Shown here one piece after another: positions 1-64,000 of a stretch of DNA of 64,000 bases. A program made the position numbers and the translations under genes. Location: positions 992,001 through 1,056,000 of the forward strand of contig JANQRY010000003.1 of the NCBI GenBank assembly GCA_028284345.1, written 5' to 3'. The notes beneath the pieces are model-generated. The model did not search any database, had not been told where the DNA came from, and saw nothing but the letters and a program-made list of their open reading frames with translations. This DNA is from Hyphococcus sp. (GTDB lineage Bacteria > Pseudomonadota > Alphaproteobacteria > Caulobacterales > Parvularculaceae). Position 1 is the first letter of the stretch; every line of letters starts with the position of its first letter.

Positions 1-74
1 GCGAGGGCGCACACATGGGCAATGCCATTGCCCATTTGCCCCGCCCCGATGACGCCGATTTTTTGTATGGTCAT
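1..74 (-). CDS. 3-hydroxyacyl-CoA dehydrogenase, N-terminal fragment (runs off the window)
   Basis: Only the first 24 codons lie in the window. They read MTIQKIGVIGAGQMGNGIAH and onward, the GxGxxG dinucleotide-binding loop that opens 3-hydroxybutyryl/3-hydroxyacyl-CoA dehydrogenases, which oxidise the 3-hydroxyacyl-CoA intermediate with NAD(P). It begins 9 bases past the stop of etfA on the same strand, so it is probably the third gene of an etfB-etfA-hbd operon. This order is common in bacteria that make or use poly-hydroxybutyrate or oxidise fatty acids. Which acyl chain length it prefers cannot be told from this fragment. Confidence 0.85.
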   Translation of the reverse strand, partial: MTIQKIGVIGAGQMGNGIAHVCAL

Positions 75-83
75 GAACCTGCC

Positions 84-1025
84 CTACAAGCCCGCTTTGG
101 CCAATTCCTCTTCCAATTCCGGAACGGCCTGGAAAAGATCTGCCACCAGACCATAATCCGCCACCTGAAAAATGGGGGCCTCTTCGTCTTTGTTGATGGC
201 AACGATCACCTTTGAGTCTTTCATACCGGCCAGATGTTGAATGGCACCTGAAATGCCCACCGCAATGTAGAGTTCAGGTGCAACCACCTTGCCAGTTTGA
301 CCCACTTGATAGTCGTTAGGGACAAAGCCAGCATCAACCGCGGCCCGAGAGGCACCAATTGCTGCATTGAGTTTGTCTGCGACCTTCTCGAGAAGGGCAA
401 AATTTTCGCCTGATTGCATGCCTCGTCCACCGGAAATGATGATCTTCGCTGCGGTAAGTTCAGGGCGATCAGATTTCGTGAGTTCTTCACTCACAAAGCT
501 CGACAGGCCGGGATCGTCCACGGCATCCACGTTTTCGACCGCAGCAGATCCACCTTCCTCTGCAGCCTTAAACGCCGTAGTCCGTACCGTGATTATCTTC
601 TTTGGGTCGCCGGATTGAACCGTTTGCATGGCATTGCCGGCATAGATTGGGCGAACAAACGTATCCGCAGACTGAACTTCAACGATATCGGAAATCTGCA
701 TGACATCAAGCAGCGCAGCGACCCGGGGCATGACATTCTTACCCGTTGTCGTGGCTCCCGCCAGTGCGGCGTCATAGTTCGCCATCAGTTGAACAATGAG
801 GGCGGCGGTTGGTTCCGCCAATTGTTTCTCATAGTGCGGAGCATCGGCAACCAGAACTTTTCCAACACCGCTGATTTTACTTGCCGCTTCACCGACAGCG
901 CCGCATCCAGATCCGACAACAAGAACATCAACGTCAGATCCTAAGGCAGCCGCAGCACTCACGATCTTATGCGTGGAGTCACTAAGGGATTCATTGTTGT
1001 GATCAGCAATTACCAAGCTCGCCAT
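84..1025 (-). CDS. etfA: Electron transfer flavoprotein alpha subunit
   Basis: The 313-residue product has the usual EtfA length. Its C-terminal third (about 195-300) contains the FAD-binding region with the motif [12 protein letters not shown] and later [19 protein letters not shown], both hallmarks of the family. With EtfB it forms the soluble heterodimer that takes electrons from acyl-CoA dehydrogenases and passes them to ETF-ubiquinone oxidoreductase. The ATG overlaps the stop codon of etfB (TAATG), so the two are translationally coupled. The stop lies 9 bases before the hydroxyacyl-CoA dehydrogenase start, consistent with one operon for beta-oxidation. Confidence 0.97.
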
Positions 1026-1774
1026 TAGATTACCCCCGCTTCATTGCGTAGCTTTTCAACCAGCTCCGCTACAGATTCGACTTTAACCCCGCCTTCTCTT
1101 TCCGGTGGTTCACTGACCTTCAGCACCGACAAGCGCGGAGTGAGATCAACACCGTACTCTTCGGGCGCCTTCTCATCGATCGGCTTCTTTTTGGCCTTCA
1201 TAATGTTGGGAAGCGACGCATAACGCGGTTCGTTCAAGCGGAGATCAACTGTCACGATTGCTGGCATAGCCAACTGCACAGTTTGCAAGCCACCATCAAT
1301 TTCCCGCGTAACATTAAGTTTGCCGTCCACCTGCTCAAGATTGAAGGCGAACGTCCCTTGCGGCCAGCCCAGCAAAGCTGCCAGCATTTGCCCCGTCTGA
1401 TTGCAATCATCGTCGATGGCCTGTTTTCCCAAGATCACCAACTCCGGGGATTCCGCGTCAACAATTCCTTTGAGAATCTTCGCAACCGCCAAAGGCTCAA
1501 CGGTTTCATCTGTTTTTACCAAGATCCCACGATCCGCACCCATCGCCAGCGCTGTACGGATGGTCTCTTGCGCTTGCTGTGGACCCACAGAGACTGCAAT
1601 TACTTCCGATGCGGCTCCAGCTTCCTTCAACCGCACTGCTTCCTCTACAGAGATCTCGTCAAATGGGTTCATCGACATCTTGACATTGGCCAGATCGACT
1701 CCCGTTTCGTCAGGCTTTACCCGAATCTTAACGTTGTAATCGACGACCCGCTTTATGGGCACCAAGACCTTCAT
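1025..1774 (-). CDS. etfB: Electron transfer flavoprotein beta subunit
   Basis: The protein (249 aa, the normal EtfB length) starts [19 protein letters not shown]. Around residue 160 it has the signature [20 protein letters not shown] followed by [19 protein letters not shown], the conserved AMP-binding/dehydrogenase-recognition segment of EtfB. It is the first gene of the operon. The start is preceded by GGAGAAAC at good distance. It partners EtfA as the electron carrier for acyl-CoA dehydrogenases such as the one encoded at 55860-57095. Confidence 0.97.
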
Positions 1775-2019
1775 GAAGTTTCTCCGTCCATAACCTATTT
1801 TTTTCTCAAAAACTGACCGCGCATCTTGCGCGTTTGGCGCGCTTTGGCAAGTAGAGGTTCGCCTGTCCTACGGCAAATCAAAGAAACCGGACCACAGAGA
1901 CATATTAGACACGTCAACGCAGGTTTCTATGGGAATTTTGTGCGCTGCAAAACTAATGACCGGTCGAATTGATGTCAATGGATGGGCGCCGGATGTTGGA
2001 GCGAGGGACTGGCGTAGGC

Positions 2020-2712
2020 TCAGATCTCTGCCGCAGGACCAAACAGCCGGACGCCTGGCCGGAGGAACAACGCGACCAAGACCACGCCGGCGACAAACCC
2101 TCCAATATGGGCCCACCAAGCGGTGCCGGTCCCCGGATCCAAAAACACGAACAAAACTTGATAGCCAAACCAGGCAATAAGAGCCAAGAACACAGGAATT
2201 CTGATCGGGATCTTGAACAACGCCAGAACCCATACGCGCACTCTAGGAAACAAAAGCAGATAGGCACCGATAATACCGGAAGTCGCCCCGCTCGCCCCAA
2301 TCATCGGCACGCCGGAATCGGCTTCAAACGCCACATGCGTCATCGCTGCGATGACGCCGCACAATATATAAAACACGAAGAATCGAGCATGCCCCATCGC
2401 ATCTTCCACATTGTCTCCAAACACCCACAAGAAGACCATGTTGATGCCCAAATGCATCCACGATCCGTGCAGAAACATATGCGTGACAATCGACGACCAG
2501 ATCGGCCAATAGCTAAAATCCGGGGGCAACATGGTCGAGGTCAAAAACGCGGTCGGGACCAACCCACCCTGCAAATACACCGCTGTGGTTTCTTCAGGCG
2601 GCAGTGTCGTTTGCCACAAAAATACGAGACAATTTGTCACAATCAGTACGATCGTGACGCCTTGAAACTGAATATGCCGAAGCCGGTTTTTGTCATGAAG
2701 AGGCAAAAACAT
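2020..2712 (-). CDS. Rhomboid family intramembrane serine protease
   Basis: This 230-residue polytopic membrane protein carries the rhomboid signature. Residues 137-150 contain the GASG loop with the presumed nucleophile Ser141, and His202 in WWAHIGGFVAG is the presumed catalytic base. The N-terminal part holds HGSWMHLGINMVFLWVFG, the conserved His/Asn helix that forms the oxyanion site. Rhomboids cleave transmembrane substrates within the bilayer; the substrate here is unknown. It stands alone, about 245 bases from etfB and divergent from the lysozyme-like gene. Confidence 0.93.
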   Translation of the reverse strand: MFLPLHDKNRLRHIQFQGVTIVLIVTNCLVFLWQTTLPPEETTAVYLQGGLVPTAFLTSTMLPPDFSYWPIWSSIVTHMFLHGSWMHLGINMVFLWVFGDNVEDAMGHARFFVFYILCGVIAAMTHVAFEADSGVPMIGASGATSGIIGAYLLLFPRVRVWVLALFKIPIRIPVFLALIAWFGYQVLFVFLDPGTGTAWWAHIGGFVAGVVLVALFLRPGVRLFGPAAEI

Positions 2713-2884
2713 CGTCTACGCATCCCCAACGTGTAGATATCCCATTGCGCCAACAGTGCCATAGAACAGGTAGCGGGCAAAATTGTGTCCGGCGCTAGAT
2801 CTGATGGCACAGCTGCCTAAGTGACGCCTTTCTGTTAAGGTCCCATGTCGAATACAACCAGATTAAACATAGCCTGCTCATTGT

Positions 2885-3439
2885 ATGGACCTTTCACCGA
2901 TGCAAATGCGAGTTGCAATTCTGGCCGCGGCATTGATGATCGCCGGCGCCGTCTTTTATTTTGTAGGTGAAGGCGGACCCGGATCCGATCGGACCTTGGT
3001 CACAACCAAGGCAGGCTATGATTTGATTAAGGAACGCGAGGACTTGCGCCTGGACGCCTATCAGGGACCGAGCGGCAAATGGACAATTGGTTGGGGACAC
3101 ACACAATCCGCTGAGCCTGGTCTGTCGATATCGCGGCGTGAGGCAGTCGATCTCCTTCAACAGGATGTCAAGTACACCGAAGAGCATGTGCTGCGCATGC
3201 TCGAAGTGCCCGTCAATCAAAACGAGTTCAACGCTTTGGTCTCGTTTGCGTTCAATGTAGGCATAACAAGGTTTCGCCGCTCCAGCGTCTTGCGTGAATT
3301 GAATGCGGGCAACCGCCACGCCGCAGCGGACGCATTCCTCTTGTGGACAAAAATCCGCATCAACGGGGAGCTGAGAGAAAGCTCCTATCTCGTTAAACAT
3401 CGCACCGCCGAACGCGAACTCTTTCTCAAACCGAGTTAG
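2885..3439 (+). CDS. Membrane-anchored GH24 (phage-type) lysozyme-like protein
   Basis: The protein has 184 residues. An N-terminal hydrophobic segment (about 8-27) probably anchors it in the inner membrane, facing the periplasm. The rest matches T4/lambdoid-type lysozymes (GH24): the catalytic Glu is probably Glu52, followed by LDAY, then KWTIGWGHT with the conserved Thr67, and a helical part with NEFNALVSFAFNVG. The aspartate normally nine residues after the Glu is Gly61 here, so peptidoglycan cleavage may be weakened or use another residue. No holin, spanin or other phage gene is nearby, so this looks like a resident muramidase rather than prophage debris. Confidence 0.85.
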   Translation: MDLSPMQMRVAILAAALMIAGAVFYFVGEGGPGSDRTLVTTKAGYDLIKEREDLRLDAYQGPSGKWTIGWGHTQSAEPGLSISRREAVDLLQQDVKYTEEHVLRMLEVPVNQNEFNALVSFAFNVGITRFRRSSVLRELNAGNRHAAADAFLLWTKIRINGELRESSYLVKHRTAERELFLKPS

Positions 3440-3568
3440 ACACCCCTCAAAACCACAAAAGACCCGCGCTGCGGCTTGTGACCCTTTGCGTTAGCGCCCA
3501 TACTGGTCCGACAACGCGCAAAGTCTGGAACCGGCCGGACGAAGCGCGAGATTTTTGAGGGAACGCAT

Positions 3569-4504
3569 ATGAAAAAACATGGATTGATTTGTGCACTAAC
3601 CACACTCATCGTAGCTGGGGCCGCCGCCGAAGAGGATTGGTACCCCTCTCCTTACGGAGCAGATGACACGATTGGCGCCCTGAATCTGCTAACTGAAGAC
3701 AGCGTCAAGAACGCCGCGAGCCTGATCCAGACCGGAAAGGTCTACCAACTGGGTGTTGTGACAGGGCCGGAGACTCCGGGATACGGGCACCGGACCTACC
3801 AGATCATCATCACGCCTCACGGTGACGGCAATACGCCCGGACTGGGAGCGACAAAAGGCACCGCAAATGACGACTATTTGGGGGCTTGGGTAGGCATAGG
3901 ATCTCAAATCGATGGCTTTGCGCATTTCGGAACCGATCACAAATACTATAACGGCACGCCGGTGGCTGACATATTTGGTCCTGTTGGTGTCAAAAAATTC
4001 GGCACAGAGAACATCCCTCCCATCGTGACACGAGGGGTGATGCTCAACATTGCTAGAATACGCGGTGTAGAGATGATGGATGCTGGCGATGCCATCACCG
4101 TGGCTGACATCGAAGCCGCAATGGCCGCCCAAAACGTTGAGATCGGCACCGGGGACGTCGTCCTCTTACATACCGGTTGGCAACGCCTCTCGACAGAAGA
4201 TCCAAAGCGGTTTATCGCCGGAGAGCCCGGCATCATAGAAGAGTCCGCCATCTTCCTCGCTGATAAAGGTGTCGTGGCAATTGGAGCAGATACATGGGGT
4301 GTCGAGGCGGCGCCCGGTCCGGACCCTGAACGTATCTTTCCGGTCCATAGTTTTCTCCTCGCCAAACGCGGCATTCACATCTTGGAAAATATGCAGACCG
4401 CGGAACTTGCTGCCGATGGCGCAAGTGAGTTCATGTTTGTCTTAGGCGTTCCACGCTTTCAAGGCGCCGTGCAGATGGTCATCAATCCGGTAGCTATCCG
4501 CTGA
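3569..4504 (+). CDS. Secreted cyclase-family (kynurenine formamidase-like) hydrolase
   Basis: The first about 20 residues form a Sec signal peptide ending AGAAA, so the 311-residue protein is probably periplasmic. The body belongs to the cyclase/kynurenine formamidase superfamily: GSQIDGFAHFGTDHKYYNG corresponds to the metal-binding HxGTHxDxPxH-type segment, in a variant form lacking the first His, and the later VVLLHTGW and GVVAIGADTWGVEAAPG segments are typical. Members are Mn or Zn hydrolases acting on amides or cyclic substrates such as isatin or N-formylkynurenine. The true substrate is not evident. An inverted repeat follows the stop. The gene appears to be monocistronic. Confidence 0.85.
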   Translation: MKKHGLICALTTLIVAGAAAEEDWYPSPYGADDTIGALNLLTEDSVKNAASLIQTGKVYQLGVVTGPETPGYGHRTYQIIITPHGDGNTPGLGATKGTANDDYLGAWVGIGSQIDGFAHFGTDHKYYNGTPVADIFGPVGVKKFGTENIPPIVTRGVMLNIARIRGVEMMDAGDAITVADIEAAMAAQNVEIGTGDVVLLHTGWQRLSTEDPKRFIAGEPGIIEESAIFLADKGVVAIGADTWGVEAAPGPDPERIFPVHSFLLAKRGIHILENMQTAELAADGASEFMFVLGVPRFQGAVQMVINPVAIR

Positions 4505-4505
4505 G

Positions 4506-4558
4506 GCGAAGGGCTCACGGCGCTTTGACCGGTGACGCGCCGCGAGCTCACCCTTCGC
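4506..4558. repeat. Inverted repeat after the cyclase gene
   Basis: Arms GCGAAGGG (4506-4513) and CCCTTCGC (4551-4558) are perfectly complementary, with an inner GGCGC/GCGCC pair. The structure begins right after the stop codon at 4504, so it could stabilise or end the transcript. There is no T-run, so a simple intrinsic terminator is not shown. Confidence 0.45.
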
Positions 4559-4736
4559 GCAGAGACATCAAAAGAAGGAAATTGTCCACAACAACGTCCC
4601 ATAGGAGGATCTAGTGCGCCGGTTAGGTTCACAAGATTCGCATGTTCCAAGCATCACGGACATCGTCCTGGATTCCCCGCTCCCCGAAGATGTGCCATAT
4701 TGAAGTGATTCGGCGTCGGCAGGTCCAAGCGCGCGC

Positions 4737-6659
4737 ATGGATGAGTATGGGTTGCATGTCGACCAAGAGGCCATTTGTCCGCACACGCGTGTTCTGGCGA
4801 CGATGATGAACTCTCTTTGGCGTTCACATGCCGGAGAAAAACGAGCGGCGGATGACGTGCGGGAAACAACTCTCGAATATGGGCCTGCCCGAGCGCAAGG
4901 CGGGATCGCAGCCAGTGTACCGGCAACCAAGACCGGAAGCACCGCCCTGGACGCCCCGAAGGAAACGCCGACTGTTTTGATTTCGCTGGTCACCAAGGAC
5001 AGCGGCCAACATATCTTCCCATTCTTTCAGTGCATCGAGAACCAGTCCTACCCTTTGAGGTTCATATGCGTGTCTGTCACAGACATCGGGTCATCCGACG
5101 ATACCATTCCACGGCTCGCCCGTGCCAAAGAACACTTGGGCAAAAGGATCGGTCGATTTGAGTTTGAACAGCACAAAGACAAAACAGAAGGAGCAGGACA
5201 CAATTTCAATGCCTCAAAGGGCGACTATGATTTCGTCTTAGTTGTCTCCCCTCACGTCAGCCTAGACATTGAAGCGATCAGGGCCACGATCAATCTATCA
5301 CAAATGTCCACGCCTGATGTGGCAGCATGGGAACTCAAACAACGCCCTGTCGAAAGCAGCAAAATCTACTCGCCCTCGACGCTGGAAACCTCCTGGACCA
5401 CATCCAGCTGCACACTTTTCCGAATGAACGCTCTACGTGACGTAGGCGGGTTCGAAGAGCGCGCACTCGACAAGGGCAAAGATGTCGAGTTGTCCTACCG
5501 CCTGAGGGATTCCGGATACAGGTTGCTCTATTGTCCGCAGGCATCTTTTTGGTGTCAGGACGAAGAAGACATAAAAGAACAACGGGCCGACTTAACGCCA
5601 GAGGCAAGACTCTCGAACCTGTTCATCAGAATGCGGTATGGGTCCCTGCCCCAAAAACTGACAATTCCGAAATTGGTCTTTGATTTGTGGCGGCACAGTC
5701 AAACCAGCAAAAAAGCAAAAGCTGAGTTTCCGCTTTTGATGCAAAGGGTAATCACAGATACGCCCAAATACTTGCTTGGCAAACGACGCTCGTCCCGCAC
5801 GTTTCCCATCTGTGGCTGGGACTTGGAGCTGATGCGCTCCGGCAAGTCTAGGAATTTGTCGCCCGGCGCTCTCATCGGATCGCCTCCGGTGAGCATCATC
5901 ATTTGCAAGTCAAGAGAAGATAATGGCTTTTTATTGGAATGCATGCGGAGCATTGCCAACCAAAGCTATCCAAACTTGGAGATCATCGTCGTTGAGCGCG
6001 CGCAAGACGGAAAAAAAGAAGAGCGCCTTCTGTTGGATCGGGTCTTCGGTCCGGAACTTCCCGTGAAGTTTTCTCTTTGCGAGAGCGAAAGCTGGCCTGA
6101 CCTGGCCAATCAAGGGTTGGAATTGGCGACAGGAGAATATCTTACGGTCATCGGAGATGACACTCTCTTATTCGCAGACCATTTCGAACGCATGATTGAC
6201 GCGCTGAACAAAAACAAAGACGCCTCGATTGCCTACTCAATGCATATGGAGATCGAAACCGAAGAAACGCCGAGCAAAAATTTTTCCTATTATGAGAGTC
6301 GCATCAACCGTCCCGACCAACAACCATTTGCCAGGGCACGCCTATGGTCGGAAGACTGCATTCCATTTTCGGCTGTCATATTCCACCGGGCAGCTTACGA
6401 GCTTCATGGTAAGTTGGACACGGAACTTGCGAGCGCCGCGGGTTGGGATCTGTTAACGCGATTTTCACTGTCTGAGAATTTCGAGTTCGTCGACAGGGCA
6501 ACACTCATCTTGCGGACACCCGCGTCCAAGGAAGAACGCAAGTCCCGACTCGCAGAGCAGGAAATGCACGCAGAGGCGGCAAAACTAAAACAGCACGAAT
6601 ACAAGCTGAATATCACGCCTGCGGATATACTGGCGATGCACCGCGATCTTGGCCGCTGA
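4737..6659 (+). CDS. Two-domain family 2 glycosyltransferase-like protein
   Basis: The 640-residue product contains two GT-A folds in tandem. The first (about residues 78-290) begins PTVLISLVTKDSGQHIFPFF, keeps the acceptor-side DVELSYRLRDSGYRLLY motif, but has SPHVSLD where the metal-binding DxD is expected. The second (about 375-600) begins PPVSIIICKSREDNGFLLEC and has GEYLTVIGDDTLLFADHFERM with an intact DD. The second domain is therefore the likelier catalytic one. The start is uncertain: the ATG used has no clear ribosome site, and an ATG-ATG pair near 4803 is an alternative. The type I secretion genes lie convergently downstream. The sugar and acceptor are unknown. Confidence 0.8.
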   Translation: MDEYGLHVDQEAICPHTRVLATMMNSLWRSHAGEKRAADDVRETTLEYGPARAQGGIAASVPATKTGSTALDAPKETPTVLISLVTKDSGQHIFPFFQCIENQSYPLRFICVSVTDIGSSDDTIPRLARAKEHLGKRIGRFEFEQHKDKTEGAGHNFNASKGDYDFVLVVSPHVSLDIEAIRATINLSQMSTPDVAAWELKQRPVESSKIYSPSTLETSWTTSSCTLFRMNALRDVGGFEERALDKGKDVELSYRLRDSGYRLLYCPQASFWCQDEEDIKEQRADLTPEARLSNLFIRMRYGSLPQKLTIPKLVFDLWRHSQTSKKAKAEFPLLMQRVITDTPKYLLGKRRSSRTFPICGWDLELMRSGKSRNLSPGALIGSPPVSIIICKSREDNGFLLECMRSIANQSYPNLEIIVVERAQDGKKEERLLLDRVFGPELPVKFSLCESESWPDLANQGLELATGEYLTVIGDDTLLFADHFERMIDALNKNKDASIAYSMHMEIETEETPSKNFSYYESRINRPDQQPFARARLWSEDCIPFSAVIFHRAAYELHGKLDTELASAAGWDLLTRFSLSENFEFVDRATLILRTPASKEERKSRLAEQEMHAEAAKLKQHEYKLNITPADILAMHRDLGR

Positions 6660-6736
6660 TGAAGTCGGATATTCCCGTTCGATAGGCCCGGAGCTGGCCA
6701 AAAACCGATCCAGTTAACACCGGTGTATCAAGCAGC

Positions 6737-8197
6737 TTACGCTTCCCGCCCCCCACGGCGGAACGTCGATCGAAAGGGCGCGGTCAAGTACTGCAACGCT
6801 GTGCGCTTGCCGGTCACCATCATCACCTCGACCGGCATGCCGGGATAGAGTTGGACTTCCTTAAAGGCATCCAACTTAGCCAAATCAACTTCGACGCGGG
6901 CTGAATAGTAATTGTCGCCGGTGACTTCATCCCGCAAAATGTCTGCCGACACCTGCCGGACAACCGCGTCCAGATTTGGCGTGTTCCGCGCATTGTAAGC
7001 GCTGAGCACAACACGCGCCTCCTGTCCACGATAGACCACATCGATGTCACGCGGATTGACCCGAGCCGACACAATGAGGGAGTCCCCGATCGGAACGATT
7101 TCCATGACCGTTTCACCCGGTTGCACAATGCCGCCAATCGTATGGGTCTTCATATTGACGACGATACCGGAGCGCGGCGCAACAATGGCCGTACGCATTT
7201 GTTGATTCTGTGTCGCCTTTAGCCGCTCTTGTAGGTCCGCCAACTGAGTCTGCGTTTCTTTCAACTGTTCCGCACTTTGAGCAAGAAACCGGTTGATGAT
7301 ATCTTTGATGGACAAATCGTTCTGCAAGATTCTTTGCCGTGCCCGAGCAATATCCGCCTGGAACTGACCGATCCGGCCACCAATCTCCGTCTGTGTACGG
7401 CGCAATGCCAAAAGTCGGGGCTTCCTCTCAAGGCCTTTGTTGAAGAGCTCCGTGACACTCTCAACTTCTTCCTCGATGAGCTTAAGCTGCTCCTGTTCTG
7501 ATTTCATTTGCGCTTTCAGGCCGGCAATCTCTTGCTCGAACTGATTAACCTGTTGATCGAGAACATCTACTTGCCCCTGCAAAGCACGCTTGCGGCTCAT
7601 AAACAGGCGATCTTGCGTCTCGATAACCTCACGCACTTCTGGCGATTGTGCATGCAACAAGAGCTCCTTCGGATAGACTGGCGCCTCAAGCCCGTCTTGC
7701 TCAGCAATCAAAGCCGCTTCCCGAGCCATGGATGTGCGGTATTGGGCAAGCAAGAGATCGACACTCGCACTCGTGTTGGTGTCATCCAGACGGACAAGAA
7801 CATCACCCTGTTCAACGCGTGCACCCTCGGAAACCAAGATGTCTTTGACGATCCCGCCTTCCAAATGTTGGACGGCCTTCCGGTTCGAATCGACTGTGAC
7901 CTGACCGCTCGCAATAGCCGCACTGGTCAGGGGCGCTAATGCCGCCCACAACAAAAACACGCCTAAGAATCCAACAATACTGGTCACACCGATAAAGACA
8001 GGTCGCCGCACAAGGCCATAGGGCGTTGTCCCAATCGATTTCGGCACCAATCCGTGATCCACATGGTCGATCGACATAAAGCGATCAAACGCTTCACGCC
8101 CACGCTCAACCTTTGTCCGCACCCGGTCCGCCGCTTCCGACTGGCGCACCTGCTCGGCATAGCCTTTCAGCTTAGTCTTAAGGGAAGAGATTTCCAT
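6737..8197 (-). CDS. HlyD/PrtE-family type I secretion periplasmic adaptor
   Basis: The 486-residue protein has one N-terminal transmembrane helix (about residues 70-90), a lipoyl-like half (ASGQVTVDSNRKAVQHLEGG), a long coiled coil rich in Gln/Glu (about 190-330), and the second lipoyl/beta-barrel part with IVAPRSGIVVNMKTHTIGG and YPGMPVEVMMVTG. This is the membrane-fusion adaptor that links an inner-membrane ABC exporter to an outer-membrane TolC-type channel. It starts 1 base after the stop of the ABC gene, so the two form an operon. No TolC gene or RTX-type substrate is seen nearby, so the exported protein must be encoded elsewhere. Confidence 0.95.
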   Translation of the reverse strand: MEISSLKTKLKGYAEQVRQSEAADRVRTKVERGREAFDRFMSIDHVDHGLVPKSIGTTPYGLVRRPVFIGVTSIVGFLGVFLLWAALAPLTSAAIASGQVTVDSNRKAVQHLEGGIVKDILVSEGARVEQGDVLVRLDDTNTSASVDLLLAQYRTSMAREAALIAEQDGLEAPVYPKELLLHAQSPEVREVIETQDRLFMSRKRALQGQVDVLDQQVNQFEQEIAGLKAQMKSEQEQLKLIEEEVESVTELFNKGLERKPRLLALRRTQTEIGGRIGQFQADIARARQRILQNDLSIKDIINRFLAQSAEQLKETQTQLADLQERLKATQNQQMRTAIVAPRSGIVVNMKTHTIGGIVQPGETVMEIVPIGDSLIVSARVNPRDIDVVYRGQEARVVLSAYNARNTPNLDAVVRQVSADILRDEVTGDNYYSARVEVDLAKLDAFKEVQLYPGMPVEVMMVTGKRTALQYLTAPFRSTFRRGGREA

Positions 8198-8198
8198 G

Positions 8199-9944
8199 TT
8201 ACGACACCTTTACTCGACTTTGTTTTGCCGTTCGCCGAAGCGGCGTGACATTTGACGCCCTCACACCCTCAAGAACTTCATCCCTCGATCCGAACGCGAC
8301 CATCCGCCCGTCCCGCATCAGCAAGAGTTTGTCCACGGTCGATAAGACACTGGGCCTATGAGAAACGATAACCGTCGTAATGCCCTGCTCACGAACCCGG
8401 CGCAGCGCGTTCATAAGGGCGCGGTCCCCCTCGTCATCCAAGTTTGCATTGGGCTCATCCAACACCAACAGGCGGACATTGCCGTAGAGGGCGCGAGCCA
8501 AGGCGATCCTTTGGCGTTGTCCAGCGGAGAGTGTGACCCCGCCCGGTCCGATTTCGGTGTCGTAGCCCTGCGGCAGTTTTAGAATGAGCTGATGGCATCC
8601 GGCCTTTTGGGCCGCGGCGATAACATCGGCATCGGAGATGTCCACAGCCATGCGGGCGATGTTCTCTTTTACGGTTCCGCCAAATAACTCCACATCTTGA
8701 GGCAGATAGCCGACATACTGGCCGAAATCGTCCCGGTTCCATTGATATGTATCTGCGTCATCGAGCCGGATATGTCCGGAACGAGGCTGCCAAACGCCCA
8801 CCATCATGCGAGCTAGCGAGGACTTTCCCGCCGCAGACGGACCAATCACTCCCAGTGCTTCGCCGGGTTTGAGATCGAAGTTGAGAGCATAGACTGAGGG
8901 GACCTGCGCACCAGGCGGAACACACGTTGCATCACCGACAGCCAAATATCCCAAAGGCTCAGGTAGATTGGTAGCCGTCCTTCGGCCCACTGGATTGGAA
9001 AGAGCACTATTGATCCGATTGTATGACTCACGTGCAGCCACAAATCCGCGCCACGTTCCGATCATTTGTTCAACGGGGGCCAGAGCCCGGCCAAGCATGA
9101 TCGACGCCGCAATCATGACTCCGGGCGTGATTTGTTTGTGCACGGCAAGATAAACGCCAACACCCATCACCGCCACCTGAATGCCCAAACGAAGCGTTTT
9201 GGTGATACCGGCGAGGAGACCTGCGCGATCACTAGCCAGCGTCTGCAAAGACAACACCCGCGCATTTCCTTCGCTCCACCGCGCCTCCACATGCTGGAGC
9301 ATACCCATGGCTTCCACAGCTTCGGCATTGCGCGCGCTGCGTTCGACACCCGATTGGACCTCGATCGACTGTTTGCCTGCCTCCACCAGAGGTTTCCGCG
9401 TCGCGGCTTCATTTAGAAGCGCGATACCGAACAAGAGCGAGGCGCCCACCAGCGCCAAAAGGCCCAAGAGGGGGTGCATAAGGAAGATGACAAGGACATA
9501 AATGGGCACCCACGGCGCATCAAAAAACTGAAACGCACCATTGCCCGAAACAAAGGACCGTAATGTCGACAGATCCCGCAGGCTCTCCATGTGACCCGGG
9601 TCATGGGACAACGGCGTGCGCTGAATACCATGCCGCATCAAAATGGGACCCAACAGCTGATCCAGCCATACACTGATCCGGACCATGATCCGGGACCGCA
9701 AGATTTCCAAGATGCCAAGGAAACAAAGAGCCGCGACAACGGCAACCGTGAGCAGTGACAGCGTCTCCATGCTTTGACTGGTCAAGACACGGTCGAACAG
9801 GTTCAACGTGTAAAGCGGCACAGAAAGCATAAGGAGATTGATGGCAAAACTAAATACGCCAACAGCGGCAAATGTGCGAAAGCTCGCACGCAAAGCGTAC
9901 CGTGCATCTATCATGGGACACTCACTCAACAGTTTCGAAACCAT
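8199..9944 (-). CDS. Type I secretion system permease/ATPase (PrtD-like)
   Basis: This half-size ABC exporter (581 aa from the ATG at 9944; a TTG six bases upstream extends it by two residues) has about six membrane helices in residues 15-300. Its nucleotide-binding domain has Walker A GPSAAGKSS, Q-loop YLPQDVELF, signature LSAGQRQR and Walker B LLVLDEPNANLDDEG. It belongs to the PrtD/HlyB-like subgroup lacking an N-terminal peptidase domain, which exports unprocessed C-terminal-signal proteins. A TetR-type palindrome at 9970-9988 just upstream suggests local repression. It is the first gene of a two-gene operon with the adaptor. Confidence 0.95.
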   Translation of the reverse strand: MVSKLLSECPMIDARYALRASFRTFAAVGVFSFAINLLMLSVPLYTLNLFDRVLTSQSMETLSLLTVAVVAALCFLGILEILRSRIMVRISVWLDQLLGPILMRHGIQRTPLSHDPGHMESLRDLSTLRSFVSGNGAFQFFDAPWVPIYVLVIFLMHPLLGLLALVGASLLFGIALLNEAATRKPLVEAGKQSIEVQSGVERSARNAEAVEAMGMLQHVEARWSEGNARVLSLQTLASDRAGLLAGITKTLRLGIQVAVMGVGVYLAVHKQITPGVMIAASIMLGRALAPVEQMIGTWRGFVAARESYNRINSALSNPVGRRTATNLPEPLGYLAVGDATCVPPGAQVPSVYALNFDLKPGEALGVIGPSAAGKSSLARMMVGVWQPRSGHIRLDDADTYQWNRDDFGQYVGYLPQDVELFGGTVKENIARMAVDISDADVIAAAQKAGCHQLILKLPQGYDTEIGPGGVTLSAGQRQRIALARALYGNVRLLVLDEPNANLDDEGDRALMNALRRVREQGITTVIVSHRPSVLSTVDKLLLMRDGRMVAFGSRDEVLEGVRASNVTPLRRTAKQSRVKVS

Positions 9945-9969
9945 TACCAAACGGCAATCCGTGTTACGA

Positions 9970-9988
9970 AACGAGACACTGTCTCCTT
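9970..9988. promoter_or_regulatory. Palindrome upstream of the type I secretion operon, TetR-like operator candidate
   Basis: The core GAGACACTGTCTC (9973-9985) is a perfect palindrome around one central base. With flanking bases, 8 of 9 pairs match across 9970-9988. It lies 26 bases upstream of the ABC gene's ATG. Palindromes of this form are typical targets of TetR-family repressors. A looser outer repeat, CGAAACG/CGTTTCG, surrounds it. No TetR gene is adjacent. Confidence 0.55.
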
Positions 9989-10145
9989 ACGGAACAACAC
10001 CGTTTCGAATTACGGTTACCGGAATGTTGAGAAATACAGCAATATGCCTAAAGTGCCGTTAACAGAAGCCCTTGTCATAGATTCGCACGGGAATCATTGT
10101 CTGATCCGCACACGAGCAAATACCACGCCTTAAACGGTGCCGCAA

Positions 10146-10979
10146 TCAGATTGCCTGTTGATGATCAGGCAAAGGCCGCAAGCGAGGGAAGTAAGGGTGA
10201 CGTAAGGGATCACCCGGTTTGAGTTTCATTCCCAATCCGGGCAAAATCGGAGCTGTCGGACGACTGGGCGGCCGGGCGTCATAAACCACATCATCCCCAT
10301 AAAGACGAACCGTAATGGCACGGCGAACGCGCCCGCCGCTGGTTGAACCGCCCCCGTGAAGAACGCCGGGGTGAAAGACAATCACGTCCCCCGGCTCGAT
10401 ATCCCACGAAACAATTTGCCACTTGTCGCGCTCCGCCTCAATATCGGGCAAGGGAGGCAAGTCTTCGCCATAATAGGGCTTCTTCGGATCCTGGGAGACC
10501 GCCTGAGGGTCAAATCCATCATACATGACCTGTCGATGGCTACCGGGGACGAGTTCCAGGCAATCGCTTTTGGGCAAAGGATCCAGAGAGATCCACATCG
10601 ACGCCATTTTTTCGCCAGCCATAGGAAAGTACGGCAAATCTTGATGCCAGGGAGTCCGGCCACTGTGACCACTTTGCTTGATGAACATTTCGTCCGAGTA
10701 CAACCAAATATCCTGCGAGTCGATGAGATCCGCCATGATATCCGCAATCGGAGAATCATAGAGCAATCTCTGTATTTCGGGGGTCACATCGAAATTGCGC
10801 ACGGTCTCTATGAATTCGCGGTCCTCACCTTCATAAAACCTGAACTTAGCCTGCCCCGCATCGCCGAGAACCCGCTGTATACCCATTTCAAGGAGCATCA
10901 ACCATTCCGCATCAAGGGCTTTGGGTAGGAACAAGACGCCATCCCGGTCCAGAATCTTCCTCTGTTCCATTAAGTCCAT
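10146..10979 (-). CDS. Phytanoyl-CoA dioxygenase family protein
   Basis: The 277-residue reading starts at MDLMEQRKILDRDGVLF, chosen because GGAGGATCGA sits just upstream of that ATG; the frame could extend 25 codons further without a ribosome site. Fe(II)/2-oxoglutarate oxygenase ligands appear as His and Asp in TPWHQDLPYFPM and a distal His in PGVLHGGGSTSGG, followed by the Arg of RRAITVRLYGDDV that would hold 2-oxoglutarate. The family hydroxylates diverse substrates including branched acyl-CoAs and small metabolites; the one used here is unknown. It is a single gene, opposite to nothing nearby. Confidence 0.92.
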   Translation of the reverse strand: MDLMEQRKILDRDGVLFLPKALDAEWLMLLEMGIQRVLGDAGQAKFRFYEGEDREFIETVRNFDVTPEIQRLLYDSPIADIMADLIDSQDIWLYSDEMFIKQSGHSGRTPWHQDLPYFPMAGEKMASMWISLDPLPKSDCLELVPGSHRQVMYDGFDPQAVSQDPKKPYYGEDLPPLPDIEAERDKWQIVSWDIEPGDVIVFHPGVLHGGGSTSGGRVRRAITVRLYGDDVVYDARPPSRPTAPILPGLGMKLKPGDPLRHPYFPRLRPLPDHQQAI

Positions 10980-11140
10980 TTCGATCCTCCCAATAATGAG
11001 ACATACGAGAAGTGGCTTCACGATCACGCGCAATGCGATCAGATCGCTCCGCACTGACGGGCAAATGCACTAGGGGAATCTATAAGGAACAAGTGCTTGC
11101 TGCAATTGCCCCACCGGCACGCGCATCGAGAAAACGAGTG

Positions 11141-11866
11141 TCAAGGCGTTGGAGCAGCACCCGCCGGCGATTCTTCCACTTCGGGCGCCGGCGCCGCAGG
11201 TTCTTCGCCCTCCGTTGCCGGTTCACCCTCTGCTGAGGCTTCGGATGGTGAGTCGTCAACAGCAGCTTCACCCTCGGCTGCCGGTGCGGTTTCTGCTGAA
11301 GTCTCGGCCGTCGATCCCTCAACAACAGGGGCGCCTTCGGTGCCTGTTGCACCTTCTACCGGTGTTTCATTCGTTGCGCCGTCAACCGCAGCTTCGCCGT
11401 TTGTGGTTGCGGCGGGTTCTTGAACGGCAGGCTCAGCCGCGGCAGGGGCTTCCACGACCGCACCGGTTTGAACCTGCAAGTAATAGATGAGATTGACCCG
11501 GTCTTGTTCCTTGGGCAATCCAACGAAGGACATTTTGTTCCCAGGGAGAAAGTCTTTCGGCTTGAGCAACCACTCGTTGAGTTTATCGGGTGTCCAGATA
11601 AAATCGGCTGCAAGGACGGCGTTGGAATAGCGATAACCTTCCAAACCACCCACTTTCCGTCCGAACACGCCCCACAAATTTGGACCCGTGAGGTTTCTGC
11701 CCCCTTCTTCGAGTGTGTGGCACGAACGACAGCGCAAGAAGACCCGTTTTCCTTTTGTTTCGTCAGCAGCCGCGAGCATCTCCGGAGTGATCGTTTCTTG
11801 AGCAGCGGCCATCGAACCAAAGAGGACGCAAAACAGCGCCGATAGCGAAAGTATGGAACGCAACAT
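11141..11866 (-). CDS. Class I cytochrome c with a long acidic low-complexity tail
   Basis: A signal peptide (about 1-22, ending AAAQ) directs this 241-residue protein to the periplasm. The haem site is CRSCH (Cys46, Cys49, His50) and the axial Met is probably Met112 in GNKMSF. GPNLWGVFGRKVG is the usual cytochrome c2/c550 segment. Residues about 135-241 are an unusual tail made almost entirely of Ala, Glu, Pro, Thr, Gly and Ser. Soluble cytochromes c2 normally end near residue 130, so the tail adds nearly half again. It may bind a membrane partner or cell wall, but that is inference. The gene stands alone. Confidence 0.92.
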   Translation of the reverse strand: MLRSILSLSALFCVLFGSMAAAQETITPEMLAAADETKGKRVFLRCRSCHTLEEGGRNLTGPNLWGVFGRKVGGLEGYRYSNAVLAADFIWTPDKLNEWLLKPKDFLPGNKMSFVGLPKEQDRVNLIYYLQVQTGAVVEAPAAAEPAVQEPAATTNGEAAVDGATNETPVEGATGTEGAPVVEGSTAETSAETAPAAEGEAAVDDSPSEASAEGEPATEGEEPAAPAPEVEESPAGAAPTP

Positions 11867-12398
11867 AGGTTTTCCCCTGATTTCCAGTCTTTAAGGCGTC
11901 TTATGCGGGGACAAAAGCGCAATTAAGGCGGAAACACAAATGAGCATTTCACCGCAGTCTCCCAGAGCCGCCGTCCGGCCGGCGATGCATCAGGAACGAG
12001 TTGGCAAAACGCTCTCGATCCTGGGGAGCAGCCCCCGCTCACCATGATTGCGATGAGGCGAGCCAAAATAATCCTTCATGGATCTCGTACGACAAGGCAA
12101 CAACCGCAACATTTTTTCCCCGTCCAACGGTTGAACCTTCCGATCGCGCTCTCCGTGGCCAGGGATCAGCCGGCCCAATCCATGAGAGATCGGCAAGATT
12201 CGGTCACTTGGGCAGCACAAGGATCAATTAACCTTTTGGTAAGGTTATGATTTCCTTGCGGACTTAGTCCAAATAGGCCGCTTATTCTTGAACAATTTTT
12301 AAACCCCGGATGGTGTAGCTTATGGCGTGATGCTGGATTTGATTTGGCGACAGTCGGCATCTGAAAAGAGAGAGAAGCCTGGAGGGTAGGTAACACAA
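11867..12398. other. Intergenic stretch, 532 bases, with two short inverted repeats near the TadG-like gene
   Basis: I see no convincing coding sequence here. Near the downstream gene lie TAACCTT/AAGGTTA with a 5-base loop (12229-12247) and the palindrome GGACTTAGTCC (12260-12270), then an AT-rich patch with TTGAAC at about 12288. These would fit a promoter/operator region for the gene at 12399. The first 330 bases hold nothing I can name. Confidence 0.4.
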
Positions 12399-13910
12399 AT
12401 GCGTATGAGCAAGCGTATTTTGAAAACGATTTTCTGGTTCGCCTGCGACAAACGCGGCAACGTCATGATCTTGGCTGGTCTGCTGACCGTTCCGCTACTG
12501 ATGATGGCAGGTGCCGCCGTCGATATGTCTCAGGTGATCACGGTGCGCACAAGATTGGCGCAAGCTGCAGACGCGGCCGCTCTTGCTGTGGGTGCAGCTG
12601 GAACGCTGGACCAATCTCAAGCGCAAGAAATTGCGAACAATGTATTCAACGCCAACTACCCCGCTGCTGAGCTGGGAACTCCCGGAACGGTCAGCGTACA
12701 ATTTGACGACGGCGCCATTAACGTCTCGGCCGATGCGGTTGTGGATATGGCGATCTTGGACGTGATTGGTATCAACACGTTCAACGTTGGCGCCGAAACG
12801 GTTGTGATCCGCGAAGTCAAGAACATCGAAGTCGTGATGGTCCTGGACAATACCGGTTCAATGAGTGGAAGCAAGATCGAGTCCCTCAAGACCGCAGCCG
12901 AAACGCTCGTCAATGTTCTCTTCGGGGAATCGGCAACATCCGACAATGTAAAAATCGGATTGGTCCCGTTCGCGACATCCGTCAACATTGGACCAGATTC
13001 AGTTCTACAGGGCTGGGTCGACACCACCGGCACGTCCTCCTTGAACGAAGTGAACTTCGACACGGGCACCAGTATCTTTGATTTGTACCAAGATTTGGCT
13101 GCCTCAAATGTGTCCTGGGCAGGCTGTGTCGAAGCACGGCCCGAGCCGTACGACACCAATGACGCGGCTCCGCAACCGTCTATACCGGACACACGCTGGG
13201 TTCCTTACCTTTGGCCGGATGAGCCGGATTCCTATGAATCAGGAGTTCCGTTCTATTATTATAACAGCTACCTGAACGATACGATCAGCGGCAATCCAGA
13301 CGAGCGTCAAAGGTTCGTTGGCAAGTACGACGACGGACAGACGTTGCAGATTTCAAACCGCGGACCTAATTGGCTGTGCCCAACCGAAATCACGCCGATG
13401 ACCAATGTCAAGGTTGAGATCATGGACGCAATCGACGACATGTACGCCAACGGTTCGACAAACATACCCGTCGGATTGGCTTGGGGGATGCGGGCAATTT
13501 CTCCTGGCGCGCCTTATTCTCAAGGTGCATCGTATACTGACGATGAAACCATAAAGGCGATCATTCTGCTGACCGACGGTGCCAACTGGGTGGGTGGATT
13601 AAACAATCACAACGGATCCTACTTCACCGCCTACAATTTTCTTCAGCACGGCCGCCTAAACACACAAAACGCAAACGCTGCGGTGAACAAGCTCAATCAA
13701 AAAACGTCGGAACTATGTACGACGATTAAGGGCAACGATGTGCAACTGTTCACGCTCACGTTCCAGGTCAGCTCGAACTCGATCAAAGATTTGATGAGAG
13801 ACTGTGCGTCAACCGAAGAAATGTACTTCAATTCACCGTCTCAATCCGATCTGATCAACGTGTTCGGCGTCATCGCCAAACAGCTGAGCAACCTTCGAAT
13901 TTCGCAATAA
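12399..13910 (+). CDS. TadG-like pilus-assembly protein with von Willebrand A domain
   Basis: The 503-residue protein opens with a short cytoplasmic stretch (CDKRGNVMILAGLL), then a hydrophobic helix, then DMSQVITVRTRLAQAADAAALAVG, the signature of TadE/TadG N-termini. A von Willebrand A domain begins near residue 145 with VMVLDNTGSMSGSK, a complete DxSxS-type MIDAS (DNTGSMS), and includes AIILLTDGANW further on. Such proteins act in the envelope, often with Flp/Tad pili. No other tad gene is in the window, so it may serve another role. GGAGG lies about 18 bases before the ATG. A strong terminator follows. Confidence 0.88.
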   Translation: MRMSKRILKTIFWFACDKRGNVMILAGLLTVPLLMMAGAAVDMSQVITVRTRLAQAADAAALAVGAAGTLDQSQAQEIANNVFNANYPAAELGTPGTVSVQFDDGAINVSADAVVDMAILDVIGINTFNVGAETVVIREVKNIEVVMVLDNTGSMSGSKIESLKTAAETLVNVLFGESATSDNVKIGLVPFATSVNIGPDSVLQGWVDTTGTSSLNEVNFDTGTSIFDLYQDLAASNVSWAGCVEARPEPYDTNDAAPQPSIPDTRWVPYLWPDEPDSYESGVPFYYYNSYLNDTISGNPDERQRFVGKYDDGQTLQISNRGPNWLCPTEITPMTNVKVEIMDAIDDMYANGSTNIPVGLAWGMRAISPGAPYSQGASYTDDETIKAIILLTDGANWVGGLNNHNGSYFTAYNFLQHGRLNTQNANAAVNKLNQKTSELCTTIKGNDVQLFTLTFQVSSNSIKDLMRDCASTEEMYFNSPSQSDLINVFGVIAKQLSNLRISQ

Positions 13911-13935
13911 ATCTCCAGTAACCCCTTCAGACATT

Positions 13936-13971
13936 GGGCCTCAACCGCTTGGTTGGGGCCCTTTCTTTTTT
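13936..13971 (+). terminator. Rho-independent terminator after the TadG-like gene
   Basis: GGGCCTCAACC (13936-13946) pairs with GGTTGGGGCCC (13951-13961) through an 11-bp stem with one G-U pair and a GCTT loop. The stem is followed directly by TTTCTTTTTT. It lies 26 bases past the stop codon and separates this gene from the convergent mnmC. Confidence 0.92.
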
Positions 13972-13978
13972 CTGCCCG

Positions 13979-15952
13979 TCAGTTGCTGTTTGCGCGCTTC
14001 AGCGCTCGGATCATGAACCTGCCGGGGTGCAAGTACTCTGCAACGGACCTTTCGACCGGCCAAGGCTCTCCGAGACACTGCGAAACAAGCAACTCTGCAC
14101 ACAGATGGGCAGTCGTAAATCCTCTTGAGCCAAGGCCGACAAGACCGTAGAGACCGCGATGATACTGGGCACGCTCGTACCGCCGGAACCGCGATCCGTG
14201 CCGCACGTCGGCATAGGCATGCTTGAAAAAATCGCGATCAGGCACCGCTCCGACCATTGGCAAGAGGTCGAGTGTCGAACACCGGACGCCCGCCCACCCG
14301 GTCAACGCCTTTGTATCCAAGCTCGAAAGATCCAATCCAAAGACCCTCTCCAAGCTGGACAGGTTCTGTTGGTGATCGTCTGCACGAAGGGAAATCGCCT
14401 GCGCTGTGATCTCTTCCAACTGTTGATAGGTTGCCCCGACGGCCACACCGCCGTCTCCCTGCGGCAATACCATCTGCCCGGACAAGATGGGCACTTTCAG
14501 AGTATCCAGTCCGCTAAGTGGTGGAACAAGCGTAACTTGCCCACGGAACAAATTCAGCGATCCCTGATCGATTTCTGCGAAGGACTGGAGTGCGGTCCCG
14601 CCGCAAAGGATCAGCGTGTCGGCACAGCCCAACAATCCGCCCCCAATACCCTCAAGGCGCCATTCATCTTCGACCAATCGGGAGCGCGATACCCGGGCGT
14701 CAAAATGCAACTCGCTCTGGGACAACAGGTCTCCACACAAATCCGCACCGCGAAGACAACCCGCCTTTGGAAAATAGAGACCACCGGCGCGAAGCGCCAC
14801 ACCGGATATATCTTCACTCCGCGCTTTGTCCGCTGATAGCATTTGGTCCTCGGGCAAGGCACACAAGTCCAAAAGGCTCTGCTGCCGGTGATCAAGCGCC
14901 GGGGTCTCTGCTAATGAGATCACACCGGGGAACGGAGTTTCACAGCCGTACCGACCCGATCTGTAGATTTCACGTTCCGCATAGAGAAAAGCACTAGCAA
15001 AAAAGTGCCCTTCGGGCGTTGCATCTGTTGTCAGCCGGGGCATAAACACGGCGGAAGGGGTCCCGGACGCCTCAGAAGCCGGTGCCGGGTTCTTATCAAA
15101 GACGGTGGGTGTGAAGCCGCGCCGTGCAAACGCGTGCGCAACGGCCGACCCGGCAATCCCAGCACCGACAATTGCGATCTGACCGGGGTCTGGCCTGGCG
15201 GGTCCGATCGCAAACCACGGTTTGCCCGCAGGCTCCATCTCCAAATGGTCAGCACGCAAACCAACAAGCATATCGCGCTTTCGCCCGAACCCTGGTGCCT
15301 TCGATACCTGGAACCCGGCTTCGGACAAACCCTCTCTCACCTTTTGAGCAACCGTGTAAGTCGCAAGCGTCGCACCTGGACGAGCAAGGCGCGCCATTTG
15401 CCGGAAGAGGTCTTGCGTCCACAAATCCGGATTCTTGGCCGGTGCAAATCCATCCAGATACCAGCAATCGATCTGGGCCTCGAGCTCAGAGTAAGCGTCT
15501 AAGGCGTCCCCGATGAGCAACGTCAAGGTTACATCATCCGAAAGATGGATCCGGTGAAACCCTTCGTACAAAGAGGGGAGGTGATCAATGAGACATTCCG
15601 ACAAGGGCCGAAGCGCAGGCCAGCGCGCATAAACGCGGCGAAGATCCTCAATGCTCAGGGGATATTTCTCTACAGAAACAAAGTGTAACCGGTTTCCGCC
15701 TGAACGGTGTTGCCGCCAGAGATCCCAAGTGGCAAGAAAATTAAGGCCCGTTCCGAACCCCGTCTCGCCAATCGTGTAAAGCCGTTTGCCCGCCCATGCG
15801 CCTGGAAGTTCATTGCCCTCTAGAAAAACATGCCGGCTCTCAGCCCAACCGTCTTCGTTGGAATAATAGATATCGCCGAACACCGCACTCACAGGGGCAT
15901 CCCCCTGCCCCCAATCGATGCGGCCTTGCTGAACGGGGTGTCGTCGCCTCAT
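13979..15952 (-). CDS. mnmC: Bifunctional tRNA 5-methylaminomethyl-2-thiouridine biosynthesis protein MnmC
   Basis: The 657-residue product has both halves of MnmC. Residues about 1-240 are the SAM-dependent methyltransferase MnmD (GETGFGTGLNFLATWDLW and DCWYLDGFAPAKNPDLW). Residues about 255-640 are the FAD-dependent MnmC1 oxidoreductase (IAIVGAGIAGSAVAHAFARRG and the C-terminal GLVGLGSRGFTTAHLCAELL). Together they remove the carboxymethyl group from cmnm5s2U34 and methylate nm5s2U34 to mnm5s2U in the wobble position of Glu, Lys and Gln tRNAs. Length matches the family. It is convergent with the TadG-like gene. Confidence 0.96.
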   Translation of the reverse strand: MRRRHPVQQGRIDWGQGDAPVSAVFGDIYYSNEDGWAESRHVFLEGNELPGAWAGKRLYTIGETGFGTGLNFLATWDLWRQHRSGGNRLHFVSVEKYPLSIEDLRRVYARWPALRPLSECLIDHLPSLYEGFHRIHLSDDVTLTLLIGDALDAYSELEAQIDCWYLDGFAPAKNPDLWTQDLFRQMARLARPGATLATYTVAQKVREGLSEAGFQVSKAPGFGRKRDMLVGLRADHLEMEPAGKPWFAIGPARPDPGQIAIVGAGIAGSAVAHAFARRGFTPTVFDKNPAPASEASGTPSAVFMPRLTTDATPEGHFFASAFLYAEREIYRSGRYGCETPFPGVISLAETPALDHRQQSLLDLCALPEDQMLSADKARSEDISGVALRAGGLYFPKAGCLRGADLCGDLLSQSELHFDARVSRSRLVEDEWRLEGIGGGLLGCADTLILCGGTALQSFAEIDQGSLNLFRGQVTLVPPLSGLDTLKVPILSGQMVLPQGDGGVAVGATYQQLEEITAQAISLRADDHQQNLSSLERVFGLDLSSLDTKALTGWAGVRCSTLDLLPMVGAVPDRDFFKHAYADVRHGSRFRRYERAQYHRGLYGLVGLGSRGFTTAHLCAELLVSQCLGEPWPVERSVAEYLHPGRFMIRALKRANSN

Positions 15953-16016
15953 GGACGCTTCACGAACTCCGGCTCATTTTGGACTCTCCGGGCACCAAGG
16001 AATATGGCAAGACACA

Positions 16017-17018
16017 CTAAGAGACCAACTGAGGCCGTCCCACCCAAATGCGGTTCATATTGCGGGTCAGGAAGTCCGGCCTCTCTCGTCCCTGCAAGCG
16101 GCCCAGCGCTTCGTGGTAAGGCGGCACAAACCGAAACCGCCTGGGCAATCGGAAGTACACTCGGCGGATCCAACGAACGGCACGCTCGCTCTCTCGCTGA
16201 TGCCGCTCGTTAAACTCAAAGCCGTACTGTTCGCGAATGCGCGTCGGCAAAACACCGGACGTTAGCGATCGGTACCAGCCAGGCAGAGGTACAAACGTCC
16301 GCTGGCCGCCAGACTTACCCATAAGCAGAAAAGACGCAATGTCTCGTGCCGCAGTTCCCACAGTCAGCACATCAGATGCATGCATCTCTCTCGTATAAGC
16401 TTGAAAGTCCGCCCAGCGCTCGGGCAGTTCGTATGGATCGATTCCGAAGAAACGCGCTTTGACTTTGGAGGCGGAGTAATAGGCCTCCTTGTCCGAGTCA
16501 GACAAAGGCGGAAAAACCAGTTCGTACATCAACAAAGAGGTTTCGACCAAAGTCGCATGCACCCATCGCATCGCTTCCACATCATTGGCCCGATATTGGC
16601 TCCCTTTTTTGAAGGGGCCGACATCTTCAGACATGGGACCTCGAATGTGGGAATGGATGGCGTGAAGGCGCTGGGCCTGGTGGACGGCATGGTCAAGCGA
16701 GCCGAAATTCATGCCGAACATAATCGTGAACGTGCGATGAAAACGTCCGATCGGATCAGTCTTTGTACGCGATTGCCGACTAATGGCTTCTGCGACCCAA
16801 GGATGGGCCGTCTGCAAGAGCGCGGCGCGCGCAGCGCCTAAAAACAAGATTGCTTCCTTGTCGATCTTCCAAGTGATGGATCCCGGACCGAAAACGCCCT
16901 CGTTAGGATCACGAACCGATTGACGAAAAAAAGCAATCTGGCGCTCCAGCGCCTCGTCCGTCACCGTCTTTGCAGGCTTGACGCTGTCCTCCGCAAAATC
17001 GGTTGTTGTCCCCGTCAT
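16017..17018 (-). CDS. Oxygenase MpaB family protein (DUF2236)
   Basis: The 333-residue reading starts at MTGTTTDFAEDSV, with GGGGAC just upstream. A longer start at 17063 would leave only 9 bases to the divergent araC gene. The family core is visible as ITWKIDKEAILFLGAARAALLQTAHPWVAEAI and then DPIGRFHRTF, conserved in DUF2236/MpaB and latex-clearing-protein relatives, which are b-type haem oxygenases or presumed oxidases. Later segments ending in LPRRFRFVPPYHEAL are also typical. Substrate unknown. Divergence from an AraC regulator next to a di-iron hydroxylase suggests a linked oxidative pathway. Confidence 0.85.
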   Translation of the reverse strand: MTGTTTDFAEDSVKPAKTVTDEALERQIAFFRQSVRDPNEGVFGPGSITWKIDKEAILFLGAARAALLQTAHPWVAEAISRQSRTKTDPIGRFHRTFTIMFGMNFGSLDHAVHQAQRLHAIHSHIRGPMSEDVGPFKKGSQYRANDVEAMRWVHATLVETSLLMYELVFPPLSDSDKEAYYSASKVKARFFGIDPYELPERWADFQAYTREMHASDVLTVGTAARDIASFLLMGKSGGQRTFVPLPGWYRSLTSGVLPTRIREQYGFEFNERHQRESERAVRWIRRVYFRLPRRFRFVPPYHEALGRLQGRERPDFLTRNMNRIWVGRPQLVS

Positions 17019-17072
17019 TAAGTCCCCATATCCTCGTTCTTCCCACGAGCGCACCACACGCATGCAAGAACC

Positions 17073-18218
17073 ATGACCGAGCCGATTGACATCCTCAACC
17101 TTATGCTGAGGGGAGCCAGCATCTCGATTATCGTTCTTATTGCTATCCTGCTCACTCGGGATCTCAAGTCAATTCAAACACGTCTTTGTGCCGCTTTATT
17201 TCTCTACGGAGCCGTTTCATATCTCATGGAACCGGTTGTGAGTGTCTATTTGGATACACCCTTTGCACGAACGGTGATCTATTTCGGCTCTTTCAATGCA
17301 CCGCTGTTCTTTTGGTTGTTCGCTCAGACACTCTTCAACGATTCGTTCCGCTTCACAAAAACCATCGGAGTGATTGTTGGCGCCTATTTGCTCTTAGGCA
17401 TAGGCCTTGATATCGGCGAAATTTTGCCGTTCCGCATTATTCCGGAGACCTGGAGAGATTTTGTATTCCCTTTGCGCCATATCTGGGCGCTCGGCTTCAT
17501 TGCCCATGGGTTGTTCATAACCGGGATCGGCAAAGAGGACGATCTCCTCGAACCAAGACGGCGCTTGAGAACGGTAATGGTTTGGGCCATCGGCGCATAC
17601 ATAAGTGCCATACTGCTCGTTGAGGTCGTGATCGAAGGCACGGTGCTCGACGACGTGCCCCACTCTCACCCGCTAAATGCCTTTAATGCATTTGGAATCC
17701 TGATTTTGTCCATCGCACTTGCGGCAGCGCTGACACGCATTCATCCAGCTTTTGCCGCCCAAATCCCAACTCCGAACGAAAAGCCACGACCTTCGTCTGC
17801 CAAAGTCCAAAATCCTGCCGATGCGCTTGCAATTGGTCAGCTTCTCGACTTCATCGAGAAGGAGCGGGGATACACAACGGAGGCTCTCACCATCGTCAAA
17901 CTGGCAGAAATACTCTCCATCCCCGAGCATCGCTTGCGCAAGCTGATCAATTCTGAGCTTGGCTACAGGAATTTTAGTGATTTTCTCAACCAATACCGCA
18001 TCGAAGCCGCGTGCACCGAACTCTCCGATCCCGCGAAAGCCAGAATACCCATCCTGACCATCGCGATGGATCTTGGCTATCAGTCGATCGGTCCCTTCAA
18101 CCGAGCATTCAAGGAAAAGAAGGGACTTACTCCTAGCGAATTCCGGCGTCAAAGTTTTGGCTCGGCTGGACCCGGCGCCTCATCGGCGGATCCGGCAACC
18201 GCTTACGAAAAACCCTAG
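17073..18218 (+). CDS. AraC-family regulator with N-terminal membrane domain
   Basis: Of 381 residues, about 10-230 contain some seven hydrophobic helices (for example ASISIIVLIAILL and FNAFGILILSIALAAAL). Residues about 260-365 are a two-helix-turn-helix AraC DNA-binding domain (LTIVKLAEILSIPEHRLRKLIN, then ILTIAMDLGYQSIGPFNRAFKEKKGLTPSEFRR). Such proteins sense a signal in or across the membrane and bind DNA from there. It is divergent from the MpaB gene and just upstream of the hydroxylase at 18322, which are its likeliest targets. A hairpin follows its stop. Confidence 0.93.
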   Translation: MTEPIDILNLMLRGASISIIVLIAILLTRDLKSIQTRLCAALFLYGAVSYLMEPVVSVYLDTPFARTVIYFGSFNAPLFFWLFAQTLFNDSFRFTKTIGVIVGAYLLLGIGLDIGEILPFRIIPETWRDFVFPLRHIWALGFIAHGLFITGIGKEDDLLEPRRRLRTVMVWAIGAYISAILLVEVVIEGTVLDDVPHSHPLNAFNAFGILILSIALAAALTRIHPAFAAQIPTPNEKPRPSSAKVQNPADALAIGQLLDFIEKERGYTTEALTIVKLAEILSIPEHRLRKLINSELGYRNFSDFLNQYRIEAACTELSDPAKARIPILTIAMDLGYQSIGPFNRAFKEKKGLTPSEFRRQSFGSAGPGASSADPATAYEKP

Positions 18219-18245
18219 CCGATTCCGAAATCGGCGAAGCTTTTT
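18218..18245 (+). terminator. Possible terminator after the araC-type gene
   Basis: GCCGATT (18218-18224) and AATCGGC (18229-18235) make a 7-bp stem with a CCGA loop. GAAGC then TTTTT follow. The stem starts at the last base of the stop codon. The T-run is short and offset by 5 bases, so termination may be partial and the hydroxylase could still be read through. Confidence 0.45.
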
Positions 18246-18321
18246 GGCTTGGAGCACGCGCCGATCCAGCACGCGCACCATACTTCATGAGTTGCAGCAA
18301 CACATCTCATGGAGTGCTCTC

Positions 18322-19164
18322 ATGCTTTCATACCTTCACGACCATCTCGAAGAGCTCCAAATATGGTGCGCAATCTTCTTGAATGATTACGGACGCTATT
18401 TGTGGTTCGCGGGACTGATGTTTCTTGTCATCGGCTTCTGGAAGTCAAAGGCCTGGAGCCATCGAAAGATAAGACCCAATCGACCCAAGAATTCACAGAT
18501 CTGGCGCGAGATCCGATACTCTACTTATGCGTCGGCGATCTTTGCCACGTTCGGCTTTTTGATGGTGATCGGAGAACAGTACGGCTTCGTTAAAATCTAC
18601 ACGGACATATCGACGTTCGGCTGGGTTTATTTCGGCGTTTCGCTCACCGTGATGATCATCGTGCACGATGCCTATTTTTACTGGACTCATCGCCTGCTCC
18701 ACCATCCTGCCCTCTTTCGCTACGCCCATGTCACACATCACCGCTCCCATAGCCCAACTCCCTGGACAGCCTACGCCTTCGATCCCATCGAAGCGGCCAT
18801 CAACGGCGCCTTCGTGTTCTTGTTTGTGTGCGTCATGCCCGCTCATCCGGCGGCAATCTTTTTGTTCATGACCCACATGATTGCGCGAAACGTGCTGGGA
18901 CATTGCGGCTACGAACTGATGCCCAAAGGCATGCTCCGCCATCCGGTCTTCAAATGGCTGACCTCGGTCACCCACCACGATCTGCATCACGCCAGCAGCC
19001 GCTACAATTTCGGTCTCTACTTTTCCTACTGGGACAAATGGATGGGGACGGAGCATCCTGAGTACCAGGTACGTTTCGAGAAGATCACACAACAGCCGCT
19101 TACAGCAAAACAGGCAGTGAACGATCCTCACGCCGAAACTGCAATCAAAAGGAGCGCACAATGA
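18322..19164 (+). CDS. Sterol desaturase/fatty acid hydroxylase family di-iron protein
   Basis: Start MLSYLHDHLEELQIW is chosen because GGAG precedes it and the frame upstream overlaps araC. The 280-residue integral membrane protein has the eight-histidine di-iron signature in three boxes: HDAYFYWTHRLLHH, HVTHHRSHS and THHDLHH, the last followed by SRYNFGLYFSYWDKWMGT. Enzymes of this family hydroxylate or desaturate sterols, carotenoids and fatty acids with O2. Its stop overlaps the next ORF (ATGA-type overlap at 19161). With the aldehyde dehydrogenase downstream it could start an oxidative lipid pathway; the substrate is not known. Confidence 0.93.
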   Translation: MLSYLHDHLEELQIWCAIFLNDYGRYLWFAGLMFLVIGFWKSKAWSHRKIRPNRPKNSQIWREIRYSTYASAIFATFGFLMVIGEQYGFVKIYTDISTFGWVYFGVSLTVMIIVHDAYFYWTHRLLHHPALFRYAHVTHHRSHSPTPWTAYAFDPIEAAINGAFVFLFVCVMPAHPAAIFLFMTHMIARNVLGHCGYELMPKGMLRHPVFKWLTSVTHHDLHHASSRYNFGLYFSYWDKWMGTEHPEYQVRFEKITQQPLTAKQAVNDPHAETAIKRSAQ

Positions 19165-19610
19165 AACACTTCCTATGTGTCTCGGTCCTCGTCCTCCTAT
19201 GGACCGGAACGGCGCCCGCTCAAGCACCTGAGGCGATGAATGCAATTCTCGGCAATTGGGCGACCCAAGGCTACGGCGCCGTCGTACGATTTGAGTCGTG
19301 CAAGGACAAAAGGGAACGGCTCTGCGGCACCCTCGTCTGGGCTTGGGATCCGAGCGACATTGAACCGGACGCCCTTGGGAGTCTCATGTTTGAAGGCGCC
19401 GAATTCGACGGCGAGATCTGGTCCAAAGGCAAACTGAAAAGTCCTGAGGACGGACGCACCTATCGCGGCACCATTTCACAAACCTCTGCCGATACCATCA
19501 AACTCAAGGGCTGCGCGGCAGGAATCTTCTGCAAGACACAAGTTTGGCATCGCCTGGAAAGCCTGCCCCATGTGAAGGGCCTGGCGAACATAGAACCAGG
19601 GGGAGAGTAG
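19161..19610 (+). CDS. DUF2147 domain-containing secreted protein
   Basis: The 149-residue protein has a signal peptide (about 1-20, ending APAQA) and the DUF2147 pattern: LGNWATQGYGAVVRFESC near the start, LCGTLVWAWDP, and a closing GTIKLKG-like stretch (DTIKLKGCAAGIFCKTQVWHR). DUF2147 proteins are small beta-rich periplasmic proteins of unknown role, often next to lipid-modifying genes. Its ATG overlaps the end of the hydroxylase gene by four bases, so the two are translationally coupled and probably work together. Confidence 0.9.
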   Translation: MKHFLCVSVLVLLWTGTAPAQAPEAMNAILGNWATQGYGAVVRFESCKDKRERLCGTLVWAWDPSDIEPDALGSLMFEGAEFDGEIWSKGKLKSPEDGRTYRGTISQTSADTIKLKGCAAGIFCKTQVWHRLESLPHVKGLANIEPGGE

Positions 19611-19630
19611 CCCACCAAACCTGGCCACTA

Positions 19631-19645
19631 ATCGGAAAATCCGAT
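19631..19645. repeat. Short perfect hairpin between DUF2147 and aldehyde dehydrogenase genes
   Basis: ATCGGA-AAA-TCCGAT forms a 6-bp perfect stem 20 bases past the stop at 19610. No T-run follows, so it may be an operator or a weak transcript-end structure. Confidence 0.35.
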
Positions 19646-19735
19646 CACCCATCCCATTTGCAGCTCTCCTTGCGAATCCATTGCAGCTGGCCTAAGTCTG
19701 TCTCCAACAGCACCAGGTAATGTGAGGAAACAGCC

Positions 19736-21154
19736 ATGAACATGAACGAAGATTTCACCATGACCATTGACGGCAAGGCCGTGACCGCGGCCCAGACCAT
19801 GGATGTGGTCAATCCCGCGACCGGCGAAGTGTTCTCCGCCGCGCCTGATTGCTCTAAGGAACAGCTGGATGAAGCGGTGAAGTCTTCGCGCGCAGCCTTC
19901 AAATCCTGGAAGAAAAAGAGCTTCGATGAGCGCGCGGCTTTCCTGAAACAATGCGGCGACGCGTTGACCAAAGTGGCGCCTGAGATGGCCCGCCTCTTTA
20001 CCCGGGAACAAGGCCGCCCCGTCGAAGCGGCCGAGCAAGAGATCCTGGGGGGCGCCCAATGGTTTCACGCCATTGCCGAAATGCGCCCGCCCGTTCATGT
20101 GGCCGAAGATTCCGAGCAACAGTTTGTTGAAACCCAATATGTGCCCCTTGGCGTCGTCTGCGCCATCGCCCCTTGGAACTTTCCCGTCAATCTGGCGATC
20201 TGGAAAATTGCGCCGGCCCTGCTTGCGGGCAACACCATGGTCCTCAAGCCCTCGCCGTTTACGCCCCTCTGCACACTGAAGATGGGGGAGATCTTCCGGG
20301 ACATTCTGCCTCCCGGCGTTCTCAACATCATTTCCGGCGGCGACAATCTTGGGCCGTGGATGACCGCTCATCCGGGCTTTGACAAAATCTCCTTCACCGG
20401 CTCCACAGCCACCGGCAAGAGCGTCATGGAAAGCGCTGCCAAAGATCTAAAAGCCCTCACTTTGGAGCTTGGCGGCAACGACGCCGCCATCGTCTTGCCG
20501 GACGTGGATCTCGACGACGTAGCGCAAAAGATCTTCTTCGGCGCCTTCTTCAACACCGCACAAATCTGTGTAGCGACCAAACGTCTCTATGTTCATCAGG
20601 ACGTTTACGAAGGATTGCGGGATCGCCTCGCCGCCATCGCCAAAGCGGTGAAGGTCGGCGACGGCACGGAACAAGGCACGGTCCTGGGGCCCATCCAGAA
20701 CAAGCGTCAGTACGACCGCGTGATGGATCTCCTCAACGACGCCAAGGACAACAATCTGACCCTCATCGAGGGCTCCGACATTCCCGACGGCGGCGGCTAC
20801 TTCATTCCCGTCACCATCGTCGACAATCCGCCGGAAGACTCCCGCGTGGTTCAAGAAGAGGCCTTCGGTCCAATCCTCCCCATGCTGAAGTTCGATGATG
20901 TCAACGACGTCATCGACCGGGCCAACGACACCGAATACGGCCTCGCCGGCGCGGTCTGGTCCAAAGACACGGACAAAGCCATGGAAATCGCGCGCCAATT
21001 GGAAACCGGCACAGTCTGGATCAATCAGAACCTCAACCTGCGCCCGGACACGCCCTTCGGCGGCCACAAGAATTCCGGCTTCGGCTCGGAAAACGGCATG
21101 GAAGGTTTGCTCGAATTCATGGCGCCCCAGGCAGTCTACGTGGCCAGGGGCTAG
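19736..21154 (+). CDS. NAD(P)-dependent aldehyde dehydrogenase
   Basis: This 472-residue protein is a full-length ALDH-superfamily enzyme. It shows the PWNFPVNLAIWKIAPALLAGNTMVLKPS coenzyme-binding region (cited in part), FTGSTATGK, the general-base Glu in LTLELGGND, and the catalytic Cys in FFNTAQICVATKR. The closing PFGGHKNSGFGSENG is also standard. It oxidises an aldehyde to the acid; the aldehyde is unknown. AGGAAA precedes the ATG. It is 125 bases past the DUF2147 gene on the same strand and plausibly handles aldehydes made from the product of the di-iron hydroxylase. Confidence 0.95.
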   Translation: MNMNEDFTMTIDGKAVTAAQTMDVVNPATGEVFSAAPDCSKEQLDEAVKSSRAAFKSWKKKSFDERAAFLKQCGDALTKVAPEMARLFTREQGRPVEAAEQEILGGAQWFHAIAEMRPPVHVAEDSEQQFVETQYVPLGVVCAIAPWNFPVNLAIWKIAPALLAGNTMVLKPSPFTPLCTLKMGEIFRDILPPGVLNIISGGDNLGPWMTAHPGFDKISFTGSTATGKSVMESAAKDLKALTLELGGNDAAIVLPDVDLDDVAQKIFFGAFFNTAQICVATKRLYVHQDVYEGLRDRLAAIAKAVKVGDGTEQGTVLGPIQNKRQYDRVMDLLNDAKDNNLTLIEGSDIPDGGGYFIPVTIVDNPPEDSRVVQEEAFGPILPMLKFDDVNDVIDRANDTEYGLAGAVWSKDTDKAMEIARQLETGTVWINQNLNLRPDTPFGGHKNSGFGSENGMEGLLEFMAPQAVYVARG

Positions 21155-21171
21155 CGAGAAGGAAACGGATG

Positions 21172-21200
21172 GCGCCCCGGACTTGGGCCGGGGCCCATCT
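21172..21200. repeat. Dispersed palindromic repeat, short copy
   Basis: The stretch around GCGCCCCGG..CCGGGGCCCA after the aldehyde dehydrogenase gene forms a GC-rich hairpin. It resembles the CCCCGG...CCGGGG elements at 52143, 52789, 52967, 55803 and 58656 in this window, all in gaps between genes. Confidence 0.4.
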
Positions 21201-21296
21201 GCGCAACATATCTATCCAATGAAAGCTAAACAGGCTAGGTTCCGGCATTCGCCGGAACACCTCCTGGCGCTTACATGTTTGAATTCGCGTATCGCT

Positions 21297-21770
21297 CTAT
21301 TCCGACTGAGCGCGCCGGAACTTTCGTTTCAGCTCTCGAAACGCGCGCCAAGGTATTTGAGTACGTCCTTCTCGATATATCATATTCTCCATTAAAATCT
21401 CGATACGGACGAGGTCCGCGTAGAGTTGAAGGGCGACCAGACTAGGATCGACACTGAACGCAGCGATTTCCTCAAACTGCGATTCCCTCGGAAAATTCTC
21501 TTGAGATGCAAGGAGCCGCAGCGTTGGTCCTCTTTCGCCGTCAACCTCCAGCCGAAGCGCGTGTGCACCCGGCTCATCTTGCAAAACAGCAAATGCCGGA
21601 AACTTCTCCTCGTGGATATTCGCTATGAAGTCGATCAATTCTTCGATCGGATCATTAAAGGCATGCGTAATTTGTAGTGAGAATTTCTGTGCGTCAATCT
21701 CGATTTGAAGATCGCTCCAGCCATGTCTGCCAAGTTCGTATCTCAGGATTACATGCTTCGGATCCGACAT
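21297..21770 (-). CDS. Hypothetical protein
   Basis: I do not recognise this 157-residue protein. It is soluble, acidic in the middle and strongly basic at its C-terminus (FRELKRKFRRAQSE). It has no signal peptide, cysteine cluster or membrane helix. The start is an ATG with AGGAAAGAAC about 7-16 bases upstream. Its DNA and that of the RDD gene beside it look more AT-rich than neighbours by eye. It faces away from the RDD gene, sharing a 114-base intergenic region. Confidence 0.55.
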   Translation of the reverse strand: MSDPKHVILRYELGRHGWSDLQIEIDAQKFSLQITHAFNDPIEELIDFIANIHEEKFPAFAVLQDEPGAHALRLEVDGERGPTLRLLASQENFPRESQFEEIAAFSVDPSLVALQLYADLVRIEILMENMIYREGRTQIPWRAFRELKRKFRRAQSE

Positions 21771-21884
21771 TTCCGTTCTTTCCTATCGTCAACCATCGTT
21801 CATATCCCTTGACGAGCGTTCTTGCGTGGGACTCAACCGTTGCTCTAGAGTAGAACATCCGAAAAAACGATTTCGAATGGCGCT

Positions 21885-22529
21885 ATGAGCCGTGTGTGGG
21901 TGTTCACTATACTATTGCTCACTTATACGATCGTGCTAGTGGTCGATCCGCAACAGCATCTCATCGCCACCAGCGTAAACGGCCAGTATTCGTTGAGCGT
22001 CTCAACCTCAGCGTTTTCCGTTGGGGCAACTTTGGCACTATCACTGTTCGTAGTGTCATACCCTCAGAAACCGGGCAAGCCGCTTTACAAGTGGAATGTC
22101 CGAACCATCGAGCGGTTCGCAGCATTTCAGGTCGACGTTTTTCTTGTAGCATTCATCTCGATGCACATAATTTCCGTGCAGCTCCTTATTGGGGAAGCGA
22201 CGGAAACTGGCGTTTTTTCTTGGAGCTTTTCGCGTGAAAACAATCGGCATACAGACGCACTAAGCACTCTAGCCCTATTCCCAATACTCTTCATTTATTT
22301 GTACGCCCACCCTATAAATGGTCGACAAACAGTTGGTCAGTATCTCGTAGGCTTTAAAGTCGAGAGTCTGCCCGGCGCCGATCGGAAACCCGCATATGGT
22401 TTGAATATACTCTATTCCTTGATCGGCATCTGTATCTGGCCTGTCTCGCTCTATTTGGCGGCAGGCCGACACGACAAATCATATTGGTGGAATCTCAAAA
22501 CCGGAACACGACTAGTTCGTTTGGAATGA
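21885..22529 (+). CDS. RDD family membrane protein
   Basis: The 214-residue protein has about five hydrophobic helices, including residues 5-22 and 45-62. It shows the RDD-type segments RTIERFAAFQVDVFLVAF (with the Arg and Asp that give the name) and NGRQTVGQYLVGFKVES before the C-terminal helices. RDD proteins have been proposed as ion antiporters or accessory membrane proteins; the function here is unknown. The gene is monocistronic and convergent with the PHA-system gene. Confidence 0.75.
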   Translation: MSRVWVFTILLLTYTIVLVVDPQQHLIATSVNGQYSLSVSTSAFSVGATLALSLFVVSYPQKPGKPLYKWNVRTIERFAAFQVDVFLVAFISMHIISVQLLIGEATETGVFSWSFSRENNRHTDALSTLALFPILFIYLYAHPINGRQTVGQYLVGFKVESLPGADRKPAYGLNILYSLIGICIWPVSLYLAAGRHDKSYWWNLKTGTRLVRLE

Positions 22530-22565
22530 CGCTCACTCGCATTCGGTGAACTTAGTTTTGGAGCC

Positions 22566-22880
22566 CTACTTCTTCTCCAGAAGCAGTTGGCCTTTCTTTT
22601 CCACTTGGCCAGCGATGGTTTCGGCGAGGCGGGCCAGGATGCCGGGAAGGGTGGCCTCGATCTGCACATACTGATCCCAGCATTCGATGTGGCCGGTAAT
22701 GTTTTGCCCCAAGCCCTTGGCGCGGAACTGCACCCCGTCCTCGGTCCACACTTCTTCGAATTTGACGAATTTCCCGCCGGAAAGCGCGTTCTTGATCTGA
22801 TCAAAGCCCTTTTGCAGCCGGTCCTTGGCCTCGGCTTTGCCCAGATCGTGGGTCAAGGTAATGGTGACGGGTCGTGCCAT
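22566..22880 (-). CDS. Polyhydroxyalkanoic acid system family protein
   Basis: The 104-residue protein starts MARPVTITLTHDLGKAEAKD and ends with LARLAETIAGQVEKKGQLLLEKK-like sequence (last helix cited in part). The N-terminal T-hDLGkaEAkrR pattern and the central FRAKGLGQNITGHIE are characteristic of the small PHA-granule-system family, often called PhaX-like or PHA_gran_rgn, found with polyhydroxyalkanoate genes. Its biochemical role is unclear. No PHA synthase is in the window. It is 19 bases downstream of the M48 protease stop, so probably in one transcript with it. Confidence 0.85.
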   Translation of the reverse strand: MARPVTITLTHDLGKAEAKDRLQKGFDQIKNALSGGKFVKFEEVWTEDGVQFRAKGLGQNITGHIECWDQYVQIEATLPGILARLAETIAGQVEKKGQLLLEKK

Positions 22881-22899
22881 AGTACCACTCTAAATAGGG

Positions 22900-23715
22900 T
22901 TATTGTTCGGATCCGCAAGAGGCCTCGCCCACAGCAAGGGCGTCCGGCATCCACTTGTTCAAATTGTCGATACGTGTCGCATGACTGGGATGGGTGGAGG
23001 CGAATTCCGGCGGCTGTCCGTTGCCGGCCGCCGACATGCGCTCCCAGATTTTGGGCGCTTCCCGCGGGTCGAAGCAGGCTCGCGCGGTCAGGATCAGACC
23101 GATATAGTCCGCCTCTTCCTCATGCAGTCGTGAAAACGGCAACGCAAAACCATATTGCGCACCCAGACCAAAGGCCTGCATCGCGATCCGCTGGAGCTCA
23201 ATGGATTGGTCCCCCAATAATAGCCCCACCGCAACGGCGCCGACCTGCACGACCTGTTGTTGAGACATACGCTCCGACCCATGGCGCGCAATGGCATGAC
23301 CCATTTCATGGCCGATCACGGCAGCCAATCCATCCTCGTTCACCGTAAGCGGCAAAAGCCCTGTGTAAACCGCCGTGTACCCTCCCGGCAGCGCAAACGC
23401 ATTGGCTTGAGGCGAATCGACAAGCGTGAACTGCCATTCGAACCCGGGGTTTTCAGGCGCGGCAACGTCCGCCAGTTTGCGGCCAATCCGCTCTACCATG
23501 GCTGCGGTCTCACCGCGGGTGACAACGTCTGATTGGGATAAGATCTCATTGTACGCCTCTTCCCCCAGAGCAGAGGCTTGGTCCAATCCAACGGTCACGA
23601 ACTGAGACCGGCCGGTGAACGGTACATCCTGCTGATTGCCGAACCAGTAGAAACCGCCACCGGCAACAATCACCGCCAGCAAGAGAAATCGCAAATTACC
23701 CACAGCACTCCTCAT
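22900..23715 (-). CDS. M48 family periplasmic metalloprotease (BepA/LoiP-like)
   Basis: The 271-residue protein has an N-terminal hydrophobic anchor (about 8-24), then the M48 core: DSPQANAFALPGGY, AVIGHEMGHAIARHGSERMSQQ with the zinc-binding HEMGH, and LHEEEADYIGL with the third metal ligand. HPSHATRIDNL near the end is typical too. It probably acts as a quality-control protease of envelope proteins. It lacks the TPR tail of BepA, so is closer to the short LoiP type. It precedes the PHA-system gene. Confidence 0.94.
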   Translation of the reverse strand: MRSAVGNLRFLLLAVIVAGGGFYWFGNQQDVPFTGRSQFVTVGLDQASALGEEAYNEILSQSDVVTRGETAAMVERIGRKLADVAAPENPGFEWQFTLVDSPQANAFALPGGYTAVYTGLLPLTVNEDGLAAVIGHEMGHAIARHGSERMSQQQVVQVGAVAVGLLLGDQSIELQRIAMQAFGLGAQYGFALPFSRLHEEEADYIGLILTARACFDPREAPKIWERMSAAGNGQPPEFASTHPSHATRIDNLNKWMPDALAVGEASCGSEQ

Positions 23716-23756
23716 CCTCGTTTAACGAGATCAAGCCGAAATCCAACGCGAAGACA

Positions 23757-23832
23757 TTAGCACAAGGGGAAATCCACGACACCGCCTTTGAAGTCGCCTA
23801 CCTAACGTCCGCAGGAACGCGAACTGTGCTAA
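23757..23832. promoter_or_regulatory. Distant inverted repeat between the M48 and TetR genes
   Basis: TTAGCACA (23757-23764) and TGTGCTAA (23825-23832) are perfect reverse complements 60 bases apart. The second arm ends 9 bases before the TetR start codon. They might be two half-sites for the divergent promoters, but 8-bp matches can occur by chance. Confidence 0.25.
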
Positions 23833-23841
23833 CGTCACTTG

Positions 23842-24477
23842 ATGGCGGACACTCAGAAAGACCCATATCATCACGGCAGGTTGCGCGAAGAATTGCTTTC
23901 CCAAGCACCTGTATTGATTGTCGAGAAGGGGCTAGATGGGTTCACGCTGAGGGAACTTGCCCGGCGCACGGGCGTGACCCATACCGCCACCTACCGCCAT
24001 TTCTCCACCAAACAAGATCTGCTGGCGGAATTGGCCCTTACCGCACACGCGGATTTCGCGAGGGCTCTAAGAAACGCTCAGCCCCAAGAACGGGAGCATA
24101 GCCATGATATGGAAGCGTGGGCGTTAGCAATTGCGCTCGCCTATCTTGAATGGGCCACACAAAACGAAGGTGTCTATCAGATCATGTTCGGACCGAGACT
24201 CAATGCTGACGGCGCATTTCCCGCGCTAGAAGATGCCATCGAAAAGAATTTCGGAATTATGGATGAGGTATTTCTCGATGCCGGATTCGGTATCGATCGT
24301 GCCCGCGAACTCAGCCTTGGTTTGATGACCTTGATCCACGGCTACTGTGAACTTGTTCGTCTAAAGCGTATTCGTATACGGAATAGGAAGGCAATGAAGG
24401 ATCTTCTATCACGTGTGCTTTCTCCCTATCTGGCGGGAATACGCTCCGAGTACCAGAAAGACAAAGAGGGCGAATAA
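23842..24477 (+). CDS. TetR/AcrR family transcriptional regulator
   Basis: The 211-residue protein (ATG at 23842; a TTG three bases earlier is also open) has the TetR helix-turn-helix at about residues 30-50: LRELARRTGVTHTATYRHFSTKQDLLAEL. The C-terminal helical domain is divergent, with WATQNEGVYQIMFGPRL that resembles TetR_C_33-type ligand domains. It lies just upstream of a VOC protein on the same strand. A near-perfect palindrome sits between the two (24542-24560), so the regulator probably controls the VOC gene. Confidence 0.92.
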   Translation: MADTQKDPYHHGRLREELLSQAPVLIVEKGLDGFTLRELARRTGVTHTATYRHFSTKQDLLAELALTAHADFARALRNAQPQEREHSHDMEAWALAIALAYLEWATQNEGVYQIMFGPRLNADGAFPALEDAIEKNFGIMDEVFLDAGFGIDRARELSLGLMTLIHGYCELVRLKRIRIRNRKAMKDLLSRVLSPYLAGIRSEYQKDKEGE

Positions 24478-24541
24478 CCCCCCACTTTCAATTCCGTACG
24501 AAGCCGCCATGAGGCACAGCACTTGACATGACCATGGCCTA

Positions 24542-24560
24542 ATGTTTCCATTGGTAACAT
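24542..24560. promoter_or_regulatory. Palindromic operator candidate upstream of the VOC gene
   Basis: ATGTTTCCATTGGTAACAT pairs with itself at 8 of 9 positions around a central T. It lies just after TTGACA (24523-24528), where a -10 element would be, and 22 bases before the VOC start. This position suits a repressor site. The adjacent TetR protein (23842-24477) is the obvious candidate ligand. Confidence 0.6.
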
Positions 24561-24582
24561 CGGAACAAAGCGGAATGAAATC

Positions 24583-24993
24583 ATGGAAATCAATGGATTT
24601 GCGCACTTGAATTTGACGGTCAGCGATTTCGAGAAATCACTGCCGTTCTATAAGAAACTGTTCGCTTTGCTTGAGTTGAAAGAGCTGATCGTCGGGGACG
24701 GTTACTACTATTGTGTCGGCCGCCGTGTCGGCTTTGGCATTCAAGCATGCGCGCCGGAAAACCAGGGCGTTCCAGCGGATCAAGGCAGAGCAGGTCTGCA
24801 CCACTTCTGTTTATCCATGAAGTCGCGTGAAGACGTCGACACACTCGCACACTTCGTCCGGGAGGAAGGGCTCACCCTCATTCGCGAACCCGCACCAAAT
24901 GACGACTGGTTTCCTGGAATGTACTCTTTGTTGTTCGAAGATCGAGATGGGATACGAATCGAAGCCAACCATATCCAACGCTCCGCTCACTAA
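24583..24993 (+). CDS. VOC family (glyoxalase/bleomycin-resistance fold) protein
   Basis: The 136-residue protein matches the VOC fold: INGFAHLNLTVSDFEKSLPFYKKLF at the start supplies the first metal His, LHHFCLSMKSREDVD the second strand, and LLFEDRDGIRIEANH the last with Glu as ligand. VOC proteins include dioxygenases, lyases, isomerases and antibiotic-binding proteins. The substrate is not evident. A TetR gene and operator palindrome immediately upstream suggest inducible expression, possibly by its own substrate. Confidence 0.88.
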   Translation: MEINGFAHLNLTVSDFEKSLPFYKKLFALLELKELIVGDGYYYCVGRRVGFGIQACAPENQGVPADQGRAGLHHFCLSMKSREDVDTLAHFVREEGLTLIREPAPNDDWFPGMYSLLFEDRDGIRIEANHIQRSAH

Positions 24994-25070
24994 CAAAAAC
25001 AGCAAAGCACGCGCAAAACAAAGAATCTGGAGCCGTTTTGTGTTTCCGTCAAAGCAAAACGGCTTCAGCG

Positions 25071-25880
25071 TCACATCCCCAGCTTGCCGTGGATACCGCA
25101 TTCGGTTTTATCTGAACCGGACCAGCGGCCGGAGCGGATATCATCTTCACTCGCCGGTTGCGTGCAAGGCCAGCAGCCAATCGAGGGATAGCCTTGCTCA
25201 ACAAGCGGATGGCGCGGCAAACCACTCTCTTCGAACGCATGCTGAACATCGTCCCGTGTCCAACGGGCAAGCGGATTGACTTTGATGAATTTGCCGTTGA
25301 CCTCGACCCGGGGCAGACGCACGCGCTCGCCCCCGTGCATCTGCTTGCGTCCGTTAATCCAAGCATCAAACGGCTCCAGAGCCTTAGCCAGAGGGCGCAC
25401 CTTGCGGATGTTGCAGCACTTATCCGTATCCCACTGCCACAGGGTATTGTCGGGGTCCTCTGCCTTCAGGTCTTCCGCATCCGGCATAATATCGAGGACA
25501 TTGGTAAGTCCCAATTTCTCGGCAACCTGTCGGCGGTATTGCAGCGTTTGAGCAAAATGCATCCCGGTTTCGAGGAACACAACCGGAAGGTCCGGCGCAA
25601 CACGCGAGACAAGATCAAGAAGAACAGCCGCTTCAGCCCCAAAAGAGGAGACCAGCGCAATCCGCCCCGAAAATTCTTGATTTATCATGACATCAAGAAA
25701 CTCTTCGGCGGGCAGCTCACCATAAGTTTGGTCGAGACGCTTGACATAATCCGCTTGCGTTTCTTGGGAACTCTCAGCCGCACGTGATTCCGAAATTTCA
25801 CGGGCCAGTCTGGCCGCTTCATCAACTGGCCCGACCTGCACGTCGGAGGGATCACGTTCTTTCAAGGCAACATCTGTCAT
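25071..25880 (-). CDS. cysH: Phosphoadenylyl/adenylyl-sulfate reductase
   Basis: The 269-residue enzyme has the PP-loop type core (ALVSSFGAEAAVLLDLV), then DKCCNIRKVRPL and IGCWPCTQP, and ends ECGIHGKLGM with the active-site Cys. The CC plus CxxC pairs bind a 4Fe-4S cluster, which marks the plant/bacterial APS-type reductase rather than the cluster-free E. coli PAPS type. It reduces activated sulphate to sulphite. It is last in the operon cysG-DUF2849-cysI-DUF934-cysH, starting 3 bases after DUF934. Confidence 0.95.
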   Translation of the reverse strand: MTDVALKERDPSDVQVGPVDEAARLAREISESRAAESSQETQADYVKRLDQTYGELPAEEFLDVMINQEFSGRIALVSSFGAEAAVLLDLVSRVAPDLPVVFLETGMHFAQTLQYRRQVAEKLGLTNVLDIMPDAEDLKAEDPDNTLWQWDTDKCCNIRKVRPLAKALEPFDAWINGRKQMHGGERVRLPRVEVNGKFIKVNPLARWTRDDVQHAFEESGLPRHPLVEQGYPSIGCWPCTQPASEDDIRSGRWSGSDKTECGIHGKLGM

Positions 25881-25883
25881 GTT

Positions 25884-26387
25884 TCACTCCGCAGCCTTTT
25901 TCGTGTGATGCCTTAGACGCAACACGGATTGTTTCGCATCCAGCGCCGGCTGATAAACGGAAGTGAATTCCCGGGCGGCTTCCAGCCAGTCCTGCAATAC
26001 CGCCGCGTTCTCCACTTCAAAGGCGTCAAAGCCGCAGCGATGCATAAAGAACAATTGGTCCCGGTGGACATCGCCAACCGCGCGGATCTCGCCTTCAAAT
26101 GCAAATCTCTCCCGCAACATCCGCGCATAAGAGAAGGCCCGACCGTCTTTGAACGCCGGAAAATCGAGAGCAATGAGATCGAACGCCGCCAGATCATCCG
26201 CGACAAGCTCAGGAGACTGATCACTCCGCAATATGAGGCCTAGCTTTCCATTTCGCGACCGCAGGGAGTCTTTGTCCTTCTCCCATCGTTCCAAATGCAC
26301 GACCACGTCCCCAGACGGAAGCTCGTCTTCATCGTCCGCATAGACCCACGGATCCTCGGTAATCTGGTCACCCTTAATGAGCGGCAT
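25884..26387 (-). CDS. DUF934 protein, sulphite-reduction operon partner
   Basis: The 167-residue protein has the DUF934 pattern: PSGDVVVHLERW, LGLILRSDQSPELV and DLIALDFPAFKDGRAFSYARMLRERFAFEGEIRAVGDV (cited in parts), then QLFFMHRCGFDAFEVE. DUF934 proteins are always found beside nitrite/sulphite reductase and cysH; the biochemical role is not settled, perhaps electron delivery or assembly. Its start overlaps the end of cysI by 14 bases, showing tight coupling. Confidence 0.92.
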   Translation of the reverse strand: MPLIKGDQITEDPWVYADDEDELPSGDVVVHLERWEKDKDSLRSRNGKLGLILRSDQSPELVADDLAAFDLIALDFPAFKDGRAFSYARMLRERFAFEGEIRAVGDVHRDQLFFMHRCGFDAFEVENAAVLQDWLEAAREFTSVYQPALDAKQSVLRLRHHTKKAAE

Positions 26388-28029
26388 AGAGCTTCTCCTT
26401 AAACGGATCTAATCCCACCCGATCGACGAGGCCCAAAAACGCCTCTCCCGGCGCTCTGTGTTCCAGATACACATCGACAACTTTTTCCACCGCATCCACA
26501 ATTTCGTCGTAGGAAAAGGCCGGGCCTAAGATCTTGCCGATCGAGGCATCTTCGGTGGCGCTGCCTCCAAGTGTGATCTGGTAAAACTCCTGCCCCTTTT
26601 TGTCGACGCCGAGAATACCGATATTGCCAACATGGTGATGCCCGCAGGCATTGATGCAGCCTGAAATCTTCACTTTGAGATCACCGATATCATGTTGACG
26701 GCTGAGATCTGCAAACCGCTCACTAATGCGTTGCGCGACGGGGATCGAGCGGGCATTGGCCAAGTTGCAATAATCCAGGCCCGGGCAGCTGATCATGTCG
26801 GTGATGGTTCCTAGATTCGACGTCCCCATGTCCGACGCAGACAGAGCTTCCCAAACAACGAAGAGATCCGACTTCTTCACATCGGGCAATACAAGATTTT
26901 GCTCATGCGTGACCCGCACTTCGTCGAAGCTATATTTCTCGGCCAAATCTGCGACGACTTCCATTTGCTCCGCCGTTGCATCACCGGGAATCCCGCCGAT
27001 AGGCTTCAGTGAAATATTGACAATCCCGTAACCCGGTACTTTGTGCTCGGCAACGTTCCGTTTCACCCAAGCTGCAAAGTCCGCGTTTGCCTCAATTTTG
27101 TCTTTCAACGTAGCATCTGTCGCCGGCAACGTCTCATAGGCCGGCGGCGCGAAGTAAGCCTTAATCCGGTCAATTTCATCTTGAGGAAGATCATATTTGC
27201 CGTCTTTGATGAATTGCCACTCTTTATCGACCATCTCGGCAAACTCGCCCGTACCAACGCTGCGCACCAAGATCTTAATACGCGCTTTGTACAGATTGTC
27301 TCGGCGGCCGAGCTGATTGTAAACACGCAAAATTGCTTCAAGATATGACAGAAGGTCCTTCTTCTTGACGAAGCTATTGATCTCCGGACCCACCACGGGC
27401 GTCCGGCCAAGACCCCCGCCGACAAAGAATCGGAAACCTGTCTCGCCGGCAGCATTCTTCACAAGCTGGATACCGATATCGTGCACGCGGATCGCGGCCC
27501 GGTCGTCTTCCGAAGCCGTTACGGCGATCTTGAACTTGCGCGGCAAGAACGAAAACTCAGGATGAAAGGTCGACCACTGACGGATGATCTCGCAATAGAC
27601 ACGCGGGTCTTCTATTTCGCCGGCCGCCACGCCCGCATATTGGTCGGAAGTCACATTGCGAATACAGTTTCCGCTCGTCTGAATGGCATGCATCTCTACG
27701 GTCGCCAGATCTGCCAAAAGATCGGGAACCTCTTCCAGCTTCGGCCAGTTGTACTGAATGTTTTGGCGCGTGGTAAAATGGCCGTAACCTTTGTCATACT
27801 TCCGGGCAATGTGCGCGAGCATCCGCATTTGCTTCGAAGAAAGAGTTCCATACGGAACAGCCACCCGCAGCATATAGGCATGCAATTGCAGGTATAGACC
27901 GTTCATCAAACGTAGAGGACGGAATTGTTCCTCGGTGAGATCACCGGAAACTCGGCGCGCCACCTGACCGCGAAATTGCTTCACGCGTTCATCGACTATG
28001 GTCCGGTCAAATTCGTCGTATCGATACAT
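26374..28029 (-). CDS. cysI: Nitrite/sulphite reductase, sirohaem and 4Fe-4S type
   Basis: The 551-residue enzyme has two sirohaem-ferredoxin half-domains. The cluster ligands are in SCPGLDYCNLANARS (C-x5-C) and ISGCINACGHHHVG (C-x3-C), the usual arrangement that bridges cluster and sirohaem. The N-terminal GYGHFTTRQNIQYNWPKL is typical of the family. In an operon with cysG, cysH and DUF934 it most likely reduces sulphite to sulphide for cysteine synthesis. The ferredoxin-dependent kind is favoured because no flavoprotein subunit (cysJ) is present. Confidence 0.95.
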   Translation of the reverse strand: MYRYDEFDRTIVDERVKQFRGQVARRVSGDLTEEQFRPLRLMNGLYLQLHAYMLRVAVPYGTLSSKQMRMLAHIARKYDKGYGHFTTRQNIQYNWPKLEEVPDLLADLATVEMHAIQTSGNCIRNVTSDQYAGVAAGEIEDPRVYCEIIRQWSTFHPEFSFLPRKFKIAVTASEDDRAAIRVHDIGIQLVKNAAGETGFRFFVGGGLGRTPVVGPEINSFVKKKDLLSYLEAILRVYNQLGRRDNLYKARIKILVRSVGTGEFAEMVDKEWQFIKDGKYDLPQDEIDRIKAYFAPPAYETLPATDATLKDKIEANADFAAWVKRNVAEHKVPGYGIVNISLKPIGGIPGDATAEQMEVVADLAEKYSFDEVRVTHEQNLVLPDVKKSDLFVVWEALSASDMGTSNLGTITDMISCPGLDYCNLANARSIPVAQRISERFADLSRQHDIGDLKVKISGCINACGHHHVGNIGILGVDKKGQEFYQITLGGSATEDASIGKILGPAFSYDEIVDAVEKVVDVYLEHRAPGEAFLGLVDRVGLDPFKEKLYAAH

Positions 28030-28041
28030 GTATCTGCTTAC

Positions 28042-28347
28042 CTATCCGTTTCGGCCGGCCTGTTTTCCGAAATGTGGATGGACGGTTGGACCCTTTGCAC
28101 GGATGATCTCACGCTGCCCCAGCGGGATAATCTCTCCATTTGGTCCGGCATCCACTTCCATTTCATAAGGACCCACTATGTCTTTCATTTGTTCCGGCTC
28201 TTCTGACCAAGAAACCAGCTGCAGGGCGTCTTCCTTGCTAGCGAGAACCTCACTGTCTGATAGCGACACGGACCAATTCCGGTCCGCCGTCAAATAGACG
28301 ACTTCGCCGTCATCAAGCCGGTTGGCGGTCACAACATAGCCCGTCAC
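28042..28347 (-). CDS. DUF2849 protein, sulphite-reduction operon
   Basis: The 101-residue protein starts at a GTG whose first base pair overlaps the cysG stop (GTGA), and ends 12 bases before cysI. Its sequence (TGYVVTANRLDDGEVVYLT, EDALQLVSWSEEPEQMKDIVGPYEMEVD in part) matches DUF2849, an alphaproteobacterial family confined to sulphur-assimilation operons. The function is not known; an accessory role in sulphite reductase is inferred from position only. Confidence 0.9.
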   Translation of the reverse strand: MTGYVVTANRLDDGEVVYLTADRNWSVSLSDSEVLASKEDALQLVSWSEEPEQMKDIVGPYEMEVDAGPNGEIIPLGQREIIRAKGPTVHPHFGKQAGRNG

Positions 28348-29771
28348 GCAATTTGCCTCCGTTTCGATGAAGCCGCCATCTCCTCCTTACCAACCATGTC
28401 GCCCAATTCGCTGTCCCGGCCGAAGCGGGCGACATCCCCGACAATGATTATGGCGGGTCCCTTGACGTTTCCGTCGCGCACCAATCGCTCTAAACAGTGA
28501 AGCTCGCCGCGAACGACACGTTGCTCCGGCAAGGAACCATTCTCGATAATGGCAACGGGCGTACACGCGTCAAGCCCTGCACTGACGAGATTATTCGAGA
28601 TCAGCGCGGCCCGGCTCACGCCCATGTAAAACACAAGCGTGTGCGGCAGGCGGACCAAGCCGTCCCAATCGATATCACTGCCCCCTTTGCCATAGGCGGT
28701 TACAAACGTTACCGCCTGCGAATGGTTCCGGTGGGTAAGCGGCACATGCGCGGCGGTGGCGCATCCCAGCGCCGCTGTGATGCCGGGCACGACCTCAACA
28801 GAAACGCCGCGCGCTGTCAAAAAGTCCAGCTCTTCGCCGCCCCTGCCAAAAACAAAGGGGTCGCCCCCCTTCAGCCGCACGACGGTCTTGCCCAACAGAG
28901 CCTGCTCCGCCATCTTTTCCTGAATTTGATCTTGGCTCAAATGATGGTTGTTCCGTTGTTTGCCCGCGAAGACGAGCTCCGCATCCCGGCGAACATAGCT
29001 TAGAATCTCCGGGCCGATCAAACGGTCATAGAGCACGACATCCGCCTGCTGCATAATATGCATCGCACGTAGAGTAAGGAGGTCCGGATCCCCAGGCCCC
29101 GTACCAACGATATACACGCGACCCTGACGACTCTCAAAGCCTTCCTGATTGACATGGACCAGCATTTCCTGGTGAGCGTCTTCAAGACGCCCGTCTAGTA
29201 CCGATTGGGCAATAGGACCCTGAAAGAACTTTTCCCAAAACTTACGGCGCTGTGAAAACGGAAATTTTGCCTTGACCGCTTCGCGGAATTCCCGGGCGAA
29301 GGCCGCCAGATCGCCGACCCGTGCCGGAAGCAGCCGTTCAATCTGCTCACGGATGGAACGCGCCAGTACGGGAGAAGAACCGGCCGTCGAAATTCCGATC
29401 ACCACATCACCGCGATCCACAATCGATGGCGTAATAAATCCGCAGGCCTCTGTTTGATCGACAACATTGACGAGAACGCCAGCCGCTTCGGCCATTTCTC
29501 TCCAATGTGTATTGGCTCCCTCATCATCGCTCGCGATGAACACCAGCCTATAGACGCTAAGATCAGCTTTGGCTTGGTCTGCGCTGACAACGTGAACCGT
29601 CGGTTCATCAAGTGTCTCCGCCAATGCGCCAGGCGAGCCGCCTGCCAACACCACATCGACATGAGCTCCCGATTGAACAAGCAAACGGACTTTTTGCGCC
29701 GTAGCTGCGGTTTCGCCAACGGCAAGACATCGCTTGCCGTTCAAATCTACAAAGGCCGGAAAGTAGCGCAT
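28344..29771 (-). CDS. cysG: Sirohaem synthase (uroporphyrinogen-III methyltransferase/dehydrogenase/ferrochelatase)
   Basis: The 475-residue trifunctional protein has an N-terminal NAD-dependent precorrin-2 dehydrogenase/ferrochelatase part (residues 1-210; FPAFVDLNGKRCLAVGETAATA) and a C-terminal SAM-dependent methyltransferase part from about 218 (VYIVGTGPGDPDLLTLRAMHIMQQADVVLYD in part, and LKGGDPFVFGRGGEE). It makes sirohaem from uroporphyrinogen III for CysI. It is first in the cys operon, divergent from the LysR gene at 30052. Confidence 0.95.
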   Translation of the reverse strand: MRYFPAFVDLNGKRCLAVGETAATAQKVRLLVQSGAHVDVVLAGGSPGALAETLDEPTVHVVSADQAKADLSVYRLVFIASDDEGANTHWREMAEAAGVLVNVVDQTEACGFITPSIVDRGDVVIGISTAGSSPVLARSIREQIERLLPARVGDLAAFAREFREAVKAKFPFSQRRKFWEKFFQGPIAQSVLDGRLEDAHQEMLVHVNQEGFESRQGRVYIVGTGPGDPDLLTLRAMHIMQQADVVLYDRLIGPEILSYVRRDAELVFAGKQRNNHHLSQDQIQEKMAEQALLGKTVVRLKGGDPFVFGRGGEELDFLTARGVSVEVVPGITAALGCATAAHVPLTHRNHSQAVTFVTAYGKGGSDIDWDGLVRLPHTLVFYMGVSRAALISNNLVSAGLDACTPVAIIENGSLPEQRVVRGELHCLERLVRDGNVKGPAIIIVGDVARFGRDSELGDMVGKEEMAASSKRRQIA

Positions 29772-29902
29772 CGTTTTTGAGTTCGTATATCTTTTCCCAG
29801 GGCGGTTAACCGCCGCTTTTGGGTCGCTTCCACATTAGAATATCTAAACTCTGCACTAGAAAACCTTGGCTAAAATCGCTATCTTCCAGTAATCGAGGAA
29901 TG

Positions 29903-29973
29903 GTGCGGTATCAAAGCAAACGGGTGTGCCGAGAGATCAGACGCTGAACCTAGGAGTGGACGCGATACCGCAC
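29903..29973. promoter_or_regulatory. Perfect 10-bp inverted repeat between cysG and the LysR gene
   Basis: GTGCGGTATC (29903-29912) and GATACCGCAC (29964-29973) are exact reverse complements 51 bases apart. They lie in the 280-base region between the divergent cys operon and the GcvA-like gene. They could be two sites for a dimeric regulator, or the stem of a long transcript fold. I do not recognise a known riboswitch in the loop. Confidence 0.5.
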
Positions 29974-30051
29974 AAACGAGTATTTCTGAGATTCTGACGA
30001 GTTTTTCTGAACGCCTATACGCCGAGCCCGTTCTGTTCTAAGGCAATTCTC

Positions 30052-30954
30052 ATGGTGACCTCACGCAGACTTCCCCCTCTCAACGCGCTTCGTGCTTTTG
30101 AAGCCGCAGCGCGCCACCTGAGTTTCACAAAAGCAGCCGAAGAGCTGCACGTTACGCCGGGTGCAATCAGTCAACAAGTCAAATCCCTCGAAGAATATGT
30201 AGGCACTACCCTCTTTAAGCGCCTCAATCGCTCCTTACTGCTCACGGACGACGCGGAAGCGTGCCTGCCCGCACTGAGGCTGGGTTTCGACAAGCTTGCC
30301 GAAGCAACCGATGCGTTAACCGCCAGCCGAACGGAAAACCGTTTGGTCGTCAGCACCGCACCCTCGTTCGCGTCCAAATGGCTCGTCCCGAGACTTGGTG
30401 AGTTTCAGGAAAAATTTCCCGAAATCGATGTCTGGGTGACGGCCGCGCTGGAACTGGCAGACTTTGCCAAAGACGGCATCGATGTCGCGATCAGATATGG
30501 AAGCGGCGACTATCCAAACTTAATCGTAGAGCGGCTTTTCGCTGAGAAAGTCATACCGGTTTGCAGTCCAAAATTGGTAGGCGAAACGGGACGTTTGCGA
30601 ACCCCTGAAGACTTGAAACACTTCACCTTGATCCATGACGTCAGTCCCGACCTGGAAGAAAGCCACCCCGATTGGAGCATGTGGCTAAAGGCAGCCAAGG
30701 TCGAAGGCGTGGACGGCAACAGGGGCCTTCGCTTTAATCAAACCAGCCTTGCGCTCGAAGCAGCCATGAACGGCGAGGGGGTTGCCTTAACCATGGCATC
30801 GCTTGCAGCCCAAGATATTCAGAAGGGCCGCCTCGCGAAACCGTTCGACCTCACCCTGCCCGTCGACTTCGCATACTATCTCGCCTACCCGCAATCAAAG
30901 GCAAACTTGGGCAAAGTCAAGAAGTTCAGTGAATGGATCAAAGGCGCGGCCTGA
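30052..30954 (+). CDS. GcvA-like LysR-family transcriptional regulator
   Basis: The 300-residue protein has the LysR helix-turn-helix in residues 1-65 (LPPLNALRAFEAAARHLSFTKAAEELHVTPGAISQQVK in part), and a periplasmic-binding-protein-like effector domain (VVSTAPSFASKWLVPRL, FAKDGIDVAIRYGSGDYP). These are GcvA-subfamily signatures, a group whose regulators control glycine cleavage, beta-lactamase and other divergent genes. It is divergent from the cys operon, so sulphur assimilation is the likeliest target here, but no direct evidence of that exists in the sequence beyond position and the intervening repeat. Confidence 0.93.
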   Translation: MVTSRRLPPLNALRAFEAAARHLSFTKAAEELHVTPGAISQQVKSLEEYVGTTLFKRLNRSLLLTDDAEACLPALRLGFDKLAEATDALTASRTENRLVVSTAPSFASKWLVPRLGEFQEKFPEIDVWVTAALELADFAKDGIDVAIRYGSGDYPNLIVERLFAEKVIPVCSPKLVGETGRLRTPEDLKHFTLIHDVSPDLEESHPDWSMWLKAAKVEGVDGNRGLRFNQTSLALEAAMNGEGVALTMASLAAQDIQKGRLAKPFDLTLPVDFAYYLAYPQSKANLGKVKKFSEWIKGAA

Positions 30955-31051
30955 GGTCTTGGGCCCGATTCAATTCGGACGCCTCACAACCTGGATCGGG
31001 ACCGCACCCCGGGAAATTTTTTTCTGAAATCGGACTATGGTTAAACGGTAT

Positions 31052-31264
31052 TTAACCAAAACTCGACAAGATCATCCGTGCCGACTGGATAATTCCCGCC
31101 CACATAAGCAGGGAAACAGAGAGCCAAACCACCAGGCCCTGTTGCACGGAGAGCTGAAACTCACCGGAAGGTTGGCGCACTGACCACGGTCCATCCAAAA
31201 GGACCGGCTTATACTGCGGTAGTGCCTCAACGACTCTCAAGTCGCGGTCGCATACTATTGTCAT
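31052..31264 (-). CDS. Small hypothetical membrane protein
   Basis: The 70-residue ORF has a soluble N-terminal half (PQYKPVLLDGPWSVRQPSGE) and a single hydrophobic helix near the end (GLVVWLSVSLLMWAGIIQSA). GAGGA is 9-13 bases before the ATG. It sits in a 500-base gap between the LysR and enoyl-CoA hydratase genes. I do not know the family and give moderate weight to it being real. Confidence 0.5.
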   Translation of the reverse strand: MTIVCDRDLRVVEALPQYKPVLLDGPWSVRQPSGEFQLSVQQGLVVWLSVSLLMWAGIIQSARMILSSFG

Positions 31265-31460
31265 GCCGACTAGTCCTCACAAATCCACCCCATTTTACGA
31301 AGACAGGTGTAAACATAGTCTTAAGGATTTTGACGACCAAATGGCAGTAAAAAGATTAACAATTTTAACCATAGGGATTAACTATCATCATTAACCAAAC
31401 GATTAATGATGCGACTTGAAGTGCACAATACCTGGTTATCTTATACCGCACTCGGACCGA
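31265..31460. other. AT-rich intergenic region
   Basis: This stretch lies between the small membrane protein and the enoyl-CoA hydratase end. It is AT-rich with several TTAA and ATTAATG-type words (31350-31415). I see no gene in it; it probably holds the promoter of the 31052-31264 gene. The gap on the other side, 30955-31051, has CCCGAT/ATCGGG and a T7 run near 31016 that may end the LysR transcript. Confidence 0.3.
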
Positions 31461-32282
31461 TTACCGCCCCTTAAATACCGGTTCGCGTTTCTCGACAAAA
31501 CTCAGAGCGCCTTCCTTGTGATCTTCTGTTTCGAACAAAGTCCCGAGCGTTGCGCTCACCCATCCACCGATCTCGTCAAGATCCCCATACGAAAACTTCC
31601 GCATACCTTCTTTCATAAAGCGCAAGGCAAGCGGTGCATTGGCCGCAATCTTCTTCGCAATACGCACCGTATGCTCAATCAGGTCGTCATGAGGAACAAC
31701 ATCACTCACGAGCCCGATGTCCTTCGCCATACGCGCATCAATCACATCGCCGGTAAAGACCAACTCAGCCGCCTTTGAGGGACCGACCAAGGCCGGAAGA
31801 CGCCACAATCCGCCCACATCCGTAATCAATCCGCGCTTGATGAAGATCTCTCCGAACTTAGCATTCTCAGAAGCCACACGGATATCCGCAAACAGAGCAA
31901 GTTCCATCCCCCATCCTACCGCAGGACCGTTGACGGCGGCAATCACGGGGCGGTCACACTCAAGAACGGCCACAGCAGCGGGCGTGGGGCGCGGCCGCAC
32001 GGAGCGAAGCCGGGCCACACTCTGATCCCGCTCCTCACCCAACATAATTTCCTTCACGTCGTCGCCGGAACAAAAGGCCGGATCGGCCGCCGTCAGCACC
32101 ACGCAACGAACGTCATTGTCCTTTTGCGCCGCCTTGAAGGCGGATTCCAGCTCATCATACATCCGCCGGTTAAGGGCGTTCCGCCGCTCAGGGCGGTTGA
32201 GTGTGACATAGGCGATATGATCTTCCACCCGGTACAGAATGAATTCGAAGTCTTCCGGCGCGACATGGGCAATAAACGGCAT
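31461..32282 (-). CDS. Enoyl-CoA hydratase/isomerase family protein
   Basis: Start MPFIAHVAPEDFEFILYRV is set by AGGAGGAAGAGGG just upstream; the frame is open 17 codons further. The 273-residue protein has crotonase-fold signatures: AYVTLNRPERRNALNRRMYDEL, DPAFCSGDDVKEIM, and the oxyanion-hole/active-site segment PVIAAVNGPAVGWGMELALFADIRVAS with GEIFIKRGLITDVGG. It hydrates or isomerises enoyl-CoA in fatty acid or related breakdown. The active-site Glu at the second position is replaced in FIKRGL as in several family members, so exact reaction is open. Confidence 0.92.
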   Translation of the reverse strand: MPFIAHVAPEDFEFILYRVEDHIAYVTLNRPERRNALNRRMYDELESAFKAAQKDNDVRCVVLTAADPAFCSGDDVKEIMLGEERDQSVARLRSVRPRPTPAAVAVLECDRPVIAAVNGPAVGWGMELALFADIRVASENAKFGEIFIKRGLITDVGGLWRLPALVGPSKAAELVFTGDVIDARMAKDIGLVSDVVPHDDLIEHTVRIAKKIAANAPLALRFMKEGMRKFSYGDLDEIGGWVSATLGTLFETEDHKEGALSFVEKREPVFKGR

Positions 32283-32444
32283 CCCTCTTCCTCCTTGATG
32301 GCGCAAGTGTTTGGCAACGCATCCTAGGAGCACGGCCAGCCCCGCGCAATAAGGGCAATTTCGGAAGCAACCACCCCGTGGACCGGGGCGCTTTTTCGTG
32401 TAGTCTTAGATCAATAGGTTCGGCCCAGAGAGAGGGAGAAAGGC

Positions 32445-32930
32445 ATGACACAATCGCTTGAAGCACAGATTCAAAGACTTGCCGACATCGAAGAGATCAA
32501 ACAGCTCAAAGCCAAATATTGCGCCGCGTGCGACAATGACCACAACCCGGATGAAGTAATCGCACTCTTCATCGACGACGGCGTTTGGGAGGCCACCTCC
32601 AACGGCCGCTTCGAGGGCAAAGCGGCAATTCGGCAGTTCATGTCCGATTTGAGAGGAAGCGGCTACATTCGAAACTCCGCCCACCAAGTGTTCAACCCGG
32701 TGATCGAAGTCGAGGGTGACGCAGCCACCGGGCATTGGCGCCTACTGATGATGTACACCAGCAACGAGCCCGACGGAAGCAACAAGTACAACCGCATCAT
32801 CGGTTGGTATAAAGAAAAATATCGCAGGGTGAACGGCGAATGGAAGTATGAGTCTCTCTTTTGCCAAGTCGAAGAGAACGCACCCTACTTGATCGACACC
32901 GACGCCTCCGCCGGGCCGGCCGCCGAATAA
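32445..32930 (+). CDS. NTF2-like/SnoaL family protein
   Basis: The 161-residue protein has the NTF2-like fold: an N-terminal helix pair (QRLADIEEIKQLKAKYCAACD), then IALFIDDGVWEATSNGRFEGKAAIRQFM. Aromatic residues (RIIGWYKEKYRRVNGEWKYES) typically line the pocket. Relatives include polyketide cyclases, ketosteroid isomerase and scytalone dehydratase. The reaction here is unknown. GGGAG precedes the ATG. It is convergent with phoX. Confidence 0.85.
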   Translation: MTQSLEAQIQRLADIEEIKQLKAKYCAACDNDHNPDEVIALFIDDGVWEATSNGRFEGKAAIRQFMSDLRGSGYIRNSAHQVFNPVIEVEGDAATGHWRLLMMYTSNEPDGSNKYNRIIGWYKEKYRRVNGEWKYESLFCQVEENAPYLIDTDASAGPAAE

Positions 32931-32942
32931 GACGCCCCCTCC

Positions 32943-34952
32943 CTAACTCCCGATCTCTCCGCCATCGTCCTTGGTGATCGCAACGACCGAGGGCCGCGGC
33001 GGCATGCCCGCCTTAAAGTCGGGCCACCGTGTTGCCGGCTTATCAAACGTCGCCCCCGGTTCCATTCCCGGATGCTGAACCGCCACGAACAAGGACTTGC
33101 CATCCGGCGTAAAGGTCGGACCACACATCTCCGCACCCCGCGGGCAGCCATAAAAGTGCTTCGGCAATGCCCGATTGGGACCAGTTGTTTCCGTCGCCCA
33201 AAGACCGTCATGAACCGGTGCGGGTGTGCCGTCGGGAGACTTGTGGGAAGGAAAGCCGTCAGACGCGATCCACAGCCGTCCTTTCGGATCGAACTCCAAG
33301 TTATCTGGGTTTTGAAACCATCCGCTGTCCGTGACGCCTGGATGATAAGAACCCCGCGCCGACGCTTGAGGATGCCCCGGATCACCTGCGAGCAGAAAGA
33401 TTTCCCACTCAAACTCGTCGCTTGTGTGATCACGCTTTCCATCCTCACCCGGCGGAGAAATCTCCAAGATATGCCCCCAAAGATTCTTCTCACGAGGATT
33501 CGCAGGATTGGCGAGTTCCGCCGTCAGCTTACTGTTGTTTGTAAGGGTCACATAGAGGCGGTCCGTGTTGGGATCAACTCCCATATCCTCCGGCCTATCC
33601 ATCGGTGTCGCCCCCAAGGACTTGGCAACGACCCGGGGCTCCAAATAGACTTCAGTTTCGCTGGCCAACCCAAGGGCCGCACCATCAGCACCGCCTTTGC
33701 CGAGATGCAGTTTGATCCACTTTCCGGTACCATCGGCGAAAAACTTCGCCGCATACAGATCGCCATCGTCGAGAATATCTGCACTCTTGTTCCTTTGGTA
33801 TGCATCCCGCGAGACGAAGCGATAAATATGCTGAAAGCGCTCATCATCGCCGCTATAGACGACAACCGGCGATCTGCGTTTAGTAACGACAGTCGCGCCT
33901 TCATGTTTGAACCGGCCGAGCGCCGTGCGCTTCTTGGGTTGGGACTTCGGACTATAAGGATCAAATTCGACCAGATATCCGAAACGGTTTGGCTCGCGCG
34001 GTTCTTTTTCGATATTGAACCGGTCGTGATGAAATCCCCACCCAAACCACGGAGCGCCGGATGCAGGCGGATACTTTCCGCTCGCATCTTTTTCGGCGGA
34101 GTATCCAACTCCGTAGACTTCGTAGTTGCGAACTTCCTCCGGCGCCAGCTCGCCCGCCGCAACCCGGTTGCCCCAAAAATATCCTTGAAAATTTTCCTCC
34201 GCCGTCAGAATGGTGCCCCAAGGCGTCACGCCACCAGCACAGTTTCCCATCGTCCCAAGAACCCGTGTGCCCGTTGCATCAGCGTTTGTTTTAAGTCGGC
34301 TGTGCCCCGCCAGCGGGCCAGTAATTTCAATTTCCGTGTTCGCTGTGATCCGGCGATTAAGAGAGCTGGTGGAAACGGCGGTCCACTGACCATCCAGAAG
34401 CTTAATTTCTACGACGGACAAACCAAGTGCCGCCATTTCGACATTGACCTGATTACGCGTCACGACTTTGGAAGAATCAGCCCGTGCCTCGATTCCGGGA
34501 AACATAAGGTGCGCGGTGGGAAATTCGTGGTTGGCCACCAACAAGCCATGGTCAGATGACTTCGTCCCGAGCGGAAAAGGCATGTAGGCAAGAAAATCGT
34601 TATTATATCCAAACTGACGTTCTTGTGCCGCAGCCGATTGGTCCTGGGGGTCGAAAGCAATACCCTGTTGTCCGATAATGGGGTCTCCCCATTTCAACAA
34701 GACGCGTGCGGAATACCCATCAGCGACGTGGTGGGTCGCATCATAGAGATGAGGGATTTCTTGAAACGAAAGACTTGTCCCCTCTTTGGCTTCTCGTCCA
34801 TCTGAACAGCCAGCCAGCCCAAGGGAGCCTGTCGCAGCGATTGCTCCAACAGCGGATGTCTTCATCATTCTATCGAGGACACCCCGACGGCTGTACCGGC
34901 GTGTGACAATTTCTTGAAATGTAGGGACAGAAAAAGACTCATTTCCTGACAT
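32943..34952 (-). CDS. phoX: PhoX-family alkaline phosphatase, Tat lipoprotein
   Basis: The 669-residue protein (ATG at 34952; an earlier start at 34994 is less likely) carries a Tat signal with RRYSRRGVLDRM, then a hydrophobic stretch ending in the lipobox LGLAGC, so it is probably exported folded and lipid-anchored. The body belongs to DUF839/PhoX, a Ca/Fe phosphatase: FDPQDQSAAAQERQFGYNNDFL near the start, NCAGGVTPWGTILTAEENFQGY in part, and LEFDPKGRLWIASDG further on. It frees phosphate from organic phosphoesters. No clear Pho box is seen upstream. Confidence 0.93.
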   Translation of the reverse strand: MSGNESFSVPTFQEIVTRRYSRRGVLDRMMKTSAVGAIAATGSLGLAGCSDGREAKEGTSLSFQEIPHLYDATHHVADGYSARVLLKWGDPIIGQQGIAFDPQDQSAAAQERQFGYNNDFLAYMPFPLGTKSSDHGLLVANHEFPTAHLMFPGIEARADSSKVVTRNQVNVEMAALGLSVVEIKLLDGQWTAVSTSSLNRRITANTEIEITGPLAGHSRLKTNADATGTRVLGTMGNCAGGVTPWGTILTAEENFQGYFWGNRVAAGELAPEEVRNYEVYGVGYSAEKDASGKYPPASGAPWFGWGFHHDRFNIEKEPREPNRFGYLVEFDPYSPKSQPKKRTALGRFKHEGATVVTKRRSPVVVYSGDDERFQHIYRFVSRDAYQRNKSADILDDGDLYAAKFFADGTGKWIKLHLGKGGADGAALGLASETEVYLEPRVVAKSLGATPMDRPEDMGVDPNTDRLYVTLTNNSKLTAELANPANPREKNLWGHILEISPPGEDGKRDHTSDEFEWEIFLLAGDPGHPQASARGSYHPGVTDSGWFQNPDNLEFDPKGRLWIASDGFPSHKSPDGTPAPVHDGLWATETTGPNRALPKHFYGCPRGAEMCGPTFTPDGKSLFVAVQHPGMEPGATFDKPATRWPDFKAGMPPRPSVVAITKDDGGEIGS

Positions 34953-35149
34953 GGTTTCGCAAACCTTTCGAACACGAGAGTTGGGGCAAAACAAACGGGA
35001 AACCCCCGCTTTGCAACTTAGTCATATATTCCAGACTTCCAAGTGAGAACTTGTCCACCCAGCGAACAAGTCGTCGCACTCAGACTACCGCGGATACGCG
35101 CCAACATTTATGACTTGTCGAAATGCCTTTTCGCACGCTAAGACTTAAC

Positions 35150-35280
35150 TGACGGTTCCTTTCGAAGGCGAAAAGGGAACCCGGTATGACGCCTTTGTCC
35201 AAAGCGGGATCTTAATCCGCAAATGGGGAGTGATCGGAACCAGAGTTCGCTGAACCTCCTGCGGGCTCCTTTCATCCGAT
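35150..35280 (+). promoter_or_regulatory. Probable cobalamin riboswitch (variant) upstream of cobU
   Basis: The block has GGTTCC, then GAAAAGGGAACCCGGT (35170-35185), matching the strongly conserved 5-prime core of cobalamin riboswitches, and later CCGCAAATGGGGAGTGATCGG that resembles the CCGCAACTGTG segment. The usual AGTCAGGAGACC end is only loosely matched by AGTTCGCTGAACCTCCTG. Its position, just before an adenosylcobinamide kinase gene and not coding, supports the call. It would shut down cobU when adenosylcobalamin is plentiful. Confidence 0.5.
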
Positions 35281-35333
35281 TGCGTAACTCGATATGTGTC
35301 CCGTATCCTTTTTTCCTTCCGCACGCATCACAG

Positions 35334-35876
35334 ATGTCCCAAGCCCATAGAGATCTGTTCTTCGTTTTAGGCGGTGCGCGGTCCGGCAAAAGCGCCTATG
35401 CGCTGCACTTGGCGGAACGATCCGCATTGACTTGCGTTTACGCTGCCACGGCCCAAGCCCTTGATGAGGAAATGGCCGCGCGCATCGCCCACCACAAAGA
35501 GAACAGAGCGCACACATGGGACGTGGTCGAAGAGCCTATCGAGTTAGCGGACAAGATTAGCGAGAACACTCGGGAAGACCGCATTATCCTCGTCGACTGC
35601 TTGACACTCTGGCTGTCCAACATCATGCACACTGAGGAAGATATCAGCGACCGGCATAGCTCTCTAGTCACCACCCTTTCCCAACGACGCGGGCCCGTCA
35701 TACTCGTCTCCAACGAACTCGGGATGGGCCTTGTTCCGGAGACAAGACTCGGGCGCGAGTTTCGAGATGCACAGGGCCGTCTCAATCAAACTGTCGCCCG
35801 TGCCGCAGATCATGTTACATTCGTTGCGGCGGGCCTCCCGCTCCATCTCAAAGGCAACGCGGATGCAGCTTTCTGA
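35334..35876 (+). CDS. cobU: Adenosylcobinamide kinase/guanylyltransferase
   Basis: The start at 35334 (MSQAHRDLFFVLGGARSGKS) is chosen because the longer frame from 35223 overlaps the riboswitch. The 180-residue enzyme has the P-loop GGARSGKSAYALHLAE, the IILVDCLTLWLSN Walker-B-like segment, and VSNELGMGLVPETRLGREFRD. CobU phosphorylates adenosylcobinamide and adds GMP to make GDP-cobinamide in the nucleotide-loop pathway. No other cob gene lies nearby, so the rest of the pathway is elsewhere. Its stop overlaps the following HD gene. Confidence 0.95.
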   Translation: MSQAHRDLFFVLGGARSGKSAYALHLAERSALTCVYAATAQALDEEMAARIAHHKENRAHTWDVVEEPIELADKISENTREDRIILVDCLTLWLSNIMHTEEDISDRHSSLVTTLSQRRGPVILVSNELGMGLVPETRLGREFRDAQGRLNQTVARAADHVTFVAAGLPLHLKGNADAAF

Positions 35877-36471
35877 TGAGACAATTAGCGAGTTGAAATC
35901 TTTCTACGGTGGCGCCGGGCGCCACTATCACACATGGGCTCACATCGAGGCCATGCTCATGCTGTCCACACGCATCAGGCCCATGCTCACCAACCCTTCA
36001 GCAGTCGAACTAGCGATTTACTATCACGACGTGATTTACGATCCGCACTCGAACTCCAATGAACGCGACAGTATCAAAAAAATGCAAGACGATTTGAGCG
36101 GCAAGGTGCATGCGGATCTAATACAGGACGCAGCTGTCCTCATTGAAGCGACGATCAAGCACAAAATCTCGGGAGAGATATCCAGCGAGCTCAAATCCGA
36201 TTGCGCTTATTTTTTGGATCTCGACCTCTCGATCCTTGGCGAAGAGGAGGCCGCCTACGATGCCTATGCACAAGCCATTCGCCAAGAATATCACTTCGTA
36301 CCAAGTCCCTTGTATGAAAAAGAGCGAACGAAGATCTTGAACGGTTTCCTAGCACGTCCGAACCTCTATTTCAGCGACATGTTCTATCGGGAACGCGAAC
36401 AACGGGCACGGACCAACATCGAGCGCGAGATAGTTCAACTCCATAAAAGGACCGCGTCATATGCAAACTGA
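35863..36471 (+). CDS. HD-superfamily metal-dependent phosphohydrolase-like protein
   Basis: Start MQLSDETISELKSFYGG overlaps the end of cobU by 14 bases. The 202-residue protein has a histidine-rich active-site pattern: GAGRHYHTWAHIEAML, then LAIYYHDVIYDPHSNSNERDS, and later YFLDLDLSILGEEEAAYDAY. These fit the metal site of an uncharacterised family annotated as predicted HD phosphohydrolase (YHTWxH...HDxxYD...NE...D). Substrate unknown. Coupling to cobU may be only positional. Confidence 0.85.
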   Translation: MQLSDETISELKSFYGGAGRHYHTWAHIEAMLMLSTRIRPMLTNPSAVELAIYYHDVIYDPHSNSNERDSIKKMQDDLSGKVHADLIQDAAVLIEATIKHKISGEISSELKSDCAYFLDLDLSILGEEEAAYDAYAQAIRQEYHFVPSPLYEKERTKILNGFLARPNLYFSDMFYREREQRARTNIEREIVQLHKRTASYAN

Positions 36472-37009
36472 ACATCTCGTCGAGCTCCACGCCAAGCAAG
36501 CCATCACGGAAGTCATCCACCGCTATTGCCGGGGGATGGATCGGATGGACAAGGAGCTCACGCTGTCCTGCTGGCATCCAGACGGAACCGACGATCACGC
36601 CCCCCTCTATGCGGGTTCTGCTGAGGGTTTCATCGAATGGCTTTGGCCCGTTCATGCGGCCATGATCAGCACGCGGCATGTCGTGTCCAATATCTTGATC
36701 GAAATCAAGGGCGACACGGCCGGTTCTGAAACATATTGGACTGTATATCTGCGCACGCCTTACGATGGAGGCGTCTACGACATTATTGCCGGCGGCCGTT
36801 ATGTCGACACCTTTGAATGTGTCAATGGGACCTGGGCAATCCGGCATCGCCAGTCGCTGTCCGACTGGAACCGTCTTGAGAAAGTTGAGAAAACATTAGA
36901 AGAATTCGTAGACAATCCCGTGATCATCCCAAATAATCCGGAAGTTGCCCCAAAAACCAGCGCCCGTGACCACTCCGATTACTCCTATACAGTTCTCACA
37001 AGAGATTAA
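36461..37009 (+). CDS. NTF2-like/SnoaL family protein
   Basis: The 182-residue protein begins MQTEHLVELHAKQAITEVIHRYCRG and continues MDKELTLSCWHPDGTDDHAPLYAG with RHVVSNILIEIKGDTAGSETYW. This Asp/His-bearing layout is the SnoaL-4-like group in the NTF2 fold, found in polyketide or aromatic pathways. It overlaps the HD gene by 11 bases. It is the second such gene in the window besides 32445-32930. Confidence 0.85.
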   Translation: MQTEHLVELHAKQAITEVIHRYCRGMDRMDKELTLSCWHPDGTDDHAPLYAGSAEGFIEWLWPVHAAMISTRHVVSNILIEIKGDTAGSETYWTVYLRTPYDGGVYDIIAGGRYVDTFECVNGTWAIRHRQSLSDWNRLEKVEKTLEEFVDNPVIIPNNPEVAPKTSARDHSDYSYTVLTRD

Positions 37010-37020
37010 GGACGAGACCC

Positions 37021-37689
37021 ATGACTCTTTCAAAGTTCCCATTGCTAGCTATGGCATTCCTCGCACTCTTCGCAATGCCGATCCAAGAAGCCGAAGCTAC
37101 CGCAAAGCAACAGGCTTTTGTCGATGATGCAACGGCCGCGGTCCGGAATTTCACCCAGGACCCGAAGATGGAATGGTTCCGGAATAATCTTCATAAGGCG
37201 GAAGCCATCCTGATTTATCCCAACGTGACAAAAGGCGGATTCATTCTTGGCGGATCAGGCGGCAGCGGCGTTTTGATCTTCAGAGAAGGCAACAACTGGT
37301 CCAACCCCGCCTTCTACACCATGGGCTCCGCCACGTTTGGCTTCCAGGCGGGAATTGAGGTTTCTGAAGTCATCCTCCTCGTGATGACCAAACGCGGCCG
37401 CAATGCGCTGCTGACACCTGAATTCAAACTGGGCGGCGATGTAAGCGTCACCGCGGGCCCAGTCGGCGCCGGAGCAAAGGGCCAGACAGCTGACATCTTG
37501 GCCTTTTCCAGGTCAAAAGGGCTTTACGGCGGCCTAAACCTGGAAGGCGCCGTCATCACCACAAGAGAGAAGTGGAACAGAAAGTACTACGGCAGATCCG
37601 TCTCCACCGAAGACATTCTCATCCGCCGGACAGTCAGCAACCCGGGTGCGAACCAGCTGCGCCAGGCCGTGCGGAACGTCAACCGATAA
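37021..37689 (+). CDS. Secreted SYLF-domain lipid-binding protein
   Basis: The 222-residue protein has a signal peptide (about 1-26, ending AEA) and the SYLF/DUF500 domain: NNLHKAEAILIYPNVTKGGFILGGSGGSGVLI in part, SATFGFQAGIEVSEVILLVMTKRG, and FKLGGDVSVTAGPVGAGAKG then FSRSKGLYGGLNLEG. In eukaryotes SYLF binds phosphoinositides; in bacteria it is periplasmic with unclear role. It ends the cobU-HD-SnoaL-SYLF run. Confidence 0.92.
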   Translation: MTLSKFPLLAMAFLALFAMPIQEAEATAKQQAFVDDATAAVRNFTQDPKMEWFRNNLHKAEAILIYPNVTKGGFILGGSGGSGVLIFREGNNWSNPAFYTMGSATFGFQAGIEVSEVILLVMTKRGRNALLTPEFKLGGDVSVTAGPVGAGAKGQTADILAFSRSKGLYGGLNLEGAVITTREKWNRKYYGRSVSTEDILIRRTVSNPGANQLRQAVRNVNR

Positions 37690-37692
37690 GGA

Positions 37693-38550
37693 TCACGCTC
37701 CCTCCAAGAGCTTGAGACAGACCCGGGTGGCTTCTTCTAGGTAGTTGGTAACCGCCAACGCTTGATCGTCAGCCGCTTGCAGGTCATCGCTTGTCAGAAC
37801 GATGCTGATGAACCCTTCCGTATGCCAACGGCCCAGCGATTGCAGATCCGGCAGATCGCCGAGTGTGTTTGTTGGCCAAGGGTTCACGTAAAAGTAAGGC
37901 AGACGGTAGGCGCTATCGCCTGGGGACAGTCCGACCCCGATGGAACGTACGGTCTCTGGATCGCCCTCTTCAAGATAGGTGAGCGTGGCAATATCAAAAT
38001 GATGCGGCCAACAGCGGGTCGGGCTGGGGCCTAGACCGATACTCATATGCCGCTTGGCATACTGACTGAGCGCGAAATCAGCATTGCCAACCCAACGCGC
38101 CATTTCCCCAGCGGCATCCGCCAGTCCATCAAGGGAATACGTTCCACCCTTTTGAACGCGGTGGTCGGGAATATCATACGGCAGCGGAGCCTTCATCGCG
38201 TCTCCCGCATCTTCGCCCATCTCTTTCAGTGCAGACTCCATCCAGTCGCACAACTGTGCGTCCGTTTTGCCCGATATCTCGATTTGTGTTTTTAGGCTCT
38301 CTCCGGAAACAACAACCAATGCCATACGGTCAACGGCCAATCCCAATTGCACACCGGTTGTGCCAAGTGGATGCGACAGGAGGGCCTGCAACTTATCAGA
38401 CCAGCCCATATTCGTATGACTGTCATCAGGCTGAGCTTTCGACAATCCACGTGCCGCCCGATTGATCCATTGAACCGCATTATGTGCTTGCAGACGAATC
38501 TCAATAAGCGCGTCCGCATCGACACCTTGAAGCGGTTTCCACTCTGTCAT
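37693..38550 (-). CDS. Conserved hypothetical protein with RCWPHHFDIA motif
   Basis: I do not recognise a characterised family. The 285-residue soluble protein has GPSPTRCWPHHFDIATLTYLEE at about 185-205 with Trp-Pro-His-His-Phe-Asp, and FYVNPWPTNTLGDLPDL later. The His-His plus Asp could be a metal site, but this is inference. It lacks signal and membrane segments. It starts 18 bases after the Rieske-ThDP enzyme gene on the same strand, so the two are probably co-transcribed and functionally linked. Confidence 0.7.
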   Translation of the reverse strand: MTEWKPLQGVDADALIEIRLQAHNAVQWINRAARGLSKAQPDDSHTNMGWSDKLQALLSHPLGTTGVQLGLAVDRMALVVVSGESLKTQIEISGKTDAQLCDWMESALKEMGEDAGDAMKAPLPYDIPDHRVQKGGTYSLDGLADAAGEMARWVGNADFALSQYAKRHMSIGLGPSPTRCWPHHFDIATLTYLEEGDPETVRSIGVGLSPGDSAYRLPYFYVNPWPTNTLGDLPDLQSLGRWHTEGFISIVLTSDDLQAADDQALAVTNYLEEATRVCLKLLEGA

Positions 38551-38568
38551 GGCTCGTTTTCCTCTAAA

Positions 38569-40590
38569 CTAAATAAGTTCCGCATCGGTTAGGACTTCAA
38601 CGAGAGCCGGCCCCTTGTGAGCGAGGGCGTCGCGAATAGCGGCTTCCAATTCGCTGCGTGTCGACACACGAAGACCCATCCCGCCGCAACTCTCCGCGAA
38701 CTCGGCGAAATTGGGATTATGCAAACTCGTTTGCCAAACTTCGAACTCCCCCGCTTTCTGCTCCTTCGTGATCTTACCCAATTCACTATTGTTTAGAAGA
38801 ATGTGCGTGATATCCATATTGTACTTTACGGCCGTAGTAAATTCCATCGCATACTGACCAAACCCACCGTCGCCGCTGATGGAAATCACTTTCCGTCCGT
38901 GGAGATCTTGAAAGTCCTGAGTTGCACACCACGCGCCCATAGCCGCAGGAAATGCAAAACCGATGGATCCTAAATAGCCGGACATCATGACGCGCTGGCC
39001 TTTACTTTCAAAATAGCGCCCGAAAGAGTACGTGTTGTTCCCCACATCCACCGCAATGGCCGCATCGGCAGGCACCAACTTCGACAGCACTTCAAAGATC
39101 GAAGCCGAATTCACGCCGGCACCATGATCGTCATCAACCCGGCTCGCTTTCTCCGCCCGCCAAATCTTCCAACGCTCAGCAATTTCCGGTACCTGATTAA
39201 CCACATCAAGACGGCGGGGCAATCTATCGGTCAAAGCCCGAGTCGTTTCGCCGATCTCCCCGAAGATGGGAACTTCTACAGGATGAAACTTACCCAATTG
39301 GATAGGATCGAAGTCCACTTGAATAATCCGTTTGGCTTTCTCAATGCCTGTATGATTGGAAAAGGACGAGCCCAGAGCAATAATCAAATCGCTCTCGTTC
39401 ATGAACCAACTGGCGATGGGCGTTCCTGAGCGGCCAAGGACGCCTGCGGCATGGGCATGTGTATCAGCAATGAGACCTTTGCCTTTAAAGGTGGTCAACA
39501 CCGGCGCTTTCAGAGCCTCGGCAAGCCTTATGATGTCGTCCATCGCTCCGCGTGCCCCATAGCCCACGACGATGATAGGGCGTTTTGCGGCCTTTATTTC
39601 ATCGAGCGCACGGCCCAACGCGTCCTGCGAGGGTAGAACGCGCTCATCTCCCAGCCGACCTTCCGGCGAGCCCGCCGGCGCGCCGGCAGCGGCTTCGATG
39701 GTCTGCACATCGTCTGGAAAGATTAGGTGCGCCACGTCCCTGTGGACAATCGCGTTCTTGCAGGCAAGGGACATAATCTCCGCATGATCAGAAGTATGCA
39801 GAACAGGCTGGCTGAAACGAGCCACGGCTTCGAAAGCCGACGACAAATCAATGTCTTGAAAAGCGCCCGGACCGAACACTTGCACCTGGACTTGGCCTGT
39901 CAAAGCCAAAACCGGTGCCCGGTCGACTTTTGCATCCCAAAGGCCGGTCATAAGATTGGTCGCACCGGGCCCCGCGATCGTCAGACACGCAGCTGGACGG
40001 CCCGACAGCTTCGCATACCCGGAACACGCAAAAGAGGCCGCTCCCTCATGACGGATCCCAATATAGGTGAGACGTCCTGCCTCTTCTTGCCGGCGCAACG
40101 CATCCGCGAGCCCCAAATTAGAATGGCCAACCATACCGAACACACGCACCACATCCCAGTTGACCATAGTCTCAGCCATCACATCGGTCACTGTACGGAC
40201 ATGGGTTTCCTCAGGCGCGACAGCCACATAGATCCCGTCCTTACGCACCTCCACTGGATACATGGTTTGTCCGGTATCCTCATGGCCACCTGGCGGTTTG
40301 CCAGTAAGCGGATCAAAATCCCAGCCATGCCACGGACATCTCAACCAACATTTCCCGTCTTCCCCGGTCTCGATGGATCCCTCCCCCAAAGGCCCACCTT
40401 GATGGGGACAATGATTGTCCATCGCCGTGTACTGACCGTCGAAATGAACCAAGGCCAAGAACTTTGTACCGGCATTGACCGTCATGACACGGCCTTCCGG
40501 CAACTGGTCAAGCTCGGCCACCTTAAACCAAACGACTGGGCCGCTCGAGCCGCCTCCCCCTGTTGATGGTCCTCCAGCCGATGATGACAT
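38569..40590 (-). CDS. Fusion of a Rieske 2Fe-2S ferredoxin domain and a ThDP-dependent enzyme
   Basis: The start at 40590 has AGGAGG eight bases upstream; an earlier GTG at 40680 adds a basic 30 residues. Of 673 residues, about 18-128 are a Rieske domain with Cys61-x-His63 and Cys85-x2-His88 (NHCPHQGGP and RCPWHGWDFD). From about 135 to the end is a complete acetolactate synthase/pyruvate oxidase-like enzyme: catalytic Glu182 in RHEGAAS, GPGATNLMTGL, and the ThDP/Mg motif GDG at 573-575 to NN at 600-601. The FAD site was not identified. The Rieske domain may carry electrons off a decarboxylated intermediate, so an oxidase or dehydrogenase is likelier than a synthase. Confidence 0.88.
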   Translation of the reverse strand: MSSSAGGPSTGGGGSSGPVVWFKVAELDQLPEGRVMTVNAGTKFLALVHFDGQYTAMDNHCPHQGGPLGEGSIETGEDGKCWLRCPWHGWDFDPLTGKPPGGHEDTGQTMYPVEVRKDGIYVAVAPEETHVRTVTDVMAETMVNWDVVRVFGMVGHSNLGLADALRRQEEAGRLTYIGIRHEGAASFACSGYAKLSGRPAACLTIAGPGATNLMTGLWDAKVDRAPVLALTGQVQVQVFGPGAFQDIDLSSAFEAVARFSQPVLHTSDHAEIMSLACKNAIVHRDVAHLIFPDDVQTIEAAAGAPAGSPEGRLGDERVLPSQDALGRALDEIKAAKRPIIVVGYGARGAMDDIIRLAEALKAPVLTTFKGKGLIADTHAHAAGVLGRSGTPIASWFMNESDLIIALGSSFSNHTGIEKAKRIIQVDFDPIQLGKFHPVEVPIFGEIGETTRALTDRLPRRLDVVNQVPEIAERWKIWRAEKASRVDDDHGAGVNSASIFEVLSKLVPADAAIAVDVGNNTYSFGRYFESKGQRVMMSGYLGSIGFAFPAAMGAWCATQDFQDLHGRKVISISGDGGFGQYAMEFTTAVKYNMDITHILLNNSELGKITKEQKAGEFEVWQTSLHNPNFAEFAESCGGMGLRVSTRSELEAAIRDALAHKGPALVEVLTDAELI

Positions 40591-40764
40591 AGCGTGCGCC
40601 TCCTGTTTCGCTCTTTTGGGAAGTTTACGAATGCTAGCGCGGCGAGATCCGAATAACGAGCCCAATTTCATATTAGCCACCTAAGTTGATGAACGGTCGT
40701 AGACCCTATGCGAGTTGGCTTATTGGCATGCGACGGAGGGGAACTGAACACGCGCTAGTGAAAA

Positions 40765-40812
40765 TGTGATCGCACGTACCCTCAAATGTGATGACAAGCG
40801 AAAAAGTGTGAT
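40765..40812. repeat. Three TGTGAT direct repeats at about 21-base spacing
   Basis: TGTGAT occurs at 40765, 40787 and 40807, with AA or AG before each. The spacings of 22 and 20 bases are about two helical turns, so all lie on the same DNA face. They sit between the Rieske-ThDP gene and the VOC gene, which diverge. This is the form expected of a cooperative activator or repressor site. Confidence 0.4.
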
Positions 40813-40897
40813 CAGGGCAGCAGCACTTTTGAGAACTTGACACGTGTGGCGGATCCAGCAAACGCTTTATCGATTTCATTAGATGGGAGGACTTGCC

Positions 40898-41431
40898 ATG
40901 AGCTTGCCGACGGACCGCACCATGTTTCAAAACGCCTGGGTCGTGGATGATCTTGAATCCGAAATGCGAAGATGGGTGGATAAACTAGGCGTTGGGCCAT
41001 TTTTCGTGGCCGAACACGACGAAAACATCACAGGCATTCTTTACCGCGGTGAACCCAGCGAGCTTTCAATGAAGGTGGCTCTTGCCCAGGCCGGCCCCTT
41101 GCAAATCGAACTGATCGAACCGACCACGCCCAAACCTTGCGCATACCGCGATACCGTCAAGCCCGGCGAGACGAAATTCCATCATATGTGCATGTGGACC
41201 CATGATATTGATGCGGACACAAAATATTTTGAAGACAACGGATACCCAACCGCCAATATCGGCAGCGCAGGGCTCGCGAAGTTCGCTTACTATGACACCA
41301 ATTCCTTGATAGGCTGCATGATTGAGGTCGTTGAGTACAAACCCGAAATCGATACCATGTTCAAGGCCATCGCCGCAGCCGGTCACTCATGGGACGGCAA
41401 AAAACCCATCCGCACGATGAACGATCTTTAG
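40898..41431 (+). CDS. VOC family protein
   Basis: The start MSLPTDRTMFQNAWVV is set by GGGAGGA upstream; the ATG at 40883 itself is part of that signal region. The 177-residue protein has two VOC half-repeats: MFQNAWVVDDLESEMRRWVDKLGVGPFFV first, and KFHHMCMWTHDIDADTKYFED then YYDTNSLIGCMIEVVEY with the distal Glu. Relatives are methylmalonyl-CoA epimerase and extradiol dioxygenase-like proteins. The substrate is unknown. It is divergent from the Rieske-ThDP operon. Confidence 0.9.
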   Translation: MSLPTDRTMFQNAWVVDDLESEMRRWVDKLGVGPFFVAEHDENITGILYRGEPSELSMKVALAQAGPLQIELIEPTTPKPCAYRDTVKPGETKFHHMCMWTHDIDADTKYFEDNGYPTANIGSAGLAKFAYYDTNSLIGCMIEVVEYKPEIDTMFKAIAAAGHSWDGKKPIRTMNDL

Positions 41432-41602
41432 GTGTACACGCAAGACCCTGAATGTAAAATCGTGATGATACGCTCACGAAGGTCTGAAGACAGAATCGAT
41501 TATGCTCCTAAGCAATCAAAGAGAGTGCTGATTGTTAAGCGGAAAGGTTTGTTTCGCGAGATCCCATTTGCCTCCCTGCTCCAGCACACGTCGATCACAC
41601 CC

Positions 41603-42361
41603 CTACCGCTTATGCTCTGGACTGTGAAAATCTGTCTTGCAACCAGCGTCCCAAACGTCCGGCTGATTTCCATGGGCGGGGAAACCGCCGGAATCCTTTA
41701 ACCAGCGGGCAACGTGCAGCGTGTTCCAAACAAGAAAGGTGGTGTTGCGATTGGTGAAGTCGTTTTCCGGCCCCCCCGAACCCTTGTCGCGATAAGACGG
41801 ACCGGGCCCCGCCTCGCCCATCCAGCCAGCATCGGCTTGGGGTGGAACGGTATAGCCAATGTGCGAAAGGGAAAAGAGGACGTTCATAGCGCAATGCTTC
41901 ACCCCGTCCTCATTTCCGGTTATCAATACAGCTCCGGTTTTTCCGTAATCACGGTACTGACCTTTATCATTGAACTGGTGCGTATAACCGTACATGCGTT
42001 CAAGCACCCGATTGCAAACTGAACTCTTTTCTCCCAGCCAAACAGACGTCCCAATGATCAATATATCGCACGCGTCAATCTTTGCTTGAATGTGAGGCCA
42101 ATCGTCCCGTTCGTAATTGTCAACGCCGGTATAATCCAATCCAAGACCGGCAGGAATGTCATAGTCAACGGGCCGAAGAATTTCGGTCTTAACACCATTT
42201 GCCTGATATATCTTCTCCGCAACCTCCAACAGACCCTCCGTATGAGAAAGATTTGGAGATCGTGTCAACGTACAGTTCAGCATCAGTACACTTAAATCGT
42301 CGTAACGTGCGGGTGCGTTTTTACACTGCTGTTTCGTGATCTTCTTAAGTTGGTTCGTCAT
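41603..42361 (-). CDS. Flavodoxin-fold NAD(P)H-dependent oxidoreductase
   Basis: The 252-residue protein has the flavodoxin-like FMN-binding pattern: VLMLNCTLTRSPNLSHTEGLLEVAEKIYQ in part, CDILIIGTSVWLGEKSSVC and KTGAVLITGNEDGVKH. The loop after the first strand (NCTLTRSPNLSHT) would hold the FMN phosphate. Members reduce quinones, azo compounds or nitro groups. It is about 170 bases from the convergent VOC gene. The intervening region (41432-41602) holds nothing I can name. Confidence 0.9.
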   Translation of the reverse strand: MTNQLKKITKQQCKNAPARYDDLSVLMLNCTLTRSPNLSHTEGLLEVAEKIYQANGVKTEILRPVDYDIPAGLGLDYTGVDNYERDDWPHIQAKIDACDILIIGTSVWLGEKSSVCNRVLERMYGYTHQFNDKGQYRDYGKTGAVLITGNEDGVKHCAMNVLFSLSHIGYTVPPQADAGWMGEAGPGPSYRDKGSGGPENDFTNRNTTFLVWNTLHVARWLKDSGGFPAHGNQPDVWDAGCKTDFHSPEHKR

Positions 42362-42506
42362 TAGGTATTGTCCTCCAACGCCCGGAATGAAATCTCGTGA
42401 TCGCTTCTAACCGCTCTCAACATTGCGTTACAATTCACTTTTGAGCCAGCATGCGTGATCATGCTTGGAAGAGAGCCAACGTCCTTTAACACGCTGACCA
42501 ACGATC

Positions 42507-42540
42507 AGATCGCCCGCTGCAGACAAGATCGCCCGCTGCA
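42507..42540. repeat. Tandem 15-base direct repeat upstream of the DUF6134 gene
   Basis: AGATCGCCCGCTGCA occurs at 42507-42521 and 42526-42540, exactly, 19 bases apart start to start. It lies in the 289-base region between the divergent flavodoxin-like and DUF6134 genes, which otherwise shows nothing else certain. It may be a duplicated regulator site or a recent short duplication. Confidence 0.5.
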
Positions 42541-42650
42541 ATTGCCCTGAGTATTGAGGGGACAGAGTTATCGGCGACACTCACCACCATTTGAACCGAT
42601 GCCACACTTGCGGCGTATTGCAATCGCAGGATTTGCAAAGAGGCGCCATT

Positions 42651-43385
42651 ATGAGAAACCATCTGTTTACAAGTATTCTAGCAGCCTTGCTGCTGACAAC
42701 CACCTTAGGGACAACCGCCCAAGCGGACTGCCCGTCCAGCGCCGGATCTCTAAAACTGGATCCCATCAGCCAGTATGGGACGGACATCCTCGAATTTGAC
42801 ATCTATCGCAAAGGCAATCTCATAGGCCGCCATGTGACTAAATTCGAAAACGGCGGGAATGCGCTCAAGGTCACGCACGACATGCAATTGGCGATCAAGT
42901 TCCTCTTTGTGACGGCATACCGGTTGACATATGAGGCAAGCGAAGTCTGGTGCGGCAACGAGCTTTTCGGCCTGACCGCAGCAGTGGACCGCAACGGTGA
43001 CCCAGCAACTCTGAACGCCGAACGCAAAGGGAATGAAATCCAAGTCGACAGCAGCCGGAAGGGCACATTTTCACTCGCCCGAGGAACATTTCCGAGCAAC
43101 CATTGGAACAATGGCGTTCTGTCCTCCAACAAAATCCTCAATACACTGACGGGCGGCCCTAACAAGGTCGATATCGAAAATTTGGGGCAAGAAACCATCA
43201 TCGCGGAAGGCAAAGAGATTAGCGCCACGCGGCATCGCTATTCCGGAGAATTGGAAGCAGACGTTTGGTATGATAGTGAAGGAAGGTGGGTAAAGTTGGA
43301 ATTTCCAGCGGAAGATCGTGCCTCTGCCGAGAAAGACAATTCGTTTATCGAATATGTCTGTGTTCGATGCGGTGTGGGCAGTTAA
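42651..43385 (+). CDS. Secreted DUF6134 family protein
   Basis: Start MRNHLFTSILAALLLTTTL follows GAGGCGCC; the upstream open frame lacks any signal. The 244-residue protein has a signal peptide (about 1-26, ending AQA). GTDILEFDIYRKGNLIGRH then AIKFLFVTAYRLTYEASEVW in part, and RYSGELEADVWYDSEGRWVKLEF are DUF6134 features, a beta-rich periplasmic family related to DUF3108-like proteins. Its role is unknown. It is convergent with the DUF1365 gene; its stop is 4 bases from the end of that gene. Confidence 0.85.
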   Translation: MRNHLFTSILAALLLTTTLGTTAQADCPSSAGSLKLDPISQYGTDILEFDIYRKGNLIGRHVTKFENGGNALKVTHDMQLAIKFLFVTAYRLTYEASEVWCGNELFGLTAAVDRNGDPATLNAERKGNEIQVDSSRKGTFSLARGTFPSNHWNNGVLSSNKILNTLTGGPNKVDIENLGQETIIAEGKEISATRHRYSGELEADVWYDSEGRWVKLEFPAEDRASAEKDNSFIEYVCVRCGVGS

Positions 43386-44152
43386 GCAGCTTTTCCGCTC
43401 ACATAGGGGACACCTTTGAGCCAAATCTTCAGCGCTTCCCAGTGGATACCGACAATCACCTTCAAAGTATCAAAGGGCGCTGAGAGCGCCGCCTTTAGCA
43501 AGCGCGCATTTGTGAGGGGCCGAAGCTTTCCTTCCAACACGGCATTGAGCAGACCGCCTTCTTGATTGGAATAATGGATTCCGACAAATAAACGGTCATT
43601 GGGATCGTTGATCCGGAACGTATAGCCGCCATCTGTCTTGTTAAAGGGCGAGACGCGAAGCTGTTTCTCTGCCCCATGCCGTGCGACATTGTGATTGGTC
43701 GAATCAAGATCGATGACGTAGGTGTGCCGTCCGCCAAACGTATTGTTCACTTGATAGAGGACAGCAACCAATTTGTCGTCACCATCCCGGCAATAATAGA
43801 CAGAGAGCGGATTAAAGGCATACCCCCAGAGCTTGGGCAAGCAGAGTAACTCGACTCTTTCAATCTTCGTGTTGCACCCCTGCGCTCTTAGTTGGTCGAT
43901 CGCCCACGCCTTCAGCCCCGAACGCCGCCCATCACCGAAATTCGATTGCGAAAACGAAAAGAGGTTGCGGCTGCCGACCGAGAACCAACGTAGTCTGCTA
44001 GACATTAGCGGCAGTTCATCCAGGTCCAATAAGAAATAAAGGACCCGGTATTTCAGGTGATGGCGCTTTGGACGCAATCGTGTGTGCCGCACTTCGCCGA
44101 AGTAAAGGCGAGACCGAAATCCATCCAGAGGTTTGCTGCCGTCAGCTTGCAT
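43382..44152 (-). CDS. DUF1365 domain-containing protein
   Basis: The ATG at 44152 (MQADGSKPLDGFRSRLYFG) is preferred over a GTG at 44167. The 256-residue protein has the DUF1365 core: GEVRHTRLRPKRHHLKYRV, FSFSQSNFGDGRRSGLK-like sequence, LPKLWGYAFNPLSVYYC, and FNKTDGGYTFRINDP. DUF1365 is typically next to an FAD-dependent oxidoreductase and cyclopropane fatty-acid synthase genes in sigma-E/ChrR regulons, suggesting a role in lipid modification under singlet-oxygen stress. It overlaps the end of the FAD gene by 11 bases. Confidence 0.93.
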   Translation of the reverse strand: MQADGSKPLDGFRSRLYFGEVRHTRLRPKRHHLKYRVLYFLLDLDELPLMSSRLRWFSVGSRNLFSFSQSNFGDGRRSGLKAWAIDQLRAQGCNTKIERVELLCLPKLWGYAFNPLSVYYCRDGDDKLVAVLYQVNNTFGGRHTYVIDLDSTNHNVARHGAEKQLRVSPFNKTDGGYTFRINDPNDRLFVGIHYSNQEGGLLNAVLEGKLRPLTNARLLKAALSAPFDTLKVIVGIHWEALKIWLKGVPYVSGKAA

Positions 44153-45521
44153 GAGCCAATTGCACACTCTCGTCTTGACTGGTCAAGGTATCGAGGAAAA
44201 TCCGCCCGCTTTCATTGTCAACGTTCCAAGGGCGCTTTGCACCGCCCAGTTTTTCGGCAACGGCCAATCCCGCCTGCAAACCGTCTTCGTGAAATCCCGA
44301 GCCGAAATGGGCCCCGCAAAACCACGTATTGCGCTGGCCCTGAAGCTGCCAAATCCGCTTTTGAGCCTGAATGGCCGCGGCATCAAACACCGGATGCTCG
44401 TAATCAAAATGCGCATAGGTCTGATCTTCGTGCGGCAATTCCGTTGGATTGAGCGTTACGAAGATGGGTGTGTTGGTGCCCAAACGCTGCAGCCGGTTCA
44501 TCCAATAGCTCACGCACAGCGCGTCACCCGCTCCATCCTTAGTCGAGCCCAAATAATTCCAACTGGACCACGCTTTCTTGGACTGCGGCATGAACCGTTG
44601 GTCCGTGTGGAGATAAGCTGAATTGTCTTGGTAGCGAAATGAGGAAAGGCAAGACGCTTCCTCTTGAGACGGATCGGAAAGAAGGCGAAGCGCTTGGTCT
44701 CCGTGCACGGCAAGGACCACGTCGTCAAACACGTCTTGACCGCCCTGTGTGTCGCGCACAATAACTTGGTTCACACCACGCTCAATTCGTTCGGCGCCTA
44801 CACCGACACGAATTTTATCCGCATAGGGGGAAATCAGCCGATTGACATATTCGCGGCTTCCTCCGTTCACGGTCTTCCACTGAGGCCGGCCGGACAGTGT
44901 CATGAGACCGTGATTTTCAAAGAAGCGAAGGAAGGCAAGAACCGGATAGCTTTCCACTTGTTGGACCGGACAAGACCAGATCGCCGCACACATGGGTAAC
45001 AAATGATCTCTCTGAAACGCCTTGGTGTACCCTTCTTCCCGGAGGAAGTCGCCAAGTGGTTTGACCTCAAGGTCAGTGCGATCGATATACTTGGTCGAAT
45101 TGCGGTACATGCGAAGCAGTTCCATCACCATTTTCCACAGCCGCGGCCGGGCAAAGTTCCAGGACTGTCCGAAAAAGCCATAAACGCTTGACGTTCCGTA
45201 CTCCAACTTTCCGCCGTCCAAAGAGGCCGAAAAAGACATGCAACTATCTACTGTCGGCACGCCGATATGGTCAAAGAGCGCGGTCAAATTGGGGTAGTTT
45301 CGCTCGTTGTAGACAATGAAACCGGTGTCCACGGCAAGCGATCGACCATTCACCTCAATATCAACGGTATTGGCATGCCCACCGATCCGCATGTCCTTTT
45401 CGTAGACCGTTACATCATGGTTTTGAGAAAGGAGCCAAGCAGCAGACAGACCGGATATTCCGGACCCCACGACGGCAATACGTTTCTTTGACTCATCTGA
45501 GGGGTGTGAGTGGATATTCAT
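44142..45521 (-). CDS. FAD/NAD(P)-dependent oxidoreductase (amine-oxidase-like)
   Basis: The 459-residue enzyme has the dinucleotide-binding N-terminus RIAVVGSGISGLSAAWLLSQ then VYEKDMRIGGHANTVDIEV, and the second FAD segment HFGSGFHEDGLQAGLAVAEKLGG at the end. It belongs to the group that pairs with DUF1365 and cyclopropane fatty-acid synthase, proposed to act on acyl chains of membrane lipids. An ECF11-type promoter stands about 65 bases upstream on the same strand. No cyclopropane synthase gene follows here. Confidence 0.93.
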   Translation of the reverse strand: MNIHSHPSDESKKRIAVVGSGISGLSAAWLLSQNHDVTVYEKDMRIGGHANTVDIEVNGRSLAVDTGFIVYNERNYPNLTALFDHIGVPTVDSCMSFSASLDGGKLEYGTSSVYGFFGQSWNFARPRLWKMVMELLRMYRNSTKYIDRTDLEVKPLGDFLREEGYTKAFQRDHLLPMCAAIWSCPVQQVESYPVLAFLRFFENHGLMTLSGRPQWKTVNGGSREYVNRLISPYADKIRVGVGAERIERGVNQVIVRDTQGGQDVFDDVVLAVHGDQALRLLSDPSQEEASCLSSFRYQDNSAYLHTDQRFMPQSKKAWSSWNYLGSTKDGAGDALCVSYWMNRLQRLGTNTPIFVTLNPTELPHEDQTYAHFDYEHPVFDAAAIQAQKRIWQLQGQRNTWFCGAHFGSGFHEDGLQAGLAVAEKLGGAKRPWNVDNESGRIFLDTLTSQDESVQLAHAS

Positions 45522-45586
45522 GAATTTAGTCCTGTTTGATAGCCCGCGCGTGGAAAGTCGTTAGCTTAAAACTAACGAACGCAATC

Positions 45587-45614
45587 GGTACGGCACCAAA
45601 AGGTCGCAGGATCA
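45587..45614 (-). promoter_or_regulatory. ECF11 (RpoE/ChrR-type) promoter of the FAD oxidoreductase operon
   Basis: On the minus strand TGATCC, a 16-base spacer, then CGTACC are read. This matches the ECF11 consensus (TGATCC -35, CGTA-type -10, about 16-base spacing) known from Rhodobacter and Caulobacter. The -10 ends 65 bases before the FAD gene's ATG. It places the FAD/DUF1365 operon under the adjacent sigma factor. Confidence 0.75.
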
Positions 45615-45662
45615 CAACCGTCTCATCTTGCAGCGCAACGAAGAAACCGGCCAATGAGCTTG

Positions 45663-45690
45663 TGATCCGGAGATGAATGACCGGCGTAAG
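45663..45690 (+). promoter_or_regulatory. ECF11 (RpoE/ChrR-type) autoregulatory promoter of the sigma factor
   Basis: TGATCC (45663-45668), 16 bases, CGTAAG (45685-45690) matches the same consensus as the opposite-strand site. Transcription would begin near 45697, which rules out the open frame starting at 45677 and supports the start at 45824. Together the two sites form a divergent, self-amplifying arrangement. Confidence 0.78.
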
Positions 45691-45823
45691 GGGTGGTATG
45701 ACTGGATCAGCAAACATAGCCCTAGAGCCAACGATACCGGCTAAGGTTGGCCCGAGCAGCCGCAAGGCTGCGACGCCGAAAACACTAGAAGGCTGGCATT
45801 CGACGCCCTATACCGGAAAGCGT

Positions 45824-46462
45824 ATGGACATCGGGTCGGATAGCAATGTCACGAAAAGTGAAGGTGGCGTAAAGCGAGTGCAAAAGATGCCGCAAAGCGC
45901 TTCAGCCGCAGAATTGGCGCCAGCCTTGATGATAGAACTCATGACCGCAGTCGCAACGAAACGCGACCGCAATGCGTTCATGAAGCTGTTTGATTATTAC
46001 GCCCCGCGAGTGAAATCGTTCCTGATGAGCTTGCGGGCGTCGGACTCAATCGCGGAGGACCTTACTCAAGAGGTGCTCTATACGGTTTGGTCCAAGGCGG
46101 AGCTGTTTCAAAGTCAAAGAGGTTCGGTCAACGCTTGGGTCTTCACGATTGCGCGTAATCGCTACGTCGATCAAATAAGGCGCTCCCGGAAACCCGCGAT
46201 CGACCCTGAAGAATACGCTCTTATGTCCGAGGCGCCGGCCGAGGCTGACGAACTTATCGAACGACAACAAAACGTTGAAAAGTTGCGAGCGGGGTTAAGC
46301 GAACTCCCCCCCGAGCAGGAAGAAGTGGTTCGCATGTGTTTTTTAGAGGGAAAGACCCAAAGGGAGATTTCAGACGAATTGGGCATACCCCTCGGCACGG
46401 TTAAGTCCAGGTCTCGACTGGCCTTTAGCCGGTTGAGAAGCATACTAGGTGAGGTGATGTAA
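45824..46462 (+). CDS. ECF11 RNA polymerase sigma factor (RpoE/ChrR-type)
   Basis: The start MDIGSDSNVTKSEGG follows GGAAAG; the frame is open upstream but that is promoter. Of 212 residues, region 2 is FDYYAPRVKSFLMSLRASDSIAEDLTQEVLYTVWSKAELF in part with AWVFTIARNRYVDQIRRS, and region 4 is LPPEQEEVVRMCFLEGKTQREISDELGIPLGTVKSR in part. Such sigma factors switch on singlet-oxygen and membrane-stress genes once freed from their anti-sigma factor. Its stop overlaps the start of the anti-sigma gene (TAATG), so the two are made together. Confidence 0.95.
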   Translation: MDIGSDSNVTKSEGGVKRVQKMPQSASAAELAPALMIELMTAVATKRDRNAFMKLFDYYAPRVKSFLMSLRASDSIAEDLTQEVLYTVWSKAELFQSQRGSVNAWVFTIARNRYVDQIRRSRKPAIDPEEYALMSEAPAEADELIERQQNVEKLRAGLSELPPEQEEVVRMCFLEGKTQREISDELGIPLGTVKSRSRLAFSRLRSILGEVM

Positions 46463-47088
46463 TGAACGATGTCCTTCAAAATGACTGGATCATGAGTTAT
46501 GTCGCTGGCGTCTTGAACCCAGGCGAAAGTCTCATGGTTGAAACGTATATAGCTGCCCGCGGCGAAGACGGCGCGCGGCTGGACGCAGCTTCAGAAATTG
46601 CTGGAGCTTTTCTAGAATCTGTACCGGTTGCGGATGTCTCAGCATCTTTGCGAGATGAGACACTACGCAAACTTGACACTCCGTTCGCGTATAAAGGATC
46701 TGATGTTGGCTCGAACCCGAGCATTGACGCAATCATGCGCGGCAAGATCGACGAGGTTCCGTGGTCGTTTTTGGGGCCGGGTCTGAGGAAGCACAAAGTG
46801 TGGTCCTCGTCCGAAGGAGGTGCCCTGTGGCTGTTAAGGGCCGAGCCCGGAACGAAGATCCCGGACCACACCCATTCCGGAACCGAACTGACATTGGTTT
46901 TGCGAGGATCGTACCGAGATGCCACAGGCTCTTACAATGAGGCTAGCCTTCAGGAAGCCGATGAATCCTTGGAGCATGAGTTGGAAATCATGGGCCGCGA
47001 CGAGTGTATCTGTCTCGCGCTCACAGAGTCGCCAATCGTGATTAAAAGTTGGTCCGGACGCTTTCTGCAAAAACTGGTGGGTTTCTAA
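46462..47088 (+). CDS. ChrR-like cupin anti-sigma factor lacking N-terminal zinc ligands
   Basis: The 208-residue protein aligns with ChrR: an anti-sigma domain at residues 1-70 and a cupin-like domain after 115 with DHTHSGTELTLVLRGSY (His-x-His-x3-Glu) and EADESLEHELEIMGRDECIC. In ChrR the first domain uses one early His and HxxxCxxC to bind zinc. Here the aligned sites are Gln/Asn, Tyr, Arg and Asp, so none of the four ligands remains. The C-terminal zinc site is kept. It probably still holds the sigma factor, but by a zinc-free fold. Confidence 0.88.
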   Translation: MNDVLQNDWIMSYVAGVLNPGESLMVETYIAARGEDGARLDAASEIAGAFLESVPVADVSASLRDETLRKLDTPFAYKGSDVGSNPSIDAIMRGKIDEVPWSFLGPGLRKHKVWSSSEGGALWLLRAEPGTKIPDHTHSGTELTLVLRGSYRDATGSYNEASLQEADESLEHELEIMGRDECICLALTESPIVIKSWSGRFLQKLVGF

Positions 47089-47207
47089 TAAATTCACCGG
47101 AATCCGAGACGCGTTCACAAACGCGCGTCTCGAGGTGAGCGAAATTTCCTAAGAATGTTATTTGGCAGTGCAATAGCCTGACGGTATACATTTGGCCGGA
47201 GGGCTTT

Positions 47208-47429
47208 ATGGACTGGCTATCTGCACTGCCTACGTTTTTGGGGATCTATCTGGCGATTGGCCTAGTATTCGCCGTGATATTTGTGACACTCGGTCTGAGC
47301 GTTGTGGACCACGACGCCAAGGGAGCGTCCGTGCGCGTTCGGCTCCTATTTCTGCCCGCCTCAATGGCCCTTTGGCCGATCTTGATCGTCACTTTGTTGA
47401 CCAGGGCAATTGGCGGAAAGAACCAATGA
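47208..47429 (+). CDS. Small membrane protein, first gene of the haem/Rieske module
   Basis: The 73-residue protein has two hydrophobic helices, about 7-30 (FLGIYLAIGLVFAVIFVTLG) and 48-66 (FLPASMALWPILIVTLLTR), joined by a short acidic/basic loop (VVDHDAKGASVRVR). GGAGGG precedes the ATG by five bases. Its stop overlaps the next ATG (ATGA). I do not know its family. It is likely a subunit or assembly factor of the complex encoded downstream. Confidence 0.75.
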   Translation: MDWLSALPTFLGIYLAIGLVFAVIFVTLGLSVVDHDAKGASVRVRLLFLPASMALWPILIVTLLTRAIGGKNQ

Positions 47430-47584
47430 AGCGGCGTCACCGAAGAAGACACTTAATTATGTGGTTGCTTCTGGGACCCGCGATTGTGGCCGGCTTTGCC
47501 TTATCGTTGATGGTAAAAACCGAGGTGCCCGTTGAACCCTCCGCCCCAATCAAGATGTCATCTTCAGAAAATGGGGAGCCATAG
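47426..47584 (+). CDS. Very small single-helix membrane protein
   Basis: The 52-residue product begins with an Arg/His-rich stretch (MKRRHRRRH), has one helix (LIMWLLLGPAIVAGFALSLMV), and ends with a Pro/Ser tail outside. Its start overlaps the previous stop by four bases (ATGA) and it ends 2 bases before the next ATG. This tight fit argues it is real despite the size. The positive-inside rule puts the N-terminus in the cytoplasm. Confidence 0.65.
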   Translation: MKRRHRRRHLIMWLLLGPAIVAGFALSLMVKTEVPVEPSAPIKMSSSENGEP

Positions 47585-47586
47585 GA

Positions 47587-48636
47587 ATGGGTGTCGGCTA
47601 TCAGGTCGTTCAGTGGAACAAACACAAAAAGATATACGACGGCCTGCTATTAGGCGGAGTTGTTTTGTACCTGGTCGGGTTTATCGTTATCGGCAGCGTG
47701 ATCTTCGCCAAAGAAAATCCCGTTCAAGTCCCGATTCTATTGATGCGCGCCTTTGGCAGTTGCGCCTTCATCATGCTGACGATGATATTGATGATTGGCC
47801 CCCTCGCCCGGCTCAATGACAAGTTTCTGCCGCTTCTCTACAATCGCAGACACTTTGGTGTACTGACGTTTATCATCGGCCTGCTTCATGCCCTCGTCGC
47901 CACGGTTTGGTATCATTTTTTCAGCGACGTAAATCCGTTCCTATCGATCTTCACGACAAACAATCAGATTACCAACCTCCAAGCGTTCCCTTTTGAGCTG
48001 TTTGGGATCCTCGCGCTGCTCATCCTCTTCGTCATGGCCGCTACCAGTCATGACTTTTGGCTAAAGAATCTGTCGGCCCCCTTCTGGAAAACCCTGCACA
48101 TGTTTGTGTATGTGGCGTATGGGGCCCTCGTGATGCATATCGCTCTGGGTTACCTGCAGTCAGAGTCGAGCGTTGTCGTACCGATCCTGGTGGCCGCATC
48201 ATTTGGGTTAGTCATTCTCCTTCACTTGATGGCAGGCTTTAAGGACGCAAGGGAAAGCGCAACCAACATCAAATCGGGCGCAGGATGGATCGCTGTCGCA
48301 GCAGTTGGAGATATTCCCGAAAGCCGCGCCCATACAGTGAATGTTGCCGATGGCGAACGCATTGCCGTGTTCAAATATGACGGCAAGATTTCAGCCATCT
48401 CCGCCGTCTGCGCCCATCAAAATGGCCCGCTGGACGAAGGCAAAATCATCGACGGCTGTGTGACCTGTCCCTGGCACGGCTATCAGTATGATCCCGCCAA
48501 CGGTCAATCCCCGCCGCCCTACACAGAAAAGATCCACACCTACAAGGTCAAACTCGAAGGGGATATGATTTTGGTTGATCCCAAACCGCTTCCACCGGGG
48601 ACGCCCGTTGAGCCCGCACGCATCGGATCGGAGTAA
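47587..48636 (+). CDS. MsrQ/ferric-reductase-like haem membrane protein fused to a Rieske domain
   Basis: The 349-residue protein has about six membrane helices in residues 18-220, with haem-ligand candidates as in MsrQ and ferric reductases: RRHFGVLTFIIGLLHALVATVWYH and WKTLHMFVYVAYGALVMHIALGY (cited in parts). From about 235 to 340 is a Rieske 2Fe-2S domain with VCAHQNGPLDEG and VTCPWHGYQYDP, both Cys-x-His and Cys-x2-His complete. It would move electrons between a quinone or soluble donor and hemes across the membrane. Fusion of the two is unusual. The next gene is its probable partner. Confidence 0.88.
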   Translation: MGVGYQVVQWNKHKKIYDGLLLGGVVLYLVGFIVIGSVIFAKENPVQVPILLMRAFGSCAFIMLTMILMIGPLARLNDKFLPLLYNRRHFGVLTFIIGLLHALVATVWYHFFSDVNPFLSIFTTNNQITNLQAFPFELFGILALLILFVMAATSHDFWLKNLSAPFWKTLHMFVYVAYGALVMHIALGYLQSESSVVVPILVAASFGLVILLHLMAGFKDARESATNIKSGAGWIAVAAVGDIPESRAHTVNVADGERIAVFKYDGKISAISAVCAHQNGPLDEGKIIDGCVTCPWHGYQYDPANGQSPPPYTEKIHTYKVKLEGDMILVDPKPLPPGTPVEPARIGSE

Positions 48637-48639
48637 GAA

Positions 48640-49476
48640 ATGGCGCCCAAAGACGATTTTTACGTGGGATATGGAAAAGCTCCGGCAAGCTTTGCCCGTT
48701 TCTCCAGCGTTATCTCCATCCTGCTGCTGACCATCGCCGCTCTTTCCGCGATTGCCTGGGCCATGACCCAAGACGATACCGGAGACGGACAGTGGCGAAC
48801 CTCCACCACAATCGAGCTCGAAGGCAAAGTCGTTTTCGAACCCTATCCAATGCTGAAGACACTAAACGAGGACGGCTCCATCGAAACCTACTTGCTGGGG
48901 GAAACCGACAAGAAAGGCGCCGATGAACGTGCCGCTCCGTTCGAAGGTCAAATGGTCAAAGTAAAAGGCGTCGAAATCGTCCGCGGTCCCCGACGCATTT
49001 TAACGCTTGAGGCCACAGACAGTCCGATCGTCGTTTCTGACACACCAGACCAGACCATCCAATCAAACGAGTTTGAATCCCTGGGCACCTTTACCCTCAA
49101 AGGGGAAATCCTCGACAGTAAATGCTATTTGGGCGTGATGAAGCCGGGCGAGGGGAAAACCCACAAAGCCTGTGCCACCTTGTGCATTTTGGGCGACATC
49201 CCGCCCCTATTCCTCATCAAGCACGCCGACGACACAGAATCTGCATACTTGGTGACCGGCCCGACCGGGAAAGCCATCAGAGATGAAATCCTGCCCTTCG
49301 TCGCGGATCCCGTTCAGGTATCCGGCGAAGTGGGCTGGCAAGACGACATGCCGGTTTTTCGCATCGACCCATTGTCCATAACGCGGTTGGCGGGCCGCTC
49401 GGGGCCAGCACAGATTTCACGCCTTGACGATATCGACTTTGCGATCTGTCATCACGACGATCCAGCCGCCGGTTAA
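48640..49476 (+). CDS. Membrane-anchored protein with conserved Cys motif, partner of the haem/Rieske protein
   Basis: The 278-residue protein has one N-terminal helix (about 20-43; FSSVISILLLTIAALSAIAW) and a large domain most likely in the periplasm. Near residue 160-185 it has GEILDSKCYLGVMKPGEGK, then THKACATLCILGDIPPLFL, three Cys and a His that look like a metal or redox site. I do not recognise a characterised family. It starts 3 bases after the fusion gene's stop, so they form a single transcript and most likely one electron-transfer system. Confidence 0.75.
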   Translation: MAPKDDFYVGYGKAPASFARFSSVISILLLTIAALSAIAWAMTQDDTGDGQWRTSTTIELEGKVVFEPYPMLKTLNEDGSIETYLLGETDKKGADERAAPFEGQMVKVKGVEIVRGPRRILTLEATDSPIVVSDTPDQTIQSNEFESLGTFTLKGEILDSKCYLGVMKPGEGKTHKACATLCILGDIPPLFLIKHADDTESAYLVTGPTGKAIRDEILPFVADPVQVSGEVGWQDDMPVFRIDPLSITRLAGRSGPAQISRLDDIDFAICHHDDPAAG

Positions 49477-49526
49477 CCGCGTCGAACTGTTGCGAGTTCA
49501 GCAATCCCCAACTATGGTCCCGGCCC

Positions 49527-50192
49527 ATGACGACACTGAATTCCTTCATCATACCCGTGACCCCGTTTGCGCAAAATTGTACCCTCATGTGGAATGAGGC
49601 GAACGCCCGCGGCGCGGTCATTGATCCTGGCGGAGACGTAAGGAAGATCCTTTCTGCCGCGTACGAGAACAAAGTCACAATCGAAAAAGTGCTTATCACT
49701 CACGGTCATATGGACCATGCCGGCGGAGCAGCATCCATAGCAGAACAGCTAAACGTTCCGATCGAAGGTCCCCACAAAGAGGATCTCTTCCTGATCGAGA
49801 AGTTGGAGGAACAAGGCGCCCGCTACGGTCTGGCCGGAGCTAAGGCGTTTGAGCCCAATCGATGGCTGGAAGATGGAGACGAAGTAACGATCGGCGGTCT
49901 GACGGTCAACGTTGTCCATTGCCCCGGCCATACGCCGGGTCACGTTATTTTTCACCATCCTGACTCCAACCTCGCCCAGGTCGGTGATGTTATCTTCCAA
50001 GGATCGGTCGGCCGCTCGGACTTCCCCAGGGGCAATCATGACCAGCTCGTCCATTCCATCCGCGAAAAGCTCTTCCCGCTGGGCGATGACGTGAAGTTTA
50101 TTCCCGGTCATGGCCTTGCCTCCACGTTTGGCTGGGAGCGCAAAACCAACCCCTTCGTCTGCGACTTCATGTTTGAAGAGCAGCAGCAGTAG
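49527..50192 (+). CDS. MBL-fold metallo-hydrolase (glyoxalase II-like, YcbL type)
   Basis: The 221-residue protein has the metallo-beta-lactamase zinc signature THGHMDHAGG (HxHxDH), VVHCPGHTPGHVIFHHPDS with the third His, and KFIPGHGLASTFGWER with the last. Its length and lack of the glyoxalase II C-terminal extension fit the YcbL/GloB2 type, which hydrolyses thioesters such as S-lactoylglutathione. It stands 50 bases past the redox module and may or may not share its promoter. Confidence 0.93.
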   Translation: MTTLNSFIIPVTPFAQNCTLMWNEANARGAVIDPGGDVRKILSAAYENKVTIEKVLITHGHMDHAGGAASIAEQLNVPIEGPHKEDLFLIEKLEEQGARYGLAGAKAFEPNRWLEDGDEVTIGGLTVNVVHCPGHTPGHVIFHHPDSNLAQVGDVIFQGSVGRSDFPRGNHDQLVHSIREKLFPLGDDVKFIPGHGLASTFGWERKTNPFVCDFMFEEQQQ

Positions 50193-50288
50193 CCAAAACG
50201 TTAAGACAAACCAAAGATCGCTGCCCCACCGATTAGATCGCCATTAACTCCAATTTGATAAGTCTCCCAAAAACAGAATTGGGAGGAA

Positions 50289-51341
50289 ATGGTGAAGCAT
50301 TTGGGCGCGATTGCGGTTCTCGCAGCTAGCTTGTTCACACTGGGATGCGCAGAAGAAGAGATCATCCCCCAAAGCGATCCAAACCAATTTCTACGCAGCG
50401 ACATCAGAGGCTTTAAGACAACCCCAGGAATCGCGGTGGGTCCCGCTCACGAACTCCATTGGATCCAGGAAGCGGTTCAAGGCTACACACCCACCGATTT
50501 CAAAGATGTGCCCGCCACCCTCAACATCGTTTCACCCATGATTTCGTGTTACTTTCGCGAACCCGCCGAAGGCGAAAAACTCGCAAAGGTCTATGTCGGC
50601 CGGGGACAAGTCAGAACACCGGTCTTCGCCGCATCCAAACAGACAATTGCCAAGCGCGTCGAGGATTGGATCGAACATTACAAGGTGCGCGGCAATCGCG
50701 TGACCTCTCGCGCCAGTGTCAACAGCGACAGCATGAAGCTGGTGGATGTGATCGTCACCGACACGTCGGCGCCGCTTTACCTCGTCCTGCAAGCTGAGAC
50801 CGGCAACACACTCTGGAACTTGAACCTCACCGAAGGCGTCGAGCTGGCCCACGTCGCCGTCATCGGTCAAGGCGCAACAGGCGTTGCAAATATTGACGAG
50901 AGCATCCCGATTGAGTTCATGAACAATCAAGCCGCAGACGAATGCGGTGTTATTCCCGTTCGCAAACCCGCCGATCACTGGCTCTTTGTCCAGCGCGCAA
51001 AGGCCGACAAAAGCTCCGTCTACAAAGACGCGATGAAGAAAAACAAAGAAATGTACAAGAAGTACGCCACCTGGTTCGAGCGCAGCTTCAACGTTCCAAG
51101 CGAAAAGTCCGTCATTGGATTAAATGAAGCGAGCCACTTCATCGTCGGACCTCTTCCCGAAACGATGGGCGCCCGCGTGACCTACAAACCGCTCAAAGAC
51201 GCCCACGTGAAGATCGCGTCCGAGACATTTATCATCGCCACCAACAAAGCCACCTATGTCAAAGAGCACGACGCTCTGATCAGCGGCCATGTGATGAAAC
51301 TTGTTGGCGGCGACTTATCGACTCTGTCCACGGACTCATAG
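50289..51341 (+). CDS. Lipoprotein of unknown function
   Basis: The 350-residue protein has a lipoprotein signal with lipobox LGC (Cys20) followed by AEEEI, so it is likely an outer-membrane-directed lipoprotein. The body is soluble; I see no known motif. GGAGGAA precedes the ATG. It overlaps nothing and ends 3 bases before the next gene. The pair (this and 51345-52115) is probably an operon of envelope proteins. Confidence 0.75.
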   Translation: MVKHLGAIAVLAASLFTLGCAEEEIIPQSDPNQFLRSDIRGFKTTPGIAVGPAHELHWIQEAVQGYTPTDFKDVPATLNIVSPMISCYFREPAEGEKLAKVYVGRGQVRTPVFAASKQTIAKRVEDWIEHYKVRGNRVTSRASVNSDSMKLVDVIVTDTSAPLYLVLQAETGNTLWNLNLTEGVELAHVAVIGQGATGVANIDESIPIEFMNNQAADECGVIPVRKPADHWLFVQRAKADKSSVYKDAMKKNKEMYKKYATWFERSFNVPSEKSVIGLNEASHFIVGPLPETMGARVTYKPLKDAHVKIASETFIIATNKATYVKEHDALISGHVMKLVGGDLSTLSTDS

Positions 51342-51344
51342 AAT

Positions 51345-52115
51345 ATGCGCGGCAACCCGCTAAAGATCTTCTTTGCGGTCTTTATCGGCCTGCCCATTGT
51401 CGCAACAGTAATCCTCCAATTGTTCGGTACCGTGATGATGGTGTCTGTGGCCCATCAAGTGCAGAGCGGTGGAAGCGACGCGGATCGCCCCGTCAAATCC
51501 AAATACAAAGTTGACAATGTCCAAGGCGACCGCTCTTTGAGAGCCGGCTTCAAAGCCCTCTCAAACGTAAGCGCGTTATCAGAAGATCGCCAAGTCTCCG
51601 TATCCACACAAGTGGCCCTCAAAGATCTACTTGATCCCGGCGAGGCCAAGCCCGATCCCGATTTCGCCCACGTCTTTGTCAAAGCGCGTGCACCTCGTCT
51701 TGCCAAAGAGGAATGCGCCCGGCTGAGAAAAACATTAGCTTCGGAATGCGTTGTGGAGCGGGCAACAGCCGGCAAAGCCTATGACGGCCTATACCGGGTA
51801 AGCATGACCCTCAACTTCATCCAAAGGGACAGCTTCGGCGAAGTGGAGCAAGCCGATACGCACTCCTATCATGAGATTCGGGAACGTCTTCCCATCAGTG
51901 GGCGAACGATAAAAGCAATGCCCGCATCTGCCGGAAAGAAACGCGAGGCGCTGTACGCGGAAGCGGCCCGCCTCTGCAGCAAGCTTCGAGCCTCGGAAGG
52001 CAACTGCGCAATCTATCATGTGCAGGTGAGTGAACGCGCGGACCGCAAGTCGAGCGCCGTGGAACTATCCGGCCACGTGCGCCTTTCCTTCCTTCAAAAA
52101 AGCGCTGGATTCTAG
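51345..52115 (+). CDS. Hypothetical envelope protein with N-terminal membrane anchor
   Basis: The 256-residue protein has a hydrophobic helix at about 6-34 (IFFAVFIGLPIVATVILQLF) and an otherwise soluble domain with a few Cys (EECARLRKTLASECVV, CSKLRASEGNCAIYH). It is not a family I recognise. It starts 3 bases after the lipoprotein gene, so it is probably co-transcribed and may act with it. Confidence 0.7.
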   Translation: MRGNPLKIFFAVFIGLPIVATVILQLFGTVMMVSVAHQVQSGGSDADRPVKSKYKVDNVQGDRSLRAGFKALSNVSALSEDRQVSVSTQVALKDLLDPGEAKPDPDFAHVFVKARAPRLAKEECARLRKTLASECVVERATAGKAYDGLYRVSMTLNFIQRDSFGEVEQADTHSYHEIRERLPISGRTIKAMPASAGKKREALYAEAARLCSKLRASEGNCAIYHVQVSERADRKSSAVELSGHVRLSFLQKSAGF

Positions 52116-52142
52116 TTAGGGATCACATCAAAAACCACGTCA

Positions 52143-52229
52143 TTTCCCCGGCAAGCTTTCCGCGGGAAAGCGCAGACCGGGGAACCAAAGATCATGGATC
52201 CCCGCGCTCACTTCGCTCGGCGGGGAAAT
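52143..52229. repeat. Dispersed palindromic repeat pair
   Basis: TTTCCCCGG..CCGGGGAACCA (52143-52185) is followed by GGATCCCCGC..GCGGGGAA (52196-52229). Both are GC-rich inverted repeats with a shared CCCCG/CGGGG core. The same core recurs at 52789, 52967, 55803 and 58656. These are typical of dispersed noncoding repeats in alphaproteobacteria. Confidence 0.6.
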
Positions 52230-52320
52230 AACCAGTCGTATCGACTCACGACCATAATTCTGGAACCCCACTCGCACGCCCCCTATAATTCCTCCCACGC
52301 GCATCTGCTGGGAGGACAAA

Positions 52321-52770
52321 ATGGATCACGCTGCAATCTATCAATACATAAACATGGGCGTCATGCCCGCATGGCTTTTGCTGGCTCTGGCACCGAGATG
52401 GTCTCTGACGAGGGCGCTCGTGCACAGTGGTCTTTATCCCATCGTTTACGGTTTGCTCTATGTTGGCTTTCTCGGCGCCGCGTTTTCGTCCAATGCGGCC
52501 GCTGGCGGGGATATGTCCACACTGGACGGTGTTATGACTCTGTTTGACAATCCAGTAGGCGTTTTGGGCGCTTGGAGCCACTACCTCGTCTTTGACCTCT
52601 TCGTCGGGGCGTGGATCGGACGCGACGCGCTTCGTCAAGGCGTCTCGCACTGGATCGTTGTGCCGAGCCTCGTCTTCACACTGATGGCCGGGCCCCTCGG
52701 TCTGCTGATCTATCTCATCGCCCGCATGGCCACCGGCAAAGGCGGGTTTGGTTTGGGGGAGACGAGTTAG
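52321..52770 (+). CDS. ABA4-like (DUF4281) membrane protein
   Basis: The 149-residue protein has four hydrophobic helices and the ABA4/DUF4281 pattern: MPAWLLLALAPRWSLTRAL, then DGVMTLFDNPVGVLGAWSHY and LVFDLFVGAWIGRDALRQGV, then GPLGLLIYLIARM. In plants ABA4 is needed for neoxanthin formation; bacterial members have no proven role, though carotenoid or lipid modification has been suggested. GGGAGG lies just before the ATG. Confidence 0.85.
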   Translation: MDHAAIYQYINMGVMPAWLLLALAPRWSLTRALVHSGLYPIVYGLLYVGFLGAAFSSNAAAGGDMSTLDGVMTLFDNPVGVLGAWSHYLVFDLFVGAWIGRDALRQGVSHWIVVPSLVFTLMAGPLGLLIYLIARMATGKGGFGLGETS

Positions 52771-52788
52771 AAGACTTCGATTGTAAAG

Positions 52789-52930
52789 GTGTCATCCCCG
52801 CCAAGGCGGTTAAGGAACGTGTGTTGTGACCTTAGATAACGAACACTCGTCCTTTCCCCCGCCAGCGGACGAAGTCCGCGCAGAACGGGGACCCAGAGAA
52901 CGGTAGATCCTTGCTTAAAGCGGGGATATG
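52789..52930. repeat. Dispersed palindromic repeat copy
   Basis: TCATCCCCGCC starts the block and AGCGGGGATATGACA ends it, with an internal CCGC/GCGG and ACGGGGACCCAG. The layout (TCATCCCCG...CGGGGACCCAG...CGGGGAT-TGA) fits the intergenic repeats of this genome. It fills much of the 310-base gap between the ABA4-like and acyl-CoA ligase genes. Nothing coding is evident there. Confidence 0.5.
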
Positions 52931-52966
52931 ACAGATTAACGGACTCTCACATCATCATGATCTTCA

Positions 52967-53052
52967 TTCCCCCAGCCGCACTTCAGCGCGTGACCCAAGA
53001 CCCAGAAGAATATCGCCCCCCGCCCAGCACTCGCTCGCTTGGCGGGGGAATG
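52967..53052. repeat. Dispersed palindromic repeat copy
   Basis: CATTCCCCCAGCC...GACCCAAGACCCAG...GGCGGGGGAATGATG forms a long inverted repeat ending in CATTCCCCC/GGGGGAATG. It is a further copy of the same type, just before the acyl-CoA ligase end. Confidence 0.5.
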
Positions 53053-53080
53053 ATGCACAGCGATGGTGGAGAAGTCGTTC

Positions 53081-54706
53081 CTACCCCGCCAAATCCGTTG
53101 CCGTCGCCTTCGCCCATTTATAGTCGGCTTTGCCATTAGGCGCCCGCTTGACTTGGTCGACGAACAGAACGGTCCGGGGTAATTTGTAGCCGGACAAGTG
53201 TGATTTTGAAAACTCAATCAGGTCCTCTTCGCCAACGGACATACCCTTGCGGTGACAGGCCACAGCCACCACCCGTTCGCCGAACCGTTCATCCGGCACA
53301 CCAACGACAAGGCAATCGTCTACGGCATCATGCCGCTTGAGTGCTTCTTCCACCTCTTCAGGGAAGACCTTCTCGCCGCCCGTATTGATACAAACGGAGC
53401 CGCGACCCAGGAGCACAATTGTGCCGTCCGCCTCGATCTTGGCGTAATCGCCGGGGAAACTGTACCGAACGCCTTCGACTTCGCGGAACGTTTCCGCCGT
53501 CTTCTTTTCATCTTTGTAGTAACCAATGGGAATGTTCCCGGTTGTGGCGACCTTGCCGATATCCTCCGAACCCGGCTCAACAAAACGGCCGTCGTCCGTA
53601 ATCACCTTGACGTTCTCGCCAAGCTCGAACTTCGCCGTATCCGGTTTCATCTCGCGCGACGTCACCGACATGCCCATACTGCCTTCGGTGGACCCGAACG
53701 CATCCAGCAGCATCATATTCCCATACTCTAATAGTCCCTCTTTGACCTCCTTGGTCCACATGACACCAGAGGACACCATCATCTGCACGGAGGAAATATC
53801 GTAAGGCTTGCCTTCGGCCGTTGCCGACTCCAGCGCCCTCAACAGGGGACGCGCAAACGCATCCCCAACAATCGTCATTTCCGTGACCTTCTCACGCTCG
53901 GCTAGCTGCCAGACTTCGTGGGGATCGAAATGGGTGTTGGGATTGGTAACGACCGTTCCGCCCAAGAAGCTCGGGGCAAGCGTTCCCACCCACATGCCGG
54001 TTCCGTGCATGAGCGGACAGCACACAAGCGACGTGGGCGCCGCGTTGGCTGCAACCATTTTCTTGACGGCCTCGGCCGTCGCCTCCACCGTGGTCGGCGG
54101 ATCGATCCCGCGCACGCCATACCCCAGGAGAAGCGCGCTGGAATGGGCCTGGTGTTCGTACATCACGCCCTTTGGCATGCCGGTGGTCCCGCCGGTGTAG
54201 AGCATGTAGATGTCCGTACCCGGACGGGAGATGCGCGGCGCCGGGTCAAAAGAGCGGATCAGATCTTCAAAATCGGCGGCCCCTTCCAAATTTCCATCGC
54301 TTCCATCGGATACCTGCACGAACAGTTTAATGTTCGGCAACCGATCTTTGATCGCCGCCACGCGGTCTGCATATTGACGATGAAAGAACAAAGCTTCGCA
54401 ATCGCTGTTATCCAGAAGATAGACAAGCTCATCTTCCAAATAACGATAATTCACATTGATTGGGATAAACCGGCCCTTAAAGGCGCCGTGATGAGCCTCG
54501 ATATATTCCGAGCAGTTTGTAAGATAAAGACCAACTTTGGATCCCGGTTCGAGGCCCGCATCCATCAGCGCTGAACAGACGCGCGCGGCACGATCATCCA
54601 CCTCCGCCCATGTGCGTTTTGAAGTCCCATGAATGGTCAACGTCCGGTCCGGAATGGCATCCGAAATCGCTTCCCACATATTGGCGTAGTGAAAGTCCAC
54701 CAGCAT
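53081..54706 (-). CDS. Acyl-CoA synthetase (AMP-dependent ligase)
   Basis: The ATG at 54706 begins MLVDFHYANMWEAISDAIPD; a GTG two codons later has the better distance (7 bases) to AGGAGG. The 541-residue enzyme has the AMP-binding P-loop YTGGTTGMPKGV, the segment LLDAFGSTEGSMG (A5-like YGxTE region), and FPGDYAKIEADGTIVLLGR then GKADYKWAK with the catalytic Lys. It activates a carboxylic acid, probably a fatty acid, with ATP and CoA. Relatives are long- or medium-chain ligases; chain length not shown. Confidence 0.94.
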   Translation of the reverse strand: MLVDFHYANMWEAISDAIPDRTLTIHGTSKRTWAEVDDRAARVCSALMDAGLEPGSKVGLYLTNCSEYIEAHHGAFKGRFIPINVNYRYLEDELVYLLDNSDCEALFFHRQYADRVAAIKDRLPNIKLFVQVSDGSDGNLEGAADFEDLIRSFDPAPRISRPGTDIYMLYTGGTTGMPKGVMYEHQAHSSALLLGYGVRGIDPPTTVEATAEAVKKMVAANAAPTSLVCCPLMHGTGMWVGTLAPSFLGGTVVTNPNTHFDPHEVWQLAEREKVTEMTIVGDAFARPLLRALESATAEGKPYDISSVQMMVSSGVMWTKEVKEGLLEYGNMMLLDAFGSTEGSMGMSVTSREMKPDTAKFELGENVKVITDDGRFVEPGSEDIGKVATTGNIPIGYYKDEKKTAETFREVEGVRYSFPGDYAKIEADGTIVLLGRGSVCINTGGEKVFPEEVEEALKRHDAVDDCLVVGVPDERFGERVVAVACHRKGMSVGEEDLIEFSKSHLSGYKLPRTVLFVDQVKRAPNGKADYKWAKATATDLAG

Positions 54707-54807
54707 TCCTCCTGAGTTTTGATCTTGGTCTGGGATTATTGTATCCACACCCTCACAAGGTTCAATCAAAACACGCGTGAGCATTTACATAAAACGGGAG
54801 AGACACG

Positions 54808-55794
54808 ATGAAATATGTCCGGCTTGGCACAACGGGAATGCGGGTCTCTCAATTATGCCTAGGATGCATGACCTACGGCAGCAAGAAATGGCGAGACTGG
54901 GTTCTCGAAGAACAAGAATCCCGGCCATTCTACGAGAGGGCACTTGAGGCCGGCATCAACTTCTTTGACACAGCGGACGTGTACTCCAACGGTGTCAGCG
55001 AAGAGATCTTGGGGCGCGCTCTCAAAGACCTGATCCCTGACCGCGAAGATGTCGTCATCGCCACTAAGTGTTTTGGCGGCACCCACGACAATGCCCTCAA
55101 CCGCCACGGGTTGTCCCGCAAGCACATTTTTGACGCCTGCGACCGGTCGTTGAAGCGCCTGGGTGTCGACTATATCGACCTCTATCAAATTCATCGGTTC
55201 GATTACAAAACGCCCATGGAAGAAACCCTCGAGGCGCTCAACGATCTCGTACGCACCGGCAAGGTCCGCTATATAGGCGCCTCGTCGATGCACTCTTGGC
55301 AATTCGCCAAATATCTATATCTCGCCGACAAGCATGGCTGGACACGCTTCGTCAGCATGCAGAACCATTACAATCTCATCTACCGAGAAGAAGAACGCGA
55401 GATGATCCCGTTGTGCAAGGAAGAAGGCGTCGGCCTTATTCCTTGGAGCCCGTTGGCCAGAGGTTTCTTGGCCGGGAACCGGAAACGCGACGAGGACCCG
55501 GCAACGGCTCGGGCAAAATCCGACGAGTTTGCCCACCGCATGTATACCCGCGAAAACGACTTTGAAATCGCGGATCGCAATGTGGAGGTCGCGAATGAGC
55601 TAGGCGTCAAGCCTATTCAAACGGCACTTGCTTGGGTTCTGTCGAAACCGGAAGTGACATCGCCCATCATCGGTGCCAGCAAGCTCACCCACTTCGACGA
55701 TCTCATCGAAGCTTGCAAGATCGAGCTTTCTGAAGACCATGTAAAGAAACTCGAAGAGCCTTACCAACCTCATCCTGTGCTGGGTCACGTGTAG
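54808..55794 (+). CDS. Aldo/keto reductase
   Basis: The 328-residue enzyme starts MKYVRLGTTGMRVSQLCLGC and keeps the catalytic tetrad: Asp and Tyr in FFDTADVYSNG, Lys in VVIATKCFGG, and His in IDLYQIHRFD. NADPH binding is seen in SPIIGASKLTHFDDL. It belongs to the YajO/Gfo-like AKR group that reduces aldehydes and ketones. It is divergent from the acyl-CoA ligase with 101 bases between start codons; a shared regulatory region is likely. Confidence 0.95.
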   Translation: MKYVRLGTTGMRVSQLCLGCMTYGSKKWRDWVLEEQESRPFYERALEAGINFFDTADVYSNGVSEEILGRALKDLIPDREDVVIATKCFGGTHDNALNRHGLSRKHIFDACDRSLKRLGVDYIDLYQIHRFDYKTPMEETLEALNDLVRTGKVRYIGASSMHSWQFAKYLYLADKHGWTRFVSMQNHYNLIYREEEREMIPLCKEEGVGLIPWSPLARGFLAGNRKRDEDPATARAKSDEFAHRMYTRENDFEIADRNVEVANELGVKPIQTALAWVLSKPEVTSPIIGASKLTHFDDLIEACKIELSEDHVKKLEEPYQPHPVLGHV

Positions 55795-55802
55795 ATCAAA
55801 GT

Positions 55803-55845
55803 TCATTTCCCCGGCCGCGCGCCAGCGCGTGACCGGGGACCCAGG
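55803..55845. repeat. Dispersed palindromic repeat copy
   Basis: CATTTCCCCGGCCGCG...CGCGTGACCGGGGACCCAGG forms an inverted repeat in the gap between the AKR and acyl-CoA dehydrogenase ends. It matches the element at 52143 (ATTTCCCCGG...CCGGGGA.CCA). Confidence 0.6.
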
Positions 55846-55859
55846 AACAACGATGCTCC

Positions 55860-57095
55860 CTACAGCAAATCGCCGCCGGCCGCAGACGCGGTCGTTCCAT
55901 GCGCCTTGAACGCCTTGATCACATTTCGGCCGGTCGTCCAGCGATGCACTTCGTCCGGACCATCGACGAGTCGTTGTGAACGAATGTGCGTATACCAAGC
56001 AGCAAGAGGGGTATCCTGACTATAACCGAGCGCGCCGTGCAATTGGATGGCGGTATCCACCACCTTGTGCACCATATTGGCAAGGAACACCTTGGCGATC
56101 CCGTTTTCTTGCCTCAGATCCATGCCCTTCTCCGCTTTGTACGCGATATGGAGAAGCATGAGCCGGGCAATATAAAGCTCGCTCGCACAGTCCGCCAACA
56201 TGAACTGCACGCCTTGGCGCTCCTCCAGCTTCTTGCCGAAGGTGGTCCGCTCCGTCACATGGGCCGTTGCCATGTCGAGCGCCCGTTGCGCCATCGCCAC
56301 ATTATGCATGCCGTGACGCAATCGTCCGTATGCCAACCGATGCTGACCCATATTGAAACCATTGCCTTCGCCGCCAAGCAGATTCTCCGCCGGCACCTTC
56401 AAGTCTTTGATCTCAATCTCCGCATGTCCACCCCCTAGAATATCCGACAGCGGACCATGGACAGCCATCGTCTTGATATTGCGTTTGATCTTGTAGCCAT
56501 CGTTCGGCAGTTCGACGATAAAAGTCGAGAACTGTTGATGACGCGGCGCATCCGGATCCGTCTTCGCCATAATGACGGCAATGTCCGCCACGCTGGCGGC
56601 GCTGGAAAACCACTTCTCTCCGTTCAGGATGTAGTTCTCGTTCCCGTCTTTCTCAGCCTTCGTTTGCATACCCGTCGCATCGGCGCCGGCCGCTTTTTCG
56701 GTCATCGAATAACAAATACGTTTCTCGCCATTCAGCAGCGGTTTGAGGAATTTCTCTTTCTGGTAATCCGTTCCATGAGCAAGAAGCGTAAGCATGGTCG
56801 CATCATCCGGCCCCTGGGTGTTGAGCGACAGAGCGCCCAAATAACTCTGCCCAAGCTCCATCTGCACGAGCGCATTTGCCAGCGGTCCCAATCCCATACC
56901 CCCATGTTCGGGCGGAATAAACGGACACCACAGGCCTTGTTCGCGTGCCTTCGTACGCAGTTCGCCCAACACATCCTCGTACTTTTCCCCATCGAGCAAA
57001 CGCTGCTCCGCGGGAACACATTCATCCTGCACCCAGGCGCGGACTTTTTCGCGCACGGCCTTCGCCTCTTCTGGGATTTCAAAATCGATTGCCAT
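55860..57095 (-). CDS. Acyl-CoA dehydrogenase family protein
   Basis: The start MAIDFEIPEEAKAVREKV follows GGAGGAACAGGA; the frame is open ten codons further. The 411-residue flavoprotein has ICYSMTEKAAGADATGMQT, YILNGEKWFSSAAS, and the C-terminal LHGALGYSQDTPLAAWYTHIRSQRLVDGPDEVH in part. It resembles ACAD10/11-like enzymes that act on 4-hydroxy or branched acyl-CoAs. It passes electrons to ETF (84-1774). It is divergent from the SDR gene. Confidence 0.95.
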   Translation of the reverse strand: MAIDFEIPEEAKAVREKVRAWVQDECVPAEQRLLDGEKYEDVLGELRTKAREQGLWCPFIPPEHGGMGLGPLANALVQMELGQSYLGALSLNTQGPDDATMLTLLAHGTDYQKEKFLKPLLNGEKRICYSMTEKAAGADATGMQTKAEKDGNENYILNGEKWFSSAASVADIAVIMAKTDPDAPRHQQFSTFIVELPNDGYKIKRNIKTMAVHGPLSDILGGGHAEIEIKDLKVPAENLLGGEGNGFNMGQHRLAYGRLRHGMHNVAMAQRALDMATAHVTERTTFGKKLEERQGVQFMLADCASELYIARLMLLHIAYKAEKGMDLRQENGIAKVFLANMVHKVVDTAIQLHGALGYSQDTPLAAWYTHIRSQRLVDGPDEVHRWTTGRNVIKAFKAHGTTASAAGGDLL

Positions 57096-57236
57096 TCCTG
57101 TTCCTCCTTGAATGCGTGTTCCCATTCACTGTCGCGCAATTAAACAGGCCATGCAAATATCCTCTCCCACGTTGCATAGACCCGGCATCCATTGTCCTGC
57201 TAAGCGTTGTGCATCGCCCCTAGAGAGGAAAATCCT

Positions 57237-58082
57237 ATGAAAGATTTGGAAGGAAAGGTTGCCTTTGTTACCGGCGCAGCTTCGGGTATTGGCCTCGGCA
57301 TCGCCACATCTCTCGCTCAAGCGGGCGTCAAGGTGATGATGTGCGACATTGAACAGGAAGCCCTCGACAAAGCCGTCGGAGAACTCCAAACAACCAATGC
57401 AGATGTGGAAGGCGTGATCGCCGACATCGCTCTCAAAGATCAAATCCAGTCTGCTGCCGATCGAACCATCGCCAGGTTCGGCAATGTGCACATTCTCGTC
57501 AACAATGCCGGCGTCGGGGGCGGAGGCAGCTATGACCAATGGTCTGACGAGGCCTGGCGTTGGACCTTGGACGTCAATCTCATGGGCGTGATTTGGGGCA
57601 TCGAGATTTTCGGACCTCTTCTGGAATCTCACGGCGAAGGCGGCCACATCGTATCGACAGCTTCAATCGCTGGATTGATTTCGTTCTCGGGCGCTCCTTA
57701 CAATGTGTCCAAATACGGCGTGGTCGCCCTATCCGAAGGACTGCGACCCGAACTCGCGCCTCGGGGGATAGGTGTGTCCGTCCTCTGCCCCGGTTTCATC
57801 CGTACAAATATTGTGGAGTCTGCCCGAAACCGCCCGGATCGATATGCCGATGCCACATCCAGCGACTTCCTCTCGGCGGAATCCGAAACAATCAAAGTCG
57901 CCAGAGAGCGAATCGCGAACGGCATCGACCCCGCCTATGTGGGAGACCTGGTCCGCGAAGGGATTGAAAAGAACTGGGACTACATCTTTACCGATGCCGA
58001 GTTCGAACCCATTATCGAAGCAAGGTTTGCGTCCATAAAAGCCGGCTTCGATCGGATCCGGGATCGCACCCCCACTCGGTAG
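57237..58082 (+). CDS. SDR family oxidoreductase
   Basis: Start MKDLEGKVAFVTGAASGIG follows GAGAGGAAAA. The 281-residue enzyme has TGAASGIGLG (NAD(P)-binding TGxxxGxG), LVNNAGVGGGG, the catalytic Ser in STASIAGLISF, and YNVSKYGV with the YxxxK pair. It oxidises or reduces an alcohol/ketone; the substrate is unknown. It diverges from the acyl-CoA dehydrogenase gene across 141 bases. Confidence 0.95.
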   Translation: MKDLEGKVAFVTGAASGIGLGIATSLAQAGVKVMMCDIEQEALDKAVGELQTTNADVEGVIADIALKDQIQSAADRTIARFGNVHILVNNAGVGGGGSYDQWSDEAWRWTLDVNLMGVIWGIEIFGPLLESHGEGGHIVSTASIAGLISFSGAPYNVSKYGVVALSEGLRPELAPRGIGVSVLCPGFIRTNIVESARNRPDRYADATSSDFLSAESETIKVARERIANGIDPAYVGDLVREGIEKNWDYIFTDAEFEPIIEARFASIKAGFDRIRDRTPTR

Positions 58083-58179
58083 CAACCAAAGCTTGGCTGA
58101 GCCTCTTCTAAAGTCGCCACCGTTAACCATCCGCAACCGGAAGATGTTTCATGGAACTTGCATAACCCCTTTCAAACAC

Positions 58180-58205
58180 GGAACGATAAAAGTTTGAACA
58201 CGGTT
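58180..58205 (+). promoter_or_regulatory. EcfG-type general stress promoter candidate
   Basis: GGAAC (58180-58184) and GGTT (58202-58205) are 17 bases apart. This is near the alphaproteobacterial EcfG consensus GGAAC-N16/17-CGTT, with the -10 altered at its first base. It stands 20 bases upstream of the small secreted gene at 58225. The EcfG factor itself is not in the window. Confidence 0.4.
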
Positions 58206-58224
58206 AATTTTGAAGGAACGCTCC

Positions 58225-58635
58225 ATGAAAATCAAAGGAATGCTGTCTGTTTTTGTGGTTACCACCAGCATCGTCGCAAGTTCCGCGTGGGCTCGCGACG
58301 AGAATCCGATGTATCGTTTTGGGGACGTCGTCGGCCGGTACAAAGCATTTGCGGCCGCCTGCGGCGGACCGTCCGCTGATGTGATTGAAGCCGAAGCGAT
58401 CCAGCAAGCCCACAACCTTTATTCCAGTCATTCAAAGGTCTCCAAGCAATTCCGCAAGGATATCGAGCGTGGCTACCGGACCGGCAAGCGTAAATTGGCC
58501 GCCGCCGGCGCTGAAGAAGCCTGCGATCGCTTTTGGCCGTCGGCCCGAGCAACCTACAATCGCGCTATGGGCCGACGGCAAGACACGGCGCCCGCCCACG
58601 TGACTCCAACGAACGACATTCGTCCCCTCAAGTAG
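58225..58635 (+). CDS. Small secreted hypothetical protein
   Basis: The ATG at 58225 (MKIKGMLSVFVVTTSIVASS) follows GAAGGAACG; a TTG at 58210 is in frame too. The 136-residue protein has a signal peptide ending SSAWA and a mature part with two Cys (FAAACGGPSADVIEAEA, EEACDRFWPSARATYN) and many basic residues. Family not recognised. A possible general-stress promoter is directly upstream. Confidence 0.65.
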   Translation: MKIKGMLSVFVVTTSIVASSAWARDENPMYRFGDVVGRYKAFAAACGGPSADVIEAEAIQQAHNLYSSHSKVSKQFRKDIERGYRTGKRKLAAAGAEEACDRFWPSARATYNRAMGRRQDTAPAHVTPTNDIRPLK

Positions 58636-58655
58636 GGCCAACAGTTCAACTTGAA

Positions 58656-58700
58656 GCTCCCCGGCGCGCGCTGGGGAGCAAAACCGGCGTTGTGCCTAGG
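58656..58700. repeat. Dispersed palindromic repeat copy
   Basis: GAAGCTCCCCGGCGCGCGCTGGGGAGC forms an inverted repeat (GCTCCCC/GGGGAGC) just after the small secreted gene. Its CCCCGG core resembles the copies at 52143 and 55803. It may also help end the transcript. Confidence 0.45.
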
Positions 58701-58795
58701 TATCGCCGGATCCCTCGCTCTCACATTCTGAAATCTTGCTGACCCTCCGACGATTGGCTATTTAAGACGCCAGGAAACGCCGGAGGAACAAAGCC

Positions 58796-60496
58796 ATGCA
58801 ACACGAGACATTGATACGCGGAGGAGAACTCATCGACGGCACCGGTGCCGACCCGATCCGCGCGGATATCGCAATTGATAAAGGAAAGATCACACGGATC
58901 GGCGACCTTTCCGAGGCCCAGGCGGAAACCAATCTCGAGGCAACCGGTAAAACCGTCACTCCCGGCTTTATTGACCTCCACACGCATCTGGATGCCCAAA
59001 TCGGCTGGGATCCCGAACTCACATCAAGCTCTTATCATGGCGTTACCACGGTGTTGATCGGCAATTGCGGCGTGGGCTTCGCGCCCGTCTCGGAACCCAA
59101 CCGGCCCTATATGGCCAAACTCATGGAATCAGTGGAAGACATCGCCGCTGAAGCCATTCTCGATGGGCTGCCCTGGAATTGGACCAGCTACGGCGAGTAT
59201 CTGGACTCTCTCCAAGCCATGAAACCGGCGCTCAATGTTGTAGGTCTCGCCGGCCATTCGTCCATCCGCTTTGAAGCCATGGGCGACAAAAGCATGGACG
59301 AAGGCATACAGCCCGACGACCGCGAACTTGAGCATATTGTTCGCCTGGTGAAAGACTCCGTTGAAGCCGGCGCCGTCGGCTTTTCAACATCGCGCTTCCT
59401 GCCCCATACGGTCCCTGACGGCAGATGCACGCCCGGCACGTGGGCGGATCTGCGCGAAACGGAAGCAATCCAAAAGGCCGTGGTCGAAGCGGGAGGCAAA
59501 GGCGCCCTTTTCCAATCGGCCAACGACTTCCAAACCCGTTTCGACACGGAACTGAAAATGTTCGAGCAAGGAACACAGGCCGGATGCCATGTGATGTTTT
59601 CCGGCGGCGCCGGCCAAAAGGGCGATGGCGGTGTGGCGCGCTGGCAAGAGTTCATGGAAAAGCAAAATGAAGGCGACAAGCGCCTGGTCAGCATTTGCCA
59701 CACACGGCCAAGCGGAGCGTTCTTTGGTCTGGCCCAATTGTCTCCTTTCACGGGTAAGTCCGAGGCCTGGAAGAATCTGATGAGCTTGCCGACCATCGAA
59801 GACAGAGTCGCCACTCTGAAGGATCCGATCAAACGCCAAGAACTCATCGAAGAGGGCAGACGGATCGGCCACCTCTCCAAGATGGCGTCGCAACTGCATC
59901 CTTTCGGTACGGATGAAACGCCCAATCTGGATTTTGAGCGCAAAGCCAGTCTCGAACAGCTCGCAAGTCAGGCCGGTAAAGACGTGGTCGAGACTTATGT
60001 CGACCGCCTCATCGCATCCGAAGGCCGGGAGTTCTTTAATCTTTGGGCCTTCGGCGGCAATCTGGAGAACCAGTGGAGGTTCATGAATTTGCCCCACGTC
60101 ATTCCCATGCTGGGAGACGCCGGCGCCCATGTTGGTTTCTTCACGGACACGGACTCGCCCACCGTCCTGTTGAGTGAATTGGTTCGCAAGCAAGAGGTCT
60201 ACTCTCTCCCCGAAGCGGTCCACCGGATTACACAAAAGTCAGCAGACGTCCTTGGTCTAAAGGACAGAGGCGTTCTCAAAGAAGGCTACAACGCCGACAT
60301 CAATATCATTGACATGGATGAACTCGCCACCTGCCACCCCTATTATGTAAACGACTTTCCTCATGATGGCGGCCGTTTCATTGTCAAGTCGAGAGGATAT
60401 GTCGCAACGTTGGTCGCCGGAGAAGTCGTCGTCAAGAACGGCGAGCACACGGGCGCGCGGCCCGGCGAAGTCATTCGCGAATTCGCACGCGGATAG
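58796..60496 (+). CDS. Amidohydrolase, N-acyl-D-amino-acid deacylase-like
   Basis: The 566-residue enzyme has the amidohydrolase metal site near the start (PGFIDLHTHLDAQIGWDPE), then VLIGNCGVGFAPVS with the bridging Cys seen in D-aminoacylases, and DAGAHVGFFTDTDSPT with the late Asp. Family members remove N-acyl groups from D-amino acids or hydrolyse similar amides. GGAGGAACAAAG lies before the ATG. Its stop is followed after 20 bases by the GNAT gene, so the two form an operon. Confidence 0.93.
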   Translation: MQHETLIRGGELIDGTGADPIRADIAIDKGKITRIGDLSEAQAETNLEATGKTVTPGFIDLHTHLDAQIGWDPELTSSSYHGVTTVLIGNCGVGFAPVSEPNRPYMAKLMESVEDIAAEAILDGLPWNWTSYGEYLDSLQAMKPALNVVGLAGHSSIRFEAMGDKSMDEGIQPDDRELEHIVRLVKDSVEAGAVGFSTSRFLPHTVPDGRCTPGTWADLRETEAIQKAVVEAGGKGALFQSANDFQTRFDTELKMFEQGTQAGCHVMFSGGAGQKGDGGVARWQEFMEKQNEGDKRLVSICHTRPSGAFFGLAQLSPFTGKSEAWKNLMSLPTIEDRVATLKDPIKRQELIEEGRRIGHLSKMASQLHPFGTDETPNLDFERKASLEQLASQAGKDVVETYVDRLIASEGREFFNLWAFGGNLENQWRFMNLPHVIPMLGDAGAHVGFFTDTDSPTVLLSELVRKQEVYSLPEAVHRITQKSADVLGLKDRGVLKEGYNADINIIDMDELATCHPYYVNDFPHDGGRFIVKSRGYVATLVAGEVVVKNGEHTGARPGEVIREFARG

Positions 60497-60516
60497 TGGG
60501 AAACGAGAGGAACGCA

Positions 60517-61011
60517 GTGAGCGAACAAATCTCCATTCGCCCCTATGAACCGGCGGACCTTACCGAGGTTGAGCGGATCAGAGCCGCCGCCTACGTCCCT
60601 GTGTTCCAGTCGTTTCGTTATATTGTCGGCCCACAAATTGCCCGCAAGGCGCTGACCAACCTCGAGGGCGAACAAGGCGATCATCTCGCCGAAATCTGTG
60701 ATCCCGCCTCCAAATATCATCTCTATGTCGCTGAAGCCGACGGCAACATCGTCGGCTTTTGCTGTTATTCGTGTGATGACGAACAAAAAGTAGGGGAGAT
60801 TGGGCTGAACGCCGTCGATCCCGATCACGCAAACCAAGGGATTGGAACGGCTTTGTACGAGTATGCGTTGGAGCGAATGAAGGAACAAGGCATGGAGGCC
60901 GCAACGGTGGGAACTGGGCTGGACGACAGCCATGCCCCCGCCCGCCGGGCCTATGAAAAAGCCGGCTTCGGACCGGGCCTTCCTACCGTCTATCTCTATC
61001 GGCTTTTGTGA
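60517..61011 (+). CDS. GNAT family N-acetyltransferase
   Basis: The GTG at 60517 (MSEQISIRPYEPADLTEVE) follows GAGAGGAA. The 164-residue enzyme has the acetyl-CoA-binding motif VDPDHANQGIGTALYEYAL (Q/RxxGxG/A) and ARRAYEKAGF at the end, both standard GNAT features. It transfers an acetyl group to an amine or amino acid. Being next to a deacylase suggests it handles amino acids or related amines, but the substrate is unknown. Confidence 0.92.
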   Translation: MSEQISIRPYEPADLTEVERIRAAAYVPVFQSFRYIVGPQIARKALTNLEGEQGDHLAEICDPASKYHLYVAEADGNIVGFCCYSCDDEQKVGEIGLNAVDPDHANQGIGTALYEYALERMKEQGMEAATVGTGLDDSHAPARRAYEKAGFGPGLPTVYLYRLL

Positions 61012-61018
61012 ATGGCGC

Positions 61019-61360
61019 CTAACTCGAAACCAAAGAGAACACGTCGTCGGAAACAAGCCCTGCACACGAGCATTGCTTACTCTCGGAGCCATCCGTGCAC
61101 AAAACGAGGCCCGATGCAAGATCGATAGCTCCGACGCTACCGTGACTTGAACAACATCCCTCTAGGGAGCAAATCAAGTTTCCATCCGCTGCGGGAGAAA
61201 CACGCAAGTGCATCGGCTCGCGCTCTTCGGCACCCAGGTGCGGCCCCTCAGAGAAACGCACCGTCGCAGTGGGCATGCCGCTCACAATGACCAACGCAAG
61301 CGCCGCGATCACGGTTAAGATTAACGTGGAGCCGGCGAACCAGCCTAAGAACCATTTCAT
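61019..61360 (-). CDS. Small hypothetical protein, membrane-anchored, Cys-rich
   Basis: The ATG at 61360 follows GGAGG by five bases. The 113-residue protein has one N-terminal helix (WFAGSTLILTVIAALALVIV) and a likely external part with five cysteines clustered in ICSLEGCCSSHG, LVLCTDG and QCSCAG, suggesting disulphides or metal binding. Family not recognised. It is convergent with the GNAT gene, 7 bases apart. Confidence 0.6.
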   Translation of the reverse strand: MKWFLGWFAGSTLILTVIAALALVIVSGMPTATVRFSEGPHLGAEEREPMHLRVSPAADGNLICSLEGCCSSHGSVGAIDLASGLVLCTDGSESKQCSCAGLVSDDVFSLVSS

Positions 61361-61530
61361 GGCCACCTCCTGTGACCTTAATCATACAAGATCGGGACCA
61401 GGATTAAGGCAGAAGCGTGGCATGAGCAGACCTCAAGATCGAAATTCTGACCGAAATCGTGGGGCAAATGGCAAATGGAAAGGATGGAATACCGCCATAA
61501 TGCGCGGTGTCGATCAGAGAGAGGCAAATA

Positions 61531-62268
61531 ATGAACACGAAGAATACGACCGAAAGCAAACAAGAACCCCAAGGGAGATACCTCGCCGCGTTCTTATCTC
61601 TGGGGGTCGCGCTGGGATATCTGGCATCGGCCATCGCGGCGGCAAACATGCCCCCCGCTCTCCAAGCTGACCCGAACATATCGCGTCATGACTTTTGGCT
61701 CGTCCTTACAGAAGATCCCGTCGCTCACCTCGCCATGCATTGGGGCTTTGTCCTTGCCGGCCTCGCGGGAATTGGTTTGGTGGCGCTGCTTTGGCACTTG
61801 AGATCCAAAGACAACGGCCCCTGGTTTGTCATTGCCTCCGCATTTGCTCTGGTTGGATTTGCAGTTCTCGCCCGCAGCCACTTAATGGAGATCGAATTCG
61901 ACCAAACTGTTTTGCCCGAATATGCGCAGGCCGATCCGGCCTATCAATGGGCCGTTCAGGTGGTGGCCGGACTTGCTCTTGACGTTCCCGACGGCGTGTT
62001 GACCATGGGCGGTATCGCTCTTTGGATGGCAGTGGCCGCCGCATCTTTGCGGTCACAGCAGATTGCCAGTACGCCCTTCGCTCTGGTCGGTGCAATTGCC
62101 GCCGCGTCTTTGCTCGCGGGCGTAATCGGCTACGCCGTGTTGAATCAGGCCTTGATAGTCGCTTCTTTTGTTGGCGGATATCTGATCGCCGGCCCTATTT
62201 GGCATGTCTGGCTTGCGATCATATTGATCAGACTCTCAACCAGAGAGTCTAAGGCGCCTTCTCAATGA
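61531..62268 (+). CDS. Conserved hypothetical membrane protein
   Basis: The start MNTKNTTESKQEPQGRYLA follows AGAGAGGCAAATA. The 245-residue protein has about six hydrophobic helices (for example YLAAFLSLGVALGYLASAI, ALIVASFVGGYLIAGPIWHV). No catalytic motif is seen. It is convergent with the TetR gene, whose end overlaps it by about 20 bases. Function unknown. Confidence 0.75.
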   Translation: MNTKNTTESKQEPQGRYLAAFLSLGVALGYLASAIAAANMPPALQADPNISRHDFWLVLTEDPVAHLAMHWGFVLAGLAGIGLVALLWHLRSKDNGPWFVIASAFALVGFAVLARSHLMEIEFDQTVLPEYAQADPAYQWAVQVVAGLALDVPDGVLTMGGIALWMAVAAASLRSQQIASTPFALVGAIAAASLLAGVIGYAVLNQALIVASFVGGYLIAGPIWHVWLAIILIRLSTRESKAPSQ

Positions 62269-62866
62269 GGGCGCCGAGAGCTCGCAGGAACTCTTGCCGC
62301 TCCTTAAGAAACTCCGGATCATTGGGCGCCCGTCCCGTGATCATCTTTGTGTACTGAGGGAACGCGATCGGAAAGGTCACCAAAGCCACAAGTGACAATT
62401 GCAATTGTCCCGCATCCAGGTCGTCTGGCCAGTGACCTTCCTGCTGAAGCATGCGGATCGCCTCCACCAAACCAGCCCACCCTCGCGTGCGTTCTGTTTC
62501 ATTGACAATATCCTCCGCCCCATAGGTAAGCGCTTCCCATGTAATGAGACGAGTCCATTCCTCATCGGCAAATTGATGGGCTTGCCAATGGGCCAACGCC
62601 TCAGGCAACGAAAAGTCCTCTGCTGCCCCTCTATCTTCGGCCGTCTGGCCCGCTTTTCCCTTAAGCAAGGCTCGGAACAACCCCTCTTTGTCCCCGAAAT
62701 AGTGGTAGATCATGCGCTTGTTCACACCGGAAAGCGCAGCAATCTCATCGACGCGTGCGCCATCCAATCCTTTGGCACAAAATTCTGTCAAAGCAGCGTC
62801 TAAGATCCGCTGACGAGTTGCTTCGGGATCTCTCTTGGGCATGGTCGGATCAATTTCGGTTGACAT
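62249..62866 (-). CDS. TetR/AcrR family transcriptional regulator
   Basis: The 205-residue protein has the TetR helix-turn-helix at about 15-60 (TRQRILDAALTEFCAKGLDGARVDEIAALSGVNKRMIYHYF in part). The C-terminal domain has HWQAHQFADEEWTRLITWEALTYG, typical of the ligand-binding half. A perfect 10-bp-arm palindrome lies 7 bases upstream of its start, so it probably represses itself and the divergent GyrI-like gene. The start codons are 53 bases apart. Confidence 0.93.
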   Translation of the reverse strand: MSTEIDPTMPKRDPEATRQRILDAALTEFCAKGLDGARVDEIAALSGVNKRMIYHYFGDKEGLFRALLKGKAGQTAEDRGAAEDFSLPEALAHWQAHQFADEEWTRLITWEALTYGAEDIVNETERTRGWAGLVEAIRMLQQEGHWPDDLDAGQLQLSLVALVTFPIAFPQYTKMITGRAPNDPEFLKERQEFLRALGALIEKAP

Positions 62867-62872
62867 TTTCCT

Positions 62873-62894
62873 AAAGTAACTATTTAGTTACTTT
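62873..62894. promoter_or_regulatory. Perfect palindrome: operator of the divergent TetR/GyrI-like pair
   Basis: AAAGTAACTA (62873-62882), TT, TAGTTACTTT (62885-62894) is exactly self-complementary over ten pairs. It sits between the two divergent start codons (62866 and 62920), where it would block both promoters. The shape and location are those of a TetR dimer site. Confidence 0.85.
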
Positions 62895-62919
62895 GTAGGC
62901 AAAGTAAAGTGGAGGCAGA

Positions 62920-63387
62920 ATGGCCGAGTCGCAAACTTGCACCATCGTCGAACGCGAGACAATGTTCACGCTCACCATCACCCGAGAAACGACACCCCCG
63001 GAGCTCGGCGCTGTCTTTGCGGAGTGCTTTCCAACGGTATTCACCTTCATCACGTCCAAAGGCATCGAACCCTCAGGCCGCCCATTCGGGCGCTACATTG
63101 AAATGACCGAAACGAAAGTAGTCGTGGAGTGCGGGATTCCAGTCCCCCGCGAGCTGGAGGGAGAGGGCGAAATTACCTCGTCCCAAATCACGCCCGGGCG
63201 GTACGTCGAATTGATCCATATGGGATCTTTCGACACTCTGGGAGACTCTCACGCCGCGATGAATGCATACATCGCAGCAAACAATCTGCAAATCATCGGT
63301 CCGCCTATCGAGTTCTATGTGACGGACCCGGAAACGGAGACGGATCCGGCCAATTGGCGAACGGACATTATCTATCCAATTGCGTGA
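62920..63387 (+). CDS. GyrI-like small-molecule-binding domain protein
   Basis: The 155-residue protein matches GyrI/AraC-effector-type domains: KGIEPSGRPFGRYIEMTETKVVVECGIPVPREL (in part) and VELIHMGSFDTLGDSHAAMNAYI, and YVTDPETETDPANWRTDIIYPI at the end. Such domains bind small hydrophobic molecules or toxins, sometimes acting alone. GGAGG is just upstream of the ATG. It is divergent from the TetR gene and shares its operator. Confidence 0.92.
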   Translation: MAESQTCTIVERETMFTLTITRETTPPELGAVFAECFPTVFTFITSKGIEPSGRPFGRYIEMTETKVVVECGIPVPRELEGEGEITSSQITPGRYVELIHMGSFDTLGDSHAAMNAYIAANNLQIIGPPIEFYVTDPETETDPANWRTDIIYPIA

Positions 63388-63392
63388 ATTGA

Positions 63393-63408
63393 GGATTAGG
63401 CCTAATCC
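63393..63408. repeat. Perfect palindrome at the convergent ends of gyrI-like and sirtuin genes
   Basis: GGATTAGGCCTAATCC reads the same on both strands. It sits 6 bases past the GyrI-like stop and overlaps the sirtuin's stop. There is no T-run. It may be a weak bidirectional end structure or chance. Confidence 0.3.
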
Positions 63409-64000
63409 AAAGGCACCGCCGCCGTCATAACCTTGCCAATCTCGTCGTTGATCACAAGATCGGCGTAGGCATCTTGTTCCGTAGGCTCTCGGTTTAGGAT
63501 GACAAGTTTGGCTCCATTTTGCTTCGCCTGCAGAGGAAACGCCGCAGCGGGATAAACAACGAGCGAAGACCCGATCACGACAAAGAGATCGCAGGCCATC
63601 GTTTCCTCGCCAGCACGCATCATAGGCTCTTCCGGCATGGCCTGACCGAACGATATCGTCGCCGTTTTGACGATACCGCCGCAGTCCCGACACGAGGGAA
63701 TCTCATCACGTCCAAGAAAAGACTGTTTGAGCACGTCCAATTCATGACGCAGATTACAGGAAAGACAGGTCGCATAGGATGCATTGCCGTGTAGCTCGAT
63801 CACCTGCTCTGAAGGAATGCCTGAATCTTGGTGCAAATTGTCCACATTCTGAGTAATGACCGCTGAGACTTTTCCAGACTGGACGAGCTTAGCCACCGCA
63901 TAATGTCCGCTGTTGGGCGCCGCACCCACGAGCTTGTCCTCACCTTTGAACCGCCGCTCCCAAGACTCGCGCCGCGCGTCCTCGCTACTCAGAAAGTCTC
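63402..64000 (-). CDS. NAD-dependent protein deacetylase (SIR2 family), 5-prime end missing
   Basis: The C-terminal 199 residues of a sirtuin are present; the gene runs off the right edge with the frame open. It shows VITQNVDNLHQDSG (the QNxD/NxDxL and catalytic region), VIELHGNASYATCLSCN with the catalytic His and first zinc Cys pair, SCRDCGGIVKTATISFGQ with the second, and DLFVVIGSSLVVYPAAAF. It removes acyl groups from lysines using NAD. The reading frame upstream of the apparent ATG at 63929 continues (RRESWERRFKGEDKLVG), so the true start is outside the window. Confidence 0.95.
   Translation of the reverse strand, partial: DFLSSEDARRESWERRFKGEDKLVGAAPNSGHYAVAKLVQSGKVSAVITQNVDNLHQDSGIPSEQVIELHGNASYATCLSCNLRHELDVLKQSFLGRDEIPSCRDCGGIVKTATISFGQAMPEEPMMRAGEETMACDLFVVIGSSLVVYPAAAFPLQAKQNGAKLVILNREPTEQDAYADLVINDEIGKVMTAAVPLD

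Follow-up and report, generated by a model that had tools for sequence, protein, structure and literature searches.

A compact set of four genes in a Hyphococcus sp. genome encodes a ferric-reductase-type heme protein fused to a Rieske [2Fe-2S] domain, a membrane-anchored partner with a strictly retained Cys/Met/His motif and two small membrane proteins. Comparison of gene content and order across related loci supports the view that the fusion and its anchored partner, with the small proteins, make up one conserved module. On balance, we think that the four products form a single membrane complex that carries electrons outward, from a cytosolic donor through the Rieske domain and a b-type heme to the product of gene 4. 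The DNA analysed (the window) is a stretch of 64,000 nucleotides covering positions 992,001 to 1,056,000 of contig JANQRY010000003.1.

The four genes are read from the + strand between positions 47208 and 49476 and are tightly packed, as the earlier note had described; coordinates and hydropathy agree with its helix counts. Gene 1 (47208–47429, +) encodes a 73-residue membrane protein with two hydrophobic segments, recognized by its ORF, its hydropathy and profile matches in relatives. Its ORF overlaps by 4 bases that of gene 2 (47426–47584, +), which specifies a 52-residue protein with a basic N terminus and a single helix, again defined by ORF and by profile matches in relatives. Two bases further on begins gene 3 (47587–48636, +), the 349-residue product of which has six hydrophobic segments and, as judged from Pfam, an alignment with MsrQ and an AlphaFold model, joins the heme domain to the Rieske domain. 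After another 3 bases comes gene 4 (48640–49476, +), encoding a 278-residue protein anchored at its N terminus by one hydrophobic segment (residues 24–42 in the hydropathy scan) and identified by its ORF, motif conservation and an AlphaFold model. No Pfam family matched genes 1, 2 or 4 at E ≤ 1, and a consensus-based scan for promoters and terminators gave a result near chance.

This arrangement is more than chance, because a second complete copy lies elsewhere in the same genome (locus L008) and the gene order is conserved in related loci. Proteins of the second copy share 25%, 31%, 50% and 39% identity with the products of genes 1, 2, 3 and 4, respectively, and the two gene 3 proteins are the only PF01794 matches in the genome. 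The second copy adjoins a glutamate-synthase-like protein carrying an N-terminal Rieske domain, as well as a divergent TPP-enzyme protein that also bears a Rieske motif. Where the earlier note had left conservation of the order to be checked through homologues, the order proved to be kept, and the genes, far from never occurring together, recur as a set.

Scanning named genome contigs with an alignment of gene 3 matched at least 591 stretches, the best 80 of which were analysed by running profiles of genes 1, 2 and 4 on their ORFs and counting hits relative to the match positions. As the best of this larger set, and with near relatives included, the 80 loci are not independent. In 77 of them gene 3 has gene 4 downstream, in 78 it has gene 1 upstream, and 61 contain a profile match to gene 2. 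Two loci without gene 4 sit on short contigs (L081 and L119); at the third, L139, it was not found despite a long contig and the presence of gene 3. Gene 1 is missing from L084, at a contig edge, and from L112, and several loci in several other phyla carry a longer ORF in place of a gene 2 match. By labels assigned from record titles, these best 80 loci, many of them from MAGs, span eight or more phyla: 30 are from Alphaproteobacteria, 20 from Planctomycetota, 9 from Acidobacteriota, 6 from Verrucomicrobiota/Lentisphaerota, 6 from Bacteroidota, 4 from Cyanobacteria, 2 from KSB1/Calditrichota and 2 from Gammaproteobacteria.

Genome samples gave a similarly close pairing of genes 3 and 4. Among 240 Alphaproteobacteria genomes, the host's own counted, 13 had gene 3 at E ≤ 1e-30. 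A two-row gene 4 profile (E ≤ 1e-5) matched 16 genomes, 12 through long matches (E 1.8e-32 or better) and four through short domain matches (E 6e-8 to 2.5e-6); all 12 genomes with full-length gene 4 fall within the 13, with the two genes adjacent. In the thirteenth (G216, locus L179), genes 1, 2 and 3 are followed directly by a Rieske-FMN-reductase-like protein, and gene 4 is absent from both the 8.4-kb contig and the whole assembly at E ≤ 1e-5. A phylum sample of 299 genomes contained gene 3 in seven, all of the same class, with full-length gene 4 beside it in 7 of 7, and an eighth genome had just a partial gene 4 domain match. The two samples overlap (G000, G107 and G154 are in both), and full-length gene 4 occurs only beside gene 3 in each (12 of 12 and 7 of 7 genomes). 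Because gene 3 is found without gene 4 in G216 and at L139, gene 4 is not always needed.

Nearer to the host, the distribution is patchy, with gene 3 present at E ≤ 1e-40 in 24 genomes from a set of 60 close relatives that includes the host's own. Twenty relatives' loci (stretches of 6.7–14 kb, drawn from 26 matches outside the host's own genome) all contained a gene 4 match, that of L169 being a 20-bit fragment only; 19 had a match to gene 1, 12 had one to a TPP-type gene, 12 to a GltS-type gene and 11 to a Na/H exchanger. Across 11 class loci, blastp recovered gene 1 in 9, gene 2 in 6 and gene 4 in 10, with gene 4 of the eleventh (L032) seen on reading the locus. Given the 9 of 11 and 6 of 11, the presence of the small genes is less sure than that of gene 4.

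The heme domain of gene 3 (approximately residues 1–220) matches Ferric_reduct PF01794 (E 1.5e-12; 48.1 bits against a curated cut-off of 28), and that family is matched at E ≤ 0.01 by 13 of 13 heme-domain rows, taken from the window, the second copy and the 11 class loci. An hhalign comparison with E. coli MsrQ (probability 91.9, E 6.8e-7, 161 columns) and a separate alignment showing 25% identity, together with the Pfam matches to PF01794 and PF00355, bear out the earlier description, in which an MsrQ-like heme protein is fused to a Rieske domain; the NCBIfam MsrQ model scores gene 3 at 44.7 bits, under its cut-off of 130. E. coli MsrQ aligns with R87, R88, H101, P135, S154, W167, H171 and H184 of gene 3. 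Histidines H89, H101, H171 and H184 are present as first described, and the paired spacing is conserved, RRH-x11-H and H-x12-H each occurring in 78 of the 79 ORFs obtained for gene 3 from the best-80 loci (L119 gave none). The 13-row heme-domain profile matched nothing among solved structures, and the top 50 Foldseek hits of the AlphaFold model of gene 3 (mean pLDDT 79.6) were all Rieske proteins.

H89, within the RRHFG motif, is a leucine in MsrQ, and H155 and H213 are likewise missing from MsrQ. As read from the alignments, three gene 3 histidines are MsrQ-like and the fourth follows an arginine standing where NOX has a histidine; with Arg at the first TM3 heme position and H89 two residues downstream, the inner heme pair is not canonical. 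The available sections of PMC3591440 place an Arg at the same position in YedZ and suggest that short forms with that Arg bind the outer heme only. With an outer heme alone the wire would be interrupted, and this suggestion counts against a relay. Two heme sites are spoken of for MsrQ-like proteins in the available text of PMC8238504.

The likeness to MsrQ raises the possibility of a methionine sulfoxide reductase-type system, and here the earlier note had held that MsrP is lacking. The sole PF00174 match in the genome fits SorA best (254 bits, under that model's cut-off of 600) and MsrP poorly (41.1 bits against a cut-off of 207), and it sits on another contig. MsrP was thus not found by a PF00174 search, an absence that is not absolute because the assembly is 98.5% complete, and an ordinary MsrPQ system was rejected on this ground. 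An MsrPQ-like repair system in which some other periplasmic enzyme replaces MsrP would account for the alignment of gene 3 with MsrQ; with MsrP not found and no molybdoenzyme among the annotated recurrent neighbour clusters, we consider it highly improbable.

The Rieske domain of gene 3 (approximately residues 232–332; PF00355, E 1.4e-16, over the curated cut-off) is complete, as had been noted, with ligands C275, H277, C294 and H297 in the loops CAHQNG and CPWHG. The ligand motif is present in 79 of 79 gene 3 ORFs from the best-80 loci, and the C terminus consists of the Rieske domain only, without FAD and NADPH domains. Rieske proteins of the bc1 type have extra, disulfide-forming cysteines, and the CxH...CxxH ligands of gene 3 come without them. 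By both sequence and model, the nearest solved structures are mostly dioxygenase/monooxygenase ferredoxins, and a cytochrome-complex Rieske protein stands lower in the structure ranking. Positive charge at the N terminus and in the TM2-TM3 and TM4-TM5 loops puts these parts and the Rieske domain on the inside. The Rieske domain is predicted to be cytosolic and dioxygenase-ferredoxin-like, and a low potential and outward flow would follow from such a ferredoxin-like domain on the inner side.

In the outward relay that we favour, a soluble cytosolic reductase or dehydrogenase would reduce the low-potential-type Rieske cluster of gene 3. Electrons would then cross the membrane via b-heme at H101, H171 and H184, as in MsrQ and NOX, with H89 or R87 possibly serving as further heme ligands, and would pass from the heme to the periplasmic Cys/Met/His site of the anchored gene 4 protein. 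That protein would in turn reduce a periplasmic substrate, copper or a thiol/disulfide being likelier than an organic compound, and the products of genes 1 and 2 would be small accessory subunits. For this relay we infer the direction, cofactors, heme number, donors and acceptor, as well as the formation of a complex.

The putative acceptor in this scheme is the gene 4 protein. Previously described as membrane-anchored with a Cys motif, it has one hydrophobic segment and the motif D-x-K-C...M...H-x2-C-x3-C (C162, M167, H175, C178 and C182), which is intact in all 77 loci carrying gene 4 in the best-80 set. Its AlphaFold model, built from a 13-row alignment (mean pLDDT 82.4, pTM 0.74), has a helix at residues 16–43 and thereafter mostly strands, and the motif is predicted to lie in an extracytoplasmic beta-rich region. 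H175, C178 and C182 share a single modelled helix (172–184), and their i, i+3, i+7 spacing would place them on one face of it. A Foldseek search of the PDB gave nothing at E ≤ 0.001 and only weak mixed-fold matches, several to OB proteins, so we claim no fold for gene 4; a two-row gene 4 profile run against solved structures gave a single chance match to a nanobody (E 0.54). A shorter, standalone family that shares the Cys motif was found in 7 of the 240 genomes of the class sample. By blastp at E ≤ 1e-5, a second small Cys-bearing protein is present in 7 of 7 of these loci and a SCO1-type protein in 5 of 7, that of L069 being confirmed by PF02630. The neighbours of these distant relatives offer the chief, though indirect, hint of copper or thiol chemistry for gene 4.

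The same neighbours bear on an account in which gene 3 is a ferric/cupric reductase or a NOX-like oxidase acting at the outer heme, gene 4 being a metal chaperone or stabilizing subunit and no acceptor. Besides the SCO1-type genes near the standalone family, this account could draw on YHS-type proteins in the flanks of 9 of the best 80 of at least 591 loci (one member was identified), on the two cases, G216 and L139, of gene 3 without gene 4 and on the small-molecule reduction known for FRD relatives from the available part of PMC3591440. We nevertheless find it doubtful, since the C/M/H/C/C motif is kept in 77 of 77 loci, beyond what a scaffold needs.

Oxidoreductases tagged with a Rieske domain recur in the vicinity of some module copies and are candidate donors for the outward relay. 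GltS-type proteins occur in the flanks of 20 of the best 80 of at least 591 loci (14 in Alphaproteobacteria, 3 in Bacteroidota, 2 in Acidobacteriota and 1 in Verrucomicrobiota), 18 of them with a visible Rieske motif, and TPP-type proteins in 16, 15 with such a motif; contig-edge fragments among these matches number two and one, respectively. Several of the alphaproteobacterial GltS-type loci are from close strains. Rieske-FMN_red fusions adjoin the module in 3 of the 80 loci (L121, Planctomycetota; L125, Lentisphaerota; L142, Pedosphaera, Verrucomicrobiota) and in L179 (Alphaproteobacteria); Pfam was checked for L121, and for L179 a match covers the Rieske part, the remainder being assigned by similarity. 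None was found in the host genome. In the window, a pyruvate-oxidase-like Rieske–TPP enzyme fusion (38569–40680, −; Pfam/NCBIfam) has homologues near relatives' modules, and an FMN_red protein without a Rieske domain (41603–42361, −; PF03358, the NADPH-dependent FMN reductase family) is a possible electron donor. The donor may vary by lineage among Rieske-tagged FMN reductases, pyruvate-oxidase-like enzymes and glutamate-synthase-like enzymes; because Rieske-tagged neighbours are near a minority of loci, no single general donor is established.

Glutamate-synthase-like enzymes normally consume reductant, and their Rieske fusions, found in 20 of the 80 loci, are of the kind expected if electrons moved inward, from a periplasmic donor to gene 4 and on through the Rieske domain to cytosolic Rieske-tagged or flavin enzymes needing reductant. 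Relays through b-heme can operate in both directions. The Rieske-FMN_red and pyruvate-oxidase-like fusions, however, indicate electron supply from inside, and the characterized FRD relatives described in the available text of PMC5676040 run outward, leaving inward flow, in our judgement, quite unlikely. The recurrence of the tags suggests Rieske-to-Rieske transfer. More tentatively, the module might be a docking hub across many phyla, in which Rieske-tagged oxidoreductases plug into a shared membrane cytochrome that drives an undescribed periplasmic copper or thiol centre.

Other genes near the window copy appear to be local. An ECF sigma factor and a ChrR-like anti-sigma factor lie directly 5′ of the module (45677–47088, +), the latter matching PF12973 over the cut-off and TIGR02451 at 111.3 bits against a cut-off of 124.5, and DUF1365 and amine-oxidase genes also flank this copy. 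None of the four was found in any of the 20 relatives' loci (blastp E ≤ 1e-15 over the 6.7–14 kb stretches), and the sigma factor/ChrR pair, although adjacent in the window, was rejected as part of the module.

If the outward relay is correct, Alphaproteobacteria, Planctomycetota, Acidobacteriota, Verrucomicrobiota, Bacteroidota, Cyanobacteria and others would possess an unstudied way of delivering electrons from the cytosol to the periplasm. A functional context would also follow for three protein families that match nothing in Pfam and for the Rieske-tagged TPP, glutamate-synthase-like and FMN-reductase enzymes. A literature search, with subscription papers and preprints outside its reach, found no description of the four-gene set. 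MsrQ appears in PMC10715153, as far as its available text goes, as a reference title only.

The earlier note had called the relay a new type, and this stands in part. The four-gene module is conserved as a unit; for the fusion itself the term goes too far, since the FRD superfamily architectures of PMC3591440 (2013) include a Rieske-bearing model, M4, in a figure legend that also names FMN. M4 and gene 3 have FRD and Rieske domains in common, a likeness taken from the legend description only, and sections 10–12 of that paper say nothing on the gene neighbourhood, partner proteins or role of M4. Novelty lies with the four-gene set and the family of gene 4 proteins rather than with the fusion by itself.

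With MsrQ (YedZ), gene 3 shares PF01794, the RR pair and the three histidines aligned with H101, H171 and H184, to which it adds the C-terminal Rieske domain and the conserved H89, H155 and H213. In contrast to MsrPQ, it has no MsrP partner that we could find and occupies a four-gene setting of its own. MsrQ-like relays to flavinylated proteins, described in the available texts of PMC8238504 and PMC11334425, are likewise modular and pass electrons across the membrane through a PF01794 cytochrome to a carrier on the extracytosolic side. The carriers there are flavinylated by ApbE, many have an NAD-binding domain, and the word Rieske is absent from the main texts of these two papers. Bacterial NOX proteins such as SpNOX (PMC5676040, in its available part) share the FRD heme core and outward flow, and have an FAD/NADPH domain where gene 3 has its Rieske domain. 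In the Arg at the first TM3 heme position, gene 3 resembles MsrQ and differs from NOX.

The genome of the Hyphococcus sp. itself holds a second complete four-gene module, encoded on the minus strand (G000:C5, L008:7719-9969). Neighbours of this copy include a GltS-Rieske gene (glutamate-synthase-like), a TPP-type gene and a Na/H exchanger-like ORF.

In other phyla, gene 2 is longer, with ORFs of ~130-220 amino acids (loci L072, L083, L085, L113, L123 and L142, among others) that contain an additional region around a PDLLVYW-like motif, whereas gene 2 of the window corresponds to the anchor part only. No Pfam match was found for either of the two long ORFs tested. In one MAG (L079:9001-10101), gene 3, which encodes the heme-Rieske fusion, is split between two ORFs.

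Small proteins with the Cys motif of gene 4 (D-x-K-C...M...H-x2-C-x3-C) occur at seven loci (L066-L070, L195 and L196), all of which have a further Cys-bearing protein close by and five of which have a SCO1-type protein close by. Five Rhizobium plasmid records also contain gene 4 relatives, with 29-32% identity.

Around the best 80 of at least 591 stretches matched by the gene 3 alignment, several neighbour clusters recur, and a single member of each served to identify it: VTT/ATP-grasp-like (15 of these 80 loci), TANGO2 (13), DinB (13) and YHS (seleno)proteins (9); loci containing such clusters include L073, L077, L089, L100, L106, L108, L120 and L122, among others. At L171:1117-2903, a small ORF carrying a CxxCH motif comes after the gene for a SorA-like sulfite dehydrogenase. 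Near the module of a cyanobacterial MAG, a single ORF (L143:273-2021) encodes both an FMN_red domain and a region of ATP-grasp type (cyanophycin-synthetase-like).

The window also encodes an FMN_red protein (41603-42361), which is 79% identical to its counterpart at L132, a locus whose record title names an Allomuricauda (Bacteroidota) MAG and where that protein likewise lies close to a module. This likeness possibly reflects transfer or a binning error.

Immediately 5' of the module, the window encodes DUF6134 and DUF1365 proteins, an amine oxidase, an ECF sigma factor and a ChrR-like anti-sigma factor (42651-47088). None of this set was seen adjoining the module in 20 loci from relatives, and its composition resembles that of known sigmaE-ChrR stress loci.
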